A DNA stretch of 47,407 bases from Gammaproteobacteria bacterium. Lineage in GTDB: Bacteria > Pseudomonadota > Gammaproteobacteria > Pseudomonadales > Azotimanducaceae. A program made the translations under genes and the position numbers. Below the pieces are notes generated by a model. It worked only from the letters and a program-made list of their open reading frames with translations. It ran no database searches and had not been told where the DNA came from. The stretch spans positions 1-47,407 of the forward strand of contig VXYL01000098.1 of NCBI GenBank assembly GCA_009846005.1, written 5' to 3'. Shown one piece after another: positions 1-47,407 of this stretch (within the stretch, counting starts at the first letter, position 1; each line of letters starts with the position of its first letter).

Positions 1-1
1 G

Positions 2-541
2 GGGGAGATCTACACCGATCTGCCGTTGCCCGTGACGCCAACCAAGCCGCAACCCGGCTGCGGTGCCTGCCGAGCCTGCATTTCCGTGTGCCCGACCGAC
101 GCCATCACCGGCCCGCGCAAGCTGGACGCGCGGCGCTGCATTTCGTACCTGACCATCGAGCACAAGGGGTCGATTCCCGTCGAACTTCGCGAAGCCATCG
201 GCAACCGCGTGTTCGGTTGCGACGACTGCCAGATCGTCTGCCCCTGGAACCGGTTCGCGCGACGCTCGCCCGAAGCCGAGTTCGCACCGCGCCACGGTCT
301 TGACCGCGCCGCGCTCGTCGACCTCCTCGGCTGGGACGAAGCTACGTTTCTCGAACGCACGGAAGGAATGGCGCTGCGCCGGGTCAACTATGAACAGTGG
401 GTCCGCAACCTCGCCGTCGCCGCCGGCAACGCGCCGCCGGATCCGGCGATCGTTGCTGCCCTCAAGCGACGGCGCGAATCCGCGAACGCCATGGTGCGCG
501 AGCACATTGACTGGGCTCTGGCACGCCAGCGCGCGCCCTGA
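2..541 (+). CDS. queG: Epoxyqueuosine reductase QueG, C-terminal part (5' end outside window)
   Basis: This enzyme reduces epoxyqueuosine to queuosine in the wobble base of tRNAs with GUN anticodons, using cobalamin and two 4Fe-4S clusters. The reading frame is open from the first bases of the window, so the N-terminal cobalamin-binding half is missing. The visible 179 codons hold both ferredoxin-like cluster motifs: CGACRACISVCP (CxxCxxCxxxCP) and GCDDCQIVCPWNRF (CxxCxxxCP). The C-terminal helical region follows. An in-frame TTG at 26 is not a start: the residues before it (GEIYTDLPLPVTP) match the family's conserved run into the first cluster. queG next to orn is also the Pseudomonas arrangement. 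It ends convergently with orn, separated by a hairpin. Confidence 0.93.
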   Translation, partial: GEIYTDLPLPVTPTKPQPGCGACRACISVCPTDAITGPRKLDARRCISYLTIEHKGSIPVELREAIGNRVFGCDDCQIVCPWNRFARRSPEAEFAPRHGLDRAALVDLLGWDEATFLERTEGMALRRVNYEQWVRNLAVAAGNAPPDPAIVAALKRRRESANAMVREHIDWALARQRAP

Positions 542-576
542 CGGGCGTGTTGGCGTCCAGCACGGAGGCGACTCGC

Positions 577-597
577 GGGACGCCGCAGGGGCGTCCC
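577..597. repeat. Palindromic hairpin between queG and orn, variant of the dispersed repeat
   Basis: A perfect 8-bp inverted repeat (GGGACGCC / GGCGTCCC, 5-nt loop) fills the short gap between two convergent genes. Read on the minus strand, the TAG stop of orn runs straight into it (TAGGGGACGCC), the same layout as the repeats at 3088, 14279 and 29975. Its arms differ in sequence from those copies. It could act as a bidirectional transcription terminator, but there is no U-tract. Confidence 0.55.
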
Positions 598-1140
598 CTA
601 CAGCGCGAAGAAGGCGTTCCGGTAGTACCTGAGCTCCGCCACCGACTCGCGAATGTCGTCGAGCGCACGGTGCGTATTCTGCTTCCTGAAGCCATCCGCG
701 AGGTCGGGCTTCCACCGGCGGGCCAGTTCCTTGACCGTGGATACATCGACGATGCGGTAGTGCAGCCAATCCTCGAGGATCGGCATGTACACCTTGAGGA
801 ACCGCCGGTCCTGCCAGACCGTGTTCCCGCAAAGCGGAGCGCTATGCCTTTGGGCATGGCGCTGCACGAATCCAAGGGTCAGCGCTTGCGCCTCGATGAC
901 GCTGACCGGCGATCTGCGAACACGCTCCACAAGACCGGACGCGGTGTGATGCTCGACGTTCCAGTCATCCATGCGCGCCAAGGTCGCATCGTCCTGGTGT
1001 ATGGCGAGCACGGGGCCCTCGGCGACGATGTTCAGATTGTTGTCCGTCACCAGGGACGCGATTTCCAGGATCGAGTCGACCTCCGGATCGAGCCCGGTCA
1101 TCTCCATGTCGATCCAAACGAGAACGCCGGGATTGTCCAT
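598..1140 (-). CDS. orn: Oligoribonuclease
   Basis: Orn is a 3'-to-5' exoribonuclease of the DEDD family. It degrades 2-5 nt RNAs, including pGpG from cyclic-di-GMP breakdown, and is essential in many gammaproteobacteria. The product is 180 residues, the usual length. Exo I is [11 protein letters not shown] (catalytic D and E). The conserved blocks [30 protein letters not shown] and [14 protein letters not shown] follow, and [14 protein letters not shown] carries the last catalytic His and Asp. The ATG at 1140 gives the normal N-terminus ([13 protein letters not shown]); the longer open frame upstream has no family similarity. The stop codon is the TAG at the edge of a palindromic repeat. It is transcribed divergently from rhdA. 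Confidence 0.96.
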
Positions 1141-1255
1141 CGCCGCGCCGCGCCGTAGGCAAAGGGCAAGAATAGCCGTGCCTGCCAATGCCGCCAACCG
1201 CGTATCATCCGCGCTTCGCCGCGCTACGCGGTACCTTCGCCCGCAACCGCCGCCT

Positions 1256-2077
1256 ATGAAACCGAGCGTCATCAGTGCCCCCGAACTCGCAGAACGTCTC
1301 AACGATGCATCGGACCGAGCCAGCCTGCTTGTCGCCCAAGTTACCTCGCCGGAGGTCTACGCCGACGGTCACATCCCCGGCGCGGTCCATGTACGCCCTG
1401 CCGACCTCGTATCCGGAATCCCGCCGGCAACCGGCCGCCTACCGGACGGCGACGCGCTGACCGCCTTGTTCCGCCGCATCGGCTACAGCCACGGCGCCGA
1501 GGTGATCACGCTGGACGACGAGGGCGGTGGCTGGGCGGGTCGCCTGGCCTGGACGCTCGATGTCATCGGCAACCCGAACTGGCGTTATCTGGACGGTGGA
1601 CTGAACGCCTGGGCAGCGGCTGGCCTGGCCTTGGAACGCGAACCCGCCAGGATCACCCCTTCGGACGTCGACATCGCCCTCGACCCGGGACCGATCGCCG
1701 AGGCCGAGGACATACTCTCTCGCCTCGACGACGAAGACCTGGTGATCTGGGACTGCCGCTCGGCCGCAGAGTTCGCGGGCTACCGCCGGGCCGCGGTCCG
1801 GGCGGGACACATCCCGGGTGCCGTCAACCTCGACTGGCTCGACCTCATGGACGGCCAGCGCAATCTATGCCTGGTGGAGGATCTCGGCGCGTTGCTGGCC
1901 GAACACGGCATCGTGCCCGACCGCGATGTGATCACGCACTGCCAGACCCACCACCGCTCGGGTCTTACATACATGGCGGCTCGCTTGCTGGGGTTCCCGC
2001 GCGTCCGCGCCTACCATGGTTCCTGGTCGGAGTGGGGAAACCGGATGGACACGCCGGTGCAAACCGGGCCCACCTAA
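1256..2077 (+). CDS. rhdA: Thiosulfate sulfurtransferase, tandem rhodanese (RhdA type)
   Basis: This enzyme transfers sulfane sulfur from thiosulfate to cyanide or other thiophilic acceptors. It is 273 residues with two rhodanese domains. The N-terminal one (about 5-130) is inactive, with [13 protein letters not shown] where an active-site Cys loop would be. The C-terminal one (about 145-270) has the persulfide Cys at residue 229 in HCQTHHRSG, the loop I remember from Azotobacter/Pseudomonas RhdA, followed by the closing motif [11 protein letters not shown]. The ATG at 1256 was chosen because the reading frame upstream shows no rhodanese sequence; there is no clear Shine-Dalgarno site. psd starts 29 bp after its stop, as in Pseudomonas, so the two are probably cotranscribed. 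Confidence 0.93.
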
Positions 2078-2106
2078 ACACCTTAGAGCCGCGACGGCAT
2101 TCACCG

Positions 2107-2943
2107 ATGCATCTGTTCGTAGCCCTGCAGCGCGCCCTTCCCCAGCACGGCCTGTCCCGCTGCCTGGGCGCCTTGGCGGCATCCGAGAACAACACGGTGA
2201 AGCGGTTGCTCATCGACGCCTTCATGTCGGCCTACCGGATCGACATGACCGAGTTCGTTGGCGACTCCGCCAGGGACTTCGCGAGCTTCAACGATTTCTT
2301 CACGCGACCGCTCCTGCCCGGCTCGCGTCCCATGCCCGACGACCCCAGGGCGGTGGCAAGCCCGGCCGACGGCACGGTAAGCCAGGCCGGGCGGATTTCG
2401 GCCGGGCACCTGGTGCAGGCCAAAGGGCGTGAATATCGGGTAAGCGAATTCCTTGGCGGCGCCGACTTCGCGGGCGGTCTGGCCAATGGTTCGTTCGCCA
2501 CCATCTACCTGGCACCCCACAACTACCACCGGGTACATGCCCCTTGCGCGGGGAGACTCATCGAGACGGTGGAGATTCCCGGACGGCTGTTTTCCGTCAA
2601 CGCGGTCACGGAACGACACGTCAGTCGCCTCTTCGTGCGCAACGAACGCCTGGTGTTGCGCATCGCAGCCCCGTTCGGCGAGTACGCCCTGGTACTCGTC
2701 GGCGCGATGATCGTGGCCAGCATCCGCGCGACCTGGCATGGTCCCGTCTCCCCCTACCGGCGGCGACGTTCGCTTAGACCCGACGGGGTCGCCTTCGAAC
2801 GCGGCCAGGAAGTCGGCGCGTTCCTGCTCGGTTCTACGGTCGTTGCCCTCTTCCCGGACGGCGCGGTCTCCCTCGACGAAGGATTCCGCCCCGGACAGCA
2901 CGTCAATGTCGGCGCGCCGATCGGCACCACCGGCCCCGCCTAG
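2107..2943 (+). CDS. psd: Phosphatidylserine decarboxylase proenzyme
   Basis: Psd is an inner-membrane enzyme that makes phosphatidylethanolamine from phosphatidylserine. The 278-residue proenzyme should cut itself at Gly-Ser in FLLGSTVVALF (Ser 243), turning Ser into the pyruvoyl group of the small alpha chain. Other family blocks visible are FNDFFTRPLLPGSRP, SPADGTVSQAG, PHNYHRVHAPC with the catalytic His residues, and LFSVNAVTERHVSRLFVRNER. The ATG at 2107 fits the family N-terminus. Psd and RhdA are adjacent as in Pseudomonas. Confidence 0.96.
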   Translation: MHLFVALQRALPQHGLSRCLGALAASENNTVKRLLIDAFMSAYRIDMTEFVGDSARDFASFNDFFTRPLLPGSRPMPDDPRAVASPADGTVSQAGRISAGHLVQAKGREYRVSEFLGGADFAGGLANGSFATIYLAPHNYHRVHAPCAGRLIETVEIPGRLFSVNAVTERHVSRLFVRNERLVLRIAAPFGEYALVLVGAMIVASIRATWHGPVSPYRRRRSLRPDGVAFERGQEVGAFLLGSTVVALFPDGAVSLDEGFRPGQHVNVGAPIGTTGPA

Positions 2944-2975
2944 TCGCACGCCAACTGTTCGGCGGGAGCGCGCAG

Positions 2976-3092
2976 GTGGCGGTAGGCGGAACACACGGCA
3001 CGCCCACATACGCCGGATCGAAGCCCGAGACCAAACGCAAGCAACTTGCTTTGAAGCACGAGATCGCCAAGCGCCGCGAGAACGCACCGTAG
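2976..3092 (+). CDS. Possible small basic protein, 38 codons, unrecognised
   Basis: A GTG start at 2976 lies 7 nt after a GGGAG ribosome-binding site and opens a 38-codon frame. Its C-terminal half is rich in Lys/Arg/Glu (KPETKRKQLALKHEIAKRRE) and probably helical. Its stop is the TAG that opens a palindromic repeat, as for orn, tolC and ilvE. It starts 33 bp after psd on the same strand, so it could be the last gene of rhdA-psd. I recognise no family. The ribosome-binding site and the repeat position support it; the short length argues against it. It could also be the 3' remnant of a longer gene. Confidence 0.35.
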   Translation: MAVGGTHGTPTYAGSKPETKRKQLALKHEIAKRRENAP

Positions 3093-3114
3093 GGGACCGG
3101 CTTGTCCCGTCCCG
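3088..3114 (+). repeat. Dispersed palindromic repeat, copy 1
   Basis: A 27-bp copy of the element found also at 14279, 29975 (reverse strand) and 39187. It begins CGTAGGGGAC and ends TTGTCCCGTCCCG, and has one mismatch (C for G) in the left arm compared with the 29975 and 39187 copies. The TAG near its left edge is the stop codon of the 38-codon frame before it. Confidence 0.75.
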
Positions 3115-3211
3115 CGTCGATCTCGCCGATAGCCGATACGGGTGACCGCGCATCCGAGCGGGCGCGATAGGGTCGCCCGACGAGACGGAAGCCCCGGCCA
3201 GGTCGAGGGGT

Positions 3212-4210
3212 TCAGGCTCGCTCCCAGTCGAACGCCATCGCCTCCCCAACGGCCGACGCGCCGAGCCGGAGTGCAACAAGCCGATCAAAACCCACCGCAA
3301 CGCCAGCGCAGTCGGGCAGTCCTTGGCGTTGAGCCGCCAACAGGCGCTGGTCGGCCGCGACGTCGGGACGGCCGGCGGCGCGCCTGCGTCGGATGTCGCC
3401 ATCCATGCGGGCTTCGAGTTCATCCGGATCGCAGAGTTCTCCGTATCCGTTGGCCACTTCAATCCCTTCGACCGCCAATTCGAACCGCGCCGCCATGCCA
3501 TCCGGCCCGACACGGGCCAAAGCGGCAAGCTTCGGCGGGAAGTCGGTGATGAACAGGCGCCGATCAGTGCTCGACGCAATGGACTCCGCGAGCAGGAGAT
3601 CGAGGGCGTCCTCGATGCTGGCGTGCGTCCCCAAGCCCAAGGCGCGCGCTGTCTCCAACCATACGGTAGGGTCGTGCGCACCCGCGTCGATGCCGAAGCG
3701 GGCGCCGATCAATTCCGCATGGCTGCGCCGTGCATAGGCGGCCGGGCCGAGCAAGTCATCGACCAAGTCCGCCACCTCATCCATCAATCGAGCCGCGTCG
3801 AAGCCGAGCCGATACCACTCCAGCATCGTGAACTCGGGGTTGTGCCAGCGCCCCCGTTCCCCGTCGCGGAACACCGGGCCGATCTGGTAGATCGACGGTG
3901 CCCCCGCCGCGAGCAGGCGCTTCATGTGGTACTCCGGCGACGTCTGCAGGTAGCGCCCTGGCGCACCCGGCATGCGCGTGCACATACTGTCGATGGCAGG
4001 GTCGGTGACGGTGGCGGCGCCGAGGGCGGGCGTCTGTACCTCCATCACGCCCCGGTCGGCGAAGAACTCGCGGGTTGTGCGAAGCATCGCTGCCCGGACC
4101 TTGAGCGTCTCGAGCGTACTGGAAGGCCGCCAATCGGAGCCCTCAGCCGGGGAGCGCGAGGGGCCTGCCCCTCGCGAAAGAAAGCCCGATCCGACGTCCG
4201 TCGACGGCAT
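3212..4210 (-). CDS. epmA: EF-P beta-lysine ligase EpmA
   Basis: EpmA is a truncated class II lysyl-tRNA-synthetase paralogue. It attaches (R)-beta-lysine to the conserved Lys of elongation factor P rather than to tRNA. The 332-residue protein has only the catalytic core, with no anticodon-binding domain. Motif 2 appears as SPEYHMKRLL with PVFRDGERGRWHNPEFTMLEW, and motif 3 as GVAVGFDRLVALRLGA near the end; FELAVEGIEVANGYGEL is also typical. It follows efp with a 22-bp gap. The ATG at 4210 is the first usable start after the efp stop. Its ribosome-binding site is weak, so coupling to efp is possible. With efp and epmB it completes the modification pathway. Confidence 0.93.
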   Translation of the reverse strand: MPSTDVGSGFLSRGAGPSRSPAEGSDWRPSSTLETLKVRAAMLRTTREFFADRGVMEVQTPALGAATVTDPAIDSMCTRMPGAPGRYLQTSPEYHMKRLLAAGAPSIYQIGPVFRDGERGRWHNPEFTMLEWYRLGFDAARLMDEVADLVDDLLGPAAYARRSHAELIGARFGIDAGAHDPTVWLETARALGLGTHASIEDALDLLLAESIASSTDRRLFITDFPPKLAALARVGPDGMAARFELAVEGIEVANGYGELCDPDELEARMDGDIRRRRAAGRPDVAADQRLLAAQRQGLPDCAGVAVGFDRLVALRLGASAVGEAMAFDWERA

Positions 4211-4232
4211 GGATCGGCCCGTCAAACGACGG

Positions 4233-4805
4233 TCAGGCCTTGACGCGGTTGACGTATTCGCCGGTTCGCGTGTCGATCCGCAGCACATCGCCGATCTCAA
4301 CGAACAGCGGCACCTTGATCGTCGCGCCGGTCGCCAGCGTCGCGGGTTTCGTGCCGCCTTGGGCGGTGTCGCCGCGGATTCCCGGGTCGGTCTCCTTGAC
4401 GGCGAGTTCCACGAAGTTCGGCGCGACCACGGAGATCGGCTCGTCGTTCCACAGCGTCACGTTGCAGACCTCCTGGCCTTGCAGCCAGTTCCTGGCCACG
4501 TTCACGACCGTCGCCGACGCCGCCTTCTGCTCGAAACTGCCATCGGTGTTCATGAAGTGCCAAAACTCGCCGTCGGCGTAGAGGAACTCCATCTGGGTTT
4601 CGAGTACGTCGGCGGCTTCGAGGGATTCGCCGCTGCGGTAGGTCCGCTCCCAGACACGGCCGGTCTTGAGGTTGCGGAGCTTGACGCGGGTGAACGCCTG
4701 GCCCTTGCCCGGTTTCACGAACTCGCTCGCGAGTATCGAGCAGGGATCGCCCTCGAGAAGCACCTTCAGTCCGGGCCGGAATTCGTTGCTAGAATAGCTC
4801 GCCAC
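4233..4805 (-). CDS. efp: Elongation factor P
   Basis: EF-P enters the ribosomal E site and relieves stalling at polyproline stretches. The protein is 190 residues with the usual KOW-like N-domain and two OB domains. The modified lysine is residue 34, in [12 protein letters not shown]. The C-terminal signature [11 protein letters not shown] is intact. The GTG at 4805 was preferred over the TTG at 4814. It gives an N-terminus ([13 protein letters not shown]) that lines up with E. coli EF-P and puts Lys at 34, and AGGGG lies 10 nt upstream, whereas that site would nearly touch the TTG. It is divergent from epmB, with 62 bp between the starts. Confidence 0.95.
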
Positions 4806-4867
4806 GCTGGTCAATCCCCTTGAACACGCCCCCGGGCCGCCGTTTCGCCGATCCAGGAAAACGACGA

Positions 4868-5935
4868 ATGATACCCGTCAAATCGTTGCAGCGAACAAAC
4901 GCGAACGGGGGCATCGCCACCCCTCGCGAGCACGGCCGTGTCCGCCGTGACGGTGAGGACTGGCGCGGCGAACTACTTCGGGCAGTGACCGATGTCCCCC
5001 ACCTGCTCCGGCTCGTCGATGTGCATGCGTCGGAAATCAAGGCCGCGACCGGACAAGACGCGCTTCGTCTCGACTTCCCGCTGCGTGTGCCGCGACCCTA
5101 CGTCGCGCGCATGCGGCGCGGCGACCCGGACGACCCGCTGCTACGCCAGGTCTTGCCCACGACCCGAGAATACGAAACCGTGCCCGGCTACGGGACCGAT
5201 CCCCTCGACGAGGCGGGCGCGGTCGTCGACACCGGTGTTCTCAGCAAGTACCAAGGCAGAGCGCTTGTCATCGCGTCGGGTTCCTGCGCCGTCCATTGCC
5301 GGTATTGCTTCCGGCGGCACTTCCCGTACGCGGACCATCGCCAAGACAGCAGCTTCGAATCAATCGCCGCGGTCCGGCACGACCCCACCATCCGCGAGGT
5401 GATCCTATCCGGCGGCGATCCGTTGATGCTCACCGATGCCCACCTCGCGCGCCTCTTGGGCGAACTGGGTGCGATCGACCACGTGACGAGGATCCGAATC
5501 CATACGCGCCTCCCCGTGGTGATCCCGCAACGCGTGACGCCGGCGTTGTTAGAGACCCTGGCCGATGTGCCGCAACGGGTGGTCGTCGTTCTCCACTTCA
5601 ACCACCCGAACGAGATAGACCGGGATTGCGCCGCGACCATATCCGGACTCGAGGAGTTTGCGCTGCTCAACCAAAGCGTGCTGCTCGCTGGCGTCAACGA
5701 CGACGCCGACACGCTTGTCGAGCTGTCGGAGCGACTGTTCGACACCGGCGTGTTGCCGTACTACCTCCATATGCCGGACGCGGTGGCCGGCACCGCCCAT
5801 TTCGACCTCTCGCAACGACGAGCGGTCGCGTTGCATCGCCAACTTCAGGCACGGTTGCCCGGCTATCTCGTGCCGCGGTTGGTGCGCGAGGTCCCCGGCG
5901 GCGCCGCGAAGGAACTCGTCCTCGCCGACGGCTAG
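4868..5935 (+). CDS. epmB: EF-P-lysine 2,3-aminomutase EpmB (radical SAM)
   Basis: EpmB converts (S)-alpha-lysine to (R)-beta-lysine, the substrate that EpmA loads on EF-P. It uses S-adenosylmethionine, a 4Fe-4S cluster and PLP. In the 355-residue protein the radical SAM motif is [16 protein letters not shown] (Cys 140, 144, 147), followed by [27 protein letters not shown] and [18 protein letters not shown] are further family blocks. The C-terminal VPGGAAKE is the likely PLP-lysine region by analogy with lysine 2,3-aminomutase. The ATG at 4868 has AGGA 9 nt upstream; a TTG at 4820 in the same frame is less likely. Confidence 0.94.
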
Positions 5936-5944
5936 GAAGTCCCC

Positions 5945-7147
5945 GTGTCCACCAATCCGCACACGCGGCCAAAACTCCTGCGGCGGTTCCTGAAGGCGAA
6001 TGCGGCAACGCTGGCCGGCAGCGGCGGCTACGTCATCGCCTTGGGTGTTGCCTTCGCCAGCATCGGCGTCTCGAACACGGAGCGCGGCGCCAGCGCAATG
6101 GCACGATACGGCAACACGGTGGCGGAGGATCTCGCCCATCACGCCGTCGAGCCGCTGTTGCGCAGGGATCGCATCCAGCTTGGTTTGCTGACCAACCGCC
6201 TCGTGGCGCGTCCGGAAGTACGCAGCATCGCGATCGGTACCGTGGACGAACGGCTGTTCGTCGTTGCAGGTCGTCCGGCGTCGGCGGCGGCGGCGACCTA
6301 CGTTCGGCCCATCATGGTCGAGGATACCGTGGCCGGCGATGTGACCGTGACGCTCAACACCGGGAGTTTCATGCAGCCGGTAGTCGGCATTCTCCGGGAT
6401 TCCTGGCAGTACGTGCTGGCCGGATTGGCTCTCACGGTTTTCGTGTTCCACTTCGCGACCCATCTGGGTTCGCCGCGTTCGCCCGCGCCCGCGCCGAGGG
6501 GCGGGCCGCGCGAAAGTCCCCCGAAGGCGTTCGTAGTCGCCGCCAACCTGCCGCTGCGGTCGGTGTCCCAGGCGGCCGAGCGGGAACGTCTGCTGGCGTA
6601 CGGCATGGCGGTCGCGGCAAGGGTCGCGAACCTGTACGCGGGCCACGCTGCGGCGTTGCCCGGCTCGGGGATCGTGCTCGTGTTCCCCGTTTCCGGATCC
6701 AGCGACCGATGCTTCGAGGTCGTTTGCGCGGCGTTGCTCACGCAACGTCTGCTATCGGCAAACGCGTCACCCGTCGAGCCCGACCCGGATAACGCCCCCG
6801 ATGTCGTCGACAGCGACGCAGCGGACCCTTTCCGGTACGGGTTCGACTACGCCGAGGCCGGCATCGCGATCCACGGCGACAGCGTCAAGGCATCGGCCGT
6901 CGCCAACGTGACGCTGCTCGCCTCGCTGGCTGGTGCCGGTGAGCTGGTACTAGGCCAAGCGGCCTTTGAGACTCTCGATCGTCCCGAACGCGTCGAAATC
7001 GAGCAACTCGAGAATCCCGCGGCAGAGGCCTTGTCATCGGAGGCTGCGATGCCCCGCGGCAAGATCCGCGGCATCGCCAGCGAATACGACACGCTACTCA
7101 CGCGCCAGACCGAGGTCATCGCCAACGCATCGGCGCCCCCTCGGTGA
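5945..7147 (+). CDS. Membrane protein with YtjB/Smp-like N-terminal region and degenerate nucleotide-cyclase-like domain
   Basis: The 400-residue protein has a transmembrane helix at about 22-42, a periplasmic segment at about 45-150 with the layout of the YtjB/AhpA (Smp) family, and a second helix at about 154-173. After a Pro/Gly-rich linker, residues about 195-365 follow the pattern of a class III cyclase homology domain: VAANLPLRSVSQAAERERLL, then GSGIVLVFPVSG near the middle, then YAEAGIAIHGD with AGAGELVLGQAAFETL. The two metal-binding Asp residues of active cyclases are not evident, so I infer a sensory or structural role. The GTG start at 5945 has GGAAG just upstream. It starts 9 bp after epmB. 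A gene of unknown function holds the matching position near parC in Pseudomonas. Confidence 0.6.
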   Translation: MSTNPHTRPKLLRRFLKANAATLAGSGGYVIALGVAFASIGVSNTERGASAMARYGNTVAEDLAHHAVEPLLRRDRIQLGLLTNRLVARPEVRSIAIGTVDERLFVVAGRPASAAAATYVRPIMVEDTVAGDVTVTLNTGSFMQPVVGILRDSWQYVLAGLALTVFVFHFATHLGSPRSPAPAPRGGPRESPPKAFVVAANLPLRSVSQAAERERLLAYGMAVAARVANLYAGHAAALPGSGIVLVFPVSGSSDRCFEVVCAALLTQRLLSANASPVEPDPDNAPDVVDSDAADPFRYGFDYAEAGIAIHGDSVKASAVANVTLLASLAGAGELVLGQAAFETLDRPERVEIEQLENPAAEALSSEAAMPRGKIRGIASEYDTLLTRQTEVIANASAPPR

Positions 7148-7159
7148 GACACGGCCGCA

Positions 7160-9415
7160 TCACTCCACCGAGATGCTGTCCACCCGCTGGAGCCCACGCG
7201 GCAACAGGCGGCCCCGCCCGGCTCGGGATCCGAGGTAGTTGACGAGGTCCTTGAACCGCAAGTTCGTGTGCCGCGCGCCTGCCCGTACGACGAGCCGGTT
7301 TCGTTCGCCCATTGCAGCTACCCCGACGACGCGCTCTTCTCCAGCCTTGAATACCTTCGGAGGTATGTTGATCAGCTTTTGCCCCTTGCCGCGCGACAGC
7401 AGCGGAACGTCCGCGATCGGGAACGCCAGCAGGCGCCCGGCGCTGGTGACCGCGGCAACGTGCGATGCGTCAGCAAAGCCGACAGGGGCAAGCGCAGTGG
7501 CTCCTGCCGGCACGTTCAATACCGACTTGCCGCTTCGATTCCGGCTTAGGGTCTCGCCCAGCGTCGTCACGAAGCCGTAGCCCGCGCTGGACGCGACCAG
7601 AAGTCGCAGCGTCGCCTCGCCCATCGCCAGCCCGACGAAACGCGCTCCGTCGGGCGGTTTGAGACGGCCCGATAGCGGCTCGCCCTGGCCTCGCGCCGAA
7701 GGCAACGTGTGCGGTGCGACGAGGTAGGCGCGGCCCGTGGAGTCGAAGAACACGCAAAGGTCGTTGGTCTTGCCCCGTGCCGCAGCCGCGAAGCTGTCGC
7801 CGCTGCGATACGACAGATCCCCGGGATCGATGTCGTGCCCTTTGCCGGCGCGAATCCAGCCCTTTTCGGAGAGAACCACTGTCACCGGTTCCGTCGATAT
7901 TAGATCCGCTTCCGAGTACGCCCGGGCTTCGGTCACCGTTTCCATGCCCGTTCGACGCCCGTCGCCGTACTTCTGGGCATCGGCCGCGATCTCCTTCTTG
8001 ATGAGGGTTCGCATTCGCGCCCGGGAGGCGAGCGTCCGTTCCAGGTTTCCGGCCTCCGCGAGGAGGTCCCGCTTCTCGTCTTCGAGCTTGGTTTCCTCGA
8101 GCCTTGCGAGTTGGCGCAGCCGAAGGTCGAGAATCGCGGTCGCCTGTTCGTCGGAGAGTTCGAACTTCGCCACGAGCTTCGGCCTGGCGTCGTCTTCCTC
8201 GCGGATGATCCGGATCACCTCGTCGATATTGAGGTGCGCGATAAGCAGTCCCTCCACCACGTGCAGGCGTCGACGGATGCGCTCGAGACGGAACGCGAGC
8301 CGCCGGCGCACCGTTTCGGTCCGGAACTTGAGCCATTCGGCAAGCAGGCTCTTGAGGTCGAGCACCTTGGGGCGACGGTCGAGGCCGATGACGTTGAAGT
8401 TCAACCGATAGTTGCGTTCCAAGTCGGTGGTGGCGAAGAGATGACTCATCAGCCGCTCGACGTCGACCCGGTTCGAGCGCGGTGTCAGCACCAGGCGGGT
8501 GGGGTTCTCGTGGTCGGACTCGTCGCGGATGTCGGTCAGCATCGGCAGCTTCTTGGCCTGCATCTGGGCGGCGATCTGCTCCAGGACCTTCGCCGGCGAG
8601 ACCTGGTACGGCAGTCCGGTGATCACCACATCGCCGTTCTCGCGCCCGTAGCGGGCCCGGGCCCGAACGGAACCGCGGCCGGTTTCGTAGGCGGCGCGGA
8701 TTTCGTCCGGCGCCGTGGTGATGACGGCATCGGTCGGAAAATCCGGCCCCCGAATGATCCCCATGAGTTCCGCCGTCGTCGTCGACGGCGCCTCGATCAA
8801 CTGGATGCAGGCATTCGCCACCTCGCGCAGGTTGTGGGGCGGGATGTCCGTCGCCATGCCCACCGCGATGCCCGTGGAGCCGTTCAGGAGCACCATCGGC
8901 AGCCGCGCAGGCAACAACTCGGGCTCCGACAGGACGCCGTCGAAGTTGGGCATGTAGTCCACCGTGCCCTGGCCGAGTTCTCCAAGCAGCACTTCGGCAA
9001 CCGCCGCAAGGCGTGCTTCGGTGTAGCGCAATGCCGCGAACGACTTGGGATCGTCCGGCGCACCCCAGTTGCCCTGGCCGTCGACAAGCGGGTAGCGGGT
9101 CGAGAACGGCTGGGCCAGGAGCACCATCGCCTCGTAGCAGGCCGACTCGCCGTGCGGATGGAACTTGCCCAGCACGTCGCCCACGGTACGCGCCGACTTG
9201 ACGTACTTGGCCGTCGCCGTCAGACCGAGTTCGGACATGGCGTAGACGATGCGCCGCTGCACCGGTTTGAGACCGTCGCCGAGGTGGGGCAGCGCCCGGT
9301 CGTTGATGACGTACATCGAATAGTCGAGGTAGGCCCGCTCGGTGTAGGTGCGCAGCGGCAAGCCTTCCTGGCCTTCGTCGGACGCCGGATTGTGTCCGTT
9401 CGATTCGATGTCCAT
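7160..9415 (-). CDS. parC: DNA topoisomerase IV subunit A
   Basis: ParC is the DNA-cleaving subunit of topoisomerase IV, which separates linked daughter chromosomes. It is 751 residues. The winged-helix core contains the quinolone-resistance region [16 protein letters not shown] and the catalytic Tyr 131 in [10 protein letters not shown]. The GyrA-box variant that marks GyrA is not visible, and the C-terminal beta-propeller is short, as in ParC. Ser 91 and Glu 95 (E. coli Ser80 and Glu84) are wild type, while the position equal to E. coli Asp79 is Glu. It follows parE by 45 bp on the same strand; in Pseudomonas two genes lie between them. Confidence 0.96.
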
Positions 9416-9460
9416 CTGTACCGATCCTCCGCCTACTCCCAGGCGGTTGCCAGCCGTTTC

Positions 9461-12129
<2,669 letters not shown>

Positions 12130-12138
12130 GTGACCGTA

Positions 12139-12582
12139 CTAACCGATCATAACCCGCTCTTGATGGGCGACGCCGTGCCGCAGGCAGGCGTTTAGGAACT
12201 CCGAGAGAAAGCGGTTCACCTGGACCTTCTCGTCGGGTTGGCGCATTTGTGGGTTGGGGTAGTCGTAGACCGCTTTGAAACGACGCTGGCCTTGAAACTC
12301 GATAACCTCGGCCGTGCGCGCGTCGTGGTAAACGCGAATCTTGATCCGCATCCCGCCGATGCTGCGCACATTCGCCGGTAGATCAAGCGTCAGCACGGTG
12401 GTGTAGCGGCTGCGGTAGGTCACCTCGAACGACACGACCAAGGCCGCACCCTGGGGGAACATGCGGAACTCGCGCCTATCGGTTTGCCGCAAATCAGGCA
12501 TCAGCCGCGTCAGGCGGCGGTAGTTGTCGTCGCACGCTTCGAGGTGCGCACGAAGGTCGATGTTGTACGGCCGCCGCCTCAT
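12139..12582 (-). CDS. yqiB: DUF1249 protein, YqiB family
   Basis: This is a 147-residue soluble protein of unknown function, found across gammaproteobacteria next to cpdA. Recognisable family blocks are CDDNYRRLTRLMP near the N-terminus, SRYTTVLTLDL in the middle, RVYHDARTAEVIEFQGQ, and the C-terminal FKAVYDYPNPQMRQPDEKVQ with NRFLSEFLNACLRHG. It is the first gene of a yqiB-cpdA-parE-parC run, divergent from tolC. nudF, which often precedes it in E. coli and Pseudomonas, is absent here. Confidence 0.88.
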   Translation of the reverse strand: MRRRPYNIDLRAHLEACDDNYRRLTRLMPDLRQTDRREFRMFPQGAALVVSFEVTYRSRYTTVLTLDLPANVRSIGGMRIKIRVYHDARTAEVIEFQGQRRFKAVYDYPNPQMRQPDEKVQVNRFLSEFLNACLRHGVAHQERVMIG

Positions 12583-12772
12583 GCTCGATCGCTGACTCTT
12601 GCCGTTCCCTAACGCGCCCGAAGGGCCGCCTTTGTTAACGATTCTAACCGGGGTTTCGTCTCAATGGCACGTGGTTGATTGTCCGACGACGGAAAGTAGC
12701 GCAACGACCGTACAAACCCATGCGAGGGCGTCCATCGAACGTCCCTGCGGGAGCATTGCCCGCCGATCATTT

Positions 12773-12781
12773 TGTTAGACT
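12773..12781 (+). promoter_or_regulatory. Candidate extended -10 promoter for tolC
   Basis: TGTTAGACT fits an extended -10 element (TGn followed by TAGACT). It lies 47 nt before the tolC start codon, in the 246-bp gap between the divergent yqiB and tolC genes. There is no convincing -35 hexamer at the usual spacing. This rests on sequence resemblance only. Confidence 0.3.
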
Positions 12782-12828
12782 CACCGCGCCGTTAAGAGCC
12801 GTCCGGTCACGAAGCTGAAGGAAACTCC

Positions 12829-14283
12829 ATGAGAATCACCTGCTCTGGTCCATTCGACCTTCCGAAACGGGGTGTGCCCGCAAGGCGTTCGCCGGACCCC
12901 TGGCGTGCCGTCAAGCCATTGATGGCGTCCGCCGTGCTGGCCATCGGCGGGACCTCATGGGGTGCCGACATCAGCGAAATCTACGCCGAAGCGGTGGCGA
13001 ACGATCCAGGGCTTGCACGCGCCCGGGCGTCATACGAGATCAGCAAGACCGGCGTGACCCTTGCCCGCTCGCAGTTCTTGCCGCAGGTTTCCGCCGGTGC
13101 CAGCCGATCGACGTCCACGACGTCGGTGGACGCCATCGACATGAACCCTAGCAGCCCCAACTTCGGTCGACGCAGGCCGGACACCGAGTCGACCGGCCAA
13201 AGCTGGGGTGCGAACGTCAACCAACAGGTTCTGAACGTGGGAAGCTGGTACGGCTATCGAGGCGCCCAAGCCGACGCGAACCGGGCGAACTGGGAGTTTC
13301 AGACCGCCTCGCAGACGCTCATCATCCGCGTCGCCCAAGCCTATCTGGACGTACTGTCCCGCCAAGCGGAACTGGAGTCGGCGATAGCCGCGGAAGAAGC
13401 CGTGCAGCGCCAACTCGAACAGGTTCAGCAGCGCTTCGACGTGGGGTTGGAAGCCATCACCGGCGTTCTGGAGTCCAAGGCCGCCTACGACAGCGCGGTC
13501 GTCACCCGCGTCCGCGCAGAGGTCCAGCAGCGGGTCTCGTTCGAAGCCCTCCGGACGCTGACGGGCATCGCGTACGGGGAGATCGCCAACCTGAAGGAAG
13601 ACCTTGCCATTGTCGACCCATTGCCCAAGGACGAGGACGAGTGGGTGCGCACGGCCATGGAGACGAACTTCGGCATCCACTCTGCCCGACTAGGGCTCGT
13701 GTCAGCAGAACACAACGTCAAGAGCAGCATGGCGCAGTACCTGCCGACGATCAATGCCGGGGCCAACTACGGAACCAACAGCGGCCAATCCAGCATCAAC
13801 GGTTTCGTGCTCCCGAACCAGGGTACCGTGACGTCAGTCGGCTACTCGTTCAACTTCCAAATGCCGCTGTTTCGAGGCTTGAGCACCCACGCGAGCGTCA
13901 AGCGGGCGCGCCTCAACCGGGAACTGGCCCGACACGCGCTGATCGAACAGGAACTGAACGTCGCCGAGCAGGTCCGGACGCGGTTCCGCCTGGTCGTCAC
14001 CGACGTCGTGGCGGTCGCCGCCAGCGCCGAAGCCCTGAAATCGGCGCAGGCAGCCCTCGAGGCAACGCAGACAGGATACGAGGTCGGGACCCGGAACATC
14101 GTCGACGTGCTCCTAGCGCAACGGGCGGTGTTCCAGAGCGAGTATCAATACCACCTATCGCGGCACCAATACGTGCTTGACACGCTGCGCCTGAAGGAAA
14201 GCGCCGGCACCTTAAGCGAGGCCGACATCCAGGAACTGAACAGCAGCATCGATCCGGCCAATCCCGTCGAGAAGGCCCCGTAG
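12829..14283 (+). CDS. tolC: TolC family outer-membrane channel protein
   Basis: TolC forms the trimeric outer-membrane and periplasmic tunnel used by type I secretion and tripartite efflux pumps. The protein is 484 residues, with a long basic N-terminal leader and a hydrophobic signal ending at about residue 46 (LAIGGTSWGAD). Two OEP repeats follow (about 50-260 and 270-470), each with long coiled-coil helices such as AYLDVLSRQAELESAIAAEE and the closing VGTRNIVDVLLAQRAVF. AAGGA lies 6 nt before the ATG. Its position divergent from the parE-cpdA-yqiB run is conserved in enterics and Pseudomonas. The last codon and TAG stop sit in a palindromic repeat. Confidence 0.93.
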   Translation: MRITCSGPFDLPKRGVPARRSPDPWRAVKPLMASAVLAIGGTSWGADISEIYAEAVANDPGLARARASYEISKTGVTLARSQFLPQVSAGASRSTSTTSVDAIDMNPSSPNFGRRRPDTESTGQSWGANVNQQVLNVGSWYGYRGAQADANRANWEFQTASQTLIIRVAQAYLDVLSRQAELESAIAAEEAVQRQLEQVQQRFDVGLEAITGVLESKAAYDSAVVTRVRAEVQQRVSFEALRTLTGIAYGEIANLKEDLAIVDPLPKDEDEWVRTAMETNFGIHSARLGLVSAEHNVKSSMAQYLPTINAGANYGTNSGQSSINGFVLPNQGTVTSVGYSFNFQMPLFRGLSTHASVKRARLNRELARHALIEQELNVAEQVRTRFRLVVTDVVAVAASAEALKSAQAALEATQTGYEVGTRNIVDVLLAQRAVFQSEYQYHLSRHQYVLDTLRLKESAGTLSEADIQELNSSIDPANPVEKAP

Positions 14284-14303
14284 GACGGGCTTGTCCCGTC
14301 CCG
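14279..14303 (+). repeat. Dispersed palindromic repeat, copy 2
   Basis: A copy of the element at 3088, 29975 and 39187 with two G residues missing after the TAG (CGTAGGACGGGC). The hairpin arms GGACGGG / CCCGTCC are intact. The TAG at 14281 is the stop codon of tolC. Confidence 0.75.
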
Positions 14304-14330
14304 TCGGGAAGGAAGCCCATGTGTCTGGCT

Positions 14331-14361
14331 CGGGCGACCACAAGGGTCGCCCGTTCGGGTT
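14331..14361. terminator. Candidate terminator between convergent tolC and waaA
   Basis: A perfect 9-bp stem (CGGGCGACC / GGTCGCCCG, 5-nt loop) is followed on the plus strand by TTCGGGTTTTC. It lies in the 93-bp gap between the two convergent stop codons. The T-run is short and not directly at the stem, so termination is likely but not certain. Confidence 0.5.
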
Positions 14362-14376
14362 TTCATCAATTTTGGT

Positions 14377-15639
14377 TCAATGGGCTGCGCTGCCTTCGCT
14401 CGCTCCCAGCCAACTGCAGAGGCGGTTGACAACGGCCTGACGCGCCCCACGGTTGGCATCGACCACGCTCTTGGCGGCCGCGCCCTCTTTAGCGCGTCGC
14501 ATCGGGTCTGCGAATAGCTCGCCAACGATGCGGGCGATGTCGTGGGCGTCCTCTACGGGGTAGAAGCAACCCGCCGCCGCGAACCGCGCGCAGATCTCCT
14601 CCACGTCGTGACGCGTCGGGCCCATCAGCACCGGCACGCCGTGCACCGCCGCCTCGATGGGATTGTGACCGCCGGTGCCGTCGAGGCTGCCGCCCACGAA
14701 GGCGACGCCGGCATGCGGGTAGAGGTGCGCCAGCGTTCCCATGACGTCGCCGAGAAGAACATCGACTCCCGTTGCGCGCTCCGACAGCAATCCGGTCGAG
14801 AACCCGTGGTCTCTCACCACTCGCCCAACGTCGGCGGCGCGCTCCGGATGCCGGGGAACGAGGATCAGCCCGGCTTCCGGGAATCGATCACGCAGTTGGC
14901 GGTGGGCGTCGAGCACGACCGCTTCTTCGCCGCCGTGCGTGCTTCCGGCGATCCAAACGGGCGCGTCGCCGAAGCCGAGGTCGCCCACCCCGAAGCCGTC
15001 GGGCGGCATTTCGGCATCGAACTTGACGCTGCCGGTGACCTCGACGGACTTGGCACCCAGGGACCGAAACCGCGCCGCCGTGTCGTCATACTGGCAGAGG
15101 ATCCCGTCGATTCGGCCGAGCATTCGCCGGACAAGCGACCCGATCCGCCGATAGCCGCGATAGGACCGCTCCGAGAGTCGGGCATTGACCAGGTAGACCG
15201 ACGCGCCACTGGACGCGGTCTGTTCGACGAGGTTGGGCCACAACTCGGTCTCCATGAGTATGAGCGCCCTTGGCCGCACATGACGCAGGAACCGCGCCAC
15301 GGCCCAGGGATAGTCGTAGGGGGCATAGCAATGCTCGACGGTGTCCCCGAGCAGGCTGGCGACGCGTGCGCTGCCCGTGGGCGTCATGGTGGTCACCAGG
15401 AAGGTGTCATCGGGGAAGCGTTCCTGCACGGCACGAATGACCGGCGCTGCCGCGTTGGTTTCCCCGGCCGAGACGGTGTGGAACCAGATCACCCCGGTGG
15501 ACAAACCCGGCGGCACGTGTCCGAAACGTTCCGCCCGGCGCTGCCGGTAGGCCGGCTCCCGGCGGGCGCGCACGAACAACCGGACCCACACCCAGGGCAG
15601 CGCCAGGACGAGCAGCACCTGGTAGAAGGGTCGGATCAT
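14377..15639 (-). CDS. waaA: 3-deoxy-D-manno-octulosonic acid (Kdo) transferase
   Basis: WaaA adds Kdo to lipid IVA at the inner face of the inner membrane, the first step of LPS core synthesis. The 420-residue protein starts with a hydrophobic anchor (FYQVLLVLALPWVWVRLFV). The GT30 domain follows, with WFHTVSAGETNAAAPVI and its catalytic-base Glu, TTMTPTGS, METELWPNLV, SVKFDAEMPP, IAGSTHGGEE, VPRHPER and the C-terminal GGHNPIEAAVHGVPVLMGP. The ATG at 15639 gives the family N-terminus; an in-frame upstream extension is not conserved. It is separated from the rest of the LPS genes by the three-gene operon at 15717-19279. Confidence 0.95.
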   Translation of the reverse strand: MIRPFYQVLLVLALPWVWVRLFVRARREPAYRQRRAERFGHVPPGLSTGVIWFHTVSAGETNAAAPVIRAVQERFPDDTFLVTTMTPTGSARVASLLGDTVEHCYAPYDYPWAVARFLRHVRPRALILMETELWPNLVEQTASSGASVYLVNARLSERSYRGYRRIGSLVRRMLGRIDGILCQYDDTAARFRSLGAKSVEVTGSVKFDAEMPPDGFGVGDLGFGDAPVWIAGSTHGGEEAVVLDAHRQLRDRFPEAGLILVPRHPERAADVGRVVRDHGFSTGLLSERATGVDVLLGDVMGTLAHLYPHAGVAFVGGSLDGTGGHNPIEAAVHGVPVLMGPTRHDVEEICARFAAAGCFYPVEDAHDIARIVGELFADPMRRAKEGAAAKSVVDANRGARQAVVNRLCSWLGASEGSAAH

Positions 15640-15716
15640 GCCGCGGTGGTCGGACGAGAGGTTTCGATGGTTGTATCCTGACACGATCGCATGCGTTTGA
15701 AAGCGCAGGGGGGACC

Positions 15717-17405
15717 ATGGCGAAGACACGTTTGCATGCCGCACTGACGGTCGCGTTCGGACTGATGGCAGGAACGGCGGTCGCCGGCACGTATGCAGGA
15801 ACGGTGCGAAGTGCCGATGGCCAACCACTTATCGGCGTCGCGGTCCGGTTCACGCACGACGCCTCCGGGGTCTCCGAAACGGTGTTCACGAATGCGGCGG
15901 GCGAATTCCGCCTGACGCTCGAACGCGATGGCGAACTCCTGGTGCGACTTCGCATGCCCTACTACCGCGACATCGAAGTCGACGTCCACGAAGGCGACGG
16001 GGAAATGGCGTTCGTCATGGAGGCGATGACCGAAGACCTCGAGATCTCGGATAGCCTTCCCGCGGGCTACCACTTCGGCAGCCTGCCGTTCGAAACCGGC
16101 GAAGATGCACTGTTCAATCGCCACCAGTTCCAGCGGGACTGCCTGACCTGCCACCAGATGGGCAATCCGATCACCCGGTTCCCGCGCACGCCCGAAGGCT
16201 GGGTGGAGACCATTCGGCGCATGCACGCCATGCTCGGCAACTTCGACGCCGAGTTGCGCGACCGCCGTTCCGTCCTACTGTCCAACGGCTTCGACGGCAA
16301 GCCACTGGCCGTTCGTCCCGAGTTCCCAATCGACGAGTCGCTGGCCCGCACGCGCATCGTCGAGTACCGAATGGAGCGCGGCATCGTGCCCCACGACGCC
16401 ATCGTCAACCCCCACGACGGCCTGATCTATACGGTCGACCAAGGTGCCGACCACATGGCGGTCACCGACCCCGCCACCGGCCAGACCGAGTACTTCTCCC
16501 AATCCGGCGGGGGGATGATCTATCGCAGGTTCGGCGCCGTGGCGGGTGAGATCGCGGTGTTCAACGGTCGCAACGGACCGCACTCGCTCGCGCTCGGCCC
16601 GGACCGGAAGTACTACGTCACGAACACCAGCACGAACAGCATCGGGGTTTTCAACCCCGCCACGCGGAAGTGGGAACCGTCGTTCAAGATCGAGAACCGC
16701 CCGGGCCAACGCCGCGCCGTGTACCCGCACACCATCCGCTTCGGGCTCGACGGCATCGTCTGGTACACGCTCGCCGGGTCCGAACAGGTGGGCAACCTCG
16801 ACCCCGAAACCGGTGACACGAAGCTCGTCGACCTGCCCAGGGTCAAGCCCGGTGGCATCTCGGGCGGCACGACGCCGTACGGCATCGACGTCGATCCGAA
16901 CACCGGCATGGTCTGGTACACCCGCCTGTTCGGCGACAAGATCGGCCGCATCGACCCCGCCACCCTAGAGGTGACCGAGTACGACTCGCCGGTGCGCGGT
17001 CCGCGGCGCATGCGGTTCGACGCCGACGGCATCCTGTGGGTGACGGGCTACTCCGACGGCGACCTGCTACGTGTCGACCCCGATGGATTCAAGTCCCAGG
17101 TCTACCCGATGCCCGAGTTCGCGCCGGGCTTCCGGCCGGCACCTTACGCCCTCGGCGTACATCCCGACACCGGGGACATCTGGATCAACGAGAACATGAC
17201 CGACCGCATCTACCGGTTCATCCCGACCGAAGAACGCTACGTGGTCTATCCGGTACCGCTTACCGGAACCTATACGCGAGACATGGATTTCACCGCCGAC
17301 GGCCAGGCGTGCACGTCCAACAACCCCGTGCCCGCCGCCGCACTGGAGGGCGGGGTTCTTCAAGTCATCTGCATCCATGTGCAACCGCCCGCGCAGGAAG
17401 CCTGA
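15717..17405 (+). CDS. Secreted virginiamycin-B-lyase-like beta-propeller with N-terminal carboxypeptidase-regulatory-like domain and one c-type haem motif
   Basis: The 562-residue protein begins with a signal peptide (about 1-23, ending GTAVAG). A beta-sandwich of the carboxypeptidase-regulatory type follows at about 25-105 (TYAGTVRSADGQPLIGVAV). Next is a CxxCH haem-c motif, DCLTCHQMGNP (Cys 142, Cys 145, His 146). From about 220 to the end there are six repeats of the Vgb/streptogramin-lyase propeller, for example YPHTIRFGLDGIVWYT, TPYGIDVDPNTGMVWYT and GPRRMRFDADGILWVTGYS. It should be periplasmic and haem-bearing; its substrate is unknown, and resemblance to the lyase does not imply antibiotic inactivation. 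The ATG has AGGGGG just upstream. It is divergent from waaA and 9 bp ahead of a FAD oxidoreductase gene. Confidence 0.8.
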   Translation: MAKTRLHAALTVAFGLMAGTAVAGTYAGTVRSADGQPLIGVAVRFTHDASGVSETVFTNAAGEFRLTLERDGELLVRLRMPYYRDIEVDVHEGDGEMAFVMEAMTEDLEISDSLPAGYHFGSLPFETGEDALFNRHQFQRDCLTCHQMGNPITRFPRTPEGWVETIRRMHAMLGNFDAELRDRRSVLLSNGFDGKPLAVRPEFPIDESLARTRIVEYRMERGIVPHDAIVNPHDGLIYTVDQGADHMAVTDPATGQTEYFSQSGGGMIYRRFGAVAGEIAVFNGRNGPHSLALGPDRKYYVTNTSTNSIGVFNPATRKWEPSFKIENRPGQRRAVYPHTIRFGLDGIVWYTLAGSEQVGNLDPETGDTKLVDLPRVKPGGISGGTTPYGIDVDPNTGMVWYTRLFGDKIGRIDPATLEVTEYDSPVRGPRRMRFDADGILWVTGYSDGDLLRVDPDGFKSQVYPMPEFAPGFRPAPYALGVHPDTGDIWINENMTDRIYRFIPTEERYVVYPVPLTGTYTRDMDFTADGQACTSNNPVPAAALEGGVLQVICIHVQPPAQEA

Positions 17406-17414
17406 CACGGTGCG

Positions 17415-18482
17415 TTGACGCCATCGACCGTGACCCGACGCGCGCTGTGGGTGGATGCCGCCATTGTCGGTGCGGGCATCGGCGGTCTTTGGATCGCCAA
17501 CCTGCTCGCGGGGCGCGGTTTCTCGGTCGCCATCTGCGAGCCACGAGGCGTGGGCGGCGTGCAGACCTTGGCGTCCCAGGGCATCGTGCACAGCGGCGCC
17601 AAGTACAGCCTCGACGGCACGACGCCCCTGTCGGGGGCGATCGCCTCGATGCCGACGCGCTGGCGCGCTTGCCTTCGGGGCGAGGGCGAGATCGATCTTC
17701 GTGGCGTCCGCGTGCTTTCGCAGACGATGCAGTTGCGCATCGGCGACCAGACCTTCGAACTGGACGAACCCGTACTTGACGTCGCATCGTTGGTCCGTCG
17801 TCTCGCCGAACGCGTCGCACACCGGGTCGTTGCCGAAGCCGTTGCGCCTGAGTCCTTGATCGTCGACGACGCCGGCATCGAGCGACTCGGCCTCGCCGGA
17901 TGCACCATCCGCGCGCGCATCTACGTGCTCGCTGCTGGCGCCGGAAACGAAACCTTGGCGCAGCAAACCGGCTTCGCCCCTACGGCGCTGCGGCATCGCC
18001 CGCTCCGGCAGACCATCGTTCGGCTGCGTCGCGGCGCCAGCGTTTATGCCCACTGGGCCAAGGACGCACGCGACACCGAACCGACGTTGACGGTGACAAC
18101 CAACGGCCTCTTGATGAATATCGGCGGCGGGGTTGCCGACGCCGGTGCGCAACGCAGCGAGGCGGTGCAGATTGGCCTGGTCCGCGAACTCCTCCGCGAG
18201 GGATTCGCTGATATCGACCTCGCTGACGCCGAGTTCGAGACGTTCGTTGCCGTACGCGCCGAACCCGACGGGAAAACGATCCGTGACGTGCCCGATGCCT
18301 TCGTGGCCCGCCACGGCAACTGCCTGCTGTGCCTCCCTGTCAAGCTCAGTCTCGCCCCGCGCCTCGGTGACCTCGCGCTAGCGGCGTTGGGCCGCTTGGA
18401 ACCCGCGACGGCCACCTGGCCGGGAGATCCGGACCGTCGTGTCGTGTTTGCCACACCTCCAAATCACCCCACTCCATGCTGA
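17415..18482 (+). CDS. FAD-dependent oxidoreductase (DAO-like)
   Basis: The 355-residue protein has an N-terminal FAD-binding Rossmann motif, AAIVGAGIGGLWIANLLA, ending in the acidic AICEP. The block LASQGIVHSGAKYSLDG resembles the substrate-side loop of DAO/glycerol-3-phosphate-dehydrogenase-type flavoproteins. RIYVLAAGAGNETLAQQ is the second nucleotide-binding strand. There is no signal peptide, so it is cytoplasmic; the substrate is unknown. The start is uncertain: TTG at 17415, 9 bp after the propeller gene, or GTG at 17430; neither has a good ribosome-binding site. Its 3' end overlaps the aldo/keto reductase start by 7 bp, so the two are probably translated together. Confidence 0.72.
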   Translation: MTPSTVTRRALWVDAAIVGAGIGGLWIANLLAGRGFSVAICEPRGVGGVQTLASQGIVHSGAKYSLDGTTPLSGAIASMPTRWRACLRGEGEIDLRGVRVLSQTMQLRIGDQTFELDEPVLDVASLVRRLAERVAHRVVAEAVAPESLIVDDAGIERLGLAGCTIRARIYVLAAGAGNETLAQQTGFAPTALRHRPLRQTIVRLRRGASVYAHWAKDARDTEPTLTVTTNGLLMNIGGGVADAGAQRSEAVQIGLVRELLREGFADIDLADAEFETFVAVRAEPDGKTIRDVPDAFVARHGNCLLCLPVKLSLAPRLGDLALAALGRLEPATATWPGDPDRRVVFATPPNHPTPC

Positions 18483-19279
18483 GACGCCCACTGGGGGACA
18501 CCGGTATCGAGGTCTCGCCCCTCGGTCTCGGCACCGTGAAGTTCGGGCGCAATACCGGCGTCGACTATCCGCGCGCCTACGAGTTGCCGACCGACAGCCT
18601 GATCGCCGAGTTGCTGGTCCAGGCGCAAAGTCACGGCATCAACCTGCTCGACACGGCGCCGGCATACGGAACGAGCGAGGCGCGTATCGGCGAGGCCATT
18701 GAAGGGCATCGCGACGAATGGGTCGTCTGCACCAAGGCCGGCGAGACATTCGTCGCCTCCAAGTCGCATTTCGATTTCAGTGAAGACCACATCCTACGAA
18801 GCGTCGAGCAGTCCCTTGCGCGGCTGCGCACGGACACCCTCGACATCCTGCTGCTGCACAGCGACGGCCGCCCGGTCGACGAGATCGAGTCCCTCGGGGC
18901 ATTCCGTGCATTGTCGAGGCTTCGACGCGAAGGCACCGTACGGGCAATCGGTTTCTCGGGAAAGTCAGCCACGGACGCCGAAGCCGCCATGCACGGGTCC
19001 GACGTGCTGATGTGCACCATTAACGCCACCTACCGAGACGAGGTCGCTGTTGTCCGCAAAGCCGCGAATCGAGGCATGGGTGTTCTGGTCAAGAAACCGC
19101 TCGGCCGAGGACTCGCTGGCGATTGCGAAACGATTGCAGAGACCGCGAGCCTGCCGGGCGTTAGCAGCGTCGTGGTCGGCACCCTATCCCCGGACCACCT
19201 GGCGGCGAACGCCACAGCGGTTCGGGGTCGCCCCGGAATCGACCCTACGCGTCCGCTGGCCGCTCTGGGAAGCCGATGA
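18476..19279 (+). CDS. Aldo/keto reductase
   Basis: This is a 267-residue NAD(P)H-dependent carbonyl reductase of the AKR superfamily. The catalytic tetrad is visible: Asp and Tyr in NLLDTAPAYGTSE, Lys in VVCTKAGE, and His in ILLLHSDGRP. The strand IGFSGKSA and a C-terminal cofactor-binding region (VLVKKPLGRGL, SVVVGTLSPDHLAANA) follow. It overlaps the flavoprotein gene by 7 bp and overlaps the convergent hldE by 35 bp at the 3' ends. With the two genes before it this makes a compact redox operon inserted among LPS genes. The substrate cannot be inferred. Confidence 0.85.
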   Translation: MLRRPLGDTGIEVSPLGLGTVKFGRNTGVDYPRAYELPTDSLIAELLVQAQSHGINLLDTAPAYGTSEARIGEAIEGHRDEWVVCTKAGETFVASKSHFDFSEDHILRSVEQSLARLRTDTLDILLLHSDGRPVDEIESLGAFRALSRLRREGTVRAIGFSGKSATDAEAAMHGSDVLMCTINATYRDEVAVVRKAANRGMGVLVKKPLGRGLAGDCETIAETASLPGVSSVVVGTLSPDHLAANATAVRGRPGIDPTRPLAALGSR

Positions 19280-20681
19280 ATTCGACCAGCTTGGTCGTCG
19301 AATACTCCCCGACCTCGCTCAACACGCGCACGTCACCGCCATAGCGCCGGACGAACTCGCCACCAACGACTTCGTGGGCCGCGTAGTCGCCACCCTTGAC
19401 CAGCACGTCGGGGCGAATTTCCTCAAGCAACGCCTCGGGCGTGTCCTCCGAGAACGGCACCACCCAGTCCACGGCGGCGAGGCCCTCCAAGACGCGCATT
19501 CGTTCCCGAAGCTTGTTGACGGGACGACCTTCCCCTTTAAGGCGGCGCACCGAGTCGTCGTCGTTGATCGCGACGATCAGTCGATCGCCGAGTTGGCGCG
19601 CCTCGTCGAGATAGCCGACATGACCCGCATGGAGGATGTCGAAACAGCCGTTCGTAAACACGATTCGGGCGCCTTGGCGACGGGCACGAGCAACGGCTTC
19701 GGCTAGCTGGCGGCGGTTCGACGCGGCTCGCGCGGTGGATACGTTGTCCCGAAGCGCCGCATTGAGCTCGGCAAGCGACACGGCTGCCGTACCTGCCTTG
19801 GCGCATACCAACGCGCCCGCGACGTTTGCCAAGCGGGCGCTGTCCGACCAGGTCCAGCCTCTTGCCGCGCAAACGCCGAAGGCGGCCGCCACGGTATCGC
19901 CGGCACCGGTCGAGTCGTAGACGTCGATTCCAAGGGCCGGCACGTGCACAACGGGTCCGCTGCTTTCGAACAACGTCAAGCCGTCACCACCCCGAGTCAG
20001 GGCGATGGCGTCGATACCGCTTGCACGCGCCAGGGCCGGGCCCAACTCCGCGAGTTCCCCGTCGTCCGGCCAACGACCGAGCGCTTGGCGAAGCTCCCGC
20101 CGGTTCGGTTTGAGCAAGGCAGCGCCCCGGTACTCGGTGAAGGGCTTGAACTTCGGATCGACGACCGTGGTGATGCCCTGTGCGGCGGCAAGGATGCGTT
20201 GGGGCCGATCAATCGCCCCCTTGTCATAGTCCTCGACAACGATGGCGTCCTTGCCACCGGCATGACGCGCCACGCGCTTGGCGACTTCGATGGCCACCGA
20301 TTCAGCCAAGGGCGCCTCGAAGTCCATGCGAGCGATCTGCTTGCGCATGCTGACGACCCGTTCCTTCAAGGTCGTTCGCCAGCCATCGACGACCACGAGG
20401 TCGGCATCCACGTTAGCGGCGTCGAGCAGCTCGGCGACCACGCTCCCGCCCCGGTCGTCGCCAACGGCGCCCACCAAGGTGCAGCCGGCGCCTAGCGAGA
20501 CAACATTCAAGGCGACGTTGGCCGCACCGCCTAGGCGATCTTCCGAGCCGTCAACCTGCACGATGGGCACCGGCGCCTCCTCCGAAACGCGTTCGGTCCG
20601 GCCGTAGAGGTAGCGATCAAGCATGACGTCCCCGACCACGAGAACATGCACATCGGGAGCCGAAGGAAGCGGGCGATTCAT
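19245..20681 (-). CDS. hldE: Bifunctional heptose-7-phosphate kinase / heptose-1-phosphate adenylyltransferase
   Basis: HldE catalyses two steps toward ADP-heptose, the donor used by WaaC and WaaF. In its 478 residues the N-terminal PfkB-type kinase (about 10-315) has RLGGAANVALN and the catalytic DSTGAGDT (Asp 262). The C-terminal nucleotidyltransferase (about 340-478) has FTNGCFDILHAGH and the closing YSTTKLVEFI. The ATG at 20681 overlaps the preceding glycosyltransferase stop as ATGA, which suggests translational coupling. An in-frame ATG at 20714 is less likely because it lies inside that gene. It is the last gene of the minus-strand LPS-core operon. Confidence 0.95.
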   Translation of the reverse strand: MNRPLPSAPDVHVLVVGDVMLDRYLYGRTERVSEEAPVPIVQVDGSEDRLGGAANVALNVVSLGAGCTLVGAVGDDRGGSVVAELLDAANVDADLVVVDGWRTTLKERVVSMRKQIARMDFEAPLAESVAIEVAKRVARHAGGKDAIVVEDYDKGAIDRPQRILAAAQGITTVVDPKFKPFTEYRGAALLKPNRRELRQALGRWPDDGELAELGPALARASGIDAIALTRGGDGLTLFESSGPVVHVPALGIDVYDSTGAGDTVAAAFGVCAARGWTWSDSARLANVAGALVCAKAGTAAVSLAELNAALRDNVSTARAASNRRQLAEAVARARRQGARIVFTNGCFDILHAGHVGYLDEARQLGDRLIVAINDDDSVRRLKGEGRPVNKLRERMRVLEGLAAVDWVVPFSEDTPEALLEEIRPDVLVKGGDYAAHEVVGGEFVRRYGGDVRVLSEVGEYSTTKLVEFIGFPERPADA

Positions 20682-21700
20682 CTCCTCGATCCTACCAAAA
20701 CCTCCCGGTAGCATTCCGCCAGGGCCTCGACCGAAAACCGCGCTGCAACGCGCTGCCGGGCTCGTTCTATCGTCTCGGTTCGCGCGCGCGAGGCAAACGT
20801 GCGCAACACCCCGAGAAGCTCGTCATCCGTCCCGAAGTACGTCCCGCAATCTCCCACCACGCTTCGCGGCCCCGGCCGATCGGCAACCACGACCGGCACG
20901 CCAGCCGACATGGCCTCGAGCAACACGAATCCGAACGCCTCGCGATCCGTGGAACAGAGCAGAACGAGGTCGAAAGCGCTGAGCAGGCTTCGCGCATCGG
21001 CCCTGTATCCAGCGACGACAACCCGCTCGCCGATTGCCTGCTCGATACGCGACCGCAGTGGGCCGTCGCCGACGAACGCCAACCACGCATCAGGATCCTC
21101 GCGACGGTAGGTGTCGAAGACACGGAGTGCGCGAAGGGGATCCTTTTTCGGATGAAGTCGCCCGACGACGCCGATCGCGAAAGCCTGCGAAGGAACGCCG
21201 AGGCTCGCACGCGCCGGCCCACGTTCCAAGATCGACTCCTGCAGGGCATGCGTATCGATGGCATTGGGCAGCACCACCGGCGAACCGATGCCCGACTCGC
21301 CGAGATCCGCCGCCACGGGTACCGACGCGGCAGCGAACACCGCATGGTTCCGACCGGCGAGTCGGCGGCGAAGCCGACGGGCCCGGCGGGCGAACATGCC
21401 GAACTCGTGCGCAACCGCAATGTGCAAAGGAACCCTCAGACGCCGGGACATCCGAACGCCAACGCGGTAGGCGCGATGGCGGTGCGTCAGGAGCAGGGCC
21501 GGACGTTCCCCGCCGACGAATTCCGGAAGCTGCCGTGGTGTCGCGTAGTGTACCGCCGGTAACGGCCGAGCCGGGCCTCGCCCCTCGAAGAAGACTGTGC
21601 GCACGCGGAATCCCAGCAACTCAAGAGCCTTGGCATGCCCGACGCACAGGTCGAAGAACGGCGCCTGGTCGTTCGGGCAGAGTTGCAGCGCGCTACGCAT
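20678..21700 (-). CDS. GT4-family glycosyltransferase, probably LPS core
   Basis: This 340-residue GT-B glycosyltransferase has IGVVGRLHPKKDPLRALRVF (nucleotide-sugar binding) and the retaining GT4 motif EAFGFVLLEAMSAGVPVVV (E-x7-E). The N-terminal domain has a His-rich acceptor-side segment, LLLTHRHRAYRVG. Its place between the carbamoyltransferase and hldE corresponds to wapH in the Pseudomonas core cluster, so I infer that it adds a core sugar. The donor and acceptor are not determinable. It overlaps the carbamoyltransferase by 8 bp and hldE by 4 bp. Confidence 0.85.
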   Translation of the reverse strand: MRSALQLCPNDQAPFFDLCVGHAKALELLGFRVRTVFFEGRGPARPLPAVHYATPRQLPEFVGGERPALLLTHRHRAYRVGVRMSRRLRVPLHIAVAHEFGMFARRARRLRRRLAGRNHAVFAAASVPVAADLGESGIGSPVVLPNAIDTHALQESILERGPARASLGVPSQAFAIGVVGRLHPKKDPLRALRVFDTYRREDPDAWLAFVGDGPLRSRIEQAIGERVVVAGYRADARSLLSAFDLVLLCSTDREAFGFVLLEAMSAGVPVVVADRPGPRSVVGDCGTYFGTDDELLGVLRTFASRARTETIERARQRVAARFSVEALAECYREVLVGSRR

Positions 21701-23429
21701 TCGGCACGCCCTGCTTCGTGATCAGTAGATCCTCGATGACCAGGTAGCCGAGGTCGGAACCGACGAAAATCCCCAAGGCATCGGTAGGCGTGCAGGCAAT
21801 AGGTTCGCCGCGCCGGTTCAGCGACGTGTTGAGCAGCACGGGCGTCCCGGTCAGTTCGCCGATTCGCTCGAGCAACGCGTAGTAGCGAGGGTTCACGTCC
21901 CGGGTGACGACCTGTGCGCGGGCGGTGCCGTCGACATGGACGACCTCGGGGATCCGCGACTGCCATCGTTCGGCGACATCGAAGGCGATGGTCATGAACG
22001 GCGCCGGGTGGCTCGTGCCCAGTATGTCGGTGGCGACGGTGTCGGTGAGCGACGGGCAGAACGGACGCCAACGCTCGCGGTACTTGATCTCGGCGTTGAT
22101 CCGTGCGGCGATGCCCGGAATGCTGGGACAGCCCAGGATGCTGCGCGCACCCAAGGCCCTAGGCCCGAATTCCATGCGCCCCTGGAACCACGCCAACGGA
22201 TGCCCGGCGGCGAGGATGTCCGCCGCGCACGCCGGAACGTCGTCGAGTTCCTGCGCCGAGAGGCCTGGATGGGATGCCAATGCCTCCCGGCACTCACGAG
22301 ACGAAAACCCCGGCCCCAGGTAGACGTGGGTCATCGGCCGCACCACGTCGCCCAACCGGCTTGCCACGTGGGTCGCGGCACCCAGCGCCGTACCGGCATC
22401 GCCCGCAGCCGGTTGGACGAACAGTTCGTCGACATCGTCCCGTTCGAGAATGCGCTTGTTCAGCTTGACGTTGAGCGCTCCGCCGCCCGCGAACACGAGG
22501 CGACCGGTGGCGGCAAGAACGTCGCCCAAGTACGCCTCGATCAGCTCAAGGCAGGCGTCCTCGTAGGCCTGCTGCATCGCCGCGGCGTGGTGGACGTAGG
22601 GCTCGTCCGCTGCATCGCCGTGCCGGGGCGGCCCCAGCCGCCTCACCAACCCCGCACCGAAGTAGCGGCCGCGGCCGCCATCACGGTAGCGCCGAAGACC
22701 TACCGTATTGACCATCCGCGAGTCGACGCGAACGTCGCCGTCGGTGCAGCCAAGCAGCGGCGCGAAATCGAAGCGGCTCGGGTCGCCGTACGGCGCCATG
22801 CCCATCAGCTTGTACTCGCCGTCGAGCATCTCAAAGCCCAGGTATTCGGTCAGCGCTCCATAGACGCCCGACAGCGAGTCGGGATCGTAGAACTCGTGAA
22901 TGCGTGTGATTCCGCCAGCCTCGCCCACGCCGAAAAACGTCGTCGCGTACTCACCCTTGCCATCCACCCCGAGCACCGCCGTCTTTCCGTCGAAGCCAGA
23001 CAGGTGGTAGGCGCTCGAGGCATGGGCGAGATGGTGTTCCACCGGCTCGAAGGCCGTCTGCGACCAATCGATCCCCAAGGTCTTGCCGAGCGCCGTCACT
23101 CGGGCGCGGTTGCGCCGGTAGCGGCGATTGCCGTTGACGATTGCATCGAGCGCCCGGTCAGGCGCGTACCAATGGCGCTTGGCGTAGTGCCATCGGGCGG
23201 GGGAGAAAATCGAGATCGGCGCATACGGGAACGCCACCGCATCGATCTGCGTCGCCGCCACGCCGGCTTCTTCGAGACAGTATCGCGCGGCCTCTCGCGG
23301 CATCCGGTTCTGCGCATGCTTCTCCCGGACGAAGCGCTCCTCTTCGGCAGCAGCGGCGATCTCCCCATCCACTAGGAGCGCGGCCGACGGGTCATGTCCC
23401 AGTGCGCCGGAAAGCCCTAGGATGATCAA
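21693..23429 (-). CDS. Carbamoyltransferase, NodU/CmcH family (WapO-like)
   Basis: This family transfers a carbamoyl group from carbamoyl phosphate to a sugar hydroxyl. In the 578-residue protein the N-terminal domain begins GLSGALGHDPSAALLVDG and has AEEERFVREKH and HHLAHASSAYHLSGF (metal/ATP-binding His residues). VFAGGGALNVKLNKRI follows. The C-terminal YrdC-like half has FQGRMEFGPRALGARSIL and the closing LLNTSLNRRGEPIACTP. In Pseudomonas the equivalent gene (wapO) carbamoylates heptose II of the core, which fits this location. The start is TTG at 23429, supported by GGGGAG 5 nt upstream. It overlaps the kinase stop as TTGA. Confidence 0.88.
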   Translation of the reverse strand: MIILGLSGALGHDPSAALLVDGEIAAAAEEERFVREKHAQNRMPREAARYCLEEAGVAATQIDAVAFPYAPISIFSPARWHYAKRHWYAPDRALDAIVNGNRRYRRNRARVTALGKTLGIDWSQTAFEPVEHHLAHASSAYHLSGFDGKTAVLGVDGKGEYATTFFGVGEAGGITRIHEFYDPDSLSGVYGALTEYLGFEMLDGEYKLMGMAPYGDPSRFDFAPLLGCTDGDVRVDSRMVNTVGLRRYRDGGRGRYFGAGLVRRLGPPRHGDAADEPYVHHAAAMQQAYEDACLELIEAYLGDVLAATGRLVFAGGGALNVKLNKRILERDDVDELFVQPAAGDAGTALGAATHVASRLGDVVRPMTHVYLGPGFSSRECREALASHPGLSAQELDDVPACAADILAAGHPLAWFQGRMEFGPRALGARSILGCPSIPGIAARINAEIKYRERWRPFCPSLTDTVATDILGTSHPAPFMTIAFDVAERWQSRIPEVVHVDGTARAQVVTRDVNPRYYALLERIGELTGTPVLLNTSLNRRGEPIACTPTDALGIFVGSDLGYLVIEDLLITKQGVPNA

Positions 23430-25711
23430 GCGCGCTCCCCGCTAACACCCCGTTCCCGACCGAGAGCGGCTCGAATCGCTGTCGGCGGGTCCGGCCAATT
23501 GGCGAGGAACCGCACGCGGTCGCGCCGATGCGCGCCAACGAACCGCCATCGACCGCGGTGAAAGGCGGCTGCGTCGAGATCCAGAACGTGGATGTCTGCG
23601 TCCTTGACGACAAAATTGCTCGCCTTGGTATCCCCGTGCGCGAACCGAAGCTCCCGCCACGCGGCAAACGTACGCGCCATCGCGTTGCCGAGATCCGGAT
23701 CGACACGGGCGCCGTCGATAACCGCGTCGAGGCGCTCCCCGTCGACATGGTCGACGACGAGAAATGCTACGGCCTCACCGGTTTGCGGGCGGCACACCTC
23801 GATCAGGGCCCGCGGCCGAGGCGTGGCCAAACCGGCGAGCCGCAGGCCGTGGCCCGCCCGCCAGGACCGAAACGCTCGCGTACCGCGCAACCGCAGGCGG
23901 AGGCGGTGCCAACGATCCTTCGTGACATAACGCTTGACGACGAAATCGCCGTACCGGACGGCCGACGCCGTGTTGCCGCGTTTCAACGGCTCGCCCGCCG
24001 CTGCCGCGCCATCCGGGTCCGCGAGGATCCGCATGAGCTGCGGATCGTCCTCGCCCCTCGCGACAACGACTCGGCAACCGTGGTCCTCGCGTATTGCGAA
24101 AGCCGTGCAGTCGCGTCCGGTCTTGGCAATGAACTTCGCCACCCGACGTCGACGCGCGCGTGCCACGCGGTGGCATAAGTTGCCCAAAGCGACTTTCGGC
24201 AAGACAACGCCCGCCGCATCTTCGTATGCCGCCGTCAGCGGCACAAGCGGCCCGAGCGCGGCGCTGGGGTAGTGGGCGAGCAGACGGGCCACATCGGCCA
24301 GGCGGCGGGTGCTGTTAGGGGGGGTCGACACGCGGATGCTGCCGCCATCGATCGCATATACGCGATTGCCGGAGACGAGAAAGTTGCCGGGGTGCAGATC
24401 ACGTTGCCGGATGCCGCGACAGTGCATTTGCGCAAGCGTGGCCAGCAACTTCCCGACATCGCGGACCGAGGGCTCGCGGGCATCGTCGAGGACCTCGAAC
24501 GCGAGGATTCGCGCACCCCCACCCGCACCGGCCCCAACCAATTCGGGGGTCGCCACGCCAGACCCGCGCAGCGCTTTCGCGCCGCGTTTTTCGCGTGCCC
24601 AGTCCCGTTCGGCTCTGGGTCCGAAGAACGCCTTCAGGATCAGTTCCCGACCATCGATCGTCGCCCGCAAGACCAGCCGCCGGCCCGGCTGCGCCCGAAG
24701 CACAGCCGTGCAGATCGCTCGCACGGCGTCCGCGCCGGGGACCGCGGCAGGGTCGGCGTTGGAGGGCGCTCGCCACGGCCGCAGGTCCAGGTCGAACCGA
24801 AACGGCAATGCGGGATCCCGGCCCAGGTCCGCCAAGCGCCCGACCGAGGCAATCCCCCCGCCAGCGAGCGCACGCTCGCCCGTTGCCAGGGCGTCGGCAA
24901 CCGCGCGCCTGCGGAGGCGCTCCGCTCGGCGCCGCACGGCGCGCCAGAAACCGGCATGACGACGCAACTCGACCCCGGCGGGCGTACCTGCATACGCGGC
25001 CACGAAGCACAAACGATCGCGGTCGGTGAGCGGCATCGCCGACGTCGAAAACAACAGCGCGCCGAGATCCCGCACGCGGGCGCGTGCGGAGAGACGACGA
25101 TGAACTCGCGCGCGGTGGAGGTCGATCACCGCGAGTTCGGCTTCGCCCCGGGCGAGCTTGGCCGCGTTGGCCAATAGGTGACATGCGTAGTAGTCCCGGT
25201 GGCAAACCCCCGCCGCGTGGATGGCGGCGGTTAGGCGTCCGGTCGCCGTCAGCAGGTCTCGCTTCAGCTTGGCGTCGGGCGGCGTTCCGAGCCAACCGTG
25301 TCCGACGTCCTCAAGGCTCGTGAATCCGTCCAACGCATCGCAGAGGGCGAAGGAGCGCCGGCGCGCGGGATTGAGGCCACATTCGCCGAAGGCAGCCACG
25401 TCCGGCACGGCCACGCCGCCGGCGCGTAGTCGTCGAATGGCCTCGAATTCGTTTCGGGCACCGAGAACCGGCCGTTTCCCGGCGAGCAGGTTCTTGGCGA
25501 TCTCCCACCACCCGACGCCTTCGTGGGTCTTCGCGAAATAGGCCTTGCCCGCGATCAAGACCCGCGACGTACAGCGGCGGGCAGAGCGCCGGTAGACTTC
25601 CCCCTGCAGCCGCGACAGGGCGGCGAAGACATCGTCGTGGCTGCCCGGCGTGCCGAGCGCGCCGCTCTGCACGGCCGTTTCGAGATCGTCACGCAGGTAG
25701 AGACTCTGCAT
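23426..25711 (-). CDS. waaP: Triple-domain LPS-core kinase: WaaP-like kinase fused to two further kinase-like domains
   Basis: The 761-residue protein holds three kinase-like domains. Domain 1 (about 30-270) matches WaaP, the heptose I kinase: RLQGEVYRR, YFAKTHEGVGWWEIAKNLLA, LGARNEFEAIRRL, catalytic GVCHRDYYACH (Asp 173) and VIDLHRARV (about 196). Domain 2 (about 305-535) has LILKAFFG (Lys 360), RQRDLHPGNFL (Asp 438) and YAIDGGSI. Domain 3 (about 545-755) has FVVKRYV (Lys 593), RFAHGDTKASNFVV (Asp 694) and VLDLDA. In Pseudomonas waaP is followed by separate small kinase genes of about this size. The ATG at 25711 is supported by GGGAGGGG upstream; an ATG at 25732 is also in frame. It overlaps the waaG gene by 23 bp. 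Confidence 0.88.
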   Translation of the reverse strand: MQSLYLRDDLETAVQSGALGTPGSHDDVFAALSRLQGEVYRRSARRCTSRVLIAGKAYFAKTHEGVGWWEIAKNLLAGKRPVLGARNEFEAIRRLRAGGVAVPDVAAFGECGLNPARRRSFALCDALDGFTSLEDVGHGWLGTPPDAKLKRDLLTATGRLTAAIHAAGVCHRDYYACHLLANAAKLARGEAELAVIDLHRARVHRRLSARARVRDLGALLFSTSAMPLTDRDRLCFVAAYAGTPAGVELRRHAGFWRAVRRRAERLRRRAVADALATGERALAGGGIASVGRLADLGRDPALPFRFDLDLRPWRAPSNADPAAVPGADAVRAICTAVLRAQPGRRLVLRATIDGRELILKAFFGPRAERDWAREKRGAKALRGSGVATPELVGAGAGGGARILAFEVLDDAREPSVRDVGKLLATLAQMHCRGIRQRDLHPGNFLVSGNRVYAIDGGSIRVSTPPNSTRRLADVARLLAHYPSAALGPLVPLTAAYEDAAGVVLPKVALGNLCHRVARARRRRVAKFIAKTGRDCTAFAIREDHGCRVVVARGEDDPQLMRILADPDGAAAAGEPLKRGNTASAVRYGDFVVKRYVTKDRWHRLRLRLRGTRAFRSWRAGHGLRLAGLATPRPRALIEVCRPQTGEAVAFLVVDHVDGERLDAVIDGARVDPDLGNAMARTFAAWRELRFAHGDTKASNFVVKDADIHVLDLDAAAFHRGRWRFVGAHRRDRVRFLANWPDPPTAIRAALGRERGVSGERA

Positions 25712-27818
25712 GAACGCCCCTCCCGCGTGCATGTTGTTCAATGGCCGCCGCCACGCGGTCGGCCTGGCCGAAGCGGTCGGGATCCGCCGCGAACATGACG
25801 GCATTGGCCGACCACCGCGATCGCTGCGCCACCGACTCTACGAAGCTCGCGAGGGCCTTGTTGAGGTCGCCCTGGCGAAACGCCGAATCCAGCACGATAC
25901 CGGCGTCGGCATCGCTCACCAAGCCCGACTCGTGAACCGCGGCGCAGGTGACGACCGGTCGCCCCGCGGCCAGCGCGTCGAACACCCAGCCATTGCAGGT
26001 CGGTCGGTAGGAGAGATCCACGAACGCATCCGCCGCTTCAATGGCATCTAGCGGCGACAGGTCGATGTCGACGCGGATCCGTCGGCCGAGCCCGAACACC
26101 CGCCCGGCGTTGCCGAAGCGAACGTCCAGCCGGCCGGCGCCGAGCACGGCGCAGCGTCCCCGGAGTGCCTCCGGCAACCTTCCGAGGCCCATGATCAGTC
26201 GCTCGAAACCGCGGCCCGCCAAGTCGCCGCCCACCATGGCAAACACGATCGCCTGTTGATCGAAATCGAATTCCGCGCGGACGGCTTTGCGGTTTCGTCC
26301 CGGGGGCATCGGCGCGTGCTCAAGTCCAGCCTTTCCTTCGGTCGGTGCGAATAGCGATGCCGGTCCAGCGTCGTTCGCATCGGACGCTTCGAGAGGCGCC
26401 GCGATGTAGCGAAGGTCCATTCCCGGGATGACCTCGAACCCGACCCGAGTTCCCATCGGCGTCCACCGCAGCCAAGTAGCCAGCCATTCCCGTCGCCGCA
26501 GCCATCGCTTGTGGCGGCCAACCGCCGTTGCCGGTACGACGACCACGTCCAGGCCCTGCGGCGGCGAACCGCGCCAGTCGCCGACGAATACCTGAACGTT
26601 CATGCCGCGTCGACGACACGCCTGGGCAACCGGCACGAGCGCTCGGTACCTAGGATCGGTCTTGGAATAATCCAGTGCGCAAAAGGAGACCACGGGCGGC
26701 TCGCGACCGGAGGCGACGGCCTCGAGTAACTCGACCGCCCGGGGAGCCATGGCGTAGAGCGACTCGTCGGCCGCCAGTTGCCTTCCTCGATGGGACCAGT
26801 GCGCACGTTCGTCTGCGGTGAGCAGCCTCTCGAGGTCGGCGTTGAATCGCCCCTGTTCGAACGGCGCTGGCGTCACGATTCCCGCGTCGGATTCCCGGAG
26901 GATGGCGGCGTAGCCGCAGTTCGCGGTCGTCAGCACCGGCACGCCGGCAATGGCCGCTTCAAGGATCACCATCCCCGCCGCCTCGTCGTAGGCTGGCAAC
27001 GCGAATGCATCCGCGCCCTGAAGCCACGCCGCGACGTCATCGCGGCCCCCGACAAAGCGGACGCGCCGAGCGACGCCTAGGCGACGCGCCAAGCGCTGGA
27101 ATCGCGCCGCTTTGTCGTCGCCGACCACGAAAAGGCGCACACGTTTCCGGACTGCCGCAGGCAGCGCGGCCACGCCTACAAGTAGGCGGTCGAGTCCCTT
27201 CTTCACGAAGCCCGAACCCACGAACAACAGCAGGATGTCCGTGCCGGCCACGCCGAATTCGGTCCTGAGCGCTCGGCCGGCCTCCGCCGTGGCGGCATTC
27301 CGGTCTCGCTCGATTCCCGGCGGCAGGGAACGGAACCGATGCGCTGGAGTGCCGTAGACGGTCCTGAAGACGGCGTCCTGGTCCGGCGCAATCGTCAGGA
27401 TTCGAGTGCGGGATTCGCGCGCGAATACGGCCCGTTCGAATGCCCCGTAGTGCCTGTACCGGGACGTCAGTCGATACGGCCAAGGACGCTGGGTTCTGGC
27501 CTTGTCCTCGAAGCACGAGTCGGCGGCGTAGTAGACGTCGAGACCCGGCATCTTGTTCATCCCCACGACGAGATCGACCGGGTGGCCCGCGACATGGTCC
27601 GCGACGCGCTCGGCGAATCGGCGTTGCCGAACATGGCTGCGGACACCGCGCTGGGCCAGCACAACGACCTCGACGCCGTCTACCCGAGGGCCTTCCCACT
27701 CCAGCGCGTAGATCCTCGCCTGGTGTCCCCGCGCCCGGCAGCGCGACACGATCTTCACCAGGTCGCGTGCCGATCCCCCGTGCGGGAAGAACTTGAAGAT
27801 GACGAACGCGACGCGCAT
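25689..27818 (-). CDS. waaG: Double WaaG-type glycosyltransferase: active WaaG domain fused to a degenerate second copy
   Basis: Residues 1-370 match WaaG, the core glucosyltransferase: FVIFKFFPHGGSARDL, MNKMPGLDVYYAADSCFE, RLTSRYRHYGAFERAVF, LPPGIERDR, FVGSGFVKKGLDRLL and the catalytic DEAAGMVILEA (Glu 279 and Glu 287). Residues 375-700 repeat the same pattern in weaker form: DYSKTDPRYRALVPVAQ, GFEVIPGMDLRYIAA, PPGRNR, MVGGDLAGRGFERLI, ADAFVDLSYRPTCNGWVFDA and DADAGIVLDSAFRQGDLN. In the second copy the E-x7-E pair is replaced (Thr 607 and Ala 615), so it is probably non-catalytic or altered in specificity. Usual WaaG length is about 370. The ATG at 27818 gives the family N-terminus. It follows waaC by 9 bp. 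Confidence 0.9.
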   Translation of the reverse strand: MRVAFVIFKFFPHGGSARDLVKIVSRCRARGHQARIYALEWEGPRVDGVEVVVLAQRGVRSHVRQRRFAERVADHVAGHPVDLVVGMNKMPGLDVYYAADSCFEDKARTQRPWPYRLTSRYRHYGAFERAVFARESRTRILTIAPDQDAVFRTVYGTPAHRFRSLPPGIERDRNAATAEAGRALRTEFGVAGTDILLLFVGSGFVKKGLDRLLVGVAALPAAVRKRVRLFVVGDDKAARFQRLARRLGVARRVRFVGGRDDVAAWLQGADAFALPAYDEAAGMVILEAAIAGVPVLTTANCGYAAILRESDAGIVTPAPFEQGRFNADLERLLTADERAHWSHRGRQLAADESLYAMAPRAVELLEAVASGREPPVVSFCALDYSKTDPRYRALVPVAQACRRRGMNVQVFVGDWRGSPPQGLDVVVVPATAVGRHKRWLRRREWLATWLRWTPMGTRVGFEVIPGMDLRYIAAPLEASDANDAGPASLFAPTEGKAGLEHAPMPPGRNRKAVRAEFDFDQQAIVFAMVGGDLAGRGFERLIMGLGRLPEALRGRCAVLGAGRLDVRFGNAGRVFGLGRRIRVDIDLSPLDAIEAADAFVDLSYRPTCNGWVFDALAAGRPVVTCAAVHESGLVSDADAGIVLDSAFRQGDLNKALASFVESVAQRSRWSANAVMFAADPDRFGQADRVAAAIEQHARGRGVHAESLPA

Positions 27819-27827
27819 GGGTGCCGG

Positions 27828-28880
27828 CTACGCGACCCGGCCGCGCCGGTGCCGGTCCATCAACTCGGTGAGCGCCGCCCACGCCCGGGCCGGCGCCACC
27901 GCCTCGAGGCACGGCGGTCCCGAACCGCGAGCTTCGTATCGCGTCCCGAGCTCCCGGCCCAACCGACAGCGCCTTGACCCGCACGGCGAACACGGCAACG
28001 ACGCCGCGAGATTGCGCACAAAGGGCCCCCGGCCCCCGGTTCGCGATGGGTCGCTCGGTCCGAACAGCATCACCGTCGGTCGTCCCAGCGCCCCTCCGAG
28101 ATGAGCGAGTCCGCTGTCGACCCCCACGACGCCGCTGGCATCGGCAAGCAATCGTATGACACCGTCCAAGTCCGTACGCGGCCAGATACGTGCACCGGGC
28201 GCCGCGTTGGCGATGCGCTCGGCCCGGCCCCGCTCGCCGTTTGTCCACGGCAATACCGGGACGAATCCGTGCGCCGTCACGAGCTGCGCGAGGGTCGTCC
28301 AGAACACCTCGGGCCAGTGTTTCGTCGACCATGTCGTGCCGTGCGCGAGCACCACCGCGCGATCGGCGCGCGCCCCAAGGTTCCGGCCACGACAGGACAG
28401 GTCGAATACGGCGTCGCCCTCCGGTCGTACATAGCCCAGGGCGTCAGCGAACAGGCGGCGCGTTCGGTCGATGGCATGCCAGTTCGGCGACACCGCGATC
28501 CTGCGGTCGTAGGCCAACGTAGCCGCTCGCTCCCGGGAACTCGCCGCGTCGAACCCCACGCGTTGCCCGGCGTGCGTCCAACAGGCCACCGCGGCGCTCT
28601 TCAGCAAGCCCTGTGCATCCAGGACCAGATCGTAGCGACGTTTCCGAAGGCGCTGTCGGAACGCTCGCAGTTCGGCGCGATATGCGAACGGCGCCGTGCG
28701 CCAGCGGCGAAACGCCACTTCAACTACCCGATCGACCCCTGCGGCGAGGGCAGGCACCGCGCGGTAGTTCTCCTCGACGACCCAGTCGAACCGCACCCCA
28801 TGGCGAACGGCGTCATCGACAGCCGGCAGTGTATGCACGATGTCGCCCAACGACGACATCTTGACCAGCAGTACCTTCAC
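27828..28880 (-). CDS. waaC: LPS heptosyltransferase I
   Basis: WaaC transfers the first L-glycero-D-manno-heptose from ADP-heptose to Kdo2-lipid A. It is 350 residues, GT9 family. VLLVKMSSLGDIVHTLPAV holds the catalytic Asp near residue 13. LVLDAQGLLKSA, LAHGTTWSTKHWPEVFW and the donor site GVDSGLAHLGGALGRPTVM with FGPSDPSRTGG follow. The GTG at 28880 gives this N-terminus and overlaps the waaF stop as GTGA; the open frame upstream is inside waaF. Confidence 0.95.
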   Translation of the reverse strand: MKVLLVKMSSLGDIVHTLPAVDDAVRHGVRFDWVVEENYRAVPALAAGVDRVVEVAFRRWRTAPFAYRAELRAFRQRLRKRRYDLVLDAQGLLKSAAVACWTHAGQRVGFDAASSRERAATLAYDRRIAVSPNWHAIDRTRRLFADALGYVRPEGDAVFDLSCRGRNLGARADRAVVLAHGTTWSTKHWPEVFWTTLAQLVTAHGFVPVLPWTNGERGRAERIANAAPGARIWPRTDLDGVIRLLADASGVVGVDSGLAHLGGALGRPTVMLFGPSDPSRTGGRGPFVRNLAASLPCSPCGSRRCRLGRELGTRYEARGSGPPCLEAVAPARAWAALTELMDRHRRGRVA

Positions 28881-29920
28881 GCGCCAGCGACACCGAGTTC
28901 GTGCAAAGCATCCATCGCGCGTTGTGCCGAGATGTTGGTGAGGCAGGCCAGATGGCCTAGCGGACATTCCCGCTTGAAGCAGGGTCGGCAAGGCAGTTCC
29001 TCGCCAATGGCCACCGCGCGGGACGACAGCGGCGGGGTGAACGCCGATGTCGTGGATCCGTAGATGGCGACGACGGGCACGTCGAGCGCCGCCGCGACAT
29101 GCATCAACCCGGAATCGTTGGTTACCGCCGCATCGGCCACCGACAGGATATCCACCACCTCGTAGAGCTTGGTCTTACCGGTGAGGTCGAGCGCCGGGGA
29201 ACCTGCGGCGATTGTTGCGCCCAATCCGGCATCGCGGACACTGCCGAGGACGCACACGGCCGCTCCGGTCCCCGCCAGACGCCGCGCTAGGTCGGCGAAA
29301 CGCTCGGCCGGCCAGCGCTTCGACGGCCCGTATTCCGCGCCGGGACACAGAGCGACGAGGGTGCGGCCGCCGAGATGGAGACCGAATCTCCGTAGCAGCT
29401 CTTCTCCACTCAACGCGTTGGCCTCCAAGCGTGGATTCGACGGCGCTACGTTGGCAAGGGACGCAAAACGGTCCACCTGACGCGGCAGATTCTGAACGTC
29501 TAGCTTGCGGCGGTCGTTGAGCAGGCCGAAGCGCGCTTCGCCGGTGAAGCCCGTCCGACGCGGGATGCCGGCCAGAAAAGGCGCCAGCGCCGACTTCCAC
29601 GAGTTCGGCAGCACGATCGCCCAGTCGAATCGGCGCTGTCGGATACGCGACGCGACCTCGAGGCGCTCGCGCAAACCGAGGGCACCCCGGGCCACGTTCA
29701 ATTCGTGCACGGTCGTCACGTCGGGCATTCGCCGCGCGATGCCGTGCGTTGTAGGCGGCACAAGGAAGTCGACCACGGCACCGCGGCGGGCGAGGCCCGG
29801 AACCAGTGCATTGGCCATGACCATGTCCCCCACCCATGCGGGGGCAACTACAAGAACTCTCGCCGCGGCCGTGTCTACGTCCTTTGGTTGGGGCGCCGAT
29901 CCACGGAACAAAACCCGCAA
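28877..29920 (-). CDS. waaF: LPS heptosyltransferase II
   Basis: WaaF adds the second heptose of the inner core. It is 347 residues, GT9 family. VLVVAPAWVGDMVMANAL holds the catalytic Asp. AIVLPNSWKSALAPFLAGIP, TGFTGEARFGLLND, LCPGAEYGPSKRWPAE and TNDSGLMHVAAALDVPVVA with FTPPLS are all diagnostic. About 20 residues precede the conserved start, so the TTG at 29920 is only one option; a second TTG at 29911 and a GGGGG tract nearby leave the true start open. It is the first gene of the LPS run and lies 76 bp after ilvE, with a palindromic repeat in the gap. Confidence 0.94.
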   Translation of the reverse strand: MRVLFRGSAPQPKDVDTAAARVLVVAPAWVGDMVMANALVPGLARRGAVVDFLVPPTTHGIARRMPDVTTVHELNVARGALGLRERLEVASRIRQRRFDWAIVLPNSWKSALAPFLAGIPRRTGFTGEARFGLLNDRRKLDVQNLPRQVDRFASLANVAPSNPRLEANALSGEELLRRFGLHLGGRTLVALCPGAEYGPSKRWPAERFADLARRLAGTGAAVCVLGSVRDAGLGATIAAGSPALDLTGKTKLYEVVDILSVADAAVTNDSGLMHVAAALDVPVVAIYGSTTSAFTPPLSSRAVAIGEELPCRPCFKRECPLGHLACLTNISAQRAMDALHELGVAGA

Positions 29921-29974
29921 TGCCCCCGTGCCGCTCCGACTGCTTGGCCCGCATCGGGCGACGTCGTTCCGGCA

Positions 29975-30001
29975 CGGGACGGGACAAGCCCGTCCCCTAC
30001 G
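29975..30001 (-). repeat. Dispersed palindromic repeat, copy 3 (reverse orientation)
   Basis: A 27-bp copy identical, after reverse complement, to the one at 39187. It has a perfect 8-bp hairpin (GGGACGGG / CCCGTCCC, 5-nt loop). Read on the minus strand, its TAG is the stop codon of ilvE. It lies between ilvE and waaF, where it could attenuate read-through. Confidence 0.8.
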
Positions 30002-30935
30002 TTTCGTTGACCGGCGTATGCCATTCCCGATGCGCTTCGCGCCGTCCCCGGACCTGGTCGAAGTAGAGCGATTGCAGCTTCTCGGTCACCGGGCCACGTT
30101 TGCCGCTGGCGATCACCCGACCGTCGAGCTCGCGGATCGGCAGCACTTCCGCCGCCGTGCCGGTAAAGAACGCCTCGTCAGCGATGTAGACCTCGTCCCG
30201 AGTGATGCGCCGTTCCACGACGTCGATGCCTTGCTCACGGGCGAACACTAGGATCGTGTCCCGGGTGATGCCAGGCAGACAGGAGGTGAGTTCCGGCGTG
30301 TGGATCGTGCCGTTCTTGACCACGAAGATGTTCTCGCCTGTACCTTCGGCGACATAGCCTTCGTTGTCGAGCAGCAGCGCCTCGTCGCAACCGGCGTCCT
30401 GGGCTTCGCGCAGCGCTAGGATCGAGTTGATGTAGTTGCCGTTCGCCTTGGCCTTGCACATGGTGATGTTGACGTGGTGGCGCGTATAGGACGACGTGCG
30501 CACCGCGATGCCGCGTTCACGAGCCTCGGGGTCCATGTAGTTGGGCCACGACCAGCAGGCGATGGCGACGCGGACGCTCAGATCCTTGGCGCGCAGGCCC
30601 ATGCTCTCGGAACCCAGGTAGACCACGGGGCGCAGGTACCCCTCGCGCAACTCGTTGGCCGCGAAGACCTCGCATTGCGCGGCCTCCAGTTCGGCGAGCG
30701 AATAGGGCAAATCGATCTGCACGATCTGCGCGGAGTCCATCAGGCGGCGGGTGTGGTCGCGAAGTCGAAATATGGATGCGCCCGCCGGGGTGTCGTAGGC
30801 GCGCACGCCCTCGAACACGCCGATGCCGTAGTGCAGCGTGTAGGTGAGGACGTGGACCCGGGCGTCGCGCCAGGGAACGAGTTCGCCGTCCTGCCAGATC
30901 CAACCGTCGCGGTCGTCGAGGGAGTCTTGGGCCAT
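29997..30935 (-). CDS. ilvE: Branched-chain amino acid aminotransferase
   Basis: IlvE is a class IV PLP aminotransferase that carries out the last step of valine, leucine and isoleucine synthesis. In its 312 residues the N-terminus WIWQDGELVPWRDARVHVL and YTLHYGIGVFEGVRAY are typical. The PLP lysine is Lys 163 in CKAKANGNYINSILA. LLLDNEGYVAEGTGENIFVV, LPGITRDTI and VYIADEAFFTGTAAEVLPI follow. The stop codon is the TAG of a palindromic repeat. ilvE upstream of waaF is also the Pseudomonas order. Confidence 0.96.
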   Translation of the reverse strand: MAQDSLDDRDGWIWQDGELVPWRDARVHVLTYTLHYGIGVFEGVRAYDTPAGASIFRLRDHTRRLMDSAQIVQIDLPYSLAELEAAQCEVFAANELREGYLRPVVYLGSESMGLRAKDLSVRVAIACWSWPNYMDPEARERGIAVRTSSYTRHHVNITMCKAKANGNYINSILALREAQDAGCDEALLLDNEGYVAEGTGENIFVVKNGTIHTPELTSCLPGITRDTILVFAREQGIDVVERRITRDEVYIADEAFFTGTAAEVLPIRELDGRVIASGKRGPVTEKLQSLYFDQVRGRREAHREWHTPVNET

Positions 30936-31259
30936 GTATTGCCACCCTTGGAGGTTGCGCGAGCTTAGCCGTTCCCGTCACGGGCAACAAACCGTGATTC
31001 CTAGGCGCCGCTCGACCGGTAGCGGGCAGATGACTCAAGTGGCACGAGAGCCGCAGTTCCTTAGCCTTGCCGTCATCCACTGACCGAACCGGACGGGATT
31101 CCCTGGGCCGAGCTCTGCGGACGCGGGCCGAATCCTTCGACTCGCACAGAAGTGTACTAACTGCGTTGTTTTCACAACATTTTTCTCCGCAAGCGGCCTT
31201 GCCTTCGGTCCCTTCGGGGGATACGTTCCGCTCCTTGGGGATCCACAGACGTACCTCAA
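30936..31259. other. Gene-free gap between ilvE and the Uma2 pair
   Basis: This 324-bp stretch separates divergent genes. It includes an A/T-richer segment at about 31155-31185 (GTTGTTTTCACAACATTTTT, with short inverted halves GTTGT / ACAAC) that may hold promoter elements. I find no convincing gene, terminator or RNA in it. If the first Uma2 gene starts at 31359, the gap is about 100 bp longer. Confidence 0.5.
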
Positions 31260-32198
31260 ATGACCGCATTCTCGACGCTGCAATCGGCGCACCGGCCCAA
31301 GCTCGGGAGCACGTTCTCGCTCTCCGGCTGCCGGCCCTTCCCCCTGTCGGCTGCCGAGATGGCAGACTACGACGGGCGCTACGAATACTGGGAAGCCGGG
31401 ATCGCCTGGGAACTGCGCGACACGAGCCCGAAGCACGAGCGACCGAGCGTCCGCTTGGCCGAACTCGTTGGCGACATTGCAAAGATGCGGGGAACGCCCA
31501 TCGAGATGTTCCGGACCGCAGACCTTCAGGAGCGCGGCGTCGGCGGCACCCGAATTCGCGCCGCCCAAGCCGACGAGCTGGTCTACCTCGACTACCACTA
31601 TGAGGTTCCGGACGTGTTCGTGGTCGGCGACCTTCCGCTGCCCGACGTGGTGTTCGAAGTAGATCTGACCACCGACATCCGCGACCGCAAGCTCGACGTC
31701 TACGCGGCCTGGGGCGTCGCGGAGCTGTGGGTCGAAGTGCTCGATGCGGACCTACCGAGCAAGCGCAAGCAACCGGGCTTGACGATCCACCTGCTTGAGG
31801 ACGGGCGTTTCCGGGAGTCCGCCGAGAGCGTGGCTTTCCCAACGCTGTCGGCGCGCGAGATCCACGCGGCGCTGAACGAGTCGAGCACGTCCGCGGCCAC
31901 CGTGGACACCGTACGGCGTGTGGGCGGGATCATGGGCCGGCGTACCGGCACCGGGCCGGAGGACGACCCGTTCCTCCGCGTCGAACGCCGGCTGAGCCGG
32001 CACGAGGGCCAGCGCGAGGGCCGCCGCGACGAACGGATTTCCATGCTCGAGGGTCTGCTCGTGGCGCGGGGCATCACCATCACGCCCAGGTTGCGCGCCG
32101 AGGCCCACCGAATTGCCGCCCTACCTACGGCCGCCGTCCTCGGGGCGGCGCTCGAAACCACGGATCTCGACGACTTCCTGCGTCCACTTACATCCTGA
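31260..32198 (+). CDS. Uma2-family (DUF820) PD-(D/E)xK nuclease-like protein, copy 1
   Basis: The protein is up to 312 residues. The core PDVVFEVDLTTDIRDRKLD with YAAWGVAELWVEV matches the Uma2 restriction-endonuclease-like fold; Asp 129, Glu 133 and Lys 144 are the probable metal and catalytic residues. A C-terminal tail of about 100 residues, rich in Arg and Glu (RRDERISMLEGLL), ends in a small helical region. The family's biological role is not established. The start is uncertain: ATG at 31260 or ATG at 31359 (279 residues, MADYDGRYEYWE). The extra N-terminal stretch is also shared with copy 2. The gene is 18 bp ahead of a close paralogue. Confidence 0.75.
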   Translation: MTAFSTLQSAHRPKLGSTFSLSGCRPFPLSAAEMADYDGRYEYWEAGIAWELRDTSPKHERPSVRLAELVGDIAKMRGTPIEMFRTADLQERGVGGTRIRAAQADELVYLDYHYEVPDVFVVGDLPLPDVVFEVDLTTDIRDRKLDVYAAWGVAELWVEVLDADLPSKRKQPGLTIHLLEDGRFRESAESVAFPTLSAREIHAALNESSTSAATVDTVRRVGGIMGRRTGTGPEDDPFLRVERRLSRHEGQREGRRDERISMLEGLLVARGITITPRLRAEAHRIAALPTAAVLGAALETTDLDDFLRPLTS

Positions 32199-33143
32199 CA
32201 GGGTGGCGCATTCCCGATGGCCGCACCCTCGACATTGCGATCGGCGCACCGGCCGCAGCGCCGGAGCGCGTTCGCGCTCTCCGGCTGCAGACCCTTCGCA
32301 ATGACGGACACTCACTTGATCGACTACGAGGGCCGCTACGAATACTGGGAGGACGGCGTCGCGTGGGAGTTGCGCGAGCCTAGCCCCAAGCACGAATGGC
32401 CGCGCAGCTGCTTGGTCGAATTGATCAGCGACATCGCCAAGATGCGCGGTGCGCCGATCGCGCTGCTGGGCACGACCGGCCTCCAGGAACGCGACGCCCG
32501 GGGCAACCGGGTGCGCGCCGTGCAGGCCGACGAGCTGGTCTGCCTCGATTGGCGCTACGGCCTGCCCGACGTGTACCTCGTCGGTGAGTTCCCGCCGCCC
32601 GACGTGGTGTTCGAGGTGGATCTGACAACCGACATCCGCGACCGCAAGCTCGACGTCTACGCCGCCTGGAGCGTCCCGGAGCTGTGGGTCGAGGTGCCCG
32701 AGGCCGACATGCCCAGCAAGCGCAAGCAGTCAGGCCTGACGATCCTCCTGTTCGACGACGGCACCTTCCGGGAGTCCGCCGAGAGCGCGGCGTTTCCCAC
32801 CTTGTCGGCGCGGGAGATCCACGCGGCGATGAACGAGCCGAGCATGTCCCCTGCGACCGTAGAGACCGTGCGTCGGGTGGGCGGGATCATGGGTCGGCGC
32901 GCCGGAACCGGGCCTGATGACAACCCGTTCTTGAGCGTCGAACGCCGGTTGAGCCAGCGCAAAGGCCGCCGCGACGAACGGATTTCCATGCTCGAGGGTC
33001 TGCTCGGGGCGCGCGGCATCGACATCACGCCAACGCTACGGGCCGAGGCGGTTCGGATCGCGGAGCTGCCTCAGCACAGGATCCTCCAAGCGGCGCTCCA
33101 AAGCACGGATCTCGACGACTTTCTACGTCGACTTCGGCCCTAG
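31264..33143 (+). repeat. Tandem duplication of about 960 bp containing the two Uma2 genes
   Basis: The two units begin near 31264 and 32221 and run to the end of each gene. Similarity covers both the reading frames and the stretch before the internal ATG (CTCGAC near the left edge, TCGGCGCACCGGCC, GCTCTCCGGCTGC). The best-conserved part encodes the nuclease core, where only a few bases differ; the left edge and the C-terminal tail are less conserved. A single duplication followed by divergence explains this. Confidence 0.8.
32217..33143 (+). CDS. Uma2-family (DUF820) PD-(D/E)xK nuclease-like protein, copy 2
   Basis: This is a close paralogue of the preceding gene, up to 308 residues, with the same core (PPDVVFEVDLTTDIRDRKLD, then YAAWSVPELWVEV) and the same Asp/Glu/Lys positions. 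The C-terminal tail is likewise shared (VGGIMGRRAGTGPDDNP, GRRDERISMLEGLL). The start may be ATG at 32217 or ATG at 32301 (280 residues, MTDTHLIDYEGRYEYW). Neither has a clear ribosome-binding site. An imperfect hairpin at 32260-32285 (GCCGGAGCGCG paired with CGCGCTCTCCGGC, 2-nt bulge) lies between the two candidate starts, which may argue for the later one. Confidence 0.75.
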   Translation: MAAPSTLRSAHRPQRRSAFALSGCRPFAMTDTHLIDYEGRYEYWEDGVAWELREPSPKHEWPRSCLVELISDIAKMRGAPIALLGTTGLQERDARGNRVRAVQADELVCLDWRYGLPDVYLVGEFPPPDVVFEVDLTTDIRDRKLDVYAAWSVPELWVEVPEADMPSKRKQSGLTILLFDDGTFRESAESAAFPTLSAREIHAAMNEPSMSPATVETVRRVGGIMGRRAGTGPDDNPFLSVERRLSQRKGRRDERISMLEGLLGARGIDITPTLRAEAVRIAELPQHRILQAALQSTDLDDFLRRLRP

Positions 33144-33267
33144 CCGGCCGCGACCGGGCGAACCGCCGCAACCCGCGGTATGCGATGTCCCAACGTCGCG
33201 AAGTCGCATGGAACAGTGCGCGCATTCCCGGCACAATGCGCAACCCCTCGACGTCGCGAGACATTCC

Positions 33268-34407
33268 GTGCCCATCCCCGAACCGGTTGACATGCTCAAG
33301 ACGCTCATTGCCGAGCCGTCGGTGAGTTGCATCAACGCCGCCCACGACCAAAGCAACCTGGGCGTCCTGCACCACCTGGCCAACTGGCTCGAGGACCTGG
33401 CCTTCGACGTCGACGTGCAGCCGTTGCCCGGGAAACCGGGGAAGGCCAACCTGGTGGCCAAGCGCGGCACCGGCGAGGACGGGCTGGTCCTTGCCGGCCA
33501 CACGGATACCGTGCCCTGCGACGAGTCGCTGTGGAGCGTTGATCCCTTCGCGGTGACGGAGCGGGACTCGAAGTTCTACGGACTCGGCACCGCCGACATG
33601 AAGGGATTCTTCCCGCTGGCGCTTGCCGCGGCGGCACGGCACCGGGACAGCCGCCTCGACAAACCCCTGACCATCGTGGCCACGTCGGACGAGGAGTCGT
33701 CCATGGACGGCGCGCGGGTGCTGGCGGCGAACGGCGTGGTGAAGGCGGCGGCGGCGGTGATCGGCGAGCCCACCGGACTCGCGCCCATTCGCGCCCACAA
33801 GGGGGTGGCGATGATCTCCATCGCCCTCGCGGGATCCTCCGGCCACTCATCCAATCCCGACCTCGGCGACAATGCGCTCGATGCCATGCATCGCGTGATG
33901 GGCGCGGTGATTGCCTATCGGCGCGAATTGGCCCAGCGCCATTCCGACCCGGCGTTCGAGGTGCGTGCCCCCACCGTCAATCTCGGCTGCCTCCACGCCG
34001 GCGACAACCCCAACCGCATCTGCGAGCATGCCGAACTGCAAATCGACATGCGCCTGCTCCCGGGGATGGATACCGCGGCGATCCTCGACGAACTCCGTGA
34101 TCGGGTGGAAGCCGCTAGCGATGGCACGCCCGCCACGGTGAAGCCGCTGTTCGAACCGGTTGAGCCGTACCAAACGCCTGCGGAAGGTCCGCTAGTGAAG
34201 GCATTGGAGTCGCTCTCCGGGCAATCGGCGCGCACCGTTGCCTTCGGGACGGAGGCACCGTTCCTGCAGTCGCTGGGCATCGAGACGGTGGTGTTCGGTC
34301 CCGGTTCCATCGACCAGGCACATCAGCCCAACGAATACCTGGACGCCGCGCAACTCCTACCCGCGGAAGACGCACTCGCCGCCCTGATCGGCCGGTACTG
34401 CCTGTAG
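33268..34407 (+). CDS. argE: Acetylornithine deacetylase
   Basis: ArgE removes the acetyl group from N-acetylornithine in arginine synthesis. It is an M20-family metalloenzyme of 379 residues. VLAGHTDTVPCDE (metal His and Asp), GLGTADMKGFFPLAL (bridging Asp), ATSDEESSMDGAR (catalytic and metal Glu), IGEPTGLAPIRAHKG and the C-terminal AHQPNEYLDAAQ (metal His) are present. The GTG at 33268 gives MPIPEPVDMLKTLIAEPSVSC, matching the Pseudomonas ArgE N-terminus; an earlier ATG at 33208 adds 20 unrelated residues. argA follows 3 bp after its stop. Confidence 0.94.
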   Translation: MPIPEPVDMLKTLIAEPSVSCINAAHDQSNLGVLHHLANWLEDLAFDVDVQPLPGKPGKANLVAKRGTGEDGLVLAGHTDTVPCDESLWSVDPFAVTERDSKFYGLGTADMKGFFPLALAAAARHRDSRLDKPLTIVATSDEESSMDGARVLAANGVVKAAAAVIGEPTGLAPIRAHKGVAMISIALAGSSGHSSNPDLGDNALDAMHRVMGAVIAYRRELAQRHSDPAFEVRAPTVNLGCLHAGDNPNRICEHAELQIDMRLLPGMDTAAILDELRDRVEAASDGTPATVKPLFEPVEPYQTPAEGPLVKALESLSGQSARTVAFGTEAPFLQSLGIETVVFGPGSIDQAHQPNEYLDAAQLLPAEDALAALIGRYCL

Positions 34408-34410
34408 GCA

Positions 34411-35694
34411 ATGAACGAGACCTACGCGCGCTGGTTCCGCGCGTCCACTCCCTATATCCGCGCCCATAGCGGCCGGACGTTCGTGGTGATGCTCGGTGCC
34501 GACGCGCTGGGCTCCCCCACCGCCGTCAATATCGTTCACGACCTGGCGCTGCTGCACGTTCTCGGCGTACGGCTGGTCGTCGTGCACGGCGCTGGCGTCG
34601 AATCCGATGGGCCGGTCGACCCGGGCCGCCTCGCCGACATCCAGGCCGCCGTTGCCCTGGCCCGGTCAAAGCTGGAGTCGCTTTTCACGACGGGAATCCC
34701 CTTGAGCCCCCTGCGCGACCGTCATATCCCGTTGGCCAGCGGCAACCTCGTCACGGCCCGGCCCATCGGCGTGGTCGGCGGGGTCGACCAACTGGCCGCC
34801 GGCACGGTGCGACGCGTCCACGTCGATGTCATCCGCGCCCTGCTCGGCGCCGACAGCGTCGTGCTGATCTCGCCCGTGGGTTACGGCACCACCGGGGCCA
34901 CCTATGCACTGCGCGGGGAACAACTGGCCGCGGAAGTCGCGGGCGATCTGGGTGCGGACAAGCTCATCGTCTTCGATGCCGCCCGGCGCGTCGGGGACCG
35001 GAGCGATCTCACCACGCACGAATTGAGGCAACTGCGAGCCACCTGGGACCACGACGCCCGCACGGCACGCCGACTCGATGCGCTCGGCGAAGCCTGCCGG
35101 CGCGGCGTGCCGCGCGCCCACCTGATCGGCTTCGACGAAGACGGCGTACTGCTTAGGGAACTGTTCACCGCCGAGGGCGCGGGTACGCAAGTGAGCGACG
35201 CCGACTACCGGTTGATGCGCCGTGCCGTGCCCGCCGACGCCAGCGCGATCATCGAGCTCATGCGACCTCTCGAAGCATCGGGCGCGTTGGCTCCCAGACC
35301 ACCGGAATTCATCGAACGCCGAATCGAGGATTTCTTCGTTGCCGAACTCGACGGGACGCTTACCGGCTGCTGCGCGTTGTTCCCCTTGGACGAGACCACG
35401 GCGGAACTTGCTTGCCTGGTGGGAGGCGACGCCGTCGGCCCGCGGCTGCTCGTGTCCGTCGAACAGGCCGCGTGCGCGTCCGGCTTGCGCCGCCTGTTCG
35501 CACTCACCACCCAGGCCGTGGATTGGTTCCTCGACCACGGCTTCGCCAAAACCGCTGTCGATGCGCTTCCCGTCGACCGAAAAGCCTTGTACAACTACCG
35601 CCGCAACTCCCACGTCCTTGTCAAAGACCTAGCGGGGAAACCCGGCCCGACGAGTGACGACGACAATACGGCATCGAAAACTCGATCCGAGTGA
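34411..35694 (+). CDS. argA: N-acetylglutamate synthase
   Basis: ArgA catalyses the first step of arginine synthesis and is usually inhibited by arginine. It is 427 residues. The N-terminal amino-acid-kinase-like regulatory domain (about 10-285) has VVMLGADALGSPTAVNIVHD and LVVVHGAGVESD. The C-terminal GNAT acetyltransferase (about 290-415) has MRRAVPADASAIIELMRPLE, LACLVGGDAVGPRLLVSVEQ and LFALTTQAVDWFLDHGF. It starts 3 bp after argE, so the two form an operon. Confidence 0.94.
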   Translation: MNETYARWFRASTPYIRAHSGRTFVVMLGADALGSPTAVNIVHDLALLHVLGVRLVVVHGAGVESDGPVDPGRLADIQAAVALARSKLESLFTTGIPLSPLRDRHIPLASGNLVTARPIGVVGGVDQLAAGTVRRVHVDVIRALLGADSVVLISPVGYGTTGATYALRGEQLAAEVAGDLGADKLIVFDAARRVGDRSDLTTHELRQLRATWDHDARTARRLDALGEACRRGVPRAHLIGFDEDGVLLRELFTAEGAGTQVSDADYRLMRRAVPADASAIIELMRPLEASGALAPRPPEFIERRIEDFFVAELDGTLTGCCALFPLDETTAELACLVGGDAVGPRLLVSVEQAACASGLRRLFALTTQAVDWFLDHGFAKTAVDALPVDRKALYNYRRNSHVLVKDLAGKPGPTSDDDNTASKTRSE

Positions 35695-35727
35695 TAGCCT
35701 TTTGCCGCGTTCAATAGGTACAGATCG

Positions 35728-37404
35728 ATGAGCGATACCAAGCGCCCCTATTCCTCCATTGTCGTCGACGGCGTCGAGCAGGCGCCGAGCCGGGCCATGC
35801 TGTACCCGGTCGGCTTCAAACGCGAAGACTTCGCGAAGGCCCAGGTTGGCATCGCCTCGACCTGGTCCATGGTGACGCCGTGCAACATGCACATCGATGA
35901 ACTCGCTCGCGCCGCCGCCAACGGTGCCGATGAGGCCGGCGCGAAGAGCGTCGTCTTCAATACGGTCACCGTGTCCGACGGGATCTCCATGGGTACCCCC
36001 GGCATGCGCTACTCGCTGGTGTCCCGGGAGGTCATCGCCGACTCCATCGAGACCGTGGTCGGCGCCCAGGGATTCGACGGCTTCGTCGCCATCGGCGGCT
36101 GCGACAAGAACATGCCGGCATGCGCCATGGCCATGGCGCGTCTGGACCGGCCGAGCGTCTTCGTCTACGGGGGCACGATACAGACGGGTGCCGAGCGGCG
36201 GGACATCATCTCCGTGTTCGAGGCCGTGGGCGGTCACGCCGCCGGCACGGTCAGCGACGAGGAGTTGCTGGCTGTCGAACAGACCGCGATTCCGGGGCCG
36301 GGTTCCTGCGCCGGCATGTACACCGCCAATACCATGGCATCGGCCATCGAAGCGATGGGTCTGTCGCTCGCCAACTCGTCGGCCCAGGAAGCCGTAAGCG
36401 AGAACAAGCGACGCGACGCGCACGATGCCGGCGGCGCAGTCGCGCGTTTGGTGCGCGACGGCATCAAACCCTCCGACATCTTGTGCATGGAGGCATTCGA
36501 GAACGCGATCACGGTCGCAACGGCCCTGGAAGGATCGACCAACGCCGTGCTTCACCTCCTGGCGATCGCCCACTCGGCCGGCGTGCCGCTCTCCATCGAC
36601 GACTTCACCCGGATCGGCAGCCGCGTGCCGGTGCTCGCGGACATGCGGCCGGCCGGCAACTATGCGATGTCGGAGCTGATCGACATCGGCGGTATACAGC
36701 CCCTGATGAAGACGCTCCTCGAGGCCGGACTCCTGCACGGCGATTGCCTCACGGTGACCGGCAAGACGTTGGCCGAGAACCTCGCCGACATCGATCCCTA
36801 TCCCGAGGGACAGCGGATCATTCGTCCCCTCGACGATCCCATCAAGCCGGACGGCCACCTGGTGATCCTGCGGGGCAACCTCGCGCCCCAAGGCGCGGTG
36901 GCCAAGATCACGGGCCACGAGGGACTGCGCTTCACCGGTACCGCCCGGGTCTTCCACGGCGAGGAAGCCGGCATGGCCGCGATCATGGACGGCACGGTGC
37001 GTTCGGGCGACGTCGTGGTCATCCGCTACGAGGGACCGAAAGGAGGTCCCGGCATGCGCGAGATGCTGAGCCCGACCAGCGCCATCAACGGGCGCGGCCT
37101 GTCGTCGGAGGTGGCGCTCATCACCGACGGGCGGTTCTCCGGCGGTTCGCACGGCTTCGTGATCGGCCACGTCACGCCGGAAGCCTTCGAAGGCGGTCCC
37201 ATCGCGCTGGTGGAGGACGGCGACACCATCACGGTCGACGCCGAGCGTCGGGAGATCAACCTGGAAGTCGCGGAGAGCGAACTCGCGGACCGCCGCCAAC
37301 GCTGGCAATGCCCTGACCCCTACGCCCGGCATGGCACCTTGGCAAAGTACGCCAAGCTCGTGTCCTCTGCCTCCGAAGGTGCAGTCACCGACAAGTACCT
37401 CTAG
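35728..37404 (+). CDS. ilvD: Dihydroxy-acid dehydratase
   Basis: IlvD is an Fe-S enzyme that makes the 2-keto acid precursors of valine, leucine and isoleucine. It is 558 residues. The three cluster cysteines are in [27 protein letters not shown] and [62 protein letters not shown] and [23 protein letters not shown] are the other signatures. It starts 33 bp after argA, with only a weak AGGT upstream. It supplies the pathway completed by ilvE, which lies 4.8 kb away on the other strand. Confidence 0.97.
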
Positions 37405-37408
37405 CCCC

Positions 37409-38101
37409 TTGCAGCGACCCCTCGAGAAGCCCAACGGAACGCCTGTCGAAGAACTCGACACGCCGGCGCTGATTCTCGACCTGGCAACCCTCGACGCCAC
37501 CGCTTCCCGGCTCGCCGATCCGGAGCAACCTGCCCGCGCCGAGGTCTGGGTCCACAAGACACCTGCCATCGCCCGCATCCAGGTGGCGATACCGGGTATC
37601 TCGGGCATCGCGGTGCGCAGCGTCGCCGAGGCCGAGGTATTCGCAGCCGCCGGGTTCGACGACATTCGGATCCTCCGTCCCCTCGCAACGCCCGCATCTC
37701 AACGGCGCGTCGAAGCAATCGCCAACAGTGCAACCCTGGCATTCAAGGCCGACCGGCCGCTCGCCGGCGCAGACTGGTTCGAGGGCGCCGTCACGGTATC
37801 GGCCCGCGTGGTCAGCGTCCCCGAACCCGGGCGCGCGATCCTCGACGCCGGTCAGAAAGCCGTGGGTCGCGACTTCGGCGACCCACGGTTGCTTGGACGG
37901 CCACGTTGCGCAGCGTTGGCTGGAAGCGCCGAACACGGCGTTGTCTCCTTTCCCGCCGATGACCCCTTCAGCATCGGCGACTGGCTGGAACTCGTCCCGG
38001 CGGACGTCGCAACGACCTTCGCGCTTCACGACTTCGTCTACGCGACGCGAAACGGCGTGTTGGATGCCGTGTGGCCGATTTCGGCCCGCGGCGCATTCTG
38101 A
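37409..38101 (+). CDS. Degenerate alanine-racemase-fold / D-threonine-aldolase-like protein (shortened, probably inactive)
   Basis: The 230-residue product looks like a DSD1 / D-threonine aldolase with its middle removed. Residues about 15-110 match the first part of the PLP barrel (DTPALILDLATLDATASRL, IAVRSVAEAEVFAAAGFDDI). The sequence then goes straight to the C-terminal beta domain (AEHGVVSFPADDPFSIGDW, ALHDFVYATRNGVLDAVW). The PLP-Lys motif RPHxKxHK, present in the next gene, reads VWVHKTP with the Lys lost and one residue missing. The C-terminal metal motif PxHxC reads PADVA. The TTG at 37409, 4 bp after ilvD, is the only plausible start and has no ribosome-binding site. It overlaps the intact paralogue by 1 bp. 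Confidence 0.65.
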   Translation: MQRPLEKPNGTPVEELDTPALILDLATLDATASRLADPEQPARAEVWVHKTPAIARIQVAIPGISGIAVRSVAEAEVFAAAGFDDIRILRPLATPASQRRVEAIANSATLAFKADRPLAGADWFEGAVTVSARVVSVPEPGRAILDAGQKAVGRDFGDPRLLGRPRCAALAGSAEHGVVSFPADDPFSIGDWLELVPADVATTFALHDFVYATRNGVLDAVWPISARGAF

Positions 38102-39171
38102 TGCATCTCAGCGAGGTCGAAACGCCTGCCCTGGTCATCGACCTCGATGCCCTTCGGCACAACATCGGTGTCATCGCCGATTGCTATCGGGACAAAGCGA
38201 TCCGCTTGAGACCTCACGTGAAAAACCACAAGTCGCCCCGGATACTTGCGATGCAAATGGCAGCCGGCGGCACGGTCGGCGGTATCTGCGCGGCCAAAGT
38301 GTCCGAAGCCGAGGCGTTCGCCGAGATCGCCGGAAACGTCCTGATCGCCAACCAGGTCGTTGGTGAGGACAAGATCGCCCGCCTAGCCGCCCTCGCGCGT
38401 CGGGTGGACACCACGGTGGCGGTGGACGCCGGCGTTCAGATCGAACCGTTGTCACGGGGTGTGCAGGCGGCGAACGCGGTATTGGGCGTGGTCATCGAGG
38501 TCAACACCTCCATGGGCCGCGGCGGTATCCGAACCATCCAACAGGCGGTGGCACTCGCGCAGGCCGCGGTGGCAGCACCGAACCTGCGCTTCCGTGGCGT
38601 GATGAGCCACCAGGTGCCGCGCGCGCGGCTACCGTCCCGGCAACAGCGCTTCGCCGAGGGCAATCACTGGATCGCCCGGGTCCTCGAGGTCAAGCAGGCC
38701 ATCGAGGACGCCGGCATATCCGTCGAGTTGGTGTCAACCGGCGAGTCCTGGACCTACGATGTCGCGGCGGCGCATCCGGAAGTCGACGAGATCCAGGGCG
38801 GTACCTACATCGTGATGGAAGTGCCCTACAGGTACATGACGGAGTTTCGATTCGCGGCCCGGGTCATGGGGCGCGTGGTTCGCCGGCTCGATGCCAAAAC
38901 AGTCGTAGGCGATGTGCCCATCGACGCGATAGGCGCACCCAACGGGGTTCCGACCGTAGACAGCCCGGAAGGCATCGAAGTGGCTTCCATCGATCACCAC
39001 GGTACCGTCCTACGCGGCCAAGGCGTCGACAGGCTGTTGATCGGGGATCCCTTTTTCTTGCTGACCCACCAGCAGGACGTCACGATGAACCGCTGGAACC
39101 GCTACCTGGGCGTACGGAACGGGATGGTCGAGACGGTGATCGAGGCAACCGCGCGGGGTTGCATCAATTAG
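38101..39171 (+). CDS. DSD1 / D-threonine-aldolase-family PLP enzyme
   Basis: The 356-residue protein is an alanine-racemase-fold (type III) PLP enzyme. The PLP lysine sits in RLRPHVKNHKSPRI. ICAAKVSEAEAFAE, LIANQVVGEDKI, VIEVNTSMGRGGI and VSTGESWTYD line the barrel. The C-terminal beta domain with IDHHGTVLRGQ and LLTHQQDVTMNRW carries probable metal ligands. Members act on D-threonine, D-serine or beta-hydroxyaspartate; which applies here is not decidable. The ATG at 38101 overlaps the preceding stop as TGATG, which indicates translational coupling. The ilvD neighbourhood may link it to amino acid catabolism. Confidence 0.8.
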   Translation: MHLSEVETPALVIDLDALRHNIGVIADCYRDKAIRLRPHVKNHKSPRILAMQMAAGGTVGGICAAKVSEAEAFAEIAGNVLIANQVVGEDKIARLAALARRVDTTVAVDAGVQIEPLSRGVQAANAVLGVVIEVNTSMGRGGIRTIQQAVALAQAAVAAPNLRFRGVMSHQVPRARLPSRQQRFAEGNHWIARVLEVKQAIEDAGISVELVSTGESWTYDVAAAHPEVDEIQGGTYIVMEVPYRYMTEFRFAARVMGRVVRRLDAKTVVGDVPIDAIGAPNGVPTVDSPEGIEVASIDHHGTVLRGQGVDRLLIGDPFFLLTHQQDVTMNRWNRYLGVRNGMVETVIEATARGCIN

Positions 39172-39186
39172 CGAGACGAAACGAAC

Positions 39187-39213
39187 CGTAGGGGACGGGC
39201 TTGTCCCGTCCCG
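39187..39213 (+). repeat. Dispersed palindromic repeat, copy 4
   Basis: A 27-bp copy identical, in opposite orientation, to the one at 29975. It lies 15 bp after the stop of the DSD1-family gene, not at a stop codon in that frame. The adjoining bases to about 39245 repeat parts of it (CGGGTCCCGTCCCGTCC) and encode the last residues of the convergent fabV. The 8-bp hairpin may terminate both genes. Confidence 0.8.
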
Positions 39214-39220
39214 TTGCCCG

Positions 39221-40408
39221 TCAACGGGCGGGTCCCGTCCCGTCCATGGGGTCGACATCCTGATCGTAGTCCACGCCAGGTAGACCGAAACCGAATACCG
39301 CCAGGAACTCCTCGCGGAACCCGGGCAGATCCGCGAGATCCGCGATGTTCCCCGAGTCGACAATGGCCCAGCGGCGTCTGACTTCCGCCTGCACCTCCTT
39401 CGCCAACTCGCGGGCGTCCGCCCGCAGCCGGCCCGCCTCGTCGCGCGGAATCGCCTCCCCGTACAGACCGTCCCGGAACAACCGGTCGATATGCTCTATG
39501 CAGGACTCGTGGCTACCTTGTTCCCGCATGACCCGGAACAATATCGACATGTAGAGCGGCACTACCGGGATCGCCGTGCTGGCCTGGCTGACGATGGCCT
39601 TTAGGACGGCGACCCGTGCCCGACCGCCGATGCCCTCAAGCCGATCACTGATGGCCGATGCGGCGCGATCCACGTCGGCCTTTGCCCGACCGAGGGTTCC
39701 CTCGCGGTAGATGCGTGCGGTGAGGTCGCTACCGAGGTACGAGAACGCAACGGTCTGGAAGCCGGACGCCAACACGCCCGCCTCTCGCAGGGCGTCGATC
39801 CAGAATTCCCAGTCCTCGCCGCCCATGACGCCCACGGTCGCCCGCGCTTCGTCTTCAGTCGCCGTTTCGAGAACAATGTCCCGGACTTCGCCGCGGTTGA
39901 CGTCCAGGGTCTTCACGGCCAGCGGTTCGCCGAGTGGTTTGATGGCGGAACGGAACTGCTCGCCGGTCCGTGGGTGGGTCCGAACGGGTGCCGCGAGGCT
40001 GTATACCAGAAGATCGATCTTCCCCAAATCATCGCCGATGGCGGCCACGACCTCGCCGCGCAGTTCGTCGGCGAAGGCATCGCCGTCGAAGGTCCGCGCA
40101 TAGAGTCTGTGCTCCGCCGCGGCGGCCTCGAAAGCGCGGTTGTTGTACCACCCCGCTGTCGCGGTCCGCGTCGCGGATGGCGCCCGCTCGTAGGACACGC
40201 CGATAGTCGAGGCGCCGCATCCGAATGCAGCCGCGATCCTCGACGCCAACCCGAACCCGCCGGAACAGCCGATGACCAAAGCGTTCCGCGACCCGTCAAG
40301 CGCGCCGCGGGACTCGACCGTGGCGATTTGACGAGCCACGGCGGCGCGGCATCCGAGAGGGTGGGCAGTCGTAGAGATGAAGCCGCGTATTCGAGGTTTG
40401 ACGATCAT
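39221..40408 (-). CDS. fabV: Trans-2-enoyl-ACP/CoA reductase FabV
   Basis: FabV performs the last reductive step of fatty acid elongation and is naturally insensitive to triclosan in other species. The 395-residue protein begins MIVKPRIRGFISTTAHPLGC. The NAD-binding region NALVIGCSGGFGLASRIAAA and KIDLLVYSLAAPVR follow, then GGEDWEFWIDALREAGVLASG. The catalytic Y-x8-K is in AFSYLGSDLTARIYREGTLG. IPVVPLYMSILFRVM and AIVDSGNIADLADLPGF close the family pattern. The last residues (DGTGPAR) are encoded by sequence resembling the adjacent repeat and may be a late addition. Confidence 0.95.
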   Translation of the reverse strand: MIVKPRIRGFISTTAHPLGCRAAVARQIATVESRGALDGSRNALVIGCSGGFGLASRIAAAFGCGASTIGVSYERAPSATRTATAGWYNNRAFEAAAAEHRLYARTFDGDAFADELRGEVVAAIGDDLGKIDLLVYSLAAPVRTHPRTGEQFRSAIKPLGEPLAVKTLDVNRGEVRDIVLETATEDEARATVGVMGGEDWEFWIDALREAGVLASGFQTVAFSYLGSDLTARIYREGTLGRAKADVDRAASAISDRLEGIGGRARVAVLKAIVSQASTAIPVVPLYMSILFRVMREQGSHESCIEHIDRLFRDGLYGEAIPRDEAGRLRADARELAKEVQAEVRRRWAIVDSGNIADLADLPGFREEFLAVFGFGLPGVDYDQDVDPMDGTGPAR

Positions 40409-40539
40409 GGAATCAGAACACCGATTCCGCTACGAAGACGTCCAAGTATAGACGCGCGCCAGCGCCCCTGAGGACGACAGAACGTTGCGCGTCGGGTTTC
40501 GCATTAGCCTACCGGCGAGGACGTAACACATAGACACAT

Positions 40540-40559
40540 CTTGCTACTACTTGCTGCTA
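40540..40559. promoter_or_regulatory. Direct repeat upstream of the small membrane protein gene
   Basis: Two 10-bp units, CTTGCTACTA and CTTGCTGCTA, stand head to tail and differ at one base. A 10-bp period places both on the same face of DNA, as in some regulator sites. They lie about 110 bp before the start codon at 40666, and a TATATG hexamer follows about 20 bp downstream. No regulator can be named. Confidence 0.3.
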
Positions 40560-40665
40560 TCCGTAGCCGGTGGATGATGCTATATGTCAAGTCGTGCCGC
40601 GGGCATTCGCCCGAACCGGGCGGCTCGCTAGCACATTGGGACACAACAACAATAGGGAGGCAACA

Positions 40666-41004
40666 ATGGCAGCGAGAATAATCGTTGGCCTGGCCGTCAT
40701 CGCGGCAATCGTTCAGGGTTTGTGGCCGGATCTAGTTCCGGAGGCGATCCTGCCCTTGGTGATCGTCGTTCTCGGACTGGTGTACGGGGTCATGTGCCTC
40801 GATGCCGAAGACGCCACGGGCTACCTAGCCCTCGCCATCGCGGTTGGCGCAGCAGGGGGTGCCGATGTCCTCGGACACATCCACGTCATCGGGGGCTACC
40901 TCGATGCCATCGTCGACCAGATCAGCGTGGCGCTGTTCGGCGGCGTGGTGGCCGTGCTGGCGATTCGGACATGGAACCGAATCATGCCATCGGACGGGGA
41001 TTGA
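40666..41004 (+). CDS. Small four-helix membrane protein, unrecognised
   Basis: The 112-residue product has four hydrophobic segments (about 4-19, 27-45, 50-69 and 85-101) and short polar loops, among them LDAEDATG and a small HIH motif (HIHVIGG at 71). The ATG at 40666 is chosen for its strong GGGAGG ribosome-binding site 5 nt upstream; a GTG-led upstream extension has no such signal. It stands alone between fabV (divergent) and folA (convergent) with its own hairpin terminator, so it is probably a single-gene transcript. I do not recognise the family. Confidence 0.7.
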   Translation: MAARIIVGLAVIAAIVQGLWPDLVPEAILPLVIVVLGLVYGVMCLDAEDATGYLALAIAVGAAGGADVLGHIHVIGGYLDAIVDQISVALFGGVVAVLAIRTWNRIMPSDGD

Positions 41005-41051
41005 CGTTCCCACTCCTTGAGCCGGCTACTACCCGGTAGCTGACTTTATCG

Positions 41052-41081
41052 ACCTGCGGGGACACGACCGTCCCCGCAGGT
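41052..41081. terminator. Strong hairpin, probable terminator
   Basis: A perfect 12-bp inverted repeat (ACCTGCGGGGAC / GTCCCCGCAGGT, 6-nt loop) lies 47 bp after the membrane protein stop and 60 bp before the end of the convergent folA. It has no U-tract on either side, so it may work through stem stability or in both directions. Confidence 0.65.
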
Positions 41082-41141
41082 ATTCAAACCTCGCCTATCG
41101 CGAGGGGGGTTGATTTTGGCGCATCCAGCGTATCGGCAAGA

Positions 41142-41630
41142 TCAACACCGTCGTACTAACGTCGTGATATCGAAGGCATGGGCGTGACGCGCATCAGCCG
41201 GGTGATGCACGCATTCGATCTCTCGCCAGCGCGTGTAGTCCAGTTCTGGGAAGACCGTGTCGCCGTCGATCTCGGCGTCGATGACGGTAGCAATCAGCCG
41301 GTGTGCTCGCGGCAGCGCTTCGACACACGGCGACACGCCCCCGATCACAAAGCAGTCCCCGTCTCCGGCAACCGCCAATGCCTCGGGGAGGTCGTGCACC
41401 ACGGTGGCACCACAAGCCGAGAAGCCGCGTCGCGACAGGACGATGTTGTGCCGCCCGGGTAGCGGACTGCCCCTCGACTCGAACGTCCGCCGGCCCATGA
41501 TGACGGGATGGCCCATGGTGGTCTTCGTGAAGTGCGACATTTCATCGGGCAGGTCCCAGGGCAACACTCCCTTGTCGCCGATGACACGGTTCCGGGTCAT
41601 TGCCCAGATCAGGGAGACGCGTTGACTCAT
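41142..41630 (-). CDS. folA: Dihydrofolate reductase
   Basis: FolA reduces dihydrofolate to tetrahydrofolate with NADPH. In its 162 residues LIWAMTRNRVIGDKGVLPWDLPDEM holds the substrate-binding acid (probably Glu 30; Asp in E. coli). MGHPVIMGRRTFES and the NADPH-binding CFVIGGVSPCVEALP follow, then the C-terminal FPELDYTRWREIE. It starts 7 bp after lgt. thyA, which often lies between lgt and folA, is missing, so another thymidylate synthase gene should exist elsewhere. Confidence 0.95.
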   Translation of the reverse strand: MSQRVSLIWAMTRNRVIGDKGVLPWDLPDEMSHFTKTTMGHPVIMGRRTFESRGSPLPGRHNIVLSRRGFSACGATVVHDLPEALAVAGDGDCFVIGGVSPCVEALPRAHRLIATVIDAEIDGDTVFPELDYTRWREIECVHHPADARHAHAFDITTLVRRC

Positions 41631-41637
41631 GGACGTT

Positions 41638-42465
41638 CTATGCCGGCGTCTGGTTCGCCGGGCGGCGCCGGAGCATCAACACGACCCCCAAGGCCACCAT
41701 TGGCACGGACAGGAGCTGTCCCGTCGTCATCCAATCGAGAGCTACGAAACCACGTCCGGGGTCTGGCTCGCGAACGAACTCCGTCAAGAACCGCAGACAG
41801 CCGTAGACGAGTAGGAATACGGCCGACACCTGGCCCGCGGCCCTCGGTTTCGCCGCGAACAGCCAGACGACGAGGAACAGCACCACGCCGTCCGAGGCCG
41901 CCTGGTATAGGCTCGACACGTGTCGGGTGACGGCTTCGTACTCGCCGAAGCAGCGCATGGTCAGCTCGCGCACGCTGTCGCAGGGGAAGTACACGCCGAT
42001 CGGCAGTTCCGTCACCCTCCCCGGCAACTCGGCATTGATGAAATTCCCCAATCTGCCGAGTCCAAGACCCAGCGGGGCAAGCGGAGCGGCGAAGTCTGCT
42101 ATCGCCAGGAAGCTCCGCTGCGATCGCTTGGCGAACACCCAGCAGGCAGCGATCACGCCCAGCAAGCCGCCGTGGAACGACATACCGCCTTCCCAGATGC
42201 GCAGCGGCATAAGCGGATCCCGAAGGAACGTGTCGATGCCGTAGAAGAGCACGAACCCAAGGCGTCCTCCGACGATCACGCCGACAACCCCATAAAAGAC
42301 AAGGTCGGCGAGGTCCTGCACCCGCCAAGTCGCCAGGCCCCGGCGAATCCGCCGTTTGCCGAGCAGGTAGAAGACGGCCACCCCGAGCACGTACATCAAC
42401 CCGTACCAGCGAATCGACAATGGACCCAGTTCGACGATCACCTTGTCGATCACGGGATAGTACAT
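41638..42465 (-). CDS. lgt: Prolipoprotein diacylglyceryl transferase
   Basis: Lgt is an integral inner-membrane enzyme that moves diacylglycerol to the Cys of lipoprotein precursors. It is 275 residues with about seven membrane helices. SIRWYGLMYVLG near the N-terminus, EGGMSFHGGLLGV with the essential His, and the signature GRLGNFINAELPGR are clear. FLTEFVREPD near the C-terminus carries the conserved Arg. The usual HPSQLYE motif reads HVSSLYQ here, a moderate change. The ATG is MYYPVID. folA follows. Confidence 0.94.
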   Translation of the reverse strand: MYYPVIDKVIVELGPLSIRWYGLMYVLGVAVFYLLGKRRIRRGLATWRVQDLADLVFYGVVGVIVGGRLGFVLFYGIDTFLRDPLMPLRIWEGGMSFHGGLLGVIAACWVFAKRSQRSFLAIADFAAPLAPLGLGLGRLGNFINAELPGRVTELPIGVYFPCDSVRELTMRCFGEYEAVTRHVSSLYQAASDGVVLFLVVWLFAAKPRAAGQVSAVFLLVYGCLRFLTEFVREPDPGRGFVALDWMTTGQLLSVPMVALGVVLMLRRRPANQTPA

Positions 42466-42661
42466 ACTGTGCCCTCTCGTCCGCGGCCAAAGGTTGTCAC
42501 TCGTTCCCGCTTCGATGCCGTATCGTCGCCATCACTCGGCGAATCACGTAACACCGCTAGTCCTCCCGACCGTCGGGAAACGTCGTCACTTGAGCCAACG
42601 GTTCGATGCCGTCAAGTTGTCTTTCACTTGTCCGCCTTGACGTGCAACTCGCTGCCTCGCC

Positions 42662-43498
42662 ATGTGCCTGATTCTGTTCGCGTACCGGTGGCACCGGGAA
42701 CGACCCCTGGTACTCGCCGCGAACCGCGACGAATTCTACGCGCGGCCTGCGCGCGCCGCACATTGGTGGGAAGACGCCCAAACACCGCCGGGTCCCAACG
42801 CGCCCGCCAGGGCGCACGGCATCTTCGGGGGCCGTGACCGGCAAGCCCACGGTACTTGGCTTGCGGTTTCCAGGGACGGGCGAGTGGCAGCGGTGACCAA
42901 TTGGACCGAGGACAGGAACGCCCCCAGATCACCCCAGTCGCGCGGCGACCTGCCCCGGCTGTTCCTCGCCGGCAGCCGACCCGCGCGCGACTTCGTCGCC
43001 AGTATCGAAGGAGACCGATACGCCGGTTTCAACTTCCTTGCATACGACGGGCGCGAACTGGTCTACACCTCCAACCGAACCGGCGAAGTCCGCGCCCTCG
43101 ACGCCGGGGTCTACGGACTCACCAATACCCGCCTCGGCCCCCCGCACGCGGCCCCGAGAGACGCCGAACCGCACATACCTGCCTACCAGCAGTGGCCCAA
43201 GGCGGTGTTCGGTGCGGCCGCGCTCGCGGGCATCGCCGCCAAGGCGACAACCGCCGAACTGATCCATCTGCTCGGCCAACCCCACTTGCCGCTGGAAACG
43301 CCACCCGACCGGGAACTCGCGCCGGAGCGTAGCTATTCGCCGTGCTTCATCCACGGCTCCGACTACGGCACGCGGGCGAGTACGGCGATCATCCTCGCCC
43401 GCGAATCGCTAGAATTCGTCGAACGCCAGTACGGACCGTTCGGAAAGCCGGGCGAGCGTTCGGCAACGACGATCAAGTTCGGGCGCGACCCGAGATAA
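42662..43498 (+). CDS. NRDE (TANGO2-like) family protein
   Basis: The 278-residue protein has the family N-terminus MCLILFAYRW with Cys 2 and the eponymous NRDE at residues 21-24 (LAANRDEFYARP). GIFGGRDRQAHGTWLAVS and AAVTNW follow, then YGLTNTRLG and the C-terminal SPCFIHGSDYGTRASTAIIL. Such proteins may be Ntn-type hydrolases; eukaryotic TANGO2 has been linked to haem and lipid handling, but the bacterial role is unknown. It is divergent from lgt and precedes the SDR gene by 16 bp. Confidence 0.88.
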   Translation: MCLILFAYRWHRERPLVLAANRDEFYARPARAAHWWEDAQTPPGPNAPARAHGIFGGRDRQAHGTWLAVSRDGRVAAVTNWTEDRNAPRSPQSRGDLPRLFLAGSRPARDFVASIEGDRYAGFNFLAYDGRELVYTSNRTGEVRALDAGVYGLTNTRLGPPHAAPRDAEPHIPAYQQWPKAVFGAAALAGIAAKATTAELIHLLGQPHLPLETPPDRELAPERSYSPCFIHGSDYGTRASTAIILARESLEFVERQYGPFGKPGERSATTIKFGRDPR

Positions 43499-43514
43499 CC
43501 CAAAAGGAGACAAC

Positions 43515-44297
43515 ATGGACCTCGATCTAGTCGGCCGCACCGCCCTGGTTACCGGGGGCAGTCTGGGCCTAGGCCGGGCGATGGCCGCCGCCTTCCATGG
43601 CGCAGGCGCCAACGTGGCGCTCGTGGCGCGCCGCGAGAACGTGCTGGCGGAAGCCAAGGCGGCCATCGAGGCACGGTCCGGGGGACGCGTGGCCGCCTAT
43701 CCCTGCGACGTCACCGATGCAGAGGCGATCAAACATACCGTCGAGGCAACCGTCGCCGATCTGGGTCCCATCGACATCCTCGTGAATAACGCCGGTCAAT
43801 CCCAGACCGGTCGCTTCGAGGACATCACCGACGAAGTCTGGCAGGGCGATCTCGACCTCAAGCTGTTTGCGGCGATTCGATTCAGCCGGCTGGCTTTCCC
43901 GGGCATGAAGGAACGCCGCTGGGGTCGAATCATCAACATCCTGAATACGGCAGCGAAAGCTCCACCGCCGGGATCCGCGCCCACATCCGTCTCCCGGGCC
44001 GCCGGCCTGGCGCTGACCAAGGTGCTGGCCGGTGAAGGTGCACCCCACAACGTGCTGGTCAATGCGCTGATGATCGGCAGCATCAAGTCCGACCAGGTAC
44101 GCCGTGCCTACGACCGTTCGGACAAGAGCGTCGACTTCGAGACGTTCATGGCCAACTCCGGCAGATCACTACCCATGGGCCGCATGGGCGAGGCCGAGGA
44201 GTGCGGCAACGTGGCGCTGTTCCTGGCGTCCAACTCGGCGTCGTACCTGACGGGCTGCGCGATCAACATGGACGGAGGATTGTCGCGGGTGGTCTAG
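43515..44297 (+). CDS. Short-chain dehydrogenase/reductase-fold protein lacking the catalytic Tyr and Lys
   Basis: The 260-residue protein has the classical SDR frame: the cofactor motif VTGGSLGLG (13-20), CDVTDAEA, LVNNAGQ (about 91), and the C-terminal LFLASNSASYLTGCAINMDGG. At the active site, where YxxxK is expected, it reads TSVSR (157-161), with Thr for Tyr and Arg for Lys. Either the enzyme uses another mechanism or it no longer reduces carbonyls. AAGGAG lies 6 nt before the ATG. It is convergent with ptsP. Confidence 0.88.
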   Translation: MDLDLVGRTALVTGGSLGLGRAMAAAFHGAGANVALVARRENVLAEAKAAIEARSGGRVAAYPCDVTDAEAIKHTVEATVADLGPIDILVNNAGQSQTGRFEDITDEVWQGDLDLKLFAAIRFSRLAFPGMKERRWGRIINILNTAAKAPPPGSAPTSVSRAAGLALTKVLAGEGAPHNVLVNALMIGSIKSDQVRRAYDRSDKSVDFETFMANSGRSLPMGRMGEAEECGNVALFLASNSASYLTGCAINMDGGLSRVV

Positions 44298-44333
44298 GCC
44301 GCGTCGGAGACTCGCGAGGGCCGTCGCGACCGA

Positions 44334-46625
44334 TCAGAAGCTAATCGGCACCTCGTGGTGGGGAACGGCTCGGTCGAGGCCCGCGCCGACGAGTTGATCG
44401 CGCACGAAGTCGAGTATCTCCGTGTTGGAGCGCATCCTGAGGGCCCGGGCGAGGATCCGTCGACAGTCGATCAGCGACATGTGGCGGATCACCCATTTCA
44501 CGCGGGGCAGATTGGCGGCATTCATCGACAGCACGTCATAGCCCATGCCGACGCACAGTACGGCGCCCTCAGGCGTACCGGCGAGTTCGCCGCAGATTCC
44601 CACGGGCTTGTCTTCGGCGTGGCACGCCTTGGCAATCTCCCGAAGCGCATGGAGCATCGACGGGTGGACTTCCTCGAAAAGCTCCGCGACGCGGGAGTTG
44701 TTGCGGTCGACTGCCAGCATGTACTGGGTCAGGTCGTTCGACCCCACGGCGATGAAATCCACCGCCCGCGCGAACTCGCGGATCAGGTAGATGGCCCCCG
44801 GCACCTCGATCATCACGCCGATCAAGGGCTCACTGACGTCATGGCCTTCCTCGCGAACTTCCTGGTACGCACGGTGGATCAGCGCCTTGGCATCCTCCAC
44901 CTGCTCTAAGCGGCTCACCATCGGCAACATGATGCGCAGGATGCAGGTCAGGCCGGCGTTGGCCTTGATCATGGCGCGGACCTGGGCAAGGAAGATCTCC
45001 GGGTGATCGAGCGTTACGCGAATGCCTCGCCAGCCTAGAAACGGGTTTTCCTCTTCGATGGGGAAGTAGGACAGCGGCTTGTCCCCGCCGATGTCGAGGG
45101 TGCGCATGGTTACGGGGCGTGGATCGAACGCCTCCATGTGCTCGCGGTAGATAGCCCGTTGCTCCTCTTCGGTCGGGAAACGATCGCCGACTGAGAAGGG
45201 CACCTCGGTGCGGAATAGACCGATGCCCTCCGCGCCGCGATCCAGCGAACGGGTGATTTCGCTCACCAAGCCGATGTTCACCCACAGGTTGATGCGATGG
45301 CCGTCGCGGGTGATGCTCGGCTGGTCGCGCAGGGTCTCGAGTTCCCGGGCGAACTCCTCCTCTTCTTCCTGGAAACCGTCGTAGAGGTCGCGCACCGCCG
45401 AACCGGGGTTGACGAATACCTCCCCGTAATAGCCATCGACGACGACGGTTCGATTCTCGACTTCGTAGATGGGCACGTTGACGGCACCCATCACCGTCGG
45501 GATACCCAACGCATCCGCAAGAATCGCGCCATGGGAGTTGCGTGAGCCTTTCAGCGCTACGACGCCGCGGAGTTGCTCGATCGGCAGTTCCGCCATCATC
45601 GGCGCCGTGAGTTCCTCGGCTACGAGGATCATGTCCGCCGGGTAGTTGCCGCGCGTCTCGCCGATCTCCTGGAGATTCGCGAGCACCCGCTGGCCAAGTT
45701 CGCGCACGTCGGCGGACCGTTCCCGTAGGTACGAATCCTGCATCCGCTCGAAGGTCGCCGCCTGCTCGAGGATCGCGTGTTTCAGCGCGCCCTGTGCCCA
45801 TTGCCCCTCGCGAATGCCTTGGCGAACATCACCCGCCAAGGCACCGTCGTCGAGCATGTGCAGGTAGGCATCGAAGAGTTCCCGCTCCTCCGGGCCGAGG
45901 TTCTTTGCCATCTGCGCGTTGATGCGTTCGATGTCATCCCGGGCGTGCCCGATTGCTCGATCAAAGAGCGCAAGTTCGGCTTCGACGTCTTCCGCATCGC
46001 GATCCGTCACCAACTCCAGCCGCGCCGCCGGAAGCACCACGTAGGCGGTGCCGATGCCGATGCCCGCAACACCCGGAACGCCATGAAAACGGGCCTCGCG
46101 TTCTTCTGCACCGTTTGCGCCGGGGAACAGGTCGTCCACATCGCCGGTGGCTTCTGCATGCGCAACAAGCCCCGCCACCTGGGCCGCAAGGGTGACCAGG
46201 AAGGCTACCTCTTCTTCGAGGTAACGACGCGACTCCCGATCCTGAACCACGAGCACGCCGAGTACCTCCCGGACGTGGATGATGGGCACGCCGAGGAACG
46301 CCTGGAACGACTCCTCGCCCATGCCCAGTATCTTGTGGTAGCGCTCGTGCTCGGGGGCATCCTCCAGGTTGATGGGCTCGGCGCGTTCCGCGACCAACCC
46401 CACGACGCCTTCGGTCGGTCCCAGGGACACGCGTCCCACCAGTTCCGCGTTGAGCCCTTCGTTGGCGACGAACACGAAACGCCCCGTGTGCCGGTCGCGG
46501 AGATAGATCGAGCAGACCTCCGCATCGAGGATCATCGACACCCGGGCGACGAGCAGGTCCAACGCCGCACGGAACCCCGACGCGGCGCCAACGTCCTGGA
46601 CGATCTGTCTCAACGCGTCGAGCAT
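44334..46625 (-). CDS. ptsP: PEP-protein phosphotransferase of the nitrogen PTS (EI-Ntr)
   Basis: PtsP takes phosphate from PEP and passes it to NPr in the regulatory nitrogen PTS. It is 763 residues. An N-terminal GAF domain (about 1-160: CSIYLRDRHTGRFVFVANEG, FLGVPIIHVREVLGVLVVQ) is followed by the EI domain with the phosphorylated His 365 in KGSRNSHGAILADALGIPT. The PEP-binding TIM barrel has IGLFRTEVPF, TLDIGGDKPLSYF, LPMVSRLEQVEDA, GVMIEVPGA, FIAVGSNDLTQYMLAVDRN and GICGELAG. The ATG at 46625 gives the standard MLDALRQIVQ; the ATG at 46670 lies inside rppH. It starts 7 bp after rppH, and the pair is conserved. Confidence 0.96.
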   Translation of the reverse strand: MLDALRQIVQDVGAASGFRAALDLLVARVSMILDAEVCSIYLRDRHTGRFVFVANEGLNAELVGRVSLGPTEGVVGLVAERAEPINLEDAPEHERYHKILGMGEESFQAFLGVPIIHVREVLGVLVVQDRESRRYLEEEVAFLVTLAAQVAGLVAHAEATGDVDDLFPGANGAEEREARFHGVPGVAGIGIGTAYVVLPAARLELVTDRDAEDVEAELALFDRAIGHARDDIERINAQMAKNLGPEERELFDAYLHMLDDGALAGDVRQGIREGQWAQGALKHAILEQAATFERMQDSYLRERSADVRELGQRVLANLQEIGETRGNYPADMILVAEELTAPMMAELPIEQLRGVVALKGSRNSHGAILADALGIPTVMGAVNVPIYEVENRTVVVDGYYGEVFVNPGSAVRDLYDGFQEEEEEFARELETLRDQPSITRDGHRINLWVNIGLVSEITRSLDRGAEGIGLFRTEVPFSVGDRFPTEEEQRAIYREHMEAFDPRPVTMRTLDIGGDKPLSYFPIEEENPFLGWRGIRVTLDHPEIFLAQVRAMIKANAGLTCILRIMLPMVSRLEQVEDAKALIHRAYQEVREEGHDVSEPLIGVMIEVPGAIYLIREFARAVDFIAVGSNDLTQYMLAVDRNNSRVAELFEEVHPSMLHALREIAKACHAEDKPVGICGELAGTPEGAVLCVGMGYDVLSMNAANLPRVKWVIRHMSLIDCRRILARALRMRSNTEILDFVRDQLVGAGLDRAVPHHEVPISF

Positions 46626-46632
46626 CGATAGT

Positions 46633-47157
46633 CTATTTCGCCGCCCTGGGCGGATCGGCATCTGCGGCAACGCCGAGAGTCAACGCGGGCGCCAGTTCAC
46701 GCAACGCCCGCCGGTAGACCCCGCGCTTGAAGGCAATCACCTTTCCCACGGGGTACCAGTAGCTGACCCAGCGCCACTCGTCGAACTCCGGTTTCGCGCA
46801 GTTCATGGTGCAAACCGCGTCGTCGTCCGCGAGCAGGCGAAGCAGGAACCACTTTTGCTTCTGGCCGAGGAATCCCGGAGTCGAGTCGCGCCGGCGAAGC
46901 CCCTCGGGCGTTCGGTACCGTAGCCAGCCCCGGGTACGGCAGCGCACCTCGACATCGTGCTCGGCCAACCCTACTTCCTCGTGCAACTCCCGGAACAACG
47001 CCTGCTCGATGGACTCGCCCCGTTCGATTCCGCCTTGCGGGAACTGCCAAGCGTCGAAGCCACCAACCCGCCGTCCCCAGAACACCTGTCCGCGATCATT
47101 GTGCAGGACGATGCCCACATTGGGCCGGAAACCGTCACGGTCTAGCGCCACGAGCAT
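46633..47157 (-). CDS. rppH: RNA pyrophosphohydrolase
   Basis: RppH removes pyrophosphate from 5'-triphosphate mRNA ends and so starts RNase E-dependent decay. It is 174 residues. [20 protein letters not shown] is the family start, and the Nudix box is [20 protein letters not shown] followed by [14 protein letters not shown] and [21 protein letters not shown] are diagnostic. ATG at 47157 and GTG at 47151 are both possible starts. ptsP follows by 7 bp. The gene lies near the right edge of the window. Confidence 0.95.
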
Positions 47158-47407
47158 CCGTCCATTGCGTCAGTCATCGCAACGATTGTTCCACAACGCC
47201 GCACTCGACGCCTAGTTGCCGGCACGGCCCCAGAGGGCGCTTAAATCGATGCGCACGGCGCGATGACACCGATCACCGCGTCGACCGGAGTTGCCCGCCA
47301 AACGGCTTGACCCTTGCCGAACTGGGGCTAGGCCGCCCTCGCCTGCCGTGGTCGCGGCCACCTGCCAGGCACCTCCGCCGGATCGACGAGCCCGATCCGC
47401 CGCCAGC
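47158..47407. other. Right-edge sequence without a recognised gene
   Basis: These 250 bp upstream of rppH contain no long open frame and no motif that I recognise. They should hold the rppH-ptsP promoter. On the minus strand a short frame ends at the TAG at about 47215 (reading VRIDLSALWGRAGN), but it cannot be traced far or assigned. Confidence 0.4.

Follow-up and report, generated by a model that had tools for sequence, protein, structure and literature searches.

Kinases of the WaaP family phosphorylate the first inner-core heptose at position 4. Among the closest described relatives of the gene reported here is WaaP/RfaP of P. aeruginosa (PA5009; structure 6DFL), a stand-alone protein of about 270 residues whose gene follows waaC and a glycosyltransferase gene. 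The available part of PMC6147952 names a K, an E, an HRD and a D-L-H as key residues of PaWaaP. Table 5 of PMC9866376, as far as the article was available, counts a further gene of this region, PA5006, among the essential genes in all three conditions, along with wapP and waaP, and the PA5006-slot gene is induced by RpoH together with waaP in P. aeruginosa (same source). In the sections of the literature consulted (PMC9866376, PMC8707732, and PMC8005017), the names given to PA5006 go no further than kinase, putative kinase, or Ser/Thr kinase, with no assigned step. Among the open-licence papers matched in literature searches, no title or displayed abstract describes a WaaP-kinase fusion, and tandem LPS kinases do not come up in the accessible parts of two bacterial kinase surveys.

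In the window (the whole 47,407-nucleotide stretch of DNA analysed), waaP occupies its usual place within a Pseudomonas-like core operon (the WapO and WapH slots follow a table in the available part of PMC8005017):

15013..15540, minus strand: match to the N-terminal domain of waaA, Kdo transferase (PF04413, E 2.8e-67)
19245..20714, minus strand: hldE, ADP-heptose synthesis (PRK11316, 534.8 bits, cut-off 521)
20678..21700, minus strand: GT4 glycosyltransferase, WapH slot
21693..23429, minus strand: carbamoyltransferase, WapO slot (Carbam_trans N and C)
23426..25711, minus strand: fused WaaP and tandem-kinase gene, 761 aa, ATG at 25711
25689..27818, minus strand: 709-aa protein with two GT4 glycosyltransferase domains, WapG/WaaG slot (Pfam match)
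27828..28991, minus strand: waaC, heptosyltransferase I (TIGR02193, 300.1 bits, cut-off 185.3)
28877..29920, minus strand: waaF, heptosyltransferase II (TIGR02195, 351.4 bits, cut-off 134.6)

The waaC open reading frame is a mechanical one, and since the profile match begins at residue 39, its true start is probably further in. The fused gene occupies the same operon position as PA5009. As judged from sequence, it is a genuine fusion of waaP with the two-domain kinase of the PA5006 slot, two genes that neighbour each other in the Pseudomonas-type LPS-core operon, and its product is probably a tethered, multi-step inner-core kinase.

Domain architecture and catalytic residues

Read on the minus strand from 25711 to 23426, the window gives 761 codons without an internal stop. 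The frame shares 23 nt with the glycosyltransferase gene upstream and 4 nt with the carbamoyltransferase frame downstream, and its start Met is shared in position by the relatives L072 and L076 in the alignment. The first-pass annotation had proposed three kinase domains in one 761-residue chain, and this holds, given the uninterrupted frame and the three kinase folds found with profiles and models. Stops near residue 290 or 540, named there as evidence against a single chain, were looked for, and none is in frame. The residues that it had singled out also sit where it placed them, namely HRDYYACH (D173), IDLHR (D197), K360, D438 (in RDLHPGNF), K593, and D694 (in HGDTKASNF). The parts of the chain are as follows:

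24896..25711, minus strand: domain 1, WaaP, residues 1-272 (K61, E88, H171-R172-D173, H178, D197)
24734..24895, minus strand: linker, residues 273-326 (pLDDT below 50 at 273-301 and 324-326)
24107..24733, minus strand: domain 2, kinase, residues 327-535 (K360, E374, D438, H440, N443, D455)
23447..24106, minus strand: domain 3, KdkA/Bud32/WapP-related kinase, residues 536-755 (K593, H692, D694, K696, N699, D711; S616 at the expected place of the alpha-C Glu)

For domain 1, dN/dS against four same-genus relatives was 0.12-0.18, while domains 2 and 3 gave 0.21-0.31; synonymous sites were near saturation in the comparison with L076. On these values, all three domains look to be under purifying selection.

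Domain 1 belongs to WaaP/RfaP by curated cut-off, residues, and fold, and its role as heptose I kinase is predicted. It scores 262.5 bits against NCBIfam RfaP (NF011703, curated cut-off 170) and matches the Pfam Kdo/WaaP family at E 8.6e-52. Its best fold match is 6DFL (rank 1, E 2.3e-18, TM 0.89 on the target, 241 residues), with 37% identity over 265 alignment columns, and the PaWaaP-type residues are all found (K61, E88, H171-D173, D197-H199). Among 120 WaaP rows, which include some records twice, the catalytic residues are identical in all 120, K61 in 119 (one gap), while the position of E88 holds E in 114 and D in 6. Domain 1 thus shares sequence family, fold, and all motifs with PA5009 but differs in forming the N-terminal third of a much longer chain.

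By sequence, domain 2 is the weakest of the three, with only sub-threshold Pfam matches to Pkinase and ABC1 in the window's protein, and a single-sequence search of solved structures returned nothing convincing for it (best E 0.09). When 49 tandem sequences are combined into a profile, however, solved kinase structures, WaaP 6DFL among them, are matched over this domain at E of about 1e-7, and Pkinase is matched by 43 of the 49, in a table that lists the domains together. Domain 3 alone exceeds the Pfam Kdo cut-off (33.2 versus 21.3 bits). Its best NCBIfam matches, KdkA (NF002475, 48.2 bits, cut-off 142) and Bud32 (TIGR03724, 56.3 bits, cut-off 125), fall well short of the curated cut-offs; of the four other kinase profiles compared with it, WapP is the nearest (hhalign E 4.8e-19), and the apparent distant kinship of domain 3 with WapP stands. 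No curated family specific to the tandem was found: nothing is listed in NCBIfam over cut-off for the window's tandem, which passes the Pfam cut-offs of the general Kdo, APH, and WaaY models only. Structure prediction, proposed earlier as a check on the folds of domains 2 and 3, models the tandem part as two kinase folds with a mean pLDDT of 92. For the full chain, pTM is 0.62 and domains 2 and 3 rest on six rows, so that the relative placement of the domains is of low confidence (alignment A5, 24 rows; L073, whose frame crosses a run of N, was left out). Another full-length alignment (A2), with separate tandem rows, was dropped because it looked misaligned, showing residues of domain 1 as "invariant" even in rows lacking that domain.

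The contig scan picked loci by the motif HGD[TML]K[AG][ST]N[FLI] and kept the best 80 of 555 (L072-L151), so loop conservation within these loci is circular, and we therefore counted on 28 other rows. Both extra domains keep their Lys, catalytic Asp, and metal Asp in every one of the 28, and the tandem residues are likewise the same in all 15 fused rows. Eight loci that are the same records as others (L040, L044, L050, L059, L060, L061, L064, and L065), two odd or weak ones (L162 and L164), and single-domain rows were dropped before the tandem counts, and K360 is missing in one row, L091, where the contig ends.

The Lys/Asp/Asp sets of domains 2 and 3 are intact, as had been proposed, with one caveat. 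While the alpha-C Glu is conserved in domain 1 (E88) and domain 2 (E374), the corresponding place in domain 3 (S616, located by WapP/WaaP profile alignments) is Ser, Ala, Cys, or Gly and never Glu in 108 of 108 rows, 43 of which have a Glu three residues on, at 619. Catalysis in domain 3 could consequently be weak or absent. It is conceivable, if rather unlikely, that activity is confined to domain 1 and one domain of the tandem, while domain 3 or 2 binds ATP and acts as a pseudokinase-like allosteric partner, in the manner of JAK-type tandems. Two-kinase JAK/TYK2 chains take the first three places among the fold matches of the tandem model, at a TM of only 0.22-0.25 on the query, which does not show a like mutual placement. 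In addition, the operon is known to include degenerate kinases, as the catalytic Asp is missing from the WapQ-type neighbour kinases in all 36 cases that could be read. However, the Lys, HGDxKxxN, and metal Asp of domain 3 are kept in the 28 rows that were not picked by motif, and in six loci WaaP is fused to domain 3 without domain 2, whereas a mere partner should not outlive the domain it serves.

The tandem as the kinase of the PA5006 slot

Domains 2 and 3 had initially been regarded as counterparts of the separate small Pseudomonas kinases, a view that we revise: judging by alignment and gene order, they are the two-domain kinase that sits in the PA5006 slot, next to the carbamoyltransferase gene, where the comparison runs via the slot genes of other Pseudomonas species and extends to PA5006 itself by slot and length only. 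The tandem is a separate gene of 440-525 aa in other genera of the family, in Pseudomonas, in Stutzerimonas, and in Betaproteobacteria, and domains 2 and 3 align with these genes end to end at 25-38% identity. In the other genera of the family, waaP and the tandem are separate genes, mostly in the same operon order. Among the best 80 of 555 loci, those of Pseudomonas and Stutzerimonas have the tandem between the small kinases and the carbamoyltransferase gene, which adjoins the tandem in the window and in Pseudomonas-type loci, though not in all Betaproteobacterial ones. The slot kinase thus has two kinase domains, the same residues, and the same place before the carbamoyltransferase gene but is separate in Pseudomonas and fused to WaaP here.

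We also considered whether domains 2 and 3 could be WapP and WapQ themselves and rejected this. In hmmsearch they are matched best by the models D2 (228 bits) and D3 (231 bits), for which the tested sequences were part of the input, and the WapP and WapQ profiles, made from motif-picked sequences, score only in domain 1 of the window's protein (31 and 70 bits). In contrast to Pseudomonas, which has separate WapP/WapQ-type genes, none was found in the window's genome: a WapP-type profile gave no match at E 0.01 in a search without positive control, and the matches to PF06293 and to the WapQ-type profile all fall in the fused gene.

A different reading of the tandem, as a protein kinase or a regulator of core assembly that is fused to WaaP for localisation and is not an LPS kinase, strikes us as improbable. 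It could draw on the annotation of PA5006 as a Ser/Thr protein kinase (PMC9866376) and on its interaction with two other proteins in a bacterial two-hybrid assay (PMC8707732), each according to the available part of the article. Tandem sequences also give weak matches to Pkinase, RIO1, and Bud32, and in two loci, L052 (14 kb) and L123 (17 kb), the tandem has no recognised core gene near it. On the other hand, all 49 tandem sequences match both Kdo/WaaP in Pfam and the Kdo kinase model of NCBIfam at E 0.01, and at least one other core gene is present in 18 of the 19 separate tandem loci for which the stretch was read. Only two of the best 80 of 555 loci have none, L091 (a 5-kb contig) and L123.

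Distribution of the fusion

The search for other genomes with the same domain count, suggested by the first-pass annotation, was productive. Of the 16 genomes of the genus, 10 have the fusion as a single frame, which in one of them, G005, crosses a run of N; identity of the window's protein to the other nine is 50-76%. Two genomes have waaP alone (G004 and G014), one has a shortened form (G012), and one has two separate genes (G015), which indicates that the fusion, and even the tandem, is dispensable in close relatives. Although the genome is a 106-contig assembly, it is scarcely credible that separate genes were joined into this frame by an error of assembly or sequencing, and we reject this as far as sequence can, since the same frame recurs in these genomes, including the single-contig G013, and fusions are found in three further families.

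The arrangement, originally taken to be unlike described systems, is therefore not unique. Fusions of WaaP to the tandem occur in four families, the window's included, and a WapP-type kinase is fused to it in at least six Betaproteobacterial loci (L099, L104, L121, L131, L133, and L145, of which four are titled Rhodocyclaceae and two Betaproteobacteria). As in the window's gene, a core kinase there stands at the N terminus of the same tandem module, but the partner is of the WapP type and the fusion forms a separate clade. On the tree, the WaaP-tandem fusions need four changes, and any of these could be either a gain or a loss; no more than two are forced if well-supported branches alone are considered, and the long branches L153 and L034 weaken the exact count. 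The second tree was thinned (38 of 108 rows). A single old fusion was rejected, both as one clade of all 15 fused rows (p-AU 3.99e-12) and as one of the five rows outside the genus (p-AU 8.2e-06).

Proposed function and meaning

Genes that are repeatedly fused usually encode partners in one process. The repeated fusions of the tandem to WaaP, and separately to a WapP-type kinase, thus point to the tandem as a working inner-core kinase and suggest that the WaaP part and the two-domain kinase act on the same molecule, one after the other. Multi-step phosphorylation by one polypeptide, as first proposed, seems possible with three kinase folds and intact Lys/Asp/Asp sets. In the multi-step reading that we favour, domain 1 would transfer phosphate from ATP to the first inner-core heptose. 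Held close by the flexible linker of about 50 residues, the tandem module would then place one or two more phosphates on that same nascent lipid A-core, on the cytoplasmic side of the inner membrane and no later than the carbamoylation of the second heptose. Substrate, order, and the activity of domains 2 and 3 are what we infer.

A more specific version, which we consider a long shot, is that the tandem stacks phosphate on phosphate, converting heptose phosphates to di- and triphosphates. WaaP, and in Pseudomonas also WapP, would make the monophosphates, and the product of domain 1 would be handed directly to domains 2 and 3. Di- and triphosphates are known from the cores of P. aeruginosa and P. 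syringae DC3000 (PMC8005017, available part), and the sections of the literature consulted name no enzyme for this step.

The fusion offers a testable clue to the role of PA5006, whose listing as essential comes, in the sources consulted, with no step assigned. It also allows the phosphate added by each domain to be sought within a single chain, an assignment that bears on the integrity of the outer membrane.

The fused gene and its operon

The fusion of WaaP with a two-domain kinase (hereafter the tandem, domains 2 and 3) is real, conserved, and recurrent. Its parts are already known; their combination was not found in the titles, abstract openings, and passages that were searched in the open-licence literature.

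25711..23426, minus strand: fused WaaP+tandem gene, 761 residues, stop-free frame

A longer in-frame start is available at 25804; the start at 25711 has a Met at the same place in two relatives (L072 and L076). The gene belongs to a tight operon with the order waaF, waaC, double glycosyltransferase (GT), fused gene, carbamoyltransferase, GT, and hldE, with ilvE preceding waaF and waaA elsewhere in the window, beyond the hldE end. PMC8005017 tabulates the same order for the Pseudomonas core cluster, PA5012 to PA5004; this operon differs in lacking wapP and wapQ and in having hldE directly next.

On both sequence and model evidence, domain 1 (residues 1-272) is WaaP. It scores above the cut-off of the curated RfaP model (262.5 bits versus 170) and retains K61, E88, HRD, and D197, while the best structural match of the full-length model is 6DFL, the crystal structure of P. 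aeruginosa WaaP (TM 0.89 on target).

The GT in the WapG slot (25689-27818) is also double, carrying two GT4 domains within one 709-aa chain, so that two fused genes adjoin in this operon. The double-GT4 form recurs at many of the family's loci. The same operon in a different genus of this family encodes a 908-aa GT-WaaP fusion (L039:7475-10201, minus strand; genome G021), with the WaaP domain joined to a GT and a second GT-like stretch.

Identity and integrity of domains 2 and 3

A separate gene of about 440 to 525 aa aligns end to end with domains 2 and 3. It lies beside or near waaP in other genera of the family, and in Pseudomonas and Stutzerimonas it occupies the PA5006 slot, with the small kinases on one side and the carbamoyltransferase gene on the other. 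The first-pass annotation had taken domains 2 and 3 for the small kinases themselves, a reading that the profile search did not support; in profile-profile comparison, WapP is the nearest other kinase type to domain 3 (E 4.8e-19). Modelled alone, the tandem forms two kinase folds (mean pLDDT 92.0, pTM 0.89). Two-kinase chains of JAK and TYK2 head its list of solved matches; RIO2 and protein kinases come after them, and WaaP stands at rank 12; the whole-query TM-scores are low (0.22 to 0.31), as expected when matches have one domain or differently placed ones. The full-chain model (pLDDT 85.7, pTM 0.62) has a poorly ordered linker at residues 273-326.

In both domains, the N-lobe Lys, catalytic Asp, and metal Asp, and likewise the His/Lys and Asn after the catalytic Asp, are identical in every one of the 28 tandem rows obtained without motif filtering, and these residues are kept in 107 to 108 of all 108 rows. 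Every domain has a dN/dS well below 1. At the alpha-C Glu place, domain 3 has Ser (85 rows), Ala (21), Cys (1), or Gly (1), with a Glu three residues further on in 43 of the 108. Judged from these residues, domain 3 may be either atypical as a kinase or degenerate.

The WapQ-type small kinases look like pseudokinases. At the place of the WaaP catalytic-loop Asp, the 36 readable sequences among 37 matches all lack Asp (Cys 33, Ser 2, Ala 1), among matches to a profile built from motif-picked rows, and hence biased towards Cys, with a few loci being the same records. This reading agrees with PA5007, which bears no essential mark in Table 5 of PMC9866376. Examples, among others, are as follows.

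L078:7195-7944, WapQ-type small kinase
L083:7168-7914, WapQ-type small kinase
L105:7213-7959, WapQ-type small kinase
L141:7156-7911, WapQ-type small kinase
L148:7156-7911, WapQ-type small kinase

Distribution and number of origins

Ten of the 16 genomes of the genus carry the whole fusion in one frame, which in one of them (G005) runs across a stretch of N. G001 carries the parts on two contig ends, WaaP is combined with a shortened domain 2 in G012, G015 has WaaP and the tandem as two separate genes, and no match was found in G009, a 74% complete genome. In G004 and G014, WaaP stands by itself and is followed by another gene. At the tandem's place, these two have a hydrophobic 440-aa frame (L031:6466-7785 and L033:9494-10813) that, by eye, resembles a ligase or polymerase of the WaaL type.

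In the class sample, the tandem profile matched 49 of 369 genomes at E 1e-30, with both domains in 30. Five of these (G000, G059, G420, G399, and G192, from four families) have WaaP in the same frame; the other 25 were taken as non-fused because their frames of 455 to 604 aa are too short for both, and separateness was confirmed by reading four (G056, G072, G207, and G318). In the order sample (293 genomes, by frame length), the full WaaP+tandem frame occurs in the window's genome only; a second long frame (G038) is without the WaaP part, and G443 has separate genes. A scan of named genomes confirmed at least 555 relatives, of which the best 80 were kept; these 80 include five congeners, a WaaP+tandem fusion in the uncultured Gammaproteobacteria bacterium FRAM18_bin228 (L129), and six Rhodocyclaceae/Betaproteobacterial loci in which a WapP-type kinase is fused to the tandem.

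Single-domain matches make up the remaining 19 of the 49. The five long-frame ones that were read (G073, G167, G135, G382, and G283) all combine WaaP with domain 3; two others, G172 and G418, have frames of 450 and 565 aa. The order sample adds a sixth WaaP + domain 3 case, G600. These six loci (L154, L155, L156, L161, L163, and L166; 460 to 554 aa) all have HRD and HGDxKxxN, and simple patterns find the N-lobe Lys in three and the DLD strand in four.

When the label WaaP-fused is mapped on a tree of 70 tandem sequences, four changes are needed, and we interpret these as four fusions; the well-supported branches alone require two. Fusions of the WapP type form one additional clade. In an earlier 101-row tree, which predates the addition of rows from three of the lineages, the WaaP fusion took two changes and the WapP-type fusion one. 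A single group of all 15 fused rows was rejected (p-AU 3.99e-12).

A possible role in inner-core phosphorylation

According to passages of PMC6147952, WaaP of P. aeruginosa adds phosphate to the first heptose, a step that later core phosphorylation appears to require. Passages of PMC8005017 place core phosphates of P. syringae pv. phaseolicola on heptose I (positions 2 and 4) and heptose II (position 6) and report di- and triphosphates in the cores of P. aeruginosa and P. syringae DC3000. PA5006, like waaP and wapP, is scored as essential in three of three conditions (PMC9866376, Table 5), and a two-hybrid assay described in a passage of PMC8707732 detected its interaction with two other proteins.

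Matches to PF06293 and to the WapQ-type profile in the window's genome (97% complete) are confined to the fused gene, and a WapP-type profile search, run without a positive control, gave no match there. By these three probes, the fused gene would be the only core kinase of the genome. We infer that domain 1 would start inner-core phosphorylation and that the tandem would continue it on the same inner core, the sites and order being part of this proposal. That the two share a pathway step or substrate is hinted at most strongly by the repeated fusion of core kinases to the tandem.
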